Program-made: the position numbers and the translations under genes
In this document: positions 1 through 45,042 of the stretch, piece by piece
Position numbering within the stretch: the first letter of the stretch is position 1
Layout of the letters: each line of letters opens with the position of its first letter
The notes under the pieces: model-generated
Database searches by the model: none
What the model was told of the DNA's origin: nothing
The model's input: only the letters and a program-made list of their open reading frames with translations
Source: a virus
Length of the DNA stretch: 45,042 nt
Strand: one strand, 5' to 3'
Virus record (IMG/VR): IMGVR_UViG_3300020215_000017
Coordinates: 1 to 45,042 of that record

Positions 1-5869: not shown

Positions 5870-5958
5870 CACCCAAAGATTATCATTGTGAAGCCCACCA
5901 CGATGGCGACCCCACAGAGGGCTAAGACCAGCAACAGGAAGTAGTCGTAGTTCTCCAT
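5869..5958 (-). CDS. One-helix membrane micro-protein, 29 aa, apparently leaderless
   Basis: ATG 5958 to TGA 5869-5871. The product, MENYDYFLLLVLALCGVAIV then VGFTMIIFG, is almost entirely one membrane helix. The ATG follows a TGGTACAAT extended -10 box by 6 nt with no ribosome site, as in the leaderless genes at 2914 and 41346. It overlaps the next gene by TGATG. Confidence 0.6.
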   Translation of the reverse strand: MENYDYFLLLVLALCGVAIVVGFTMIIFG

Positions 5959-5964
5959 GTGGGT

Positions 5965-5970
5965 ATTGTA
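5965..5970 (-). promoter_or_regulatory. Extended -10 box, leaderless start
   Basis: Minus-strand TGG followed by TACAAT (5970-5965) stands 6 nt before the ATG at 5958. No good -35 is seen at 17-18 nt. It could supply a separate start for the genes from 5958 leftwards, inside the longer unit from the promoter at 6906-6934. Confidence 0.45.
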
Positions 5971-5976
5971 CCACGT

Positions 5977-6135
5977 CTAGCAGTAACTGAAGCCACACCC
6001 CTGGCACATCATGCAACCGCCACTGCTCACCAGTTTCATCGAGCAGTCCGGGCACCGCTGTGGCCTCCACGGATCGTCAAGCACCTCCATCGGCGCGACA
6101 TGATTCAGGGATGAGTTACTCAGGGTATATTCCAT
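5977..6135 (-). CDS. Stand-alone zinc ribbon like the C-terminus of class II ribonucleotide reductase, 52 aa
   Basis: ATG 6135 follows GGAGACCAAG. The C-terminal half reads CPDCSMKLVSSGGCMMCQGC followed by GFSYC. This matches, from memory, the zinc ribbon at the end of B12-dependent (class II) ribonucleotide reductases: CPxC, L-V-x-x-G-G-C, CxxCG, S-x-C. No reductase catalytic gene is in the window. It may modulate a host reductase, or be a zinc ribbon that merely converged on the pattern. Confidence 0.7.
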   Translation of the reverse strand: MEYTLSNSSLNHVAPMEVLDDPWRPQRCPDCSMKLVSSGGCMMCQGCGFSYC

Positions 6136-6153
6136 CTTGGTCTCCAACAGCGA

Positions 6154-6459
6154 CTACTTAGACGGCGGCTCTGTTTCTTCGATACCTGCGATCTCATCCC
6201 TGGGGCCGTCTAACCGCGTGATGAGTTCGTCCAACTTCTTCTGTACCGCCCAGTCGTTGCGGTTCTGTGTGTTTTGAATGAGGAAGACCATGAGGAACGT
6301 CACGATGGTCGTCCCAGTATTGATGACGAGTTGCCAAACCTCAGAGAAACCAAACAGCGGACCGCTGGCACCCCAGATCAGCACTACCGCTAGGGCAACG
6401 CTGAACACCCACGGGGAACCTACAGCGTGGCTAACCCCCTGGGCGATCTTGCTGAACAC
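6154..6459 (-). CDS. Low-affinity iron permease-like membrane protein, 101 aa
   Basis: GTG 6459 start. Two membrane helices (about 15-34 and 41-60) are followed by the motif FLIQNTQNRNDWAVQKKLDE. Helix-loop-helix followed by FLIQNTQNRD...KLDELI is the hallmark of the low-affinity iron permease family (PF04120 type). The short C-terminal tail is acidic. Such proteins occur in bacteria, and a phage copy is unusual. Whether it carries metal or only borrows the fold is unknown. Confidence 0.75.
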   Translation of the reverse strand: MFSKIAQGVSHAVGSPWVFSVALAVVLIWGASGPLFGFSEVWQLVINTGTTIVTFLMVFLIQNTQNRNDWAVQKKLDELITRLDGPRDEIAGIEETEPPSK

Positions 6460-6462
6460 ACG

Positions 6463-6642
6463 CTACTCTGCGTTTGTACGGTCAGAGGTGATCGTGGAGT
6501 AACGCCGCCAATCCCAAGGACTGTACCCCGGTCCCCACCACGGCTCATTCCACCAACCGCGTCTTGAAAAGTCAGGATGTCTGAATCGGCAGCAACCGGG
6601 GAGGCCGTCACCCACACAGTGGCAGACAAACACTTCGTCCAT
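6463..6642 (-). CDS. Small Cys/Trp-rich protein, 59 aa
   Basis: ATG 6642 follows CTAGAGGTCAGC. The product begins MDEVFVCHCVGDGLPGCCRF and continues with a Trp/Arg/Pro-rich part (GWWNEPWWGPGYSPWDW). C-H-C and CC suggest metal binding. Its stop lies 3 nt before the GTG of the next gene. Family unknown. Confidence 0.6.
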   Translation of the reverse strand: MDEVFVCHCVGDGLPGCCRFRHPDFSRRGWWNEPWWGPGYSPWDWRRYSTITSDRTNAE

Positions 6643-6650
6643 GCTGACCT

Positions 6651-6755
6651 CTAGTTAATGGGCTCTCGTGTCCCACAACTAGGACACCTATAGCTCCGGG
6701 CCATCCTATGCATGATGGCACCGCAGTTCTCGCAACGCTTCTGCTTTTCCGACAA
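6651..6755 (-). CDS. Mini zinc ribbon, 34 aa
   Basis: TTG 6755 follows TAGGAGTCCGCTT. The product begins LSEKQKRCENCGAIMHRMAR and ends with a CPSCG knuckle, a minimal two-knuckle zinc ribbon. The stop TAG overlaps the AGAGG ribosome site of the next gene (CTAGAGG). First confident gene after the promoter at 6906-6934. Confidence 0.6.
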   Translation of the reverse strand: MSEKQKRCENCGAIMHRMARSYRCPSCGTREPIN

Positions 6756-6905
6756 AGCGGACTCCTACAAGGAAGTGCTAGCGATACACCTTATATACGC
6801 AAGGCCGCGTGTGGAAAGCGGGCTACCCTTCCGTATCGCCATGTACCCACGGGGCGAAGACGTTGTTCCTAACTTTGTAGAAAGGCACCTTCGCCGTAGA
6901 CCTGC

Positions 6906-6934
6906 ATTATAACACTTCCCTGGGGCAATGTCTA
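6906..6934 (-). promoter_or_regulatory. Strong leftward promoter
   Basis: On the minus strand TAGACA (6934-6929) and TATAAT (6911-6906) are separated by 17 nt, with TGT before the -10 box. Only one base departs from the -35 consensus. It should drive the leftward cluster of zinc-ribbon and membrane micro-proteins and the tRNAs (6755-4499). Confidence 0.75.
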
Positions 6935-7001
6935 TACTACAAATGCAATAGGCAAACTAAACCGGAGGGGGTTAATTCATCTCCACGGCGGTATTGTAGC
7001 A

Positions 7002-7042
7002 CAAAGAAAAAGCCGGGAGTAGGTGCAAACTACTTCCCGGCT
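7002..7042 (-). terminator. Intrinsic terminator, leftward
   Basis: AGCCGGGAGTAG (7011-7022) pairs with CTACTTCCCGGCT (7030-7042), apart from one extra base, and is followed on the minus strand by TTTTTCTTT (7010-7002). It closes the short leftward unit that starts near 7083 and insulates the promoter at 6906-6934. Confidence 0.85.
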
Positions 7043-7095
7043 CCCAGGGGCCTCTACACCCGAACATGTAGGAGGTGACGTGCAGTGTGATTATA
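7002..7095 (-). ncRNA. Candidate small RNA, unit 2
   Basis: TGGTATAAT on the minus strand (-10 box 7095-7090) has the extended -10 form. A start near 7083 and the terminator at 7002-7042 would give an RNA of about 80 nt. It contains TCACCTCCT, the sequence of the 3' end of bacterial 16S rRNA (anti-Shine-Dalgarno), so it could mask ribosome sites. A 31-codon frame from an ATG inside has no proper ribosome site. Transcription itself is inferred. Confidence 0.45.
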
Positions 7096-7100
7096 CCAAA

Positions 7101-7157
7101 TAGAAAGCCGGAAGAGAAGGTGCACTCCGTAGCTAGGGCCTCGGCATCTCTTCCGGC
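7101..7157 (-). terminator. Intrinsic terminator, leftward, with long loop
   Basis: GCCGGAAGAGA (7107-7117) pairs perfectly with TCTCTTCCGGC (7147-7157). On the minus strand it is followed by TTTCTATTT. The 29-nt loop is large, which may weaken it. It is the second leftward terminator within 150 nt although no leftward protein gene lies to its right. Confidence 0.65.
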
Positions 7158-7211
7158 AGGAGACGTATCCGTATCAGAGCATCGGTCTGTGGAAACGTCG
7201 CTGCCATTATA
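7101..7211 (-). ncRNA. Candidate small RNA, unit 1
   Basis: The same layout as unit 2: TGGTATAAT (-10 box 7211-7206), about 40 nt of unique sequence, then a long hairpin (7107-7157) and a T-rich run. The expected size is about 98 nt. The T-rich end of this unit runs directly into the TGGTATAAT of unit 2, so the two are packed head to tail. The unit sequences outside the hairpins are not alike. Confidence 0.4.
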
Positions 7212-7217
7212 CCACCG

Positions 7218-7420
7218 CTTTGGCGTGCATCGTGGCGGCTATTATTTCGTCCGGCCCGTTCCAGGGAGCGACCACCCTGTCCTACGGGTGGTGCGACGGG
7301 TCTGCTTGCAAACGGCGTGTAACAATCCAACGCACGCCAATACACGCCAACATGTATATATGCGTGTTTGCGTTTGGCAGATGAGAGCTTTTTGAAACCT
7401 TTTCACCATTTTCTGTAATG
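7218..7420. repeat. Iteron-like repeats and AT-rich stretch (origin or packaging-site candidate)
   Basis: GCACGCCAAT (7333-7342) and ACACGCCAAC (7343-7352) are tandem 10-nt repeats. TTGGCGTG also occurs in reverse near 7220, and GCGTTTGGCAG near 7371. ACACGC and GCGTGT flank CAACATGTATATAT as a hairpin, and an AT-rich run follows (7381-7420). Repeats plus a melting region beside the terminase gene suggest a replication origin or a packaging site; no protein here identifies which. Confidence 0.4.
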
Positions 7421-7449
7421 TTGACACCCCACGCCCCAACTGTTACAGT
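7421..7449 (+). promoter_or_regulatory. Rightward late promoter 1
   Basis: TTGACA (7421-7426), a 17-nt spacer, and TACAGT (7444-7449) preceded by TGT. It lies upstream of a second promoter (7493-7521), so the virion operon has two tandem starts. A transcript from here would carry a leader of about 70 nt before the terminase start. Confidence 0.7.
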
Positions 7450-7492
7450 GAAGCACGGCGCGAAGTTACTGGGTTGGGCTTCAATTTGCCCA

Positions 7493-7521
7493 TTGACTTT
7501 TGACTTAACATAAGTTATAAT
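7493..7521 (+). promoter_or_regulatory. Rightward late promoter 2, leaderless
   Basis: TTGACT (7493-7498), 17-nt spacer, TATAAT (7516-7521). The terminase GTG starts at 7529, 7 nt after the -10 box, so the transcript would begin at or within one or two bases of the start codon. No Shine-Dalgarno sequence lies before that GTG. A TTAACATAAGTTATAA stretch overlapping the -10 box resembles the ACATAACTA boxes. Confidence 0.75.
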
Positions 7522-7528
7522 CAGGCGC

Positions 7529-8989
7529 GTGACTGCCCCAACCCTGATTTACCCATCGGCAGCCCTCGGCAGCGCCTTCTCTGAGGTCGCCTCGTGGATT
7601 GCCCCCGCACGCGCAGCACGGCCCAAGGATTTCCAGTCCCGTCTTGATCGGTTCCGCCAGCGCCAAGGGTTTGCGCCAGGCCGAGGTCAAGAAGCTGTCA
7701 TACGGGCCGTGCACGCTGCGGTCACAGGCGATGGTCCCCGCGAGATATGGGTGAAATCCGGCAAGCGGTCCGGCAAAACGACGTGCGCGAAAGACCTCAT
7801 CGAAGAAGAGATGCAGTGGGACGAGGGGATCATTTGGATCGCCGCGCCGTCCTACCCCCTCGGGGATAAGATTTTCGACGCAGTAACCGAAGGCTTCCCA
7901 CGGAACCATGTACGGAACCAGCCCCCGAAGCAGGCGAAGTTCGGTAAGACCGGCTGGCTGAAGGTCCGCTCCTGGGAGAACCTCGGCTCCATCGAAGGTG
8001 ACGGTGTGATGCTCCTGATCGCTGACGAGGGGCAACTACTCACCTCTACCGCGTACAAGAAGCTCCGTGCCCGCCTAGTGGACACAGGGGGTATCCTGAT
8101 CGTCTTCGGTGCACCGTTGCAGGACAGCGACTTCTTCCTCACGAAGTTCGAGCAGATTCAGGAAATGGAAGCCCTCTGCGAGCGGACTGGCGAACTCCCC
8201 ACCGCGCGGACCCTGTACTTCAGCACCGAGGACAACCCCAACGTCGAAGTACAGATCAACCTCCAAGGTGAACGCCTAGCCCTCTCGCATGAAGAGTACG
8301 GTGAGATGTACCTCGGTGTGCCGGGCCGTCCCGAGGGCGTGGTCTTCCCTACCTTTAATAAGGACATCCACACAGGCAACGTGCCGTTCAACCCTGACCT
8401 CCCCGTAACCCTGATGGTTGACCCCGGCCAGCGGTGGTACGGCGTGAACGCGGTGCAAGTCCTCGGTGGGCAAGTTCGCATGATCGAAGCGATGAAGCTG
8501 GGACCGCAGGCCACTGACTACCAGGTCATCGCTGAAGTCGGCAAGAAACCTTGGTGGCAGAACGTCTACAAGTCCGGTGGTGGCCTCGTCTCCGATATCG
8601 CTGCGAAGGCCCACCGCGCGGAGTCAGAGCGCAGCACCGCCGATAACTGGGAGACCTTCACGGGACTGAAACCGGATATGCGCTTCATCGAAGTCGCTGC
8701 AGGTCACACCGTTCTACAGTCCTTCCTTCTTGACCCGATGACCGGCCAGCCCATGCTTATCTGTGACGCTACGTTATGTAAACCTTTCATCGAAGAGATG
8801 TTCAAGTACAAGTACAACGCGCTGGGCCGCCCCATCGACAGGGATAACCACAACATCAAGGCGCTGATCTACTTCCTCGTGGCCCGCTTTGGTTATACCC
8901 CCCTCATCGAGAAGAAGGCCAAGCCCGCGTATTCGTACCTCTCAGACCCAGAGCGAAGACGCCGCCGCTCAGTACGGAGAACCCTCTAA
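7529..8989 (+). CDS. terL: Terminase large subunit, 486 aa
   Basis: This is the packaging motor ATPase and nuclease that pumps DNA into the procapsid through the portal. Walker A is KSGKRSGKTT (about residues 76-85). Walker B is VMLLIADEG (about 160-168), hydrophobic stretch then D-E. The C-terminal nuclease domain shows TLMVDPGQRW (near 293), LVSDIAAKAH and a late RDNHNIKALIYFLV, as in RNase H-like terminase nucleases. Start GTG 7529 sits at the predicted transcription start. The stop TAA overlaps the portal ATG (TAATG). Its small-subunit partner is probably the distant gene at 41346. Confidence 0.92.
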   Translation: MTAPTLIYPSAALGSAFSEVASWIAPARAARPKDFQSRLDRFRQRQGFAPGRGQEAVIRAVHAAVTGDGPREIWVKSGKRSGKTTCAKDLIEEEMQWDEGIIWIAAPSYPLGDKIFDAVTEGFPRNHVRNQPPKQAKFGKTGWLKVRSWENLGSIEGDGVMLLIADEGQLLTSTAYKKLRARLVDTGGILIVFGAPLQDSDFFLTKFEQIQEMEALCERTGELPTARTLYFSTEDNPNVEVQINLQGERLALSHEEYGEMYLGVPGRPEGVVFPTFNKDIHTGNVPFNPDLPVTLMVDPGQRWYGVNAVQVLGGQVRMIEAMKLGPQATDYQVIAEVGKKPWWQNVYKSGGGLVSDIAAKAHRAESERSTADNWETFTGLKPDMRFIEVAAGHTVLQSFLLDPMTGQPMLICDATLCKPFIEEMFKYKYNALGRPIDRDNHNIKALIYFLVARFGYTPLIEKKAKPAYSYLSDPERRRRRSVRRTL

Positions 8990-10887
8990 TGGCTCACGTT
9001 GACGACGGCCTCGACGCTGAAGAGTTCTTCATCCTCCGCGATGAACTCTACCAGGACGTGTACGCCGCGCAGCACGATCAGATGCGCCAAGATGACATCT
9101 ACTACAACCTCGAATACGCGGTTCAGGTTCCAGATAACAAGCCGATTTTGAAGCCGATGACCGCCCGTATCGCCGTGGACACCGCTGACGCGCATATCAT
9201 CACGGACTTCCCACGTATTAAGGTGCCCCGGCGTAAGACCCGCAGCGATGGAATTGAGAAGGCGCAGGCACAGGCTGAGATGGCCCGCTCCTTCTATGAG
9301 ACTCACCTGTACATGGCACGCCTCGGCACATCTCGCACTGACCCCATCTCGAAGGCGCGGAAGAACATGCTCCTCCGAGGCAAAGCTGCGCTCATGACAT
9401 ATCCCAACCCCGAGATCATCAGCAAGGAATGGGCCGACGAGTACAGCGACCGCGAACTTGACATAAACCGTTGGCCGATCCTCCTAGAGTCGCCTGACCC
9501 CCTGTCCTTCATGGAAGACCCCGACAGCGATCCCCCACAGTACGTTCTACTCATGAAGAACATGCGTTATCACACGCTCATGGGGTACGACTTCATCAGC
9601 GACGACGCACGGGACAGCCTTCAGAAGCAACTGAACTCAGGTAGAGGTAGATTCGCCTATACGACCGTCTGGGAATACTGGACACCCAATCGCGTCCAGT
9701 GGTTCGACGAATCGACAACCGAGATGCTCTGGGACTACGAGCACGGCTGGGGCGAACACCCATTCAGCATTGCATTCTCCGGCTACGGCCTTGAGAAACG
9801 CGACATGTCCGACACTATGCGAGTGGGTTCCCGACGCGCTGAGTGGGGCCAAGAGTCCCTGTCAGTCGGCCTGCTCACCCACCTCGTGAAGTCCGGTGTG
9901 CTCAACCAGGAAGCGCTCACCGCGAGTCAAGTCGCCTCGATGATGACCGACGCCGCGTGGGTGAACTACCTCCTCGACGACCGTATCGACCAGCAGTTTG
10001 CCCCAGGTAGCGGTATGGTCTACCCAATCAAACGCGAGCAGGGCGAACGCGCTGAAGATATGGTAGCGCCTGTCCGTGGCGTCCCCCCAGACCCATCACT
10101 CTTCGCGTACCTCCAAGGCTTGCAGCAGGAGAGCTTTGCCGCTACCGCCCCCAAAGCCGTACAGGGTATCCATGAACCTGGTGTCAACGCTGCCGCCCAT
10201 GCCGCACAGAACTCAGCGGCGGCTCGTCTACGCTACGGCTCACCACTGTTCAACATGCAGCGACTCCTTAGCATGTCATGCAGCAAAGCCGCGTACTACC
10301 ACGAGCACGTCATCAAGAAACCAATCACCGTCTTCGCTGGTATGCCCACAGCGATGAACGAAATCACCATCAAAGGCGATGACTGGGATGGCTTCTATTT
10401 CAACGAAGTGATCTTGCAGACGAGTGACACAGGTGAGAGGGATCAGCGCATCTTGACGGGTGAACGACTCATCACTACCTACGGTATGGACCCAGTGATG
10501 ATCGCAGAGTCCCACGGTGGAATCGACAACCCGCAGGAACAGTGGCTCGAAGCTGCAGCGAAACGACTCATCGACGCGGCAGGCGCGGACATCCTCAAGA
10601 AGTCCCTCGAAGAGATGTGGGCGATCCGCAAGGCCGAAATCGACCAAGAGATGGGCATCACCCCAGACCAATTGCAGGGCCTCGTACCCCAGCCCGGTAT
10701 GGAAGGTCTAGTCCAAGAAGACGCCGCAGCCGTAATGAACGAAATGCAGTCCTTCGGAACGAACAGTGGTGCCCCCCAGTCCCTCGTTCAGATGGACCGC
10801 AATATGAGGCGCACCGCCCAAGGACCGCCAGACCGCACCGGGCAAGACCTCCCGCCAATGGCACCCACAGGAGGCTACGGTGGCTAA
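8989..10887 (+). CDS. Portal protein, 632 aa
   Basis: It directly follows the terminase (TAATG overlap) and has the size and make-up of podovirus-type portals: acidic N-terminus, a long mixed alpha/beta core with many Trp/Tyr (TTVWEYWTPNRVQWFDE), a helical crown region (PGVNAAAHAAQNSAAARLRY) and a Gln/Met-rich tail. The ring would sit at the capsid vertex and take the motor and later the tail. No catalytic motif is expected. The assignment rests on position and composition. Confidence 0.85.
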   Translation: MAHVDDGLDAEEFFILRDELYQDVYAAQHDQMRQDDIYYNLEYAVQVPDNKPILKPMTARIAVDTADAHIITDFPRIKVPRRKTRSDGIEKAQAQAEMARSFYETHLYMARLGTSRTDPISKARKNMLLRGKAALMTYPNPEIISKEWADEYSDRELDINRWPILLESPDPLSFMEDPDSDPPQYVLLMKNMRYHTLMGYDFISDDARDSLQKQLNSGRGRFAYTTVWEYWTPNRVQWFDESTTEMLWDYEHGWGEHPFSIAFSGYGLEKRDMSDTMRVGSRRAEWGQESLSVGLLTHLVKSGVLNQEALTASQVASMMTDAAWVNYLLDDRIDQQFAPGSGMVYPIKREQGERAEDMVAPVRGVPPDPSLFAYLQGLQQESFAATAPKAVQGIHEPGVNAAAHAAQNSAAARLRYGSPLFNMQRLLSMSCSKAAYYHEHVIKKPITVFAGMPTAMNEITIKGDDWDGFYFNEVILQTSDTGERDQRILTGERLITTYGMDPVMIAESHGGIDNPQEQWLEAAAKRLIDAAGADILKKSLEEMWAIRKAEIDQEMGITPDQLQGLVPQPGMEGLVQEDAAAVMNEMQSFGTNSGAPQSLVQMDRNMRRTAQGPPDRTGQDLPPMAPTGGYGG

Positions 10888-11089
10888 ACCCTCTGAGCAG
10901 ATCATGACTGACCTCATGAACATGACCCTCGGTACGATGGAGCAAATCTACCGTAGCGTTGCTGCACGTCAGATGAACCCCCTTATCCTACGTGAAGAAA
11001 CCCCCTACGAGAAGAAGAAACGCCTCGCTGAACCGGAACGCCACGAAGAGGAAATCGACGACCTGATTAAGGAGGCCATTCTTGGCTAG
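10880..11089 (+). CDS. Small charged virion-operon protein, 69 aa
   Basis: GTG 10880 with a perfect AGGAGG five bases upstream, inside the last codons of the portal gene. It is helical; the second half is strongly charged (YEKKKRLAEPERHEEEIDDL). It overlaps the next gene by 8 nt. Unknown family; possibly a connector or packaging accessory factor. Confidence 0.7.
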   Translation: MAKPSEQIMTDLMNMTLGTMEQIYRSVAARQMNPLILREETPYEKKKRLAEPERHEEEIDDLIKEAILG

Positions 11090-12392
11090 GCCAGCCGACC
11101 TCATAGACGAGTGGCTCCAGCAGACCTACGACGAGGACGAAGAGCCTACACCCATCGGCCCTGAAGATGACGATGAGGTTGACTTCGGTGCGCCGTATTC
11201 CCCACCGTCAAGTCCCAACCGTGGTCCCGCGCCGACTGGACCAATGCGTAACTTCGAGGATGACTTCGTACCAGGTGGCTTGGGACCGTCGCTGAACCCA
11301 AGACCAAATCCCGCCGCTGCACCACCGCCACCGGACAAATACCCGACGATTCGCCCTGAAGTCAAGCAGATCATCAATGACCTCGACAGGGAGATCACCG
11401 ACCTCAGGCGAACGCTTAGCAATACCAAAGCGACTACGCAGCTTATCACGGGACCAGATGGCAAACCTGTAGCTAACCCCGACTATAACCCCAACTTCGA
11501 GCAGATGCAGAAGCGTCTTGCCGCAGCGGAAGTTGAACGTCGAAGACTATTAGCAAGCCCATCGAACGTTATCAAGCCGCAGACGACTACCGTAGGACCA
11601 GACGGCCTCACGGCGTACCAGCGGGAACAACTAGCACTCGCCAAGGATAAAGCTACCCGCGATGCACTGAAGGCTGAGTTCGACCTTGCTAATGCTAAAC
11701 GCAAGGCTGAGCAGGATGAAGCGCAGTTTGGTATCACCCAGCGTAAAGGGACGCAAGACCTAGCCAAAGGTGAACAAGACCTCAGCAAAGGGGTCTACGA
11801 CATTAGCAAGGCTAAGGCCGATGCTCAGCGTGCGAACGACGATGTAACGATCAACCGCAACAAGGAAGCCCGCGATCAGGCGAAGCATAAAGCGGACCTC
11901 GAAAAGCTAGGCTTCGACATCGTTAACGCGAAGTCCATTGCTGAGCGTAACGCCATCATCGCTAAGTACCAAGAAGACCACGAGATTGCGGACCTTACAA
12001 AGAAGTCTCTCGACATCAAGAAGTCAAAGATCGGTGTTGACGAGGCGCAGTATAATTTAGAGGCGTCAAAGCGGGCTGAACAGCGTCAGATTGAACAGCA
12101 ACGGGCAACGCTGATCCGTCAGATCGCAGCGATGACCCCACAGGAACTCATCATGTACAAGGCGCTTAAAGGGCCTGTACCCGGTGGCGGTGAGATGCCT
12201 TCAGGCGGTGGTGGTAAATCAAAACACGCTGACCTCCTTGCTTCCAATGACGTAGTGTGGCAGACGAAGAATGGACCTCGCACCCGCGCTCAGATGGAGG
12301 CGGAACTCAAGGCACTGGGATGGGGTGGCGGTGATGTCCACTCCGCATACGCAAAGACTACAGGCGGCGACGTTCGATTGGAGAAACGGTAA
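11082..12392 (+). CDS. Long helical virion protein, 436 aa
   Basis: Start TTG 11082 follows AAGGAGGCCATTC. Residues 1-85 are acidic and Pro-rich. Residues about 90-370 are mostly Lys/Glu/Ala/Gln coiled coil with a repeating pattern (KGTQDLAKGEQDLSKGVYDI). The C-terminus is Gly-rich. Between portal and scaffold, together with the next three genes, it is best explained as an internal (ejection) protein stored in the capsid. No enzymatic motif. Stop overlaps the next ATG (TAATG). Confidence 0.75.
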   Translation: MARPADLIDEWLQQTYDEDEEPTPIGPEDDDEVDFGAPYSPPSSPNRGPAPTGPMRNFEDDFVPGGLGPSLNPRPNPAAAPPPPDKYPTIRPEVKQIINDLDREITDLRRTLSNTKATTQLITGPDGKPVANPDYNPNFEQMQKRLAAAEVERRRLLASPSNVIKPQTTTVGPDGLTAYQREQLALAKDKATRDALKAEFDLANAKRKAEQDEAQFGITQRKGTQDLAKGEQDLSKGVYDISKAKADAQRANDDVTINRNKEARDQAKHKADLEKLGFDIVNAKSIAERNAIIAKYQEDHEIADLTKKSLDIKKSKIGVDEAQYNLEASKRAEQRQIEQQRATLIRQIAAMTPQELIMYKALKGPVPGGGEMPSGGGGKSKHADLLASNDVVWQTKNGPRTRAQMEAELKALGWGGGDVHSAYAKTTGGDVRLEKR

Positions 12393-13711
12393 TGGCTGAA
12401 CCAGGGGTTTATGTAGGCGACGAACGAGTAGATAACGGTAGCGGGGGCGGTGGCTCTGGTGGCGGTGGCGGCGGTGGTGACCCCATTGCTGAAGCCATCG
12501 CCCTGCAAAACCGCATGCAGGCTGAAGCGAATGCCTTCCAAGCCGCACAAGCCGCTGCCGCCCGTGCACACGCTGCGGAACAGGCACGCCTCGACCGTGA
12601 GTTCCAAGCGCAGCAGGCAGAGCTAGCACGCGCCCTCTCCCGCGAGCAGTTCGAGAAGACCTACGTTGAGAACAAGCGACAGTACGATCTCAGCAAAGCG
12701 CAGCGTGACCGGGAGTTCCTCTACAGTCAGCGACAAGCGTGGACCCAGTTCGCCACGAACTACCAGTTGCAGGCTGAGCAGATTAAGACTGCCCGCGAGA
12801 ACTTCTACGCGAATCCTCGTAACCTCGTCCAGCGATTCGGCGCAGCTAACGGTGCGGACCCCGCTGTTCGCCAGTCAATAGAACGTGACTATAAACGCCG
12901 TGCTGCTGGTGGAATGATTACACCCGCTGAGTTGGCTTCAGGAATCGCGTTTGAATATGGTGTAGACCGCAACTACAAGCAGCCGTCGTATGAGCTTCCC
13001 GAAGCGTTCAACCCAGACAGGATGTACGCCGGTGCGCCTAACTCCATGCAGGCTGAACCCCCAGCGGCAGCTACAGGTGGCATAGTCAACATCTCAGCCG
13101 AGGAAGCACTCGACCTTATCGCTGCGAACCGCCCGAACATCGCAGAGCACTACCGCGCGAACGGTTGGACTATCAACACGCCAGAGGACATGCGCAAGGC
13201 TATCGCTGACTGGCTTCAGATGACCGACGACCCCAACGTCCTCAGTGTAGGTAGGAACCCTCAACAGTACGCGATTAAGCAGGGATTTGTGAAGCCCCCG
13301 GTTCCAGCGACTCCAACCATTCCAGGTGGTACTGCTCCGAAGGGTGGCGGCGGCGCGACGACCCAGCCAATCGGCGCTCGTGACCCAATGCTCGACCCAC
13401 AGCAAGCACGTATCCAGCCTATCGCACCGGCGAACCTGCTTACACCGGCAGCGCAGCCGACTATCAGTCAGCCGATGGGTAGCAACGCCTCGATGATCTT
13501 CAACCCAAGTAACTCGTTTGTTGACCCCGCTAGGGCACCCATACCCCCGGCTGCCCTCGGTTCCGCTGGTCGCTACGTCAAGGTACCTGACCTCGGTAAC
13601 AGTGAAGTAGCCAATGACATCGAGCAGCAAATGTACCTTCCGACGAATTACCCAGGTGTACAGGAAGGTGGACCCCTTAGATGGGAGTACGCTGAGATCG
13701 TGAATCGTTAG
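12392..13711 (+). CDS. Internal virion protein candidate with Gly linker and coiled coil, 439 aa
   Basis: ATG 12392, with GGAGAAACG upstream. A glycine stretch (about residues 15-30) is followed by a coiled coil rich in Gln, Ala, Arg (about 31-130). A middle domain follows, then a Pro/Ala/Gln-rich region (about 295-400). The architecture resembles podovirus ejection proteins, but I recognise no named family. An SD (TTAGGAGTAACC) for the next gene overlaps its stop. Confidence 0.7.
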   Translation: MAEPGVYVGDERVDNGSGGGGSGGGGGGGDPIAEAIALQNRMQAEANAFQAAQAAAARAHAAEQARLDREFQAQQAELARALSREQFEKTYVENKRQYDLSKAQRDREFLYSQRQAWTQFATNYQLQAEQIKTARENFYANPRNLVQRFGAANGADPAVRQSIERDYKRRAAGGMITPAELASGIAFEYGVDRNYKQPSYELPEAFNPDRMYAGAPNSMQAEPPAAATGGIVNISAEEALDLIAANRPNIAEHYRANGWTINTPEDMRKAIADWLQMTDDPNVLSVGRNPQQYAIKQGFVKPPVPATPTIPGGTAPKGGGGATTQPIGARDPMLDPQQARIQPIAPANLLTPAAQPTISQPMGSNASMIFNPSNSFVDPARAPIPPAALGSAGRYVKVPDLGNSEVANDIEQQMYLPTNYPGVQEGGPLRWEYAEIVNR

Positions 13712-13720
13712 GAGTAACCA

Positions 13721-14428
13721 ATGTATATATCCCCACGAGGACTACCAACATACGACCACACACCACGCTCAGTTTACGATAGGTGGTTGCGCAAACAGCA
13801 GAGCTACTACCCCTACGGCGGTAACCCTGACTACGTTGATGTCAGTTCCGACAACGACATCGTGTTCAACCTCGACGAGACCGCTGAGGCGCGTGCGATC
13901 TATGACAGACTGCGCGAACAGTTCCTCGGTCACACCTTGAGTACCAACGAGAACGCTATCCGCGTGGACCCGACGACTGGCCGCGCCCTCACAATGCAGG
14001 AGTTGCAGCAGCAGTGGGAACCCAGTCTTGGCAAGTTCACGCCACGGTCGGTCTTCTCCTACAACGACTCGATGAAGGGTGACTACCGCTACTACGACTA
14101 CCTGAACGAAGCAGGCCGCAAGCGCCTCTACGGTGATCCCGGCTACCTGCGGGATGTCTTCAGGCGGACCCCTGTACCCACTCAGTTGGGGGGTATCCTC
14201 ACGCCGGACCGCATTCGGGAACTCCCTGGCGGTCAGGCTGAAATCGGTGCTATCTCAGCATACGATCTGAACCGCCTTGACTCTGCGCATAGGGATGCTC
14301 TCGGCTCATTCACCATGGGTGGCGGCGAAGAACTCGAAGACTACATCACGCGGTCTCTACGCAATAACGTAGGTACGCAGCGAGGATTCAGTCGTGGCTT
14401 CGCATCGCCAAGGAGCTACTACGGATAG
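13721..14428 (+). CDS. Virion-operon protein, 235 aa
   Basis: ATG 13721 follows TTAGGAGTAACCA. It is Tyr/Arg/Asp-rich, with a short Tyr-rich N-terminus (PRGLPTYDHTPRSVYDRWLR) and a C-terminus ending in SPRSYYG. No domain recognised. It lies just before the giant internal protein and overlaps it by one base (TAGTG), so it is probably part of the same ejection complex. Confidence 0.7.
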   Translation: MYISPRGLPTYDHTPRSVYDRWLRKQQSYYPYGGNPDYVDVSSDNDIVFNLDETAEARAIYDRLREQFLGHTLSTNENAIRVDPTTGRALTMQELQQQWEPSLGKFTPRSVFSYNDSMKGDYRYYDYLNEAGRKRLYGDPGYLRDVFRRTPVPTQLGGILTPDRIRELPGGQAEIGAISAYDLNRLDSAHRDALGSFTMGGGEELEDYITRSLRNNVGTQRGFSRGFASPRSYYG

Positions 14429-17400
14429 TGGCTAAGCCCTTTATCCCTGAGGAAGAGTACGATCCATACGCCCCTGTAGAACCAGCAGCAGAGAGTGCTC
14501 GCCCTGGCGGTGACCCTATCTCTGAGGCTCAGGCGATTTGGGATGCTCAGAACGCGACCGCTCAGCAGCAGCCAGTATCTCCTGCGCCTGTGGAGGAGCC
14601 TTCTCCAGTAGCAGTTCAAACATCGCCTCCTGCGCCCGCGCCCCAACAAGCCCCTCCTGTAAGTTCTCGACTGCCTGCTCGTACAGCCCCGACGCAGCAA
14701 CAGCCGCCCACCAAAGGGCCGCAAACTCCGGTTTCACCGTCTGTTTCTTCGCCGCCTCAACCGTCTCGGCTAGTTCCGCCTTCGACATCACGTCAGCCAT
14801 CGGGCAACCTCCCAGCGAATTTCTACAAATATAAGGACACCATAGCAGACGCAGCCAAGAGGCACAACATCCCCGCTGCCGTTCTCGCTGGACTGCTCAA
14901 CACTGAGTCCAACTACGACAACGATGTAATCTCAGGGAAGCGCCTCTCCTCGGCTGGTGCTGGCGGCATCGCTCAGATGATGGAAGCTACAGCCAAGGAA
15001 CTGGGCATCGACAGGTTCAACCCAGAGCAGTCGATCTATGGTGCTGCTGCTTACCTTGAGCGGCTACAGAAATACTTCGGCGGCGACCTTCAGAAGGCAA
15101 TCAAAGCGTACAACACTGGCGCTGGTAACATCGAGAAAGGAATTGAGTTCGATGAGACCCGTATGCACTCAGAGCGAACGTGGGCTTCCGCAGGACTCTT
15201 CGAGCAGGAGTTTACAGGCACTCAAGACCCTGCGAAAGCGAGTGCGCCGAAGTCTGCGCTTGCTGGCGTACTTGACAAAGCTCGAACGCAGGTGGGGAAA
15301 CGTTATGCGGGACCAGTCATCGGTGAACCTGACGCCCTCCGCTGGGGTGACCCCGGATACGACTGCTCGTCCTTCGTCTCTGCGATGTTCAAGGAAGCGG
15401 GGATCAGCCTAACCCCGTTCACCGACCGCATCGCTGATGAGACCGACGAAGTAACCGGCAACACGGCATCGCGGCCTGGTGACCTCATTCTCTTCAAATA
15501 CGACGACCAGTACCAACCGGGAGTGAAGTACCCCCACGTCGGCATCTACCTCGGTGACGGCAAGATGATCGACGCGAGCTACGGTCGGGGTGTTGCCATC
15601 CGCTCGATTGAGGAAGTCGATCAGCAGTTTGAAATCCGCCGCGTCCGTGGTCTCAGCGATGAGGAAGCACAAGCGATCACCCAGCAGAGTGAAGCTACCG
15701 GCGCTGAGATCAACGAGCAGCAACCCCCTTTCGGCGGTCGGTACGTAGACCCCGATGAAGGTTCCGCCGCTGGTGTCGCCCAGTCCTCGATAGACCCTCG
15801 GCTGCAAGTCCTCCTGAACCAGCAGGACTTCAACCCGGAAGACCCGACAGCAGGTATCCCCCAGATCAGCGCCCCACAGAGTGGTGGCGGTTACGGCGGC
15901 TGGGGCGAACCTGAAGTCAATCCCACTACGCAGCTAACCTACGACTACGACCCGTATGCACAGGCCCCTGCTGGCGCTGAAATCGAACAGACCGATGCTG
16001 TCGTTGACTTCATGGATCGTGTTGGCAATACGGCAAAGGGCCTCGGCACACTCGCTGGAATCCTACTCACTGGCCCCGTAGGAGTCATCGGTGCAACGAT
16101 TGCTAACGAACTAGGCGCACCGACTGGCGCTGATGATGTGCTGCCACTCATGGACAACTCACTGCTCCGTGACATGGATCGTGCACGGGGTGGTGTTGTC
16201 GGTGCTCTCGGTGCAATAGTCAACGGTGGTGACATCCTCGGTGAAGCATGGAAGGGCCTCGAAAACCCACAAGAGTTCTCAACTACCGGCCTCCTGTATG
16301 AGAAGGCAAGACAAGAAGGTAGAGAACCTGGCCTCCTCGAAGACATCCTCGGCTTCGCTGGTGATGCTGTTCTGGACCCCGCGAACCTCGCTGGTGGCAT
16401 CGGTGCTATCGTCAAAGGCGGCAAGCTCATCGGTATGTCCGACAATGTGCTCGTGCCGCTGGTCCGTGCCGCTGACAACGCAGGTATCGGCGGCGTCCTC
16501 AAGACCCTCGACCATAACGCTGGCCGTATCGCCAAGGAACTTGTCCAAGTCTACGCTGATGAAACCGGCTCTGCTGCCGTGCCCTCTGACCTCGCTGCGA
16601 AGATCACCTCAGCGATCCGGCGCAACGCAAACCAAGCCGACGTTCAGCAGGAGATGGACCGCCTTAGCCAAGTGAGTAACGCCTTCTTCAAAGGTGAGAT
16701 CATCGACGATCTTGCGAAGAGCATCCCCCAACTGGACAGTTCACCAACCGCTGCGGTGAACGCTATGCGCCGCATCTCACAGAACTTCCCGCAGACTGAT
16801 CTCATCATGCGGACTGCTGCCCTCGGCCCAGACCCAGGGAAGACCATGCACCCAGCGGCGCTTCGCGGTAGCATCGTTTCATCGGAATCCGCTGGTGCTT
16901 GGGCACTTGAAAAAGACGCCCTTATGAATCAGTGGACGAAGGTAGGACGACGGGTCTTCGGGAAGAACCTCATGGACGGGAAGCAGGATATCACCGCTGT
17001 CCCCTACGACAATTCATGGGCACCACCACCTGGGACCGTCCGTGATCCTCGGCACACCCTTCGCCATATGATTGAACGCCCAGACCGCTACAGTTTCACA
17101 CCACTACAGAAAGAGTTTATCGAACGTTTTCAGCGTGACATGATAGGTGACGGCAGCCCCAACAGTGGTGATTGGGCAATGACCAAACGCTTTGGTGGTG
17201 GTGACGAAGAGCTTGCCCCCATCACTGGTGGCCGATATTTCCCGACGCTACCGTTCCAGAAGGAAGACATACCGTTCCAAGGCACCGGCTCAACCATGCT
17301 GTCGAATACACAGTTCTTCCAGCATGAGCGTGCTTTCCAAACAATTGAGGACTTAGTAGAGTCAAAACCTAACTTCGATTGGGAGCCTCGCTTTCCCGTT

Positions 17401-20400
17401 GCGTATGGCCGTCGCCTCGATGCTGGTATCACTTCACGGGCGAACCTGCTATTCACCTCCGCTGTGAAGAATGCTGGCGTCTCCCTTGAGCTTACCCCAC
17501 AGCAGACGATTCTAAAGACAGTGCAGGCACGACTCAAGCAGCGGGAACGGAACTTGCAGCGACAAATCACCGAGACCTCTGGTCGCGTGAAGCAGCAGTG
17601 GGTTTCCGCTAACCGGGCTAACCGCCTCGGTGAGTTCCTCGAACAGCGTACCGACGACTACCTCGCTGGTAAGGTTGGCGAGCGTGAGATGGAACTGATC
17701 TTCGCTAAGACCCTGCCTGTTGAGAAGGCCCTTGATGACCTTATGGTTGCGGAGCTAGACCTCGACCACGCTGAGGAAATTGCACGCGCCACGGCAAGGC
17801 GTCTGAGCGATCCTATAACCGACCCGACGTTCAACACACGGCAAGGCGGCACGGAGTTCTCGAAGCGGATTAACAAGACCGAAGGGCCGATGCCTAAGCT
17901 TGACATCGAGAAGTACGTCCGCAATCAGCCTGAAGTCAAGGCAGCGAAGAAAGCCATCCGCAACGCTACGAACGAACTGAACGAAGCAGAGCGTGTTGCT
18001 GGTATGGCTACGATCCGTGCCGCCAAAGCCACTGCTGCCTTCGAGGAAGGTGCATATCAGACGGGTAAAGTCAGCAAGTTCGCTGACAAAGAGACCGCTG
18101 ACTTCCTAAAACAAGAGGCTAGCCTCGCTGATGCACAGACCAAACTAGCGGCTGTTCAGAACCGCCTCTCCACCATCGTTGGAAAGATCACCCCATCTGT
18201 CCCCGAAGGTTATGTAAAGCTCGACCAGTCGAAGGTCCGTATCCCCGCGTTGCAAAACATGGCCTTCCCACCTGACCTTGCTAGGGACATCCAATCAGTG
18301 CTTGAACGCCCCGAAGCTGAATGGATGCGTATCGCTGGTGGCATCAAAGGCGTGACCTTCGGCTTCGACCAGTCGGCCCTCGGCGTCCACAACTTCATGT
18401 CGATGGCTGTGAGTCCTGTGGACACCGCCGCTGGCATGGCCGACTTCGCTATGCGTGCTATACGCAAGGAGAACTTTGAGCACAAGATTCTCGAATGGCG
18501 TGAGAACGGTCTCATGGATAGGGCGCGTAAGCATGGCCTCATGATGTACGGCGTGCAGAATGACGTTGAGATCAACCGCCTGCGGGGTAATTTCCAATCG
18601 CGGAACCCCTTGATGAAAGCCGCTGCTGTCAACAACATGATGAACGACGCCATGTTCGGGCGGTACCTCAATACCTTGAAGATGGAGCAGTTTGACCTGC
18701 GTGCCCGGTTTTTCCAGAAGATTGCTGGCCCAGGTAACGAGGACGCTGCATTCGACGCTGCCGCTGACTCGGTGAACAAAACGATGTACCTCGTGAACAG
18801 AGCGAGACGTGGGCTGTCTGCTGACCGCGCTGCGAAAGAAGGTCTTGCCCTCACGTCGAGCAGCTTCGTCCGTGGCCCCATCGAGACGACTGCCGACGCT
18901 ATCGCTGGGTTCGGTGGTATCAAACCGATGGTTGAAATAGTCCTCAACAGAATGGACGGTATTCCCATCGAAGCAGCCAGCATGCGGCAACTGTGGTCGG
19001 CCTTCGAGTTCTACACGGGGCTCACCACGACTGCTGCCCTCGCCGGTGGTATCGCAGCAATTGTTGGCCTCTCCCCCGAGAAGATGGCCGCTGTGGTCAA
19101 CCCCCTGAGTGAAGACTTCGGTGACCTCTACCTACGAGGTTCTGACCAACCACCGACAAGGATGGGTCTGCGGCAGATCGACTTCATGAAAGCACTGATC
19201 CCCCACAAGGATAAGCGCACTGGCGAGACAGTATGGGACTTGCCGAACTGGTTGACTGGACGCCTCGGCCCTCTTGTACAAACTGGCTACGAACAGATTA
19301 GCAACAGGGACTACCAAGATAACAAGTTGTTCTACGGTGACACGGCTCAGCAGTTTGGTCAACGCGCAACGCACCTTGTTAGTGGCGCACTCCCCGTCTC
19401 GTGGGCTGGCTCCATAGGGGATGTTGCCAAAGGGACAGGCCAGCAAACAATGGACGCTGGTCAAGCCTTCTGGATGACCATGATTGAGTTCTTCGGTAAG
19501 AGCGCACCTATGGCTTCACCGTCCTTCAAGGTCAACCAAATCAAAGAGGACATCGCCGCGAAGACTGGCCGCCACATCAATGACATCCGGCCAGAGGAGC
19601 TTGAAGCCGACCCCCGGTACGCTGCTGCCCGTGCTGCCCAACTGCAAGAACGTGTCCGCCAGGAAGAAGCAGGCAGTGAGTATGCGACGTACCTGAATAA
19701 GAACGCTGAGATCACGAAGACCTTCAAAGACGCGATGGACCGCAACAGAGAGATATTCCTTGGGAATGTCCCTGGCAAGTCCATGACGATCAAAGAGTGG
19801 ACTGACGCGCGGCGCGAGCTTATTCAGAATCGAGTCGCCTCATCGAAGCAGACCGCACTCGACTTCAAGGCTACCGTCGCCTACTTCAACAAACTCGAAG
19901 CTGAAGAAGCGAAGTCCGGTGTAGTCACTGTGAACTCAGCCTATGGTGAATACCTGAAGATGTTCGACCAAGCAACGGTTGACGGTGCTATCGACAGCGA
20001 TACTTTCGACGACCTGCTTACCACATGGGAAGAGAAGTACGCCTCTCGTCCTGACATCATGGAAGAGGTCAACCGTCGTCTCGGCACTGGTGTCGAACCG
20101 ATGGACACTGCATACCGGCAAGCACGGCAGGTGATGTCTCCGTACCTCAGTATTCGCAAAGACCTCGTGAAAGAGAACCCCGCGAACGCGAAGATCGAAG
20201 AGTTCATCAAAGAGCAGGAACAGGCAATCAAAGGCAATCAGCAACTCTCAGCTACAGACAAGGTGGCTGCACTCGCTGAAGTCCAGAAGATTCCCCAAGT
20301 CCGTGCGTACTTCGAGCTAATCAAAGCCCGCCAAGAATGGATCGTCAAAAACAACCCCGACATCGCGTTGGCGGTCGCCCAATGGTACCCGGAGTCCCAT

Positions 20401-20469
20401 GCCGCTCGCTACCTCAAGAAGAACGGGTACAACGCGCCGCCGTTGAAGATTCCCAACCCCACCAAGTAA
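14428..20469 (+). CDS. Giant internal virion protein with lytic transglycosylase and NlpC/P60 domains, 2013 aa
   Basis: Order: acidic start; a Pro/Gln-rich linker (about 30-125); an SLT-type lytic transglycosylase (about 127-245) with catalytic Glu near 160 in LLNTESNYD and a later AIKAYNTGAGNIEKG; an NlpC/P60-type peptidase (about 280-410) with Cys near 313 in YDCSSFVS and His near 370 in YPHVGIYLGDG. Then follow about 1600 residues of helical sequence with glycine-rich hydrophobic stretches (near 540 and 1530). It would be ejected with the DNA, cut glycan and peptide bonds of the wall, and form the trans-envelope channel, as T7 gp16 does with its single transglycosylase. Two hydrolases in one ejection protein suggest a thick or heavily crosslinked wall. 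Start GTG 14428. Confidence 0.88.
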   Translation: MAKPFIPEEEYDPYAPVEPAAESARPGGDPISEAQAIWDAQNATAQQQPVSPAPVEEPSPVAVQTSPPAPAPQQAPPVSSRLPARTAPTQQQPPTKGPQTPVSPSVSSPPQPSRLVPPSTSRQPSGNLPANFYKYKDTIADAAKRHNIPAAVLAGLLNTESNYDNDVISGKRLSSAGAGGIAQMMEATAKELGIDRFNPEQSIYGAAAYLERLQKYFGGDLQKAIKAYNTGAGNIEKGIEFDETRMHSERTWASAGLFEQEFTGTQDPAKASAPKSALAGVLDKARTQVGKRYAGPVIGEPDALRWGDPGYDCSSFVSAMFKEAGISLTPFTDRIADETDEVTGNTASRPGDLILFKYDDQYQPGVKYPHVGIYLGDGKMIDASYGRGVAIRSIEEVDQQFEIRRVRGLSDEEAQAITQQSEATGAEINEQQPPFGGRYVDPDEGSAAGVAQSSIDPRLQVLLNQQDFNPEDPTAGIPQISAPQSGGGYGGWGEPEVNPTTQLTYDYDPYAQAPAGAEIEQTDAVVDFMDRVGNTAKGLGTLAGILLTGPVGVIGATIANELGAPTGADDVLPLMDNSLLRDMDRARGGVVGALGAIVNGGDILGEAWKGLENPQEFSTTGLLYEKARQEGREPGLLEDILGFAGDAVLDPANLAGGIGAIVKGGKLIGMSDNVLVPLVRAADNAGIGGVLKTLDHNAGRIAKELVQVYADETGSAAVPSDLAAKITSAIRRNANQADVQQEMDRLSQVSNAFFKGEIIDDLAKSIPQLDSSPTAAVNAMRRISQNFPQTDLIMRTAALGPDPGKTMHPAALRGSIVSSESAGAWALEKDALMNQWTKVGRRVFGKNLMDGKQDITAVPYDNSWAPPPGTVRDPRHTLRHMIERPDRYSFTPLQKEFIERFQRDMIGDGSPNSGDWAMTKRFGGGDEELAPITGGRYFPTLPFQKEDIPFQGTGSTMLSNTQFFQHERAFQTIEDLVESKPNFDWEPRFPVAYGRRLDAGITSRANLLFTSAVKNAGVSLELTPQQTILKTVQARLKQRERNLQRQITETSGRVKQQWVSANRANRLGEFLEQRTDDYLAGKVGEREMELIFAKTLPVEKALDDLMVAELDLDHAEEIARATARRLSDPITDPTFNTRQGGTEFSKRINKTEGPMPKLDIEKYVRNQPEVKAAKKAIRNATNELNEAERVAGMATIRAAKATAAFEEGAYQTGKVSKFADKETADFLKQEASLADAQTKLAAVQNRLSTIVGKITPSVPEGYVKLDQSKVRIPALQNMAFPPDLARDIQSVLERPEAEWMRIAGGIKGVTFGFDQSALGVHNFMSMAVSPVDTAAGMADFAMRAIRKENFEHKILEWRENGLMDRARKHGLMMYGVQNDVEINRLRGNFQSRNPLMKAAAVNNMMNDAMFGRYLNTLKMEQFDLRARFFQKIAGPGNEDAAFDAAADSVNKTMYLVNRARRGLSADRAAKEGLALTSSSFVRGPIETTADAIAGFGGIKPMVEIVLNRMDGIPIEAASMRQLWSAFEFYTGLTTTAALAGGIAAIVGLSPEKMAAVVNPLSEDFGDLYLRGSDQPPTRMGLRQIDFMKALIPHKDKRTGETVWDLPNWLTGRLGPLVQTGYEQISNRDYQDNKLFYGDTAQQFGQRATHLVSGALPVSWAGSIGDVAKGTGQQTMDAGQAFWMTMIEFFGKSAPMASPSFKVNQIKEDIAAKTGRHINDIRPEELEADPRYAAARAAQLQERVRQEEAGSEYATYLNKNAEITKTFKDAMDRNREIFLGNVPGKSMTIKEWTDARRELIQNRVASSKQTALDFKATVAYFNKLEAEEAKSGVVTVNSAYGEYLKMFDQATVDGAIDSDTFDDLLTTWEEKYASRPDIMEEVNRRLGTGVEPMDTAYRQARQVMSPYLSIRKDLVKENPANAKIEEFIKEQEQAIKGNQQLSATDKVAALAEVQKIPQVRAYFELIKARQEWIVKNNPDIALAVAQWYPESHAARYLKKNGYNAPPLKIPNPTK
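14516..14800 (-). CDS. Antisense open frame with strong ribosome site, 94 aa (doubtful)
   Basis: On the strand opposite the Pro/Gln-rich linker of the giant protein, ATG 14800 follows GGGAGGTTGCCCG. The predicted product (MADVMSKAELAETVEAAKKQ, then a Trp/Ala/Glu/Leu helical part) looks like an ordinary soluble helical protein. The opposite strand codes for low-complexity sequence, which can accidentally give such a frame, since Gln codons read as Leu in antisense. No promoter was found. I list it because ribosome site and composition coincide. Confidence 0.25.
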   Translation of the reverse strand: MADVMSKAELAETVEAAKKQTVKPEFAALWWAAVAASGLYEQAVENLQEGLVGARAQEAMFELLLEKAPPQAQEILAAAERSRSEHPKSPEPQR

Positions 20470-20527
20470 ACATAACTACTTGACAATAACTAGATTTGCC
20501 CTTATAATGCGGGCAGCCTAGTTATGT
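20470..20527. promoter_or_regulatory. Inverted ACATAACTA operator pair around the capsid promoter
   Basis: ACATAACTA at 20470-20478 and its reverse complement at 20519-20527 flank the -35/-10 boxes, centres about 49 nt apart. A third related element, AATAACTAG, lies in the spacer. The same 9-mer occurs at 1050-1058, 1222-1230 and 2687-2695. The protein that binds it is unknown. Confidence 0.6.
20480..20508 (+). promoter_or_regulatory. Consensus promoter for scaffold and capsid genes
   Basis: TTGACA (20480-20485), 17-nt spacer, TATAAT (20503-20508): a full match to the sigma-70 consensus, in the only sizeable gap of the virion operon (70 nt). It should boost the scaffold and capsid genes, needed in the highest amounts. 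Exact ACATAACTA boxes flank it as an inverted repeat (20470-20478 and 20527-20519), a likely operator pair. Confidence 0.85.
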
Positions 20528-20539
20528 TAAGGAGTTTGC

Positions 20540-21256
20540 ATGCCCGATAACGAGGAGGTTCAACCTCTTGCCTCCGACGCTGATCCCGTCGAGCAGGAAT
20601 TTGAGCCCAACCAAAACGAATCGGCTGAGGAAGAGTTTGTTACAACCGGCCAGTTGTCCAAGCTACGGTCTCAGATTGAAGATGAAGTTCGACGGCATTT
20701 CAACAGTGTCGCGGACAAGCAAAATGCAACACTCCAGTCAAGGCTAGACCAAGCGACTCGTGAAATCGAGAAGCTACGTCGTGAACGTGAAGAGGCAGAT
20801 GTCTCAGAGCGGACTTACGACCAGCAGACTGCGTATTGGCGACAGCGTTACGAGGAAGCACAGGCTAAACTCGACGCCATGCCCAATGCGGAAGTCATCG
20901 ACAAGACGATGTTCGCCATGTCCGAAGGGTTCTCCGAGGCCTTGGGACGAGACTGGCAGTCAATCATCAATGAGATGGGTGACGACGCACAAGATTGGGG
21001 AAGGTTCGCCAAGCGTCTAACGAAGATGGCCCAAGGCAACTCGCAGCCTCCAGCAATGGACGTTGAGGAAGAGGAACCACAGCCAACCCAACGTAAGGGT
21101 CCACAGCCCTTGCCCTCAGGATACACCGCCAAGCCCCCGTCTCGCAGTGCTCCGGTGACCAAATACAAAACGCAATCACAAGTCCGCATAGCACATGCCA
21201 ACGGTGAGATTGATAACAGTCAAGCCCGCGACTTGCTAAGCAGACTTCCGGCATAG
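20540..21256 (+). CDS. Scaffolding protein, 238 aa
   Basis: ATG 20540 follows TTAAGGAGTTTGC. It is acidic at the N-terminus, then has a long coiled coil (about 35-115), a helical middle, a Pro/Gln-rich linker and a basic C-terminal end (about 190-238) that would touch the capsid shell. Position immediately before the capsid gene, size and composition all fit a scaffold that organises procapsid assembly and then leaves. Confidence 0.82.
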   Translation: MPDNEEVQPLASDADPVEQEFEPNQNESAEEEFVTTGQLSKLRSQIEDEVRRHFNSVADKQNATLQSRLDQATREIEKLRREREEADVSERTYDQQTAYWRQRYEEAQAKLDAMPNAEVIDKTMFAMSEGFSEALGRDWQSIINEMGDDAQDWGRFAKRLTKMAQGNSQPPAMDVEEEEPQPTQRKGPQPLPSGYTAKPPSRSAPVTKYKTQSQVRIAHANGEIDNSQARDLLSRLPA

Positions 21257-21266
21257 GAGCCAGCTA

Positions 21267-22220
21267 ATGTCAGGTCCGATTCTGGCGGGAACGGGCAACC
21301 AACTCGACAGTCTCGCCACAATCTACAGTGAGTTCAAGCTCACGTATGAAGAGAAGCCCCTGATGCGCTCACTCGCAACTCAGCGGACTCTCAAGGCTAA
21401 CTCTGGCCGGAACTACGAAATCCTTGACTACTCGAACCTGCAAGCCTATGAGCTTACAGACGGTGTAGACCACACCATCGAGCAGGAGATTTTCGACACT
21501 CCGACCAGCTTCACGCCGAATGAAGTGGGTCTCAAGCTACTCATCGCTAAGACTACGCTTCGTCGAATCCCCGATCCCGGCTTCATGAGCAAGGCGGGAC
21601 GTATTGCCGCGAACGCATACAACACGAAGGTTGACCGTGACGGCGCGGATGAAATGACTTCCTGGACTCCCTCTATGGGTGCCGCTGGGACAGTTGCTTC
21701 ACCGGGTCTGTTGATGTCCGCCGTCGCTCGTGTGCAGACTGGTAATAAGCGCCGCACCTCCACTACGAACCCCGAGCCTGCACAGGGCCGGATCGTTGGT
21801 GTGTGGCACCCCTACGCTGCGCATGCACTCGTAGGTCGGCTCATGCCCCTCACCGATGTGCCGACTGGTACTAACGCCTACACAGGTGTTGCCAACGGTA
21901 CGACTGTCGGCCCAGGTGCTCGTGCCCGAACTGATGAACTGCTTGCCAAGGGCATCGCTGCCATTGGTGAGGTCAACGGCTCGCGGCATTACATCTCCAA
22001 CAACCTTCTCGTGGACGCCAACGACGATGTAAGCAATGCGGTCTTTGACCAGGATCGCTTCTATTTCATCAGCGAAATCGAACCCGACGAAGGTAAGGAG
22101 TACGACAACTCGCATCGAGTGTGGGAGCTTATGATCGCGGGAAGTTACACGTATGGAATCCACAAGCCCAGCGTCGGCGGCATCGAAGTCATCACTGATG
22201 CCTCTACGCCAACGGCATAA
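21267..22220 (+). CDS. Major capsid protein, 317 aa
   Basis: ATG 21267 follows CATAGGAGCCAGCTA. Position after the scaffold, under the strongest promoter, identifies it. The sequence fits an HK97-like fold: N-terminal arm, then NYEILDYSNLQAYELTDGVD, a long spine helix around residues 105-130 (MSKAGRIAANAYNTKVDRDG), a P-domain with RIVGVWHPYAAHALVGRL, and a C-terminal beta part (VWELMIAGSYTYGIHKP). No protease gene is nearby and no processing is evident. Confidence 0.88.
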   Translation: MSGPILAGTGNQLDSLATIYSEFKLTYEEKPLMRSLATQRTLKANSGRNYEILDYSNLQAYELTDGVDHTIEQEIFDTPTSFTPNEVGLKLLIAKTTLRRIPDPGFMSKAGRIAANAYNTKVDRDGADEMTSWTPSMGAAGTVASPGLLMSAVARVQTGNKRRTSTTNPEPAQGRIVGVWHPYAAHALVGRLMPLTDVPTGTNAYTGVANGTTVGPGARARTDELLAKGIAAIGEVNGSRHYISNNLLVDANDDVSNAVFDQDRFYFISEIEPDEGKEYDNSHRVWELMIAGSYTYGIHKPSVGGIEVITDASTPTA

Positions 22221-22232
22221 GGAGCATAGACT

Positions 22233-22985
22233 ATGAGTTTCTTCCCCTCTCACATCGAATTTCGGGACGGCGAGCAGTACGAAGTTACATCTGATCAGCG
22301 ATTCCATATCGGTGAGAAGATGCAGCTTGCGGACGGTCGGACGTTCCGTTATGTCAAGGCAGGCGCAGTCGCACTCGTCAAGGGTAACCTCTTGCAGAGC
22401 GCGGCGAACATTGCAAATCACCAGGCGATGACTCCTACGGCTGCGGCTGTGGGTGCCCGCGAGGTGACTGTAACCCTCGGCGCTACTGCTGCGACTGCCA
22501 ATCAGTACCAAGGTGGCTGGCTTGTCATCCGCACTGGTACTGGGTCACCGCATATGTACCAGATTAAGGAACACCCCGCAGCGGATGCCTCGGCTACGCT
22601 TGCGCTGACCCTTGAACTGGGCGTGAAGGTGGCAATCCCGGCTACGGCCTCCTCTGCTGACCTCATCACGAATCCATACTACAGCGTCATCGTGAATCCC
22701 ACATCCCCCACTGGTGTCCCCATCGGTGTGGCGTGCGGCACGGTGGCAATCGGTGGATTCGGTTGGGCTCAGACTGGTGGTCACGGCCTCGTGCTGACCA
22801 ACGGTACGGTGGTTCTCGGCAAGACTGTGGTTCCCTCACTCACCACCGCTGGAGCCGTGGACGCAATGGCTCTCACTGAGGCCACACCGAACACTGGGTC
22901 GGATCAGCCCGTCGTGGGTGTCGTCCGCAAGGTCGGTGCCTCTACCGCGCATAGCCTCGTGGCTCTGGCACTGGAGCCCCGCTAA
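22233..22985 (+). CDS. Capsid decoration or minor head protein, 250 aa
   Basis: ATG 22233 follows ATAAGGAGCATAGACT. It is mostly beta, rich in Ala, Thr, Val and Gly, with a hydrophobic C-terminal domain (PNTGSDQPVVGVVRKVGAST). A beta-rich protein encoded right after the capsid gene is usually a decoration or cement protein on the shell. Family not recognised with certainty. Confidence 0.65.
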   Translation: MSFFPSHIEFRDGEQYEVTSDQRFHIGEKMQLADGRTFRYVKAGAVALVKGNLLQSAANIANHQAMTPTAAAVGAREVTVTLGATAATANQYQGGWLVIRTGTGSPHMYQIKEHPAADASATLALTLELGVKVAIPATASSADLITNPYYSVIVNPTSPTGVPIGVACGTVAIGGFGWAQTGGHGLVLTNGTVVLGKTVVPSLTTAGAVDAMALTEATPNTGSDQPVVGVVRKVGASTAHSLVALALEPR

Positions 22986-22986
22986 G

Positions 22987-23379
22987 GTGAGTGAGCCCTC
23001 CATCTGGTTAAGTGACGACGTAATGTACCGCCTTGGTCTGGGAGATTTGGTACCCCAGGGGCCTAACCAGCAAGCGTACATCGACGACTACACTTACCGG
23101 ATGGGGGGCCGCGCTGAGAAACCTACTGAGCCGCTGGTGCTCACTGACCCATTTGGCACTCCAGTCTTCCTAGTCGGTGCAGGTGTCACCGAGGCTGCTG
23201 AGTTGCAAGATATCGCATACGAACAGATTGAATCGTTTAGGACGCACGCGGCGATTGACTTCGACGAATGGCGGGATCGCAAGGGACTAGCCTCCCGTGA
23301 TGGCTTCGCTGAGAAGTTAAAAGACGCGGCTGAGCAAGCGATCAACGCAATGAAAGGACGTAAATCTTGGGCAACGTAG
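22987..23379 (+). CDS. Head-completion or connector candidate, 130 aa
   Basis: I start at GTG 22987, one base after the preceding stop; the frame is open upstream but runs inside the previous gene. Product begins MSEPSIWLSDDVMYRLGLGD. A central VTEAAELQDIAYEQIESFRT is followed by a charged C-terminus. In this position small proteins usually form the head-tail connector. No family recognised. Confidence 0.65.
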   Translation: MSEPSIWLSDDVMYRLGLGDLVPQGPNQQAYIDDYTYRMGGRAEKPTEPLVLTDPFGTPVFLVGAGVTEAAELQDIAYEQIESFRTHAAIDFDEWRDRKGLASRDGFAEKLKDAAEQAINAMKGRKSWAT

Positions 23380-23912
23380 CAACAGTGGAAGCACCGGCAC
23401 CGGAGCTTAGCAACACTGCGAAGCGTATGTTGGAAATCGACGCGATGGCCGATAGCATCGAGACCGTCGAAGCACTGAACATGGATGCCAGTGTTGATAC
23501 ACCGGAAAGTGCGCTGACCAACAGACCGCCGCGCGAGGACGAACCGTACATCTACCACCGCACCCCTGGGAAGATCACCATGTGGAAGATGCTCCCCAAC
23601 GGGAAGTGGTCACCACGGATTGTCCCCCGGAAGAACGCAAGGATTCTCTTGAAGGAAGGCGGCTGGACCGTCGAGAACCCCGGACCGCAGGGTGTTGAAC
23701 CCTTCTCCAATTGTGATGTCTGTGGGAAGAAAATCTTCGATAACTACGTGTCTAATCCACGGAAGGACGAAGGTGGGATCGACCTTGGGTTGAAGACGGT
23801 AGCCGAGGATTCGACGAAGCGGATCGCCATCGTTATGCTGAACCATGTGAAGGACAAGCACCCGGATCGCCCTGACCTCGCTACGGCGTTGCAGAAGATC
23901 GTGAGTAAGTAA
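23367..23912 (+). CDS. Structural-operon protein with zinc knuckle, 181 aa
   Basis: TTG 23367 follows GAAAGGACGTAAATC and overlaps the previous gene by 13 nt. The N-terminal third is disordered and acidic, and the middle is basic (NGKWSPRIVPRKNARILLKE). The C-terminus holds CDVCGKKIFD and a downstream HVKDKH, a likely C2H2-type zinc site. Function unknown. It overlaps the next ATG (TAATG). Confidence 0.68.
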   Translation: MGNVATVEAPAPELSNTAKRMLEIDAMADSIETVEALNMDASVDTPESALTNRPPREDEPYIYHRTPGKITMWKMLPNGKWSPRIVPRKNARILLKEGGWTVENPGPQGVEPFSNCDVCGKKIFDNYVSNPRKDEGGIDLGLKTVAEDSTKRIAIVMLNHVKDKHPDRPDLATALQKIVSK

Positions 23913-24217
23913 TGCCAGAGCCGTATGATAAGGCATGGTACAACCCACTCGTCCCGATGCCAGGGACGTTCCAGCAGATTGATGACCTCGACCCCGCGCT
24001 TGGTCTGACTGTCCCAACTGGTGCGAGGGCGGCGCTCATCTCCTGCGAAGGCGCGGACATCCGCTGGACCGACGACGGCACGACCCCCACGGCGGCAGTT
24101 GGTCATCTCTTGCAGACCGATGCTACGATGGTTGTCTATGGTAGCCAGCAGCTTTCGGCTATTCGATTCTTCGAGACTGGTGCCACCGCAGTTCTAAGCG
24201 CGTCTTACTACAGGTAA
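23912..24217 (+). CDS. Small beta-rich virion protein, 101 aa
   Basis: ATG 23912 in a TAATG overlap. The motif TVPTGARAALISCEGADIRW with TDDGTTPTAAVGHLL is a recurrent pattern in short phage structural proteins that bind or decorate heads or tails. A single beta-sandwich domain is likely. Precise role not known. Confidence 0.7.
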   Translation: MPEPYDKAWYNPLVPMPGTFQQIDDLDPALGLTVPTGARAALISCEGADIRWTDDGTTPTAAVGHLLQTDATMVVYGSQQLSAIRFFETGATAVLSASYYR

Positions 24218-24220
24218 GCC

Positions 24221-25522
24221 GTGGCTACAACCCTTGCGAACCTGCTGATTGGATTCAGCAAGGAGATCGGTGACTATGTAGCTGGGACCACCAGTGCGGC
24301 TGGGTCCACCACAACTACCAAGACCACTGGCTTTGCTGCGTTTGCCGACGATTGGTTTGTCGATCAGTACTACTACTTCACGGCGGCTGACGGTTCTGTA
24401 ACCGCTGGCACTGTCCGCAAGATCAGTGCGTCTTCCACCTCCGCTGGAACAACTACCTTCACGTTCTACGACGCGGTGGCAAGTTCTACCACTAGTGGTA
24501 AAGCCTTCTCGATTCACAAGTTCGACCCCAACTCAAAGATCGATGCGCTGAACCGTGCGCGACATCTCGTCTCTATGGATGTCATTCGTCAGATTGCCGA
24601 CGAGACGATCCTCCTTTATAAAGGCCAGGAAGAGTACGAGTACCCCGCTGACCTGATGTCGATCCCCACAGCTATTGAACTTGAAGAGCGTATCCCCGCT
24701 GACTTCGAGGGGAACCTCCTGACGAACAGCGGCTTCGAGGCTTGGGGCGCGACCCTTCCCACGGGATGGACATCGAGTGCTGGGACTATTGAACAGGAGA
24801 CTATCACCGAGGACTACGATTACTACGTCCGTGAAGGCAACTCCTCGGCGCAGATTCGCCACGACGGTATTACTGGTGGGAATCTCATTCAGCAGGTTGC
24901 TACCGACGAGTCGATGAACGGTCGGTCGATCTCCTTCTGGGTGGATGTCTACTCACAGGTTGGTGGGACAGACATCGGTATTCAGGCGACGGCAGCCGTA
25001 TGGTCTACAGCACATGGTGGGAACGGTTGGGAACGACTCGAAGTTACCACCAATGCAGCAGGCTTCGACGGTGGTGGTGACGACCGTATCACCTTCCAGA
25101 TTCGAGTTCCTGTGGGTGACCCCAACGTCTTCGTTGACAATGCAGGTGCCTGGGCGAAACCATGGCCGATGCGCCGCAGGTTCACACCACTCGACGGTTG
25201 GCGAGCGCGGCACGATGAGCGTATCCTAGAGATTCCCCGGCAGACTGGTAATGGCCGATTCATCCGTATTCGTGGGCAGGGTGTTTGGCCAACACTTTCT
25301 ACGAGCCAGAGCTTCGCTGTCGATGAGCCGCTAACCTTCGGCTTGTACTACATGGCCGCCGCCGAACTCTACTCTGCTGAGCAGGGGCAAAATGTTGGCC
25401 TCAATGGAATGCGGGAGTTTGAGCAAGAGATTGCGCGGTACCTGATGAAGTATCAGGAGTTTATCAAGCACCCGACATTCAATAACCAGAGGACTGCCCG
25501 CCCCCTCAGATCGACTGTATAA
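24221..25522 (+). CDS. Tail tubular/adaptor protein with inserted carbohydrate-binding-like domain, 433 aa
   Basis: GTG 24221. Residues about 95-160 and 310-433 form a helical/beta adaptor like podovirus tail tubular protein A (IDALNRARHLVSMDVIRQIA, YYMAAAELYSAEQGQNV). Between them (about 164-308) is NLLTNSGFEAWGATLPTGWT, SAQIRHDG, ISFWVDVYSQ and VFVDNAGAWAKPWP, the recognisable order of a CBM4/9/22-like beta sandwich (N-x-G-F-E ... VDNA). Insertion of a sugar-binding module would put a receptor- or wall-binding function on the tail collar. Stop overlaps the next ATG (TAATG). Confidence 0.78.
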   Translation: MATTLANLLIGFSKEIGDYVAGTTSAAGSTTTTKTTGFAAFADDWFVDQYYYFTAADGSVTAGTVRKISASSTSAGTTTFTFYDAVASSTTSGKAFSIHKFDPNSKIDALNRARHLVSMDVIRQIADETILLYKGQEEYEYPADLMSIPTAIELEERIPADFEGNLLTNSGFEAWGATLPTGWTSSAGTIEQETITEDYDYYVREGNSSAQIRHDGITGGNLIQQVATDESMNGRSISFWVDVYSQVGGTDIGIQATAAVWSTAHGGNGWERLEVTTNAAGFDGGGDDRITFQIRVPVGDPNVFVDNAGAWAKPWPMRRRFTPLDGWRARHDERILEIPRQTGNGRFIRIRGQGVWPTLSTSQSFAVDEPLTFGLYYMAAAELYSAEQGQNVGLNGMREFEQEIARYLMKYQEFIKHPTFNNQRTARPLRSTV

Positions 25523-27651
25523 TGGCAATTTCTACAAATCAACCGTTCGACCTCGTTGTCGAGAACTACGACCCATCAACTGATGAGGTGATGAAACTCC
25601 GTGTGGCTGTCGATGAGAACGGTGGCCTGATGTACCGTTCCCAGTTGGCAGCGCCGCTTCGTCCCGGTATCAGTGAAGGGAACTACGAGGTTGCTGACGT
25701 TCCTCCCGACCAGGAGATGGTCTTCTCACAGACAACTTGGGAAGATGGCATCGGTGAAGTTGAAACGAATGCTACTACATCTCGTCGCGCTGCCTTCGCC
25801 CTTGGGGTAGATACGCGCTGGCCCGGTCTAGCAATCATTGGTCCTGACATCAACGCTGGGACATTCAGCCACATCGGGACGCCAGACGATGGACAGATCA
25901 TCGACTTCGAGGAAGCCCCGACCACTGCTGGTGTAACAAACCTCTTCGCGTTGACCCGCTACGAGACAACGACTGGTGGGCAGGGATACCGCTTGAGTTC
26001 CGGTGGGACGGCGCTACAGGGTATAGAGGTCTTTGCTGCTGTTCCGCTCGATTTACAGTACCACGATGCTAGACTGTGGGTTGCCCTTGGAGAAGGAACG
26101 CTACCTCAGTATAGCACGAACTATGACACGGCGACTCCAGCGAGTGTAACCTTCGCCGCTGCCGCAGCTTCGGTACCTGACGCCCGACATTTCGGTGTGT
26201 TGAACAACGTTCTCTGCTCAGTTTCGTCGAGTGGTTCCGTTGCAAGGATTTACCAAGCGACTGGCGACCCTACAATCGCTGCCGGTTGGGACACAGGAAC
26301 GCCGCTAGGTATCCAACGGGGATTCTACTTCACGAACCTACAACCGTGGGAAGACACCTTAGTCGCCGGTAAGCAAGATGGTATCTTCACATTCAACCAA
26401 GCGGGCCGGGAAATCCCCCTGTTCCCTGGGTTGCAGAAATCCACTGACTATCTAAACGGCGCAAGTATGAAGGCATACGGCACCGAACTATGGGCTCAGG
26501 TAGGCCGCAACGGTCTGTGGAGGTACACCGGACAGTGGGAGAATGTCAGCCCTGCGGTGACCATCCCAGCGGCTCCTTGGCTGACTGGCGTACTCGGTGA
26601 GATTGAGAGCGACCACGACTGGGTGTACGTCGTTGTTGGCAGCCCTGACAATGTGTACCAGATTACCCCTGTGGCAGTCACATCAACAGTGCGTGCTGGG
26701 CAATTCTTCCTTCTCGCTGGCCGGGTGCAGAATACAGCAGACGGCTCACGGGTAGCTTGGCACTGTATTGCCGAGGGATGGACGAACTACCTAGACGCAA
26801 TACCGACGATAGCTCTGAGGCATTCAACGATCCCCAGGCGGCGGCTTTACCTTGGGCGGCACCTCTCGACGTACAACAACAACACTGCTACGACTGAGCA
26901 GTGGGGCTACATCGAACTGCCGACGAGTTCCGCTGCGCCACTAAACGGGACGGCACGGGCTGATACCAATTATACGTTCCGCCTAGATCAAGAGACGATC
27001 CTCGAAACCCCGTGGATTACCTTCGGCTTCCCAACGCTGCCCAAGTCGATGCTCCGTGCTGAGATCAATGCGTTCCTTCCAGCGAACACCCAACTGAAAG
27101 TCTACTACGCGGTGAACACACTCGGGAGCACCAGTATACCTGAGAACTTTACCGGGTATACACAGCTTGGAAGTACCATTGATTCAACGACGACCCCGGT
27201 TTCTAACGGTGGGTCCAGCCTTTACAACCTGAAGTTCCCACCATCGACTGCGGGCTCTGTAGAGAACATGTACCGGATTAAATTGCGCTTCGCCTTGAGA
27301 ACGACCTCAGCCAGTGTAACCCCAATCCTGTATAGCTTCGGCCTGTTCGCTGTTCCGAATTTCAAACGTCGAAGAGTTATCACGGCGACGGTCCCAGTTA
27401 GTCAAGGTCTACGAAGTCGCGGTGGCGGCAGACTCACCTCGATGACTGCCCAGCAGATTCGTGACCGCATCGAGAATGCTAGCAGGGCAACGACGCCATT
27501 GAAGATCATCGGTCCAGATGGGGGCGCTCTGCGGGTGCGCCTAATCGATTATAGCTACGGTCTCGCCAAGATTCGGTACACCGTGGATGGGCCACACGAG
27601 CACTACGATTGGGTGTACAACCTGACCTTCCAAGAAGTCTCGTATGAGTAA
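25522..27651 (+). CDS. Tail tube/nozzle beta-propeller-type protein, 709 aa
   Basis: ATG 25522. It is mainly beta throughout, rich in Thr, Gly and Trp, with repeated blade-like segments (LQYHDARLWVALGEGTLPQY; LQPWEDTLVAGKQDGIFTF; SMKAYGTELWAQVGRNGLWR). Size and place after the adaptor fit the podovirus nozzle protein (tail tubular protein B type), which has a propeller. The C-terminal 100 residues are a separate basic domain. It overlaps the fibre gene by 8 nt. Confidence 0.72.
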   Translation: MAISTNQPFDLVVENYDPSTDEVMKLRVAVDENGGLMYRSQLAAPLRPGISEGNYEVADVPPDQEMVFSQTTWEDGIGEVETNATTSRRAAFALGVDTRWPGLAIIGPDINAGTFSHIGTPDDGQIIDFEEAPTTAGVTNLFALTRYETTTGGQGYRLSSGGTALQGIEVFAAVPLDLQYHDARLWVALGEGTLPQYSTNYDTATPASVTFAAAAASVPDARHFGVLNNVLCSVSSSGSVARIYQATGDPTIAAGWDTGTPLGIQRGFYFTNLQPWEDTLVAGKQDGIFTFNQAGREIPLFPGLQKSTDYLNGASMKAYGTELWAQVGRNGLWRYTGQWENVSPAVTIPAAPWLTGVLGEIESDHDWVYVVVGSPDNVYQITPVAVTSTVRAGQFFLLAGRVQNTADGSRVAWHCIAEGWTNYLDAIPTIALRHSTIPRRRLYLGRHLSTYNNNTATTEQWGYIELPTSSAAPLNGTARADTNYTFRLDQETILETPWITFGFPTLPKSMLRAEINAFLPANTQLKVYYAVNTLGSTSIPENFTGYTQLGSTIDSTTTPVSNGGSSLYNLKFPPSTAGSVENMYRIKLRFALRTTSASVTPILYSFGLFAVPNFKRRRVITATVPVSQGLRSRGGGRLTSMTAQQIRDRIENASRATTPLKIIGPDGGALRVRLIDYSYGLAKIRYTVDGPHEHYDWVYNLTFQEVSYE

Positions 27652-28750
27652 GTACGACGACATCCGTGAGGAGATTCTTCAACCGGACATCAGGGGGAAC
27701 GGCTTCAACAAACTGGCCGAGGGCGTACGCCACTTCTGGGATGACACACTCAAGCGTATGCGCCTTATCGGGTATAACTCCAGTGGGGCTGTCCGCGCTG
27801 AGTTCATTGACGGGGGAATCCCAGGAGACTACCTCACTTCAGGGACGGTTACCAGTACACAAATTGCAGCCTCTGTCGCAGGGGATGGCCTAGTAGGTGG
27901 GGGCGGCTCTCCATTAGCAGTTAACCCTGACGGCAGTACACTGGAAATTGCCAGCGACCAAGTGAAGGTCAAGGCGTCTGGGATCACTGCTACTCAGATT
28001 GCTACGTCTGTAGCTGGTAGCGGCCTCGCTGGTGGTGGTGGTACAGCGTTGTCTGTCAACGTCGATGGTACAACGCTTACCATTGGCGCTGACACATTAC
28101 AGGTACCAGACGGTGGGATTGGTGCAGCGCAGATAGCAGCAGCAGTTGCGGGGAACGGCCTCACTGGTGGCGCTGGCTCAGCATTGGCTGTTGGTGCTGG
28201 TTCAGGGATCACTGTCAATGCAAATGATGTAACCCTAGCAGAACACGACCACACGTTCCACACAAACCAAGGCCGTCGTCAAGCAGTGTGGGGGCCAGAG
28301 ATCGGGCTGTTCAGTGGTGCTCCAGACTACGCGCGTCGGGGCACGAACGAACGCTACCGCGCATGGGCGTTCGATGCTGCCGCGAACGAGGCCGTGATCT
28401 TCGAGTGGACACCACCCGTCGATTACGTGGCGGCAACGGCGGTCACGTTCAAGCTGATCTGGACCAACCTGGGCGCGGGTGCGGGGAACGTGGTGTGGCG
28501 GCTGTTCGTAAGTTCGGTCGCGGAGACCGGCGACATGAACTCCGTGGCGAGCGAGGCCAACGCGAGCGACACGGTGGCAGCTCCGGCGCAGAACGTGTTG
28601 AAGATCACCAACCACAGCCGAACGGTCACCCCGGCGGCGAGCGACATCGTGCGTGTGCTGGTCCAGCGCGTTGCCGCTGACGCCGGTGATACCTTGGCTA
28701 ACGATGCAGGTCTACTCGGTGTGTGGGTTGACTACACGGCGAACATGTAA
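27644..28750 (+). CDS. Tail fibre with triple glycine repeat, 368 aa
   Basis: ATG 27644. The N-terminus (about 1-70) would attach to the tail. Three repeats of about 45 residues follow (starting near 72, 117 and 160): TQIAASVAGDGLVGGGG, TQIATSVAGSGLAGGGG and AQIAAAVAGNGLTGGAG, each followed by a V-DG-TL-I strand pattern typical of trimeric fibre shafts. From about residue 215 a new domain begins (about 155 residues, beta-rich) which should bind the receptor. That last part has higher GC and different codon choice than the shaft. Confidence 0.85.
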   Translation: MSKYDDIREEILQPDIRGNGFNKLAEGVRHFWDDTLKRMRLIGYNSSGAVRAEFIDGGIPGDYLTSGTVTSTQIAASVAGDGLVGGGGSPLAVNPDGSTLEIASDQVKVKASGITATQIATSVAGSGLAGGGGTALSVNVDGTTLTIGADTLQVPDGGIGAAQIAAAVAGNGLTGGAGSALAVGAGSGITVNANDVTLAEHDHTFHTNQGRRQAVWGPEIGLFSGAPDYARRGTNERYRAWAFDAAANEAVIFEWTPPVDYVAATAVTFKLIWTNLGAGAGNVVWRLFVSSVAETGDMNSVASEANASDTVAAPAQNVLKITNHSRTVTPAASDIVRVLVQRVAADAGDTLANDAGLLGVWVDYTANM

Positions 28751-29047
28751 ATGACACCAGAGACCATTTGGGCCGCCCTCACTGCTGCCATCGCCGCGCT
28801 CTTCACAGGTCTCACCGCTATCGGTAGGTCCTACCTTAACGACGTGAAGGACCAGCGCAACCACCTCCGCGATAAGATCGTTGACATCCTGGCGAAGCAG
28901 GCGGATACCCAGAAGGTCCAAGCGGACATGCTTGAGGCTGTGGTTGACACGGCGAAAGAGGTCAGCGGGAAGCTCGACAAGGCGATCCGGGAGATTGAAG
29001 AGTTACAGCGTGAGCAGACTAGGAGGGACCGTGAACGTCCCCGTTGA
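28751..29047 (+). CDS. Membrane-anchored coiled-coil protein, 98 aa
   Basis: ATG 28751 immediately after the fibre stop. Residues 5-28 (IWAALTAAIAALFTGLTAIG) form one membrane helix; residues 35-98 are coiled coil with a strongly charged end. This is the shape of spanin-like or holin-accessory proteins encoded after tail genes, but no lipobox or signal for either is clear. Confidence 0.7.
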   Translation: MTPETIWAALTAAIAALFTGLTAIGRSYLNDVKDQRNHLRDKIVDILAKQADTQKVQADMLEAVVDTAKEVSGKLDKAIREIEELQREQTRRDRERPR

Positions 29048-29231
29048 GGTATGGGCGTTGGCACTCTTTGCAATGACGATGATTGGACTCGGGCTGTTCG
29101 TCTACGCTTTTGTGCGGCGTAAGCCAGACCTAATCCCCGATGAAAAACTCGATGCGGTTGAAAGGAAGACCAACCTCACCGCTTGGAAACTACGCAATAT
29201 GCTCGAAGGTGAGAGGATGGTGCGCCGGTGA
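29031..29231 (+). CDS. Small one-helix membrane protein, 66 aa
   Basis: GTG 29031 is preceded directly by AGGAGGGACC, an excellent ribosome site, inside the 3' end of the previous gene. Residues 5-25 (VWALALFAMTMIGLGLFVYA) are a membrane helix, followed by a charged helix. It overlaps the next GTG by four bases. Probably part of the lysis or membrane module. Confidence 0.7.
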   Translation: MNVPVEVWALALFAMTMIGLGLFVYAFVRRKPDLIPDEKLDAVERKTNLTAWKLRNMLEGERMVRR

Positions 29232-29686
29232 GAGACCGAATCAGAAACTTAGGTTGGTTCTGGCCGCTGTTGGTAGTGTTCGTTGCACTGTCCTACGTGA
29301 TAGCTGCGAACCCTATTGTCCTCTATGAGACAGCGACAGTGGGTGAACTCATCTGGACGGCGCTAGCCCTTATTGGTGTCGGCGCGAACTGGCTACAGGC
29401 GATTCAGGCGTCGAACGACATGGAATTCCTCGTGAACAATAGTCTCAATGGGGAACTGCTGCGCAACGCAAAGGGCCGTAAGCGTGCTGCTGTCAGTGAG
29501 GCGTTTGCAAAGGGCTTCTTCGGTTTAGCTGGTGCGTTGGCGTTGGCAAGCCCTGGTACTGCAACACCGACGATAGCAACAACGATGATTGTAGGATCGC
29601 TGCTTGCTGGGGTTACTGTCCTCACTACACGGACTATTGATCGTATCGTCGAGCGTGCACGCGAGATGGGGACGATCAGGCTCTAG
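29228..29686 (+). CDS. Multi-helix membrane protein, holin candidate, 152 aa
   Basis: GTG 29228 in a GTGA overlap. Hydrophobic helices at about 10-28, 38-56, 95-112 and 115-133, with a charged loop between the second and third and a charged C-terminus. As the last gene of the late operon, a holin is the simplest reading; the endolysin lies on the other strand close by. Its stop overlaps the stop of the converging gene at 29683. Confidence 0.65.
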   Translation: MRDRIRNLGWFWPLLVVFVALSYVIAANPIVLYETATVGELIWTALALIGVGANWLQAIQASNDMEFLVNNSLNGELLRNAKGRKRAAVSEAFAKGFFGLAGALALASPGTATPTIATTMIVGSLLAGVTVLTTRTIDRIVERAREMGTIRL

Positions 29687-29874
29687 TTGTAGATCGGCAC
29701 GACCACTGGCATCTGAATCACCGACCTGAGGCCACACACTGGACAAACCCCTGCACCTTCCATCGGTTCATCGCCGTGGTACTCACCCTCGGCGGGGCAC
29801 CTGATACAAAGCACTGGTGCCGCGTAGTGCCCGCAGATGGGGTTGCGCTCGTCGCCGTTGAAGATGTAACTCAC
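29683..29874 (-). CDS. Zinc-ribbon protein, 63 aa
   Basis: GTG 29874 in a GTGA overlap with the upstream gene. Two cysteine pairs (CIRC and CPVC), plus an upstream CGHY, make a zinc ribbon. Last gene of the long leftward operon, tail to tail with the late operon (4-nt overlap at 29683-29686). Function unknown. Confidence 0.7.
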   Translation of the reverse strand: MSYIFNGDERNPICGHYAAPVLCIRCPAEGEYHGDEPMEGAGVCPVCGLRSVIQMPVVVPIYN

Positions 29875-30056
29875 TCAGACAACTCTTCAGCCTTCGTCTT
29901 GAGCTTGCGGCCTTGGCGTTTCTGTTCACGTAGCCAAGCTCTACGTTGAGCACGGTTCATACCCTCTAGTATAGGAACTTCTTCTGCTTCAACCAGAACG
30001 TAGTGAGGCTTCGCTTCCTCGAATGGTTTGAGGTCGTGAGGATTGTAGGGGTTCAT
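29871..30056 (-). CDS. Small basic-tailed protein, 61 aa
   Basis: Start ATG 30056 (MNPYNPHDLKPFEEAKPHYV) overlaps the endolysin stop (ATGA) and has GAGG upstream. The C-terminus is an Arg/Lys-rich helix (MNRAQRRAWLREQKRQGRKL), which often binds RNA or DNA. Unknown function. The frame is open further upstream, but only inside the endolysin gene. Confidence 0.7.
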   Translation of the reverse strand: MNPYNPHDLKPFEEAKPHYVLVEAEEVPILEGMNRAQRRAWLREQKRQGRKLKTKAEELSE

Positions 30057-30862
30057 AGTACCTCGAAGTCGAGATTCCAGTCTACGGTCATCCCACACTC
30101 GTCGCCCCAACCGTACTGCCAACGCTTCACGCGCTCTAGGGGCCAGCCGCCGAAGGAGAAGTCACGCCAGGCATCTGCAACCGTTGGGTGCGTTGATGGC
30201 TTCCCACTGTAGTTGGCGAACCACAGGTCATAGGCGACGAACTGACCGTCGAACTCGAAGGTCCAGTCCCCAGTGTAGATGCCGAAGTCCACACCTGCCC
30301 GCTTGCATACGCCGATAGCCTCGATGATCCCCTCGAAGCTGGGCTCGTATCCGCCGTGTCGTTCAACGTCGATCCAGAACTTGCGCACAGGGAACCGCTG
30401 GCAGATGTCGATGACGTTCTGGAAGCGGCCATCGGTAGTCGTCGTGGGCTCGCCGTAGACCTCTAGTGCGTAGCCCTTGTTGACGACTTTGAGCATCTGC
30501 TTACGGGCAATCTCAGCTTGGAACGGGTAGACACCGACTGTGAATATCCTTGCCTGATCTCGATAAAGACAATCGAGAATGTCAGGATTGAAGTCGCCCT
30601 GCCAATTGGAGAAGTCTACTGAGTAGAAGTGTTGGGCAGCCCCAGGTGCAGGTGGTGGCGGCTCATCCGGTGGTACCTGCAAGCCCACCATCGGGAGGTA
30701 GTTGATGCCTCCAGCTTCGGTGTACGTGACGAGGTTGCGCTCACCGACAGCGAGGCCAAGGAGGTTCCCTTGGTCATCGTGGAGATCGACCTGACCTACA
30801 GTTGGTTGGTCACCGAGGCCCTCTAGTGCTTTGCGTAGACCCGATCCGAGGTTGAATGCCAT
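30053..30862 (-). CDS. Endolysin, GH25 muramidase type, 269 aa
   Basis: The C-terminal domain (about 78-269) follows the glycosyl hydrolase 25 pattern: YSVDFSNWQGD (Asp83), FWIDVERHGG (Asp165 and Glu167, the catalytic D-x-E), GIYTGDWTFE, WFANYSGK and a final RWQYGW. It would cut the MurNAc-GlcNAc bond at the end of infection. Residues 1-77 are an unknown N-terminal part with a Pro linker (PPDEPPPPAP), possibly wall-binding. I start at ATG 30862 with TAGGACTACAC upstream; the longer frame overlaps the 28-aa gene. No signal peptide, so a holin is needed. Confidence 0.85.
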   Translation of the reverse strand: MAFNLGSGLRKALEGLGDQPTVGQVDLHDDQGNLLGLAVGERNLVTYTEAGGINYLPMVGLQVPPDEPPPPAPGAAQHFYSVDFSNWQGDFNPDILDCLYRDQARIFTVGVYPFQAEIARKQMLKVVNKGYALEVYGEPTTTTDGRFQNVIDICQRFPVRKFWIDVERHGGYEPSFEGIIEAIGVCKRAGVDFGIYTGDWTFEFDGQFVAYDLWFANYSGKPSTHPTVADAWRDFSFGGWPLERVKRWQYGWGDECGMTVDWNLDFEVL

Positions 30863-30870
30863 GTGTAGTC

Positions 30871-30957
30871 CTATCGTGCGTGCGAGAGTAGCGTAGCGAT
30901 GATGTAGACGATGCAAGCGCCGATAATTGCAATGTCACGAACAACTGTCAAGTCCAT
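30871..30957 (-). CDS. One-helix membrane micro-protein, 28 aa
   Basis: ATG 30957 overlaps the stop of the upstream gene (TAATG); stop TAG 30871-30873, just upstream of the endolysin ribosome site. The product MDLTVVRDIAIIGACIVYII with ATLLSHAR is one membrane helix with a basic C-terminal end, the shape of minimal holins or pinholins. Its place directly before the endolysin makes a lysis role plausible. Confidence 0.6.
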   Translation of the reverse strand: MDLTVVRDIAIIGACIVYIIATLLSHAR

Positions 30958-31124
30958 TAGAAGATACCCCCATCTAGTATTGATTGCATTGCAGCGATGG
31001 TCTGCTTGAGCTTGAGGTTCTCCTGCCGAAGGACCATCACTTCGTATTCGAGTTCGTGCTTCTTCGTGCCGAGGATTTGCACGAGGGACTGTTCGAGTTG
31101 GACCTCCTCGTCACTTGGCGTCAT
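30957..31124 (-). CDS. Small coiled-coil protein, 55 aa
   Basis: ATG 31124 (MTPSDEEVQLEQSLVQILGT) overlaps the end of the upstream gene by 14 nt; GGGGGAA precedes it. Residues 8-48 form a coiled coil. It overlaps the next micro-gene by TAATG. Function unknown, but it is part of the lysis-proximal group. Confidence 0.62.
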   Translation of the reverse strand: MTPSDEEVQLEQSLVQILGTKKHELEYEVMVLRQENLKLKQTIAAMQSILDGGIF

Positions 31125-31257
31125 CGGGTAGTTCCCCCAGTTCCTTGTGGCACACGCAGACACAGACGTAGGTGATCGTCCCTTCGAGGTTGATCCTTCG
31201 ACATAGACCGTGCTCTTCGCTACGGCATTGGGGGGAGATGTCGTGTTTGATAGTCAT
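31111..31257 (-). CDS. Small Cys-rich protein, 48 aa
   Basis: ATG 31257 (MTIKHDISPQCRSEEHGLCR) overlaps the phosphoesterase stop (ATGA). C-x7-C followed by CVCVCH gives a possible metal site. The upstream part of the frame lies inside the previous gene and is not used. Function unknown. Confidence 0.62.
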   Translation of the reverse strand: MTIKHDISPQCRSEEHGLCRRINLEGTITYVCVCVCHKELGELPDDAK

Positions 31258-32021
31258 CGCCAACCATACTCCTGCCCCCAGAATTTGAACCAACCCTGCT
31301 TCTCATCAACTCTAATGAAGTCAAGTTGGGGTAGTTCCCAGCCAGCGGGGTCAATCTGCGCGTAGCCAAACCCACTGTGCCAATCGGTAGTGTCGGCATC
31401 GTTGTACCACTGTGCGAGGTCTCCGAGGACACCGCATTCCTGCCAGACTTGGCGGCTAGCGAACGTCCTGCGCTCGAACCTCGTCGCCTTATGGGTATGC
31501 CCGGACATCCCATTCATACCCCAATCCTCAGTCAGGAGGTTCTTCGCTGAGGTCGCGCCAACTCGGTTACCGTGGGTAAAAACAACGTTCCCTCGGACAA
31601 GCCCTCGCCCGTATGTGCACCACTGATCCACGTAGGGTCCGAACCCCAGCCAATCAGCATAAGGAACTTCCTCCGTGCCGAACAGGTCGAGCAACACGCT
31701 GGCATTGTCAACACAGTAGTCGTACATCCTTTGCTCGTGGTTGCCGAGGGTAAACCAGATTTGCTTCGGGTCTTTCTTCGACTTCAGCATACCATGCAGT
31801 GGCCCCCAGAACTCCTCGATGCTGGACTTCACGGTGTCCATAGTCTTCATCAACATGCGGGGGTCTTTGCGGTAGCGGCTGAACTGGTCCAATGTGTACA
31901 GGTCACCCAGTTGAACTACGTTGGGCCGCCGATCCTCGATGAGCCTGAAGATTGCCTTGAGTGCAGGTTTGTTATGCCTTTCCCAGTGAATGTCTGGAAG
32001 TACCAGCCATTCTTCGATCAC
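31254..32021 (-). CDS. Calcineurin-like metallophosphoesterase, 255 aa
   Basis: Motifs of the family in order: LPDIHWE (residues 8-14, D-x-H with the Asp and His metal ligands), GDLYTLDQF (near 39), GNHEQR (near 94, the GNHE motif), FTHGN (near 150) and SGHTHK (near 174, the GHTH motif). All metal ligands are present. Substrate unknown: phage members act on DNA 3' phosphates, cyclic nucleotides or RNA ends. GTG 32021 lies in a GTGA overlap. Confidence 0.88.
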   Translation of the reverse strand: MIEEWLVLPDIHWERHNKPALKAIFRLIEDRRPNVVQLGDLYTLDQFSRYRKDPRMLMKTMDTVKSSIEEFWGPLHGMLKSKKDPKQIWFTLGNHEQRMYDYCVDNASVLLDLFGTEEVPYADWLGFGPYVDQWCTYGRGLVRGNVVFTHGNRVGATSAKNLLTEDWGMNGMSGHTHKATRFERRTFASRQVWQECGVLGDLAQWYNDADTTDWHSGFGYAQIDPAGWELPQLDFIRVDEKQGWFKFWGQEYGWR

Positions 32022-32167
32022 GCCGCCCCTACTTTTGCTTCAGCGTAGTCAGCAAGGCAGGCCCAGTCACAGAATGCAAGGCCTTCCCCCTCTGTGTAGA
32101 TAGAAACATTACCGAGATGCTGTTTCAGTTCAGTACCACACTGGTCACAGAAGTATTTGATTGCCAC
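32018..32167 (-). CDS. Small zinc-finger protein, 49 aa
   Basis: GTG 32167 to TGA 32018-32020. Product begins VAIKYFCDQCGTELKQHLGN and continues to CDWACLADYAEA. CDQC and CDWAC are about 27 residues apart, a treble-clef-like spacing. It is coupled to the phosphoesterase by a GTGA overlap and follows the holin-like gene by 3 nt. Confidence 0.65.
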   Translation of the reverse strand: MAIKYFCDQCGTELKQHLGNVSIYTEGEGLAFCDWACLADYAEAKVGAA

Positions 32168-32170
32168 GGG

Positions 32171-32431
32171 TTAGACCTTCGGCTCATTCACCACGACGGT
32201 GGTATGCGTGGTATCCGGGGGGTTCTGCGCTTCGGCCCGGTCAACCAGCCCTTCGATCAGGATGTACACCGCTGCGACTGCTGCACCGATCACTGCCTTC
32301 GACTGCGGGTCAAGTGGTGCGATCAGCGTCGTGATGAACGCTACGACCGCGACCAAGAACTTACGACTCGTCAGGCGGATCAGCAGGTTTGTCAGAATCT
32401 CGCTTGCGCTTGGAGTTAGGTTTGGCGACAT
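32171..32431 (-). CDS. Holin candidate, 86 aa
   Basis: ATG 32431, inside the 3' end of the ERCC4 nuclease gene. Two hydrophobic segments, about 25-42 (KFLVAVVAFITTLIAPL) and 47-63 (VIGAAVAAVYILIEGLV), are joined by a short turn, with a polar tail. Size and layout match class II-type holins. With the endolysin 1.3 kb downstream in the same leftward operon, it is the better holin candidate of the two in this genome. Confidence 0.68.
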   Translation of the reverse strand: MSPNLTPSASEILTNLLIRLTSRKFLVAVVAFITTLIAPLDPQSKAVIGAAVAAVYILIEGLVDRAEAQNPPDTTHTTVVVNEPKV

Positions 32432-32891
32432 TACGTTGCTCCTTTGTACTCAACTCATACAACCGGAATAACCAGTCGAGAAACTGGCTGTCTGAATTAT
32501 AGGTGAACACGGGAACGAAGTCAAGTTGCAATCGGCAGATGATCCGCTGGACTTTATCGTAGTCCCAACCCGTCAACTTCTGTTCCGTTGGGAGGTAGAC
32601 CTTGCCGTCCATGTTGCTGCTGATCGGTGTGGTGATGCAGATAAATGCTCTGGGGAAATCCTCCCTTAGGCGTCGTGCCTGGGACCACATGCGACCATCC
32701 CTCAGTGAACCGAGGAAGTCACTGCCGGTCTTCCGTTCGACGGCGATCTGTGGGCTCTCTAACATCCACTGAGGTTTGTCTGCGGTCCAAACAAAATCCC
32801 CGGTGTCCAGCTTTTCAACTGTGACATCGGGGAAGCGAGATTGAATCTCTGTGATAATCGACGCAGGTTCACGCCTATCGACTTGGATCAC
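32361..32891 (-). CDS. ERCC4-domain nuclease, 176 aa
   Basis: VIQVDRREPAS at the very start and VERKTGSDFLGSLRDGR (about 60-75) are the ERCC4/XPF nuclease signature (V-E-R-K-x3-D-F). The fold continues with RAFICITTPIS. Such phage nucleases probably cut branched DNA during replication or recombination. I choose GTG 32891, in a GTGA overlap with the 50-aa gene, because family members begin right at the I-V-D-x-R-E strand; ATG 32951 is the longer alternative. The C-terminus is basic and disordered. Confidence 0.82.
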   Translation of the reverse strand: MIQVDRREPASIITEIQSRFPDVTVEKLDTGDFVWTADKPQWMLESPQIAVERKTGSDFLGSLRDGRMWSQARRLREDFPRAFICITTPISSNMDGKVYLPTEQKLTGWDYDKVQRIICRLQLDFVPVFTYNSDSQFLDWLFRLYELSTKEQRNVAKPNSKRKRDSDKPADPPDES

Positions 32892-33040
32892 CTTGTCTGT
32901 AACACCACAATGGCAGCACAGATAAAGCTTACGGTAAGAAGGTGCATCCACTCAGACCAGTTTAAGTCACTCTTGAGTTCGTCAACCTGCCGTTGGAGTG
33001 AGTTAATCTCTAACTGTAGGTGCTCGATGTCTTCACTCAT
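32888..33040 (-). CDS. Coiled-coil plus membrane-helix micro-protein, 50 aa
   Basis: ATG 33040 to TGA 32888-32890. Product MSEDIEHLQLEINSLQRQVD continues into a coiled coil (to about residue 29) and then a membrane helix LLTVSFICAAIVVLQ near the C-terminus. It overlaps the upstream ATPase by 8 nt and the nuclease by 4 nt. A tail-anchored coiled coil could tether replication proteins to the membrane, but that is conjecture. Confidence 0.62.
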   Translation of the reverse strand: MSEDIEHLQLEINSLQRQVDELKSDLNWSEWMHLLTVSFICAAIVVLQTR

Positions 33041-34025
33041 CACCCATCCACTGGTACTTATGCAACCGCCCGGTCTTGATGTGCTTCACTAGACCCTCCG
33101 CGACTAGGCCGTCGTTACCATTCCGACCGTTCAGTATAGCAGATACGTTCCGCTCACTGGTCTTCACGCCCTTGCTCACCATGAGGTCGAACAGTTCTTT
33201 CACGTTGAACTGCACGCCGTCGTGTTGTTCGAGGATGTGGAGGAGTTCATCGGTGACTGCTCCTCGGCTATCCACCAATTCAAAGACTCCATTATCTGCC
33301 AACCCAATTTGGACTGGTCCCATTGGAGGTGCGTTCCTAAGGATAAACTCGACGGTGACTGATAAGGGATTGTAGCCACTGAGAGCCATAATCGAGCTAG
33401 GCCATCGTCCCCATACCCCACTGCCAGATGACTTTTGGCTGCCTCTACGGAACTGCGTGTCTTGGTTGTCCTTCGCATTGTGGTGAACAAATACGAAAGC
33501 CCTGCACCAAGGCATAATGAGAGAGCGTATCTGGCGAATGACTTCACGGGATGCCTCGTTGTCGTTCTCGTTCTTGGTGTGATACTGGTAGAGGGGGTCG
33601 AGGATGAACAGATCGGGTTTGAATGTTTGGGTGAGTTCGACGAGGTGTTCGTGCTCATCGCTGGCTGCCGACCATTCGGTCCAGCTAAGCATCGTGAAGT
33701 TCTCGCCGCTATTCTCGGGGAAGTTCCTCCCCATTTGTAGCGACCACTCTTCAGCAATGCTGGGATGGTTCTCTAACTGGAAGTAGAAAACCTTGAGGGG
33801 CTCAGGCACGGCGAACCCCAGGAAGTCGGTACCACTTGCCACACACCACGCGAGTTGCGTTGCAAGGTGGCTCTTGCCCACTTTCTCAGGGCCAGTGATT
33901 TCGAGTACGCCGCCTTCTTGAATGAGGCCGCCACCAATGATGTCAACAGGCGGGGGGAGGGGATTAGCCCTCGCCTCCCGCATGTTGCGTAGGGTGTACG
34001 GCCAGACCCTACTTTCGTCAGGCAC
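33033..34025 (-). CDS. RepA/AAA_25-like replicative ATPase, 330 aa
   Basis: RecA-fold ATPase. Walker A is GPEKVGKSHLA (about 45-55); Walker B is LFILDPLYQY (about 135-144); VFVHHNAK is a sensor-like motif typical of RepA/DnaB-family helicases. The C-terminus (about 240-330) looks like a winged helix (LLHILEQHDGVQFNVKELFD). It is most likely the replicative helicase or helicase loader, since no DnaB with an extra primase is found. GTG 34025 start. Confidence 0.82.
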   Translation of the reverse strand: MPDESRVWPYTLRNMREARANPLPPPVDIIGGGLIQEGGVLEITGPEKVGKSHLATQLAWCVASGTDFLGFAVPEPLKVFYFQLENHPSIAEEWSLQMGRNFPENSGENFTMLSWTEWSAASDEHEHLVELTQTFKPDLFILDPLYQYHTKNENDNEASREVIRQIRSLIMPWCRAFVFVHHNAKDNQDTQFRRGSQKSSGSGVWGRWPSSIMALSGYNPLSVTVEFILRNAPPMGPVQIGLADNGVFELVDSRGAVTDELLHILEQHDGVQFNVKELFDLMVSKGVKTSERNVSAILNGRNGNDGLVAEGLVKHIKTGRLHKYQWMGDE

Positions 34026-34033
34026 ACGCTGGC

Positions 34034-34468
34034 TTATGCGTCGGCGCTAGCAGGGTCGAAGGGGGTGTACTTGAAGTTCTCGGCGGTCTTGAGTTCGCCG
34101 GTCTGCTTGTCGGTGTACTCCCGCTCGATGACTTCGACGTTGAGTTGCCGCCCAGCGTACTGCACACCGGGGATGCCTTCCTTCTTCAACGCCGCGAACT
34201 CCGCCTCACTGAGACCCACCGCATAGTTGATCTGCGCGAGTTCCTGTGACGCACGCTCGTTGGGCATCCACAGGGTTCGGTTGATGAAGCGCCCGTCCTT
34301 GGGGCCGCCGAGAATCTTGAAGCCGAAGCTCAGGCGGAACTGCCCTTCCTTCTCGGTCTCCGCTTCCTTGGGCTCGTTCTGGATGACGACGCTGAACTTG
34401 CCTCGGGGGTTCTCGCCGTAGCGATCCTTGACGTTTCCGAGGGCTTCTGTTGGGATCAGACCTGGCAT
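34034..34468 (-). CDS. DUF669-like single-strand DNA-binding protein, 144 aa
   Basis: ATG 34468. The sequence pattern (FSVVIQNEPKEAETEKEGQF, FGFKILGGPKDGRFINRTLW, YAGRQLNVEVIEREY) fits the DUF669 family of phage proteins that stand in for SSB next to Sak4- or Cas4-like genes. A beta-barrel core is followed by an acidic C-terminal tail (FDPASADA). It lies between the Sak4-like and RepA-like ATPases. Confidence 0.75.
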   Translation of the reverse strand: MPGLIPTEALGNVKDRYGENPRGKFSVVIQNEPKEAETEKEGQFRLSFGFKILGGPKDGRFINRTLWMPNERASQELAQINYAVGLSEAEFAALKKEGIPGVQYAGRQLNVEVIEREYTDKQTGELKTAENFKYTPFDPASADA

Positions 34469-34528
34469 GTTAGTTGTGTTGTTCCTTGATGTTTGAGGTA
34501 TGTAGATGCGTATTCTATTGTGGTGGGT

Positions 34529-35260
34529 CTACCTCCTGAGACCAAGTTGCTGCAAGGTAGCAAGGAGTGTCTCTGGCTCGTCGTTCTTCACTTCGATCTT
34601 TTTGGGAACGCCTTTGGGAGCCTTGGCAGAGAAGTCCTTGCCACTGACCATGTGCAATGTATGATACGCCGAGTCCTCGCCACGCGCAATGTAGCGGGCT
34701 GAGATGTCTACGGCAGCGGGGAGACGGCCCTCGGTGGCGAGCTTACCTGGGACGGCAGCCATATAGTTGTACCGCATACGGTCATCTTGACGGTACTTCT
34801 CCAAGGCGGTCATCAACGTAGGGAGGCCCAGCACCTTGAAGCCACGGACCAAGTTGAGTACGTCCTTCAGCGACGTGCGGTAAACCTTGTACCCGTCTTT
34901 GTCACCGTCCTTCGCCCGCATCTTCGGGGAGTCTTCAAGGTCATCGACATGCATGTCTGTAAGTTCGGTCATGCTGTCAATAACAAGGGACTGGGGCTTA
35001 AAGCCGAGCACATCCTTACCAGCCATCAGGTCGTTGTAAAGCTGGTTTAGGTCACCGAGTTCGTCAATGATAGCGAACTGACCACCGTTGGCCTCGACCC
35101 TGGCGCGGATCATCGGCGGCACCTTGTTCTCTACGTTGATGTAGAGGGGGGCTTGCATCTCAGCAGCCAAGCTGGACTTGCCTACACCTTCACGGCCCCA
35201 GATGAGTGCGGTGATCCCCTTGGATTCGAGTTCGTCGTCAGTCAGGATTCTGAGTGTCAT
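34529..35260 (-). CDS. Sak4-like RecA-fold recombination ATPase (AAA_24), 243 aa
   Basis: Walker A is WGREGVGKSSLA (about residues 21-32) and Walker B is SLVIDSMTEL (about 90-99). This compact RecA core with N-terminal Walker A is the form of Sak4/AAA_24 phage single-strand annealing ATPases. Its place next to a DUF669-like protein and a Cas4-like nuclease is the usual Sak4 context. ATG 35260 overlaps the upstream gene. Confidence 0.82.
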   Translation of the reverse strand: MTLRILTDDELESKGITALIWGREGVGKSSLAAEMQAPLYINVENKVPPMIRARVEANGGQFAIIDELGDLNQLYNDLMAGKDVLGFKPQSLVIDSMTELTDMHVDDLEDSPKMRAKDGDKDGYKVYRTSLKDVLNLVRGFKVLGLPTLMTALEKYRQDDRMRYNYMAAVPGKLATEGRLPAAVDISARYIARGEDSAYHTLHMVSGKDFSAKAPKGVPKKIEVKNDEPETLLATLQQLGLRR

Positions 35261-35444
35261 TTACCATCCATGTCTTTTCAACGATGCCCGCTGCTTGATT
35301 GTAGTCGAAAGTGTGGCGCTCCATGAGGTAGCACACATCACCTGACCAGTGAAAAACGTGGGCTACTCGATACCCCCTACTTGCCCACTCATGCACTTCA
35401 GTAAGGCTGTAAACCTCTTTGTACTCATAGTGGTTGATAATCAT
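35238..35444 (-). CDS. Small hypothetical protein, 68 aa
   Basis: ATG 35444 (MIINHYEYKEVYSLTEVHEW) lies in an ATGA overlap with the upstream gene. It is rich in His, Tyr and Trp and is probably an alpha/beta mini-domain. Overlaps the Sak4 gene by 23 nt. No family recognised. Confidence 0.68.
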   Translation of the reverse strand: MIINHYEYKEVYSLTEVHEWASRGYRVAHVFHWSGDVCYLMERHTFDYNQAAGIVEKTWMVNDTQNPD

Positions 35445-35629
35445 GCAATAGCCCGCCGTGCCCACATCATTGACTCTTCGAGGGCCGTCATAGCGAGGGA
35501 GCGTTCGCGCTTGTTATCGAGGTTGAACTCTAACCACTCCATTGTCCTACTGTAGTGGTAGGCCATCTCCAAATACTCTTCCAGCTTATGCTCTGGTATC
35601 TCTGACTCAGCGATACGGGGATGAAGCAT
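35441..35629 (-). CDS. Small helical protein, 62 aa
   Basis: ATG 35629 shares a base with the nuclease stop codon. The product, MLHPRIAESEIPEHKLEEYL and onwards, is all helix with charged faces. No family recognised; sits in the recombination group. Confidence 0.7.
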   Translation of the reverse strand: MLHPRIAESEIPEHKLEEYLEMAYHYSRTMEWLEFNLDNKRERSLAMTALEESMMWARRAIA

Positions 35630-36501
35630 TACGCTCTCCTTAACTCCTTAGACTTGTGCCACTCACTACGCAGCCACTCTTCTGCTGCCGGTCCGCTGTT
35701 CCACTCGCTTTCGCATAGACCGTAGAACTCACAGTTGCGGATGCACGACGTGTCATCCCGGTAACTTAGTGGGTTCGGTGTCTGCAACGCGAGGTCGATC
35801 CCTGCGTCTGCCATCCGGTGTATCTCATCGACAACAGTGAGCATCATCTTACCAAATCGGCGGGTGCCCGCGATGGACTTGTGAATGATCTCCCGTTCGA
35901 TGAGGTCGGTTGCGTGCTTCGGCCTGCGATCACGACCATTGAGCGGACCTTTCTTCACAGCGATCCACCAGATGGCGCTCAGGTCGAAGTGCGCTTCGTA
36001 GCAGAGCCAGGCGTAGAAGGCGAGTTGGAAGTCCAAGCCAAGCCGCTCGTGCTCTAGCTTGCCGGTAGTCTTGTTTTCAACCAGTACCCATCCGGCAGGT
36101 GTTTCAACCAGGAAATCGAGCGTCCCCTGAACTGTGTCGCCATTTGGGAGAGGTACTGTGAGGGTAACTTGCTCTTGGATCGCCGTAACTTCCGGGCAGT
36201 TGATGTCCCACCAGTTCGCCCAGAGGTTGAAAAGGGGTTCGAGAAGGTTCCTCTCTTTATCTGGGAGCGCCGCAACCGTCTCACAGTCCCATGAATCGAC
36301 AGCAACTTGGAGCGCCTTGTCATGGGAGGCTCCATCAACATACCGACTGACGGCGTATTCTTGCTGTGCCAGATCAAATAGGCTCCCAAAGATGAGAGCC
36401 GTGCCCTTCCTTGTGTCATCGCCTATGCCTTCGAGTTCTTTGTAGAAGTATTTCCTGCGGCAGTGGAGGAATGTTTCGATGCCGTGGCGGGTGTGAATCA
36501 A
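35629..36501 (-). CDS. Cas4/RecB-like PD-(D/E)XK nuclease with Fe-S cysteines, 290 aa
   Basis: Nuclease motifs: Q..FDLAQQEYA helix, GTLDFLVET (about 126-134) and VLVENKTTG (about 139-147), the D...ExK core, then a Q-x3-Y motif LDFQLAFYAWL. One Cys near the N-terminus (LHCRRKYF, about 14) and three near the C-terminus (SCIRNCEFYGLC) are placed as the four [4Fe-4S] ligands of Cas4/AddB-type nucleases. It would trim DNA ends for Sak4-type recombination. Start TTG 36501 in a TTGA overlap with the 48-aa gene. Confidence 0.87.
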   Translation of the reverse strand: MIHTRHGIETFLHCRRKYFYKELEGIGDDTRKGTALIFGSLFDLAQQEYAVSRYVDGASHDKALQVAVDSWDCETVAALPDKERNLLEPLFNLWANWWDINCPEVTAIQEQVTLTVPLPNGDTVQGTLDFLVETPAGWVLVENKTTGKLEHERLGLDFQLAFYAWLCYEAHFDLSAIWWIAVKKGPLNGRDRRPKHATDLIEREIIHKSIAGTRRFGKMMLTVVDEIHRMADAGIDLALQTPNPLSYRDDTSCIRNCEFYGLCESEWNSGPAAEEWLRSEWHKSKELRRA

Positions 36502-36644
36502 TAGATGTACACCTTACCCCACTCATCGGTTTCAACCCAGATGTCATAACCTTCCCAGAGATCGATACACATGACTTCTTGGATAACCGTGTCGTCGGAG
36601 AGACCCTTCTCCTCGACCCTTCGTTTGAACTCCCCCCAGGTCAT
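36498..36644 (-). CDS. Small acidic protein, 48 aa
   Basis: ATG 36644 to TGA 36498-36500; product MTWGEFKRRVEEKGLSDDTV and onwards, acidic, probably helix-strand-strand. It is coupled on both sides: ATGA with the 9-codon frame upstream and TTGA with the nuclease downstream. No family recognised. Confidence 0.65.
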   Translation of the reverse strand: MTWGEFKRRVEEKGLSDDTVIQEVMCIDLWEGYDIWVETDEWGKVYIY

Positions 36645-36670
36645 GCTTCACCGCCGCAGTTTGGTGTCAT
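36641..36670 (-). CDS. Nine-codon leader frame with strong ribosome site
   Basis: After the stop of the 36-aa gene, TAGGAGGACTCG is followed by ATG 36670 and the frame MTPNCGGEA, which stops in an ATGA overlap with the 48-aa gene. A perfect ribosome site on a nine-codon frame suggests a translational relay for the next gene, or a leader peptide. Confidence 0.4.
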   Translation of the reverse strand: MTPNCGGEA

Positions 36671-36679
36671 CGAGTCCTC

Positions 36680-36790
36680 CTAATCTGAAAATGCTAACCC
36701 GGCTAAGATAACTATGAAGAGTGTGATTGCCCCTCCAATGAGGCACCACGCAGCAGCTAGAACATCAATCGTAATCACAACAGGGTCCAT
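36680..36790 (-). CDS. One-helix membrane micro-protein, 36 aa
   Basis: ATG 36790, four bases after the polymerase stop, to TAG 36680-36682. Product MDPVVITIDVLAAAWCLIGG continues AITLFIVILAGLAF; residues 7-33 are hydrophobic. It lies between DNA polymerase and nuclease in the replication operon. Function unknown. Confidence 0.55.
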   Translation of the reverse strand: MDPVVITIDVLAAAWCLIGGAITLFIVILAGLAFSD

Positions 36791-36793
36791 CGA

Positions 36794-39181
36794 CTACTCC
36801 CAGTGCTCCGAGACCTTCACATCCACAGGGCACGGTACCCCACAGATTTGGTCCCACATTGCTTCCTTAATCTCAGCGACCTTGTTGTCAACCAGTTCGG
36901 TGGGAACGTAGATCATCAGCGAGTCGTGTACAGACATGACGATCTCGATGTCGCTGATCTGTATCGCCCGCAGCATAGCACGCTTCATCAGGTCTGCGGC
37001 TTCCCCCTGGGCTACCTCGAAGTTTACACCTTCACGGAGGGCTTCAGCAATGAGCTTCGGGTCGTGGCTATGGATGTTCGGGAAGTACCGGCGACGGCCC
37101 ATCATGGTCTCGGCGTAGCCACGGGTCAGGATGTTCGCTTTTACGGTGTCGATGTAGGCGGCGGCATTGGGTAGGTTGGCCCTAAACTGCTCCTGCAAGA
37201 TGCGGGCTTGGTCAACGGTGATGAAGACCTTCTCTACTGCTGCTGACTGTTGAATCTTGTGGGCCTCAGCACCGTAGAGGGTTCCATAGATCAGGGTCTT
37301 CGCTAACTTGCGCTCTAACTCAGTGACCTGCCGTCCGTACAGTTGCTCAGCAAAGGCACGGTGGATATCCCGACCTTCACGGAAAGCGTTGATGAGGTAG
37401 GGTTCCTGTGCCTTACCCGCCAGCACCCGCAGTTCCAATTGGCTGTAGTCCGCTTCAACGAAGAGCATCCCCGGTGGAGCTATGAAGATGCTGTGGAAGC
37501 GGGGGTCCTTTGGAATGTTCTGCATGTTCGGGTTGCTGCTGCTGAACCGCCCCGTCGAGGTGCCCTCTTGGGTCAACGTGGCGTGGATACGTCCGTTGTC
37601 TGCTGATCTTCGATACAAAGCATCTACATAAGTTGACTTGAGTTTGGCTGCACGGCGGTAGTCCTGTATGAGCTTCGCCAGTGGGTGGTCAATCCCGTTC
37701 AGGATGTCCTTGGTAACAGCTAGCTGTCCTGACTTGGTTTTCTTGCGTAGTGAGATACCCGCCGTCTGCAACACCCTGACCACTTGGTCATGGCTGTTTG
37801 CGTTGAACTCCGGGTCACCAACGATAACTCGAAGCCGGTCAAGGGCATCCAGAGCGTCCCTTTCAAGCGTCTGTCCCAATCGTGATAGTACCTCACGGTC
37901 AACCTCCATACCACGCTCTTCAATGAGGATCACCACGGGGAGGATACGTTCTTCCAGCCGTGCAACCTCTTCGGGTACCTGACCTTGCTGTTGCCAGTGG
38001 AGGTACAGCCGCAAGGTCATGTCGGCGTCAGCACAGGCGTACTCGTAGTACTCCCAGGGATCGACCCCCTCTAAACTCGCTTCGGTTGCAGCTTCTTTGA
38101 AGGTGGTCATGCGGATGCCCAACTCACTGAGGGCTAGGGCCTTCAGACCTCGGTGGGGTTTCTGCAACTGAGTAGCACGAAGGTAGGTGTCTCTGATGTC
38201 TAAGCTAAGTAGATCATCCTTAGTAAACCAGAGTAGTTCCTTCAACTTGGGGATGTCAGTCTTGCCGTAGTGAAACACCAACGGGACATGCTTCAGGTAC
38301 AACATACAGATGTCAGCGATCACCCCCTTGTGTGTAACGTACCAGCCTTTTCCGGGGAGTGGTGCAATAGACATACCGAGTAGGGTGCCATCGGGGAGGT
38401 ATTCAGTGTCGATGCCTACAGGAAGGTTCTTAGCAAAGACGTACTCCAAGTCATCGTACATATCCTTGAAGTTGTTGTGCATGTTCCAGCCACGGATGAG
38501 TTGGTAGTACCCATCTGGGCGTGCTTCACCGAACATCAGCCCCTTCAACGCGCGCAGTTCATCCTCGAAGATCGGCAGATACTTGTCGAGCCCCATCCGC
38601 AACACCCAAGCCGGATGATGCAGGATGAACACGTCTACGTCATATTTCTCAGAACGACGGACGGTCCCTGCTTCGGAGTTGATCTTACAGTCACGTCCAA
38701 GGAAGTGTTGTGCCGCAGTTCCACCAACAGCAACGACCAGACGAACACGAGGCGGTTGAAGCAGAGGTCGCATGTACAGATCGGTGCAGGCATCGGACTC
38801 CTTCTTCTTGGGGGCTGGGTTGCCGGGACCGGGCCAGCATTTGACGAGGTTGGTGATCCATACGTCGCGGTCGGAGTCGATGCCGATGGCTTTCAACCCC
38901 TCGCTCAGCAGCACCCCGCTATCACCGACGAATGGTAGCCCCTGGCGGTTCTCATCTCTGCCTGGCCCCTCGCCTACGATCCATACCGGGGCATCAGGGT
39001 TGCCTCTGCCCCAGACTGACTGATCGCGGTGGACGTGGAGGGGGCAAGCAGTGCATTCAGCGGCAGTGCTCCTCAACCTTGTCCAAGAATCCGAAGACAG
39101 AGTTGTGTCGATTGCATTTGCAGCAGACTCGGATTCGAGGGGTCCGTTTAACGGTGCATCCACAAGGATAGGTGCGCTCAA
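36794..39181 (-). CDS. Uracil-DNA glycosylase-DNA polymerase A fusion, 795 aa
   Basis: Residues about 33-215 are a family 4-type uracil-DNA glycosylase: four Fe-S cysteines (C43, C46, C115, C132), GEGPGRDE with GLPFVGDSG, and HHPAWVLR near 178. Then comes a DnaQ-like 3'-5' exonuclease (GIDTEYLPDG; late YACADADMTL), then family A polymerase: motif A ADYSQLELR, motif B RKLAKTLIYGTLYG, motif C SVHDSL. In motif B the position of E. coli Phe762 is Tyr, as in T7 polymerase, which lowers discrimination against dideoxynucleotides. TTG 39181 has AGAGGA upstream but overlaps the preceding gene by 125 nt; TTG 39076 is a shorter alternative. Confidence 0.92.
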   Translation of the reverse strand: MSAPILVDAPLNGPLESESAANAIDTTLSSDSWTRLRSTAAECTACPLHVHRDQSVWGRGNPDAPVWIVGEGPGRDENRQGLPFVGDSGVLLSEGLKAIGIDSDRDVWITNLVKCWPGPGNPAPKKKESDACTDLYMRPLLQPPRVRLVVAVGGTAAQHFLGRDCKINSEAGTVRRSEKYDVDVFILHHPAWVLRMGLDKYLPIFEDELRALKGLMFGEARPDGYYQLIRGWNMHNNFKDMYDDLEYVFAKNLPVGIDTEYLPDGTLLGMSIAPLPGKGWYVTHKGVIADICMLYLKHVPLVFHYGKTDIPKLKELLWFTKDDLLSLDIRDTYLRATQLQKPHRGLKALALSELGIRMTTFKEAATEASLEGVDPWEYYEYACADADMTLRLYLHWQQQGQVPEEVARLEERILPVVILIEERGMEVDREVLSRLGQTLERDALDALDRLRVIVGDPEFNANSHDQVVRVLQTAGISLRKKTKSGQLAVTKDILNGIDHPLAKLIQDYRRAAKLKSTYVDALYRRSADNGRIHATLTQEGTSTGRFSSSNPNMQNIPKDPRFHSIFIAPPGMLFVEADYSQLELRVLAGKAQEPYLINAFREGRDIHRAFAEQLYGRQVTELERKLAKTLIYGTLYGAEAHKIQQSAAVEKVFITVDQARILQEQFRANLPNAAAYIDTVKANILTRGYAETMMGRRRYFPNIHSHDPKLIAEALREGVNFEVAQGEAADLMKRAMLRAIQISDIEIVMSVHDSLMIYVPTELVDNKVAEIKEAMWDQICGVPCPVDVKVSEHWE

Positions 39182-39269
39182 TGATGTCCTCTAGTTCTCG
39201 TAGGTGCTCATGATGCTCACAGAACAGACGTTTGAAGAACTCTTTGACTTTAGTTAGGGATGCTGCCAC
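39057..39269 (-). CDS. Cys-rich zinc-binding protein, 70 aa
   Basis: I choose GTG 39269 (VAASLTKVKEFFKRLFCEHH), within the end of the upstream gene; ATG 39305 is the longer option. CGC and CCKC, about 15 residues apart, plus an N-terminal CEHHEH give a likely zinc site. It overlaps the UDG-polymerase start by 125 nt if that gene begins at 39181. Function unknown. Confidence 0.65.
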   Translation of the reverse strand: MAASLTKVKEFFKRLFCEHHEHLRELEDIIERTYPCGCTVKRTPRIRVCCKCNRHNSVFGFLDKVEEHCR

Positions 39270-39549
39270 GGAGGTACCCTTTCTGGTGGATCGCCCGTGG
39301 GTCATTGGCTGCCCACGTTACGCGCTCGTAGACGCTGTTCCCCATGATGATGTACTCGTAGAACCTTGTGATCCCGAGGTCTCTGTCCCGTGGGTCAGTC
39401 GGCTCGAAGGGTTCGCGTTTGATATCTAACACTTGACTATCCTTACCTGTATTGCTGCCAAACGCAAAGCCGCCTATATACCGTTTGGCGTCTATTATGG
39501 CGTCTATTGCGGACCCTGCCCACCGCCGTAGTGCGCGGTGGATCAGCAT
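39250..39549 (-). CDS. Hypothetical protein, 99 aa
   Basis: ATG 39549 with CAAGGATTTCGCCCC upstream, overlapping the preceding gene by 7 nt. Mixed alpha/beta, with an N-terminal basic helix (MLIHRALRRWAGSAIDAIID). No family recognised. It sits immediately upstream of the polymerase group. Confidence 0.7.
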   Translation of the reverse strand: MLIHRALRRWAGSAIDAIIDAKRYIGGFAFGSNTGKDSQVLDIKREPFEPTDPRDRDLGITRFYEYIIMGNSVYERVTWAANDPRAIHQKGYLRGSIPN

Positions 39550-39866
39550 GGGGCGAAATCCTTGCTTCTAAAGGCCGGTACCACCTTCAGTGTCCTCACA
39601 GCGTAACGAAGCCCAACGTGAGGCACACCGTTATGGAACCTGGGGCACTCGACAATGAGGTCGAGGATCGTGTGCTTCTGAGAGATGTCCATCGTACCGC
39701 CGACCTTGTAATCGCAGAGGCATGTGAAGTTGTAGCCTTTGGGCCAACCCTGACCACCTCCCGGCCAAGGCTGAACGTCCATCTCCCTCCAGAACAGCAC
39801 CGTGTCTTCCGCGTCGTGTGGTGCGAGGCCCTTCGTGGCTTCGCGTTCCCAGGGTTTAAACTTCAT
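39543..39866 (-). CDS. Hypothetical protein, 107 aa
   Basis: ATG 39866 (MKFKPWEREATKGLAPHDAE) is five bases after GAGGA; ATG 39872 is an in-frame alternative. It contains PGGGQGWPKG and CLCDYKVGG and has a beta character. No family recognised. It overlaps the upstream gene by 11 nt. Confidence 0.7.
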   Translation of the reverse strand: MKFKPWEREATKGLAPHDAEDTVLFWREMDVQPWPGGGQGWPKGYNFTCLCDYKVGGTMDISQKHTILDLIVECPRFHNGVPHVGLRYAVRTLKVVPAFRSKDFAPC

Positions 39867-40062
39867 CGACATCCTCATTGATAACATCCGCTTTGTAGGT
39901 AGTGACGAGTTCGTAAACTCCCCAGCTACCGCCACTGTCCTGTGCCTTAATCCATGCTAACTGTTGAGCGTGGTCACGAGTCTCCTGCCGATAAGCAGCT
40001 TGCTCCCTAACCACTGTCCTTTGCTCACCCCTAATCCTAGACACCAACCAATGTTTCTCCAT
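39856..40062 (-). CDS. Small helical protein, 68 aa
   Basis: ATG 40062 (MEKHWLVSRIRGEQRTVVRE) has GGAGG six bases upstream; in-frame ATGs lie nearby. The product is a charged amphipathic helix with a short beta end. It overlaps the preceding 46-aa gene. Function unknown. Confidence 0.65.
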   Translation of the reverse strand: MEKHWLVSRIRGEQRTVVREQAAYRQETRDHAQQLAWIKAQDSGGSWGVYELVTTYKADVINEDVDEV

Positions 40063-40177
40063 CATCATCCTCCGTTCCATATTCTTGCTGATCCGCGATG
40101 ATTGCCAACCGTATGCACACGATAAGCCCGATGAGTGCGCCCCAGCCAATGAGTAGGGCCGTTACTAGGTGTTCCAT
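40037..40177 (-). CDS. One-helix membrane micro-protein, 46 aa
   Basis: ATG 40177 overlaps the upstream stop (TGATG) with GGGGAGGAGTAACTG before it. Product MEHLVTALLIGWGALIGLIV with CIRLAIIA is one long hydrophobic helix, then an acidic tail (DQQEYGTEDDDGETL). Overlaps the next gene by 26 nt. Function unknown. Confidence 0.6.
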   Translation of the reverse strand: MEHLVTALLIGWGALIGLIVCIRLAIIADQQEYGTEDDDGETLVGV

Positions 40178-40332
40178 CAGTTACTCCTCCCCGACCACAA
40201 CCCACCGAGCGCATGTTTCGGACAGCGGACATCAAGGTCAGCGACGGCCATCTTCGCCGGGAGGTCAACCTTCACCTGGCATCCGTGGTAGCCGCAGGTG
40301 TAGGACTTGGTTGGTGGCTTGGGTTGCTTCAT
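40177..40332 (-). CDS. Small zinc-finger protein, 51 aa
   Basis: ATG 40332 (MKQPKPPTKSYTCGYHGCQV) overlaps the preceding stop. C-x4-C (CGYHGC) and C-x2-H (CPKH), about 20 residues apart, form a C2-CH-type finger. Function unknown. Confidence 0.67.
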   Translation of the reverse strand: MKQPKPPTKSYTCGYHGCQVKVDLPAKMAVADLDVRCPKHALGGLWSGRSN

Positions 40333-40532
40333 CGTTGGGGGAGTCCCTTCACTGGCTCGAAGTAAATACAACGACGGCACTGCCTCTCGTACTTACGATC
40401 CTTGCTGTAGTAGATATCCCACGAGTGGTAGACACAACGCCCGTTAGGGAAGGTAAGACCATCAGGCATCTTGGCGATGAGAGTAGGTGCCTTCTCAACT
40501 CGTGTCTCGTAGGTCCACTCCCAATCACTCAT
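40329..40532 (-). CDS. Small Cys-containing protein, 67 aa
   Basis: ATG 40532 (MSDWEWTYETRVEKAPTLIA) in an ATGA overlap. C-x-Y-H and CRRC near the end suggest a metal site. No family recognised. Confidence 0.67.
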   Translation of the reverse strand: MSDWEWTYETRVEKAPTLIAKMPDGLTFPNGRCVYHSWDIYYSKDRKYERQCRRCIYFEPVKGLPQR

Positions 40533-40815
40533 CGTCAAGTTCCTCGTCGTCGAACTCAACCGTCATTCCCATAGTCTGAGTGAACTTAGTGCCAGCTTTC
40601 CAGTCGATCTCCTCGCCGGTCTCAACACGTCCAATAGCGTACTGGAGTGCGTTGACCTCACCTAACATGGCTTCCGCGTAGACGGCGTTGCTAATCTCCG
40701 CTGCGTCGTGGAATGCCTCGAACGTTTGTTGCAGACGGTCGAGCAGCGCCGCTCTGACTACACGATTGATGATGAAGTTCGTCGCCTCTGGACCCTTCGT
40801 ACTGGTGACACTCAT
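40525..40815 (-). CDS. Hypothetical helical protein, 96 aa
   Basis: ATG 40815 in an ATGA overlap with the operon's first gene. It is mainly helical (RVVRAALLDRLQQTFEAFHD) with an acidic C-terminus (VEFDDEELDDE). No family recognised. Confidence 0.72.
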   Translation of the reverse strand: MSVTSTKGPEATNFIINRVVRAALLDRLQQTFEAFHDAAEISNAVYAEAMLGEVNALQYAIGRVETGEEIDWKAGTKFTQTMGMTVEFDDEELDDE

Positions 40816-41228
40816 GACTGGTGGCTCAGCGTCTTCAAGGCAGCGCGGGCCATTGCTTCGTGGATGTTGCTGCCATAAGCAGTAACAAGGTTCAGTGAAT
40901 TAGCGCCCTTAACGTCGTGGATGTAGGCGTTTGCTATCTGTGGACCATTACTGGTGACATAGCCGAGGGTTACTGAGTGACCCTTCCCATGGAAGTGGTT
41001 CACTAGGTGGTCAGTAACAACACCCCAAGGTAGCTTGCCATATGGCCCATAGGTTGGAATGTGCTTATCAAGTTGACGAAGCAACTCCAAGACATCCATC
41101 GCGTCGATCTCCTCATCCGTGGGGTACTTCGATTTCAACTCACCCACAGGCGGAAGATTAGACGCTGACTCTACACGGCGGACGAACTTCCTAAGCATCT
41201 CGAACTCGTTAGCGTCGATATAGGGCAC
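40812..41228 (-). CDS. Hypothetical protein, first gene of the leftward replication operon, 138 aa
   Basis: GTG 41228 (VPYIDANEFEMLRKFVRRVE) is preceded by CAGGAGGTCACC, an almost perfect ribosome site. The open frame extends far upstream across the divergent terminase gene, but that part is noncoding on this strand. It is alpha/beta, with a C-terminal half GHSVTLGYVTSNGPQIANAY. No family recognised. It is divergent from 41346, with a 117-nt gap that should hold the operon promoter; no clear -35/-10 pair was found there. Confidence 0.75.
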   Translation of the reverse strand: MPYIDANEFEMLRKFVRRVESASNLPPVGELKSKYPTDEEIDAMDVLELLRQLDKHIPTYGPYGKLPWGVVTDHLVNHFHGKGHSVTLGYVTSNGPQIANAYIHDVKGANSLNLVTAYGSNIHEAMARAALKTLSHQS

Positions 41229-41334
41229 GGTGACCTCCTGAACTGAACTTGCCCAACGATACCGCCAGTGGTATCGCATTTCCATGCTACGTCCTAGACG
41301 GTTATTGCATAAGCGTAACAGCCCTCCATTATGG

Positions 41335-41348
41335 TAAACTCCACTATG
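41335..41348 (+). promoter_or_regulatory. Extended -10 promoter, leaderless start of the small-terminase gene
   Basis: TATGG followed by TAAACT (41335-41340) and, 5 nt later, ATGG. The arrangement is the same as at 2899-2917, including the spacing of two in-frame ATGs 15 nt apart. There is no ribosome site before the ATG at 41346. Confidence 0.6.
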
Positions 41349-42098
41349 GCACAACCGATACCCCCTGGGGGATGGCCCAGAGAGATGATCGTCCCAAGTA
41401 CAGGCCGTGGGTTGGTCGTCCGCTGCACCGCGCAATCGAAGAGGAACCAGCGGCAGTGCATGTCTCCTGCGACGAAGCTGAGCCTCGAACGAGAGCGGCC
41501 ACTGTGTCGTACCCACGGCGGGGCGACGAAGAAGAATAAGACCCGGCATCTCGTCGGCGCGGCGATCAAAGGCGGGCCGCAGACTGACCCCAAGACTGAT
41601 ACGAGTAAGGACACGATGGCTATGGCTAGTAACAAGTACGTTCCTCGGGACATCGCTGAGCGGATCGCCAGACTGCAATCTGACCCCAGGTTGATGGATG
41701 TGACGAGCCAGGCGGCGCTTATCAAAGGGGTTCAAGAGCACATCCTTGAGCGGGTCAACGAGGGTGAGGACGTAGAGGTCGCTGAACTGACGGCCACTGT
41801 TACGCAGTTGGCGAAACTCGCAGAGACCTACAGTGCAATTCAGAAGAACAACTCCGAGATGATGGAACCGGAAAGGTACATCGCGGGGTTCCGCCAACTG
41901 GTGCTCCAAGCGCAGAAGGCATTTGCGATCTTCCGTGGTGGGGCCAGCCGGGTCATCATGGATAACGTAAAGGACGAAGCCCTCAGAACATTGCTGCTTG
42001 AGGGCCTCGACGATGAGCATGACCAGGCGCTACGTGATCTTGCGCAGATGGTTAAGCAGGTGGGGGAGCGTCAAGGTTTGCCTGCTGCATCACCGTGA
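41346..42098 (+). CDS. Small-terminase candidate with Cys/His HGG motif, 250 aa
   Basis: Residues about 26-55 have VRCTAQSKRNQRQCMSPATK followed by PLCRTHGG, a C-x9-C...C-x2-H-GG zinc motif common in phage packaging-initiation proteins. Residues about 95-190 are helical (DIAERIARLQSDPRLMDVTS), fitting an oligomerisation core. It is a lone rightward gene amid leftward ones, 7 kb around the circle (about 10 kb) before terL. I start at ATG 41346 because it sits at the predicted transcription start; ATG 41331 is the in-frame alternative. Its 3' end overlaps the converging 42052 gene by 47 nt. Confidence 0.7.
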   Translation: MAQPIPPGGWPREMIVPSTGRGLVVRCTAQSKRNQRQCMSPATKLSLERERPLCRTHGGATKKNKTRHLVGAAIKGGPQTDPKTDTSKDTMAMASNKYVPRDIAERIARLQSDPRLMDVTSQAALIKGVQEHILERVNEGEDVEVAELTATVTQLAKLAETYSAIQKNNSEMMEPERYIAGFRQLVLQAQKAFAIFRGGASRVIMDNVKDEALRTLLLEGLDDEHDQALRDLAQMVKQVGERQGLPAASP

Positions 42099-42405
42099 GG
42101 AACGCCTTCACGCGGTCGAGTGCGCTGGCGTGGACCGTGAGCCACGGCGTTTCCGTGTGCTCGCCCACGAACCAGTTGAGCCGCTGGATGTACTCGACGC
42201 GCAACGCCTCCGGCAGCGCCGCCTCCATCTCGTGCGCCGCGTTCAGGTCGGTGGAGGGCGACCACTTAGGCCATCCCAGAAACTTCGTTACATCGTTGCG
42301 TTTGAATAGCCCTAGCCGTTCCTGCCACTCCTGCGGCAGGTGCTCAGCCACCAGCACGTCCGTCTCAGGACCTGCCGTCAGCGCGGCGATTTGTTCAGGA
42401 GTCAT
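42052..42405 (-). CDS. Phage ABA-sandwich-like protein, 117 aa
   Basis: ATG 42405 in an ATGA overlap. It contains WPKWSPSTDLNAAHEMEAAL, close to the Y-S-T-D-x-N-A-A-x-x-(M/V)-E pattern of the phage ABA-sandwich domain. The N-terminus (MTPEQIAALTAGPETDVLVA) is also typical of that group. GC content in the gene is higher than nearby. Its 3' end overlaps the converging small-terminase gene by 47 nt. Confidence 0.75.
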   Translation of the reverse strand: MTPEQIAALTAGPETDVLVAEHLPQEWQERLGLFKRNDVTKFLGWPKWSPSTDLNAAHEMEAALPEALRVEYIQRLNWFVGEHTETPWLTVHASALDRVKAFLTVMQQANLDAPPPA

Positions 42406-42530
42406 TCTGACTTCTCCAACACCCTCTTAATGTCCTGTAGATCGTGGTGAATGTCAGTCAGCCTCGCAACGATTCTCATCAGCACATCAAGAAGCGGCTG
42501 CACGTTGATGTTGATTTCGGTTTCACTCAT
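42402..42530 (-). CDS. Small helical protein, 42 aa
   Basis: ATG 42530 to TGA 42402-42404, with ATGA overlaps on both sides. Product MSETEININVQPLLDVLMRI ends in a charged helix. The double overlap is the main evidence. Function unknown. Confidence 0.62.
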   Translation of the reverse strand: MSETEININVQPLLDVLMRIVARLTDIHHDLQDIKRVLEKSE

Positions 42531-42742
42531 TGCGTCCGCTCCAGCGCCAGCCGCGCCACCTGCTGCATGAGGTCGGCCTTATCAGTGTACCGACGCGGCT
42601 CGGGCAGGTCATCGCGGACACTCAGCCACATCTCAACCGCCTGCCCTCGCCAAATCAGCCGCAGCGCCTCATCCTTCTGACGCTCACGCTCAAGTGCTTC
42701 CTCTAACTGTCTGATGATTTCGTCTCGGTCATTGTGGGTCAT
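42527..42742 (-). CDS. Small coiled-coil protein, 71 aa
   Basis: ATG 42742 overlaps the preceding stop. Residues 5-30 (DRDEIIRQLEEALERERQKD) form a coiled coil; the rest is helical and basic. No family recognised. Confidence 0.68.
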   Translation of the reverse strand: MTHNDRDEIIRQLEEALERERQKDEALRLIWRGQAVEMWLSVRDDLPEPRRYTDKADLMQQVARLALERTQ

Positions 42743-42885
42743 CGCAATACCTTATGCAATCGGCACCTCGCACACCGCACATGCTGCCGGTAGTCGATGA
42801 GGTCTTCGTAGAGTTCCCAAGTGGGGTGCTGGCAGTCGTAGATGAGCCAGCCGTCGAGGGGGCGCTGCTCGGTCGTTGTTATCAT
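42739..42885 (-). CDS. Small Cys/His protein, 48 aa
   Basis: ATG 42885 to TGA 42739-42741. Product MITTTEQRPLDGWLIYDCQH and, later, CARCRLHKVLR. C-x-H followed by C-x2-C-x2-H is a plausible zinc site. TGATG and ATGA overlaps on the two sides support coding. Confidence 0.65.
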   Translation of the reverse strand: MITTTEQRPLDGWLIYDCQHPTWELYEDLIDYRQHVRCARCRLHKVLR

Positions 42886-43178
42886 CAGTTTACCCTCTCG
42901 ATCAGTTGCGGCTCAACGGTCGGGTACACCACGCGCTGGCTCTCGCTCCGCTGTAGGTACAGGTCGAGGCACCGCTGGCAGCTTACGTCGTCGTCGGTAC
43001 CCTTGCCGATGATCACGGGCCATAGCAGTTGGTTAAGGTGGCGCTCCATCGACCAGGCGTACTTGCAAAGCGTTGTGAACGTCTGGTGCTTGAGTCCGTA
43101 GTGCATCCGGTGCATGATGTGGGTCTTACCGCCGTTGCGGGGCTTGGCGATCATGCCGACGTGTGTAGGGTTACTCAT
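42885..43178 (-). CDS. Hypothetical protein, 97 aa
   Basis: ATG 43178 (MSNPTHVGMIAKPRNGGKTH) in an ATGA overlap with the upstream gene. It has CQRC near residue 70 and several His. No family recognised. Confidence 0.7.
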   Translation of the reverse strand: MSNPTHVGMIAKPRNGGKTHIMHRMHYGLKHQTFTTLCKYAWSMERHLNQLLWPVIIGKGTDDDVSCQRCLDLYLQRSESQRVVYPTVEPQLIERVN

Positions 43179-43354
43179 TCGTACCACTTCCTCATGTTCT
43201 CAAAATAGGTGATGCCTTCGCCGTACCCAAGGTCACGCAGGATGATGCACATAGCTGCATCAGCCTGAACATGTGAATAGGCCGGGTCGCGTTGAGAGGC
43301 GATCCGCTCCATTGCTTTGGCAAACTCTTCCGGTGTCATTGTCTCATATTCCAT
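43175..43354 (-). CDS. Small hypothetical protein, 59 aa
   Basis: ATG 43354 (MEYETMTPEEFAKAMERIAS) follows CAGGAGAAACCA. Helical, acidic; a C-terminal YGEGITYFENMRKWYE. No family recognised. It overlaps the preceding gene by 11 nt. Confidence 0.68.
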   Translation of the reverse strand: MEYETMTPEEFAKAMERIASQRDPAYSHVQADAAMCIILRDLGYGEGITYFENMRKWYE

Positions 43355-43583
43355 TGGTTTCTCCTGTGCCGTAGCGCCTTGCGTTGCGTTCGCGGTCGAG
43401 TTCAGCCAGTTCATTAGCCCTGATGGTCTGTTTGGCTACCACATTCTCATACCGTTCGGACCACATGTCGGCTTGGAATTGATAGTCCTTCGCATATTGA
43501 CCTGTCCAATCGCGGAGCATCGCCAGTTCGTCTAGCTCAGCCTCCAACGCTTCAATCTGCGCCGTCAGTTGGTCGTCGGTCAT
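43344..43583 (-). CDS. Coiled-coil protein, 79 aa
   Basis: ATG 43583 (MTDDQLTAQIEALEAELDEL) follows GGGAGGCTGAC. Strong coiled coil over residues 4-60. The upstream extension of this frame has no ribosome site and low-complexity Thr/Arg sequence, so it is excluded. No family recognised. Confidence 0.68.
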   Translation of the reverse strand: MTDDQLTAQIEALEAELDELAMLRDWTGQYAKDYQFQADMWSERYENVVAKQTIRANELAELDRERNARRYGTGETNGI

Positions 43584-43593
43584 GTCAGCCTCC

Positions 43594-43956
43594 CTAGTAG
43601 TCATCACGGTACCTATCGGGGTCCGGTCCCTCGTTCCAGTAGTTGTATTCGTAGCTCTCGTACGATTCGTGGTCAATGCCCAGCGCGGTCGCCAGTGCCT
43701 CTAGTTCTACTTGACCGGCGAATACCGTTGACCGCGCCAAGAACACGTTGAACAGCAGAGTGGTAGGTGATGGGGCATGCCCACTCCACAAACTGCCTCT
43801 GCTGTCGTCATCGTTTAGCAAAGCATCACTGATCGTATCCGCTAGGTCGCTGCATATGCTGTACCAGTCGAGAGAGCGCAGCCAGTCGTCGGTCAAGTCC
43901 GCAGCCTCATCGAACTGCGGATGCTCGATGCTCACGCCAGCGGGGTAGTTACTCAT
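43594..43956 (-). CDS. Hypothetical acidic protein, 120 aa
   Basis: ATG 43956 (MSNYPAGVSIEHPQFDEAAD) in an ATGA overlap with the winged-helix gene. It is strongly acidic, ending in a Tyr/Asp/Glu-rich tail (ESYEYNYWNEGPDPDRY). No family recognised; an acidic DNA-mimic role is possible but not shown. Confidence 0.72.
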   Translation of the reverse strand: MSNYPAGVSIEHPQFDEAADLTDDWLRSLDWYSICSDLADTISDALLNDDDSRGSLWSGHAPSPTTLLFNVFLARSTVFAGQVELEALATALGIDHESYESYEYNYWNEGPDPDRYRDDY

Positions 43957-44147
43957 GCTTTCCTCCACAACGTGAGCTTGCCAGGTCGCTCACTGACCAC
44001 TAAACCACGCTTCCGTAGATGCTGCACCGACCGCAGAGCCTCATACGTCCATAGTGGCGTACCCTGTTCGGCTAACCGTGTGCGAATGTCCTTAACAGTC
44101 TGCGGTTCGGTCGTCAGTACCCGCAGGACGTTGGCGGTGTTAGTCAT
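43953..44147 (-). CDS. Winged-helix DNA-binding protein, 64 aa
   Basis: ATG 44147. The sequence MTNTANVLRVLTTEPQTVKD, TRLAEQ, ALRSVQHLRKRGLVVSERPG, KLTLWRKA follows a winged helix: helix 1, helix 2, recognition helix, then a two-stranded wing. It is the clearest DNA-binding regulator in the window and a candidate for binding the ACATAACTA boxes. Coupled to its neighbours by ATGA overlaps on both sides. Confidence 0.78.
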   Translation of the reverse strand: MTNTANVLRVLTTEPQTVKDIRTRLAEQGTPLWTYEALRSVQHLRKRGLVVSERPGKLTLWRKA

Positions 44148-44302
44148 TCCTCACCCTCTTGCATGGTCGTTACCTTAGTCAGTTCTACCGTGTAGCCCTC
44201 ACCGTCGATCACTGGGCCAAACACGGTGTAACCCCAGCCCGCTTTGTAGGCGAGCGCCGCAAACTCTCGGGCATCCTCTCCCTCCTCAAAGTCGAATAGC
44301 AT
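44144..44302 (-). CDS. Small acidic protein, 52 aa
   Basis: ATG 44302 to TGA 44144-44146, with GGAGGATGCA upstream, an excellent ribosome site. Product MLFDFEEGEDAREFAALAYK is acidic and alpha/beta. Coupled to the winged-helix gene by an ATGA overlap. Confidence 0.7.
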   Translation of the reverse strand: MLFDFEEGEDAREFAALAYKAGWGYTVFGPVIDGEGYTVELTKVTTMQEGEE

Positions 44303-44354
44303 TGCATCCTCCTATCGTCGCTAATCTGGGCCGTCACGTAAGGCCGCAGCATAG

Positions 44355-44384
44355 GCCCCAGGAGCCGTGTATGGTCCCTGGGGC
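44355..44384. other. Intergenic stem-loop
   Basis: GCCCCAGG (44355-44362) pairs perfectly with CCTGGGGC (44377-44384). It lies in the 95-nt gap after the 44398-44691 gene on the leftward strand. No T-run follows, so it may attenuate or process the message and not end it. Confidence 0.6.
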
Positions 44385-44397
44385 TAGTGCTGGGGTG

Positions 44398-44691
44398 CTA
44401 CGCTTCGCCGTCTACAATCTCGGCCAGCATCTCGTCAAGCCGCTCGGTGTCTAGGCCGCTATCGTTCCACGCTACGCCGTCCGGGGTCTGGTAGGCGATA
44501 GCCCCACCACCACAATCCTCCCCGTATTGGCGCATGGTCTCTACCCAGCGATCCCATGAGCGTATGCGGTCCTCAGATACCAGACTGTAGAGTCCTTCAT
44601 CGTTTTGTACCCACAGGGCTACGTTCCACGTTTCGTAGTTGGCCCATCCGTTGTAGCCGCGCTCGTCCTGTTCCACTGTTCGCGTTGTCAT
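44398..44691 (-). CDS. DUF7249-like protein, 97 aa
   Basis: ATG 44691 follows GGGAGGAACGGT. Residues 12-27 read GYNGWANYETWNVALW, the signature of a family widespread in phages and plasmids (DUF7249 type, from memory). The C-terminal half is acidic and helical (LDTERLDEMLAEIVDGEA). Relatives often sit in early accessory regions; function is not established. Confidence 0.8.
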   Translation of the reverse strand: MTTRTVEQDERGYNGWANYETWNVALWVQNDEGLYSLVSEDRIRSWDRWVETMRQYGEDCGGGAIAYQTPDGVAWNDSGLDTERLDEMLAEIVDGEA

Positions 44692-44727
44692 ACCGTTCCT
44701 CCCTCAGTCGTTAACCTAGACCGCTTT

Positions 44728-44910
44728 TTATGCCGCGCCTGTTCCACCGTACCGGCTAGCGAAACTCTCAAACGTTCTAGCGAGATTCGCCATTGTCTGG
44801 GGAGTAACGGTGTAGTGCCACTCCCCGTCAGTTTGGTGGTAGTGCGTTTCGTGTAGCACGTTCTCAACTTCCGCTAGTAACGCTTGTAGCCGCTTATTAC
44901 GTTCGCTCAT
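44728..44910 (-). CDS. Small helical protein, 60 aa
   Basis: ATG 44910, with a weak AGGA close upstream. Product MSERNKRLQALLAEVENVLH, then HYHQTDGEWHYTVTPQTMAN, helix-strand-strand-helix. Unknown family. The motif CGTTAACCTAGACCG lies just after it, and a near copy (CGTTAACCTAAGCCG) just before it at 44929-44943 and 14-28. Confidence 0.65.
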   Translation of the reverse strand: MSERNKRLQALLAEVENVLHETHYHQTDGEWHYTVTPQTMANLARTFESFASRYGGTGAA

Positions 44911-44915
44911 TCCTG

Positions 44916-45042
44916 CACCTCCTACGGTCGTTAACCTAAGCCGTTACCTAATGGCCTAGCGCCAGAGTTTGTACCCTGGCGGCAGACCACTAAGTTAGTC
45001 TGCCGTGGCCGCTATCGCTTGCTAATGTCGTGGGGCGTCAGC
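44916..45042. repeat. Terminal direct repeat, copy 2
   Basis: This is the second copy of bases 1-127. Removing one copy gives a 44,915-bp circle in which the leftward gene array runs without a break from 2545 through 97 to 44910 and on to 42052. Bases 45012-45042 repeat the 3' end of the gene at 97-450 and are not a separate gene. Confidence 0.95.

What the first reader, a model, noticed from the sequence alone, without database searches (positions are those of the whole stretch)
7002..7211. Two head-to-tail small-RNA units in front of the late promoters
Each unit consists of TGGTATAAT, a short unique stretch and a terminator hairpin with a T-rich end, and unit 1's T-run merges into unit 2's promoter. 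No leftward protein gene is present to explain two terminators. Unit 2 contains TCACCTCCT, the anti-Shine-Dalgarno sequence of 16S rRNA. A phage RNA with that sequence could bind AGGAGG sites of phage or host messages and shift translation, possibly favouring leaderless messages that need no such site.
Basis: partly seen in the sequence, partly recalled or inferred. Interest (0 to 1): 0.65.

Follow-up and report, generated by a model that had tools for sequence, protein, structure and literature searches.

The report
Duplicated phage promoter–terminator small-RNA genes
A phage with no close known relatives carries two diverged tandem copies of a tiny gene that appears to make only a short RNA; one copy contains the ribosome's anti-Shine-Dalgarno sequence, but nothing found here shows that this sequence is used.

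Summary
On the minus strand, two units each have a perfect extended -10 (TGGTATAAT), a short non-coding stretch and an intrinsic terminator. TGNTATAAT occurs only three times in 45 kb, all on this strand within 310 bp. Two of the window's five strict terminator hits end these units. The units are diverged duplicates: terminator plus following promoter align far better than shuffles, and 4 of 11 terminator-stem pairs differ by compensatory double changes. Two self-terminating RNAs (about 98 and 78 nt) are therefore likely.

TCACCTCCT is real, but most of it is paired in RNA2's 5' hairpin. Its predicted pairing with phage start regions is no better than flank-shuffled controls. Most phage genes use SD sequences, and only about two look leaderless. 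No relative was found in the collections searched, so conservation is untestable.

Best reading: early leftward non-coding RNAs, placed like the abundant, toxic, partly essential Pleft RNAs of mycobacteriophages L5 and D29, but built differently. The main rival is an attenuated leader.

The parts
7206..7214 (-). P1: extended -10 promoter TGGTATAAT, no recognisable -35
   Evidence: among the three best of 11 top-scoring extended -10 sites in the genome
7100..7199 (-). RNA1, predicted non-coding transcript of about 98-100 nt (5' hairpin, linker UCCU, terminator hairpin)
   Evidence: start and end inferred from -10 spacing and T-tract; fold -37.6 kcal/mol
7098..7157 (-). T1: intrinsic terminator (11-bp stem, T-rich tail)
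7090..7098 (-). P2: extended -10 promoter TGGTATAAT, joined to the T-tract of T1
7004..7083 (-). RNA2, predicted non-coding transcript of about 78-80 nt
   Evidence: fold -31.3 kcal/mol
7070..7078 (-). TCACCTCCT, identical to the 16S anti-Shine-Dalgarno; UCA unpaired, CCUCCU mostly in the 5' hairpin 7051-7075
7003..7043 (-). T2: intrinsic terminator, diverged duplicate of T1 with 4 compensatory pair changes of 11
6993..7001 (-). P3: extended -10 TGCTACAAT joined to the T-tract of T2; followed at leaderless spacing by GTG GAG ATG AAT TAA
6906..6934 (-). P4: TAGACA, 17 nt, TATAAT with TG before it (11 of 12); probable main promoter of the leftward small-gene cluster
6651..6755 (-). first leftward ORF downstream, TTG start with AGGAG before it, 34-aa zinc-ribbon-like protein (two CxxC pairs)
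   Evidence: read
5869..5973 (-). P5 TGGTACAAT and a leaderless 29-aa single-membrane-span ORF starting at 5958

Best explanation
The interval holds two tandem, diverged copies of one small-RNA gene. Host RNA polymerase would start leftward at P1 and P2 from strong extended -10 promoters and stop at T1 and T2, giving non-coding RNAs of about 98 and 78 nt that carry no open frame of use. P3 and P4, after T2, separately drive the leftward cluster of small, probably early, genes. The two RNAs most likely act in trans as early riboregulators during takeover of the host, each with an accessible 5' portion and a stable terminator tail; RNA2 may start pairing through GCACGUCA-CCUCCU. Shown: the elements, their non-random clustering, the duplication and the preserved stems. 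Inferred: transcription, timing, action in trans, and any use of the anti-SD.
For: TGNTATAAT only 3 times in the genome, all here on one strand. Two strict terminators in 100 bp. Units align with score 21.5 against a shuffle mean of 9.4, 1 of 2000 shuffles reaching it, and 4 of 11 stem pairs show double compensatory changes with none broken. No coding signal on either strand: plus-strand ORF 7087-7395 scores -0.25 against a null of -0.27 and has no Pfam hit. P3 and P4 lie downstream of both terminators, so P1 and P2 are not needed to express the genes unless the terminators are overridden. Precedent: L5, D29 and StarStuff make abundant stable non-coding RNAs between the early leftward promoter and the first leftward gene; in L5 that region is toxic and part of it could not be deleted (PMC5712189); Rhodococcus phage WC1 shows similar RNAs (PMC10986025).
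Against: No transcript data. No homologue, so no conservation beyond the two copies within this genome. No significant phage target; host unknown, so host targets cannot be tested. The codon test has little power for very short ORFs: the small leftward ORFs also score low. The aligned duplicate part is mainly terminator plus promoter; the 5' portions differ, so the duplication could have been kept for promoter and terminator rather than for RNA.
Confidence: 0.55

Rival explanations
1. Attenuated leader: T1 and T2 are control points. P1 and P2 transcripts end there until a phage or host factor allows read-through, which then adds to expression of the leftward small genes.
For: All promoters and terminators point toward the same downstream cluster; tandem promoter-terminator leaders under antitermination are established in lambdoid phages (general knowledge). 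The terminators precede P3 and P4 directly.
Against: P3 and P4 stand after both terminators and would make attenuation ineffective unless they are weak or regulated. No antitermination protein was recognised among the genes scanned, though most genes have no known family.
Confidence: 0.2
2. The RNAs are by-products: P1 and P2 matter as DNA (polymerase loading, keeping the divergent region open, blocking rightward or leftward passage), or as a source of replication primers, with terminators limiting transcription.
For: The interval separates divergent transcription. It holds an AT-rich stretch near 7462 and an imperfect dyad about 7330-7380; a 16-nt site recurs at 7055 and 7341.
Against: GC skew shows no turning point here (minimum 44773, maximum 4806). 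The recurring site is near chance expectation (hand estimate about 0.26 such pairs per kb).
Confidence: 0.12
3. One reading: RNA2 is an anti-Shine-Dalgarno mimic that blocks SD-led translation broadly and favours leaderless phage messages.
For: The exact 9-mer UCACCUCCU lies near the RNA's 5' end; net pairing with AGGAGGUGA would be favourable after opening. Gene 44728-44910 has a 10-nt complementary start region GTAGGAGGTG, the only other AGGAGGTG in the genome. Bacterial sRNAs with exposed anti-SD motifs exist, e.g. alpha-r14/NfeR1 (PMC10746234).
Against: Motif mostly paired; target energy not beyond flank-shuffled controls (51/400); most phage genes are SD-led themselves (42/70), so they would be hit too; unit 1 lacks the motif.
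Confidence: 0.1
4. TCACCTCCT is the reverse complement of a Shine-Dalgarno (AGGAGGTGA) of a rightward ORF, GTG 7087 to 7395 (102 codons), and the hairpins are incidental.
For: AGGAGGTGA is a perfect SD 11 nt before GTG 7087; the ORF is open.
Against: Codon score equals the out-of-frame null (-0.253 vs -0.272 +/- 0.167), no Pfam match; it would not explain minus-strand terminators with T-tracts and three matching promoters.
Confidence: 0.03

Closest known systems
Pleft non-coding RNAs of cluster A mycobacteriophages (L5, D29, StarStuff; PMC5712189)
   Same: Non-coding leftward RNA made between the early leftward promoter region and the first leftward gene, next to the divergent late (rightward) arm; several RNA species.
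   Different: There a roughly 500-bp region is transcribed from one mapped promoter, the authors saw no canonical terminator and suggest processing; the D29 region has no TATAAT-type -10, no CCTCC and no strict terminator apart from one weak candidate. Here each RNA has its own promoter and terminator. No sequence similarity was found.
alpha-r14 / 'cuckoo' sRNAs (NfeR1, RF02344) of alphaproteobacteria
   Same: Short sRNA with CCUCC-type anti-SD sequence; the best Rfam match of unit 2 is ar14.
   Different: 16.4 bits against a gathering score of 58.8, E 1.2, so not a member. In ar14 the CCUCCUCCC motifs are unpaired loops (PMC10746234); here most of the motif is in a stem.
Lambda oop, 6S (late leader) and PreS RNAs (PMC12197685 for oop and PreS)
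   Same: Short phage RNAs; oop and 6S have their own promoter and terminator (general knowledge).
   Different: Not duplicated head to tail; different position and no sequence relation.

Membership tests
Independent self-terminating small-RNA gene | Own promoter, short non-coding body, intrinsic terminator | tested here: met
   (sequence level only)
Independent self-terminating small-RNA gene | A discrete transcript is made | not testable with these tools
   needs RNA-seq or Northern blot
Cluster A-type Pleft non-coding RNA | Position between leftward promoter region and first leftward gene, no ORF | tested here: met
Cluster A-type Pleft non-coding RNA | Sequence homology to the L5/D29 region | tested here: not met
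   no match in INPHARED with the 1.1-kb region at word size 11; D29 region compared directly for motifs
Cluster A-type Pleft non-coding RNA | High abundance, stability, toxicity | not testable with these tools
   experimental properties
alpha-r14 sRNA (RF02344) | Covariance-model score at or above the gathering threshold | tested here: not met
   16.4 vs 58.8 bits
alpha-r14 sRNA (RF02344) | Anti-SD motif in unpaired loops | tested here: not met
   CCUCCU mostly paired in the predicted fold
Anti-SD riboregulator | Pairing with start regions beyond chance | tested here: inconclusive
   phage targets no better than flank-shuffled controls; host unknown

The most novel reading that the evidence does not exclude
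The phage makes two sibling early RNAs from a duplicated gene, and RNA2 uses its ribosome-mimicking 5' segment, opened from its hairpin through the free GCACGUCA toehold, to silence SD-led host messages.
Probability: 0.1. Interest if true: 0.75.

Novelty: new member of a known kind. Interest (0 to 1): 0.35.

Why it matters
Non-coding RNAs from the early leftward region of actinobacteriophages are among their most abundant transcripts and are toxic in one case, yet their mode of action is unknown. A compact version with its own promoters and terminators, in two copies with preserved stems, would be a convenient object to test whether such RNAs act in trans. If the anti-SD were shown to work, it would be a direct attack by a phage RNA on initiation of translation.

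Tried and rejected
Relatives: terL, DNA polymerase, portal-position, 439-aa (12392-13711) and 2013-aa proteins in IMG/VR, terL in GTDB genomes, the locus and three proteins in INPHARED; only the same virus (L001/L014/L047, L044) or very remote polymerases and terminases were found. DNA patterns: TGGTATAAT-N-TCACCTCCT gave 41 stretches, of which L014 is the same virus and the others shown have unrelated flanks; some of these are plainly the reverse complement of an SD. The junction pattern gave only the same virus and L049, where the match lies inside a coding gene; the terminator pattern gave only the same virus in IMG/VR and scattered hits over many phyla in genomes, not followed up. Contig 3300020202_000475 is identical from 1 to 11043, so it carries no conservation signal. 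Protein on the plus strand: rejected by codon score. Replication origin: no GC-skew turn here. Leader peptide: the 24-codon frame of unit 1 (ATG 7208) starts inside the -10 hexamer and has no SD; a 31-codon frame in unit 2 runs through the terminator, without SD. Phage targets of RNA1 and RNA2: none beyond chance for RNA2; RNA1 not tested against shuffles.

Full report
What the window is. The window is an IMG/VR virus record of 45,042 bp whose first and last 127 bases are identical, so it is probably a complete, circularly permuted or circularised genome. Terminase, capsid- and tail-position genes run rightward from 7529 to 29686; DNA polymerase, a helicase/primase-like protein, exonuclease and Sak4-like genes run leftward at 31-39 kb. 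A separate cluster of small leftward ORFs lies at about 6755-4841, followed by a terminator at 4773 and two tRNA genes. Host: unknown; a 101-aa Iron_permease-family protein in that cluster has its phage relatives in mycobacteriophages and Streptomyces phages (37-40% identity), which hints at an actinobacterial host.

Check of the observation. The minus strand reads, from 7214 down: TGGTATAAT, about 100 nt with a terminator hairpin at 7157-7107, TGGTATAAT at 7098-7090, about 80 nt with a terminator hairpin at 7043-7010, TGCTACAAT at 7001-6993, and TAGACA-17-TATAAT (TG before it) at 6934-6906. Scoring every 9-mer of both strands for an extended -10, 11 sites score 10 or more and 7 of them lie between 5648 and 7513, six on the minus strand. 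Perfect TGNTATAAT sites: three, all here; shuffled genomes average 0.28, and none of 20,000 local shuffles has three on this strand. A strict terminator search gives five hits in the whole window (shuffle mean 2.4); two are T1 and T2.

Duplication. The two units are related: local alignment 21.5 against a dinucleotide-shuffle mean of 9.4, reached by 1 of 2000. Shared are GCACCT-CTC-CCGGCTTT-T-TTTG and the promoter after it, so the repeated block is best described as terminator plus following promoter. With one bulged A in T2 set aside, 7 of 11 stem pairs are the same and 4 differ on both sides (A-T/G-C, A-T/T-A, G-C/A-T, A-T/G-C), none broken. That pattern is expected if both hairpins were kept by selection. 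The pairing was aligned by hand on two sequences only, so it is suggestive rather than proof.

Not a protein. The plus-strand ORF 7087-7395 has a perfect SD (AGGAGGTGA, the complement of the 9-mer) but a codon score equal to out-of-frame sequence and no Pfam match. The same test has little power for the very short leftward ORFs.

The anti-SD. TCACCTCCT occurs once exactly, and one-mismatch matches occur as often as in shuffles. In the predicted RNA2 the first three letters are open, the rest lies mostly in a 5' hairpin; opening costs about 4.3 kcal/mol against -15.7 for a perfect SD duplex. The best phage start region (29031-29231, -28.5 kcal/mol by simple duplex) is matched or beaten by 51 of 400 flank-shuffled controls. 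A 10-nt complement lies at the SD of gene 44728-44910, a testable but unremarkable lead. Since 42 of 70 called genes have SD-like sequences (the gene caller favoured SDs somewhat), a general SD blocker would hit the phage itself. Leaderless layout is clear for terL (TATAAT, 7 nt, GTG 7529) and for a 29-aa membrane ORF at 5958.

Relatives. None. The only contig holding the locus is identical over 1-11043, and pattern and protein searches found no other related locus.

Comparison with known systems. The position matches the early leftward non-coding RNAs of cluster A mycobacteriophages, where L5 segments are toxic in M. smegmatis and part of the region could not be deleted (PMC5712189); similar RNAs are reported for Rhodococcus phage WC1 (PMC10986025). 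The build differs: in D29 no TATAAT-type -10, no CCTCC and no strong terminator was found in the region. Rfam's nearest family is ar14, far below threshold. I therefore file it as works-like, not member-of, for both.

Verdict. Two duplicated, self-terminating leftward RNA genes are likely (about 0.75 that both discrete RNAs exist, my estimate); trans-acting function is the most likely use (0.55 for the whole explanation); attenuation is the main rival (0.2); the anti-SD mechanism is possible but unsupported (about 0.1).

Noticed in passing
36794-39181 (-): Family A DNA polymerase with an N-terminal uracil-DNA-glycosylase superfamily domain in the same ORF (PF03167 E 6e-24 plus PF00476 E 4e-87).
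   Followed up: no
44937-44900, 44717-44685, also 44327 and 44176 (-): AGGTTAACGAC is repeated just before the SD of neighbouring small leftward genes (two exact, two with two changes), resembling a start-associated sequence.
   Followed up: partly
5869-5973 (-): Extended -10 TGGTACAAT six bases before the ATG of a 29-aa single-span membrane ORF (MENYDYFLLLVLALCGVAIVVGFTMIIFG): a leaderless micro-gene candidate.
   Followed up: partly
7055-7070 and 7341-7356 (+): Imperfect dyad TACAC[CG]C[CG]AACATGTA occurs twice, once in unit 2 and once before the late promoters; possible operator, but near chance by a hand estimate.
   Followed up: partly
4578-4654 (-): tRNA gene that ARAGORN reads with a four-base anticodon (ttaa), next to a tRNA-Thr.
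   Followed up: no
6651-6755, 5977-6147, 5684-5800 (-): Several very short ORFs with two CxxC pairs (zinc-ribbon-like) in the small leftward cluster.
   Followed up: no
4723-4773 (-/+): The terminator that ends the small leftward cluster carries TGGTATAAAAT on the other strand.
   Followed up: no
1-127 and 44916-45042: Identical 127-bp ends, so the record is probably a complete genome although IMG/VR gives no completeness.
   Followed up: yes
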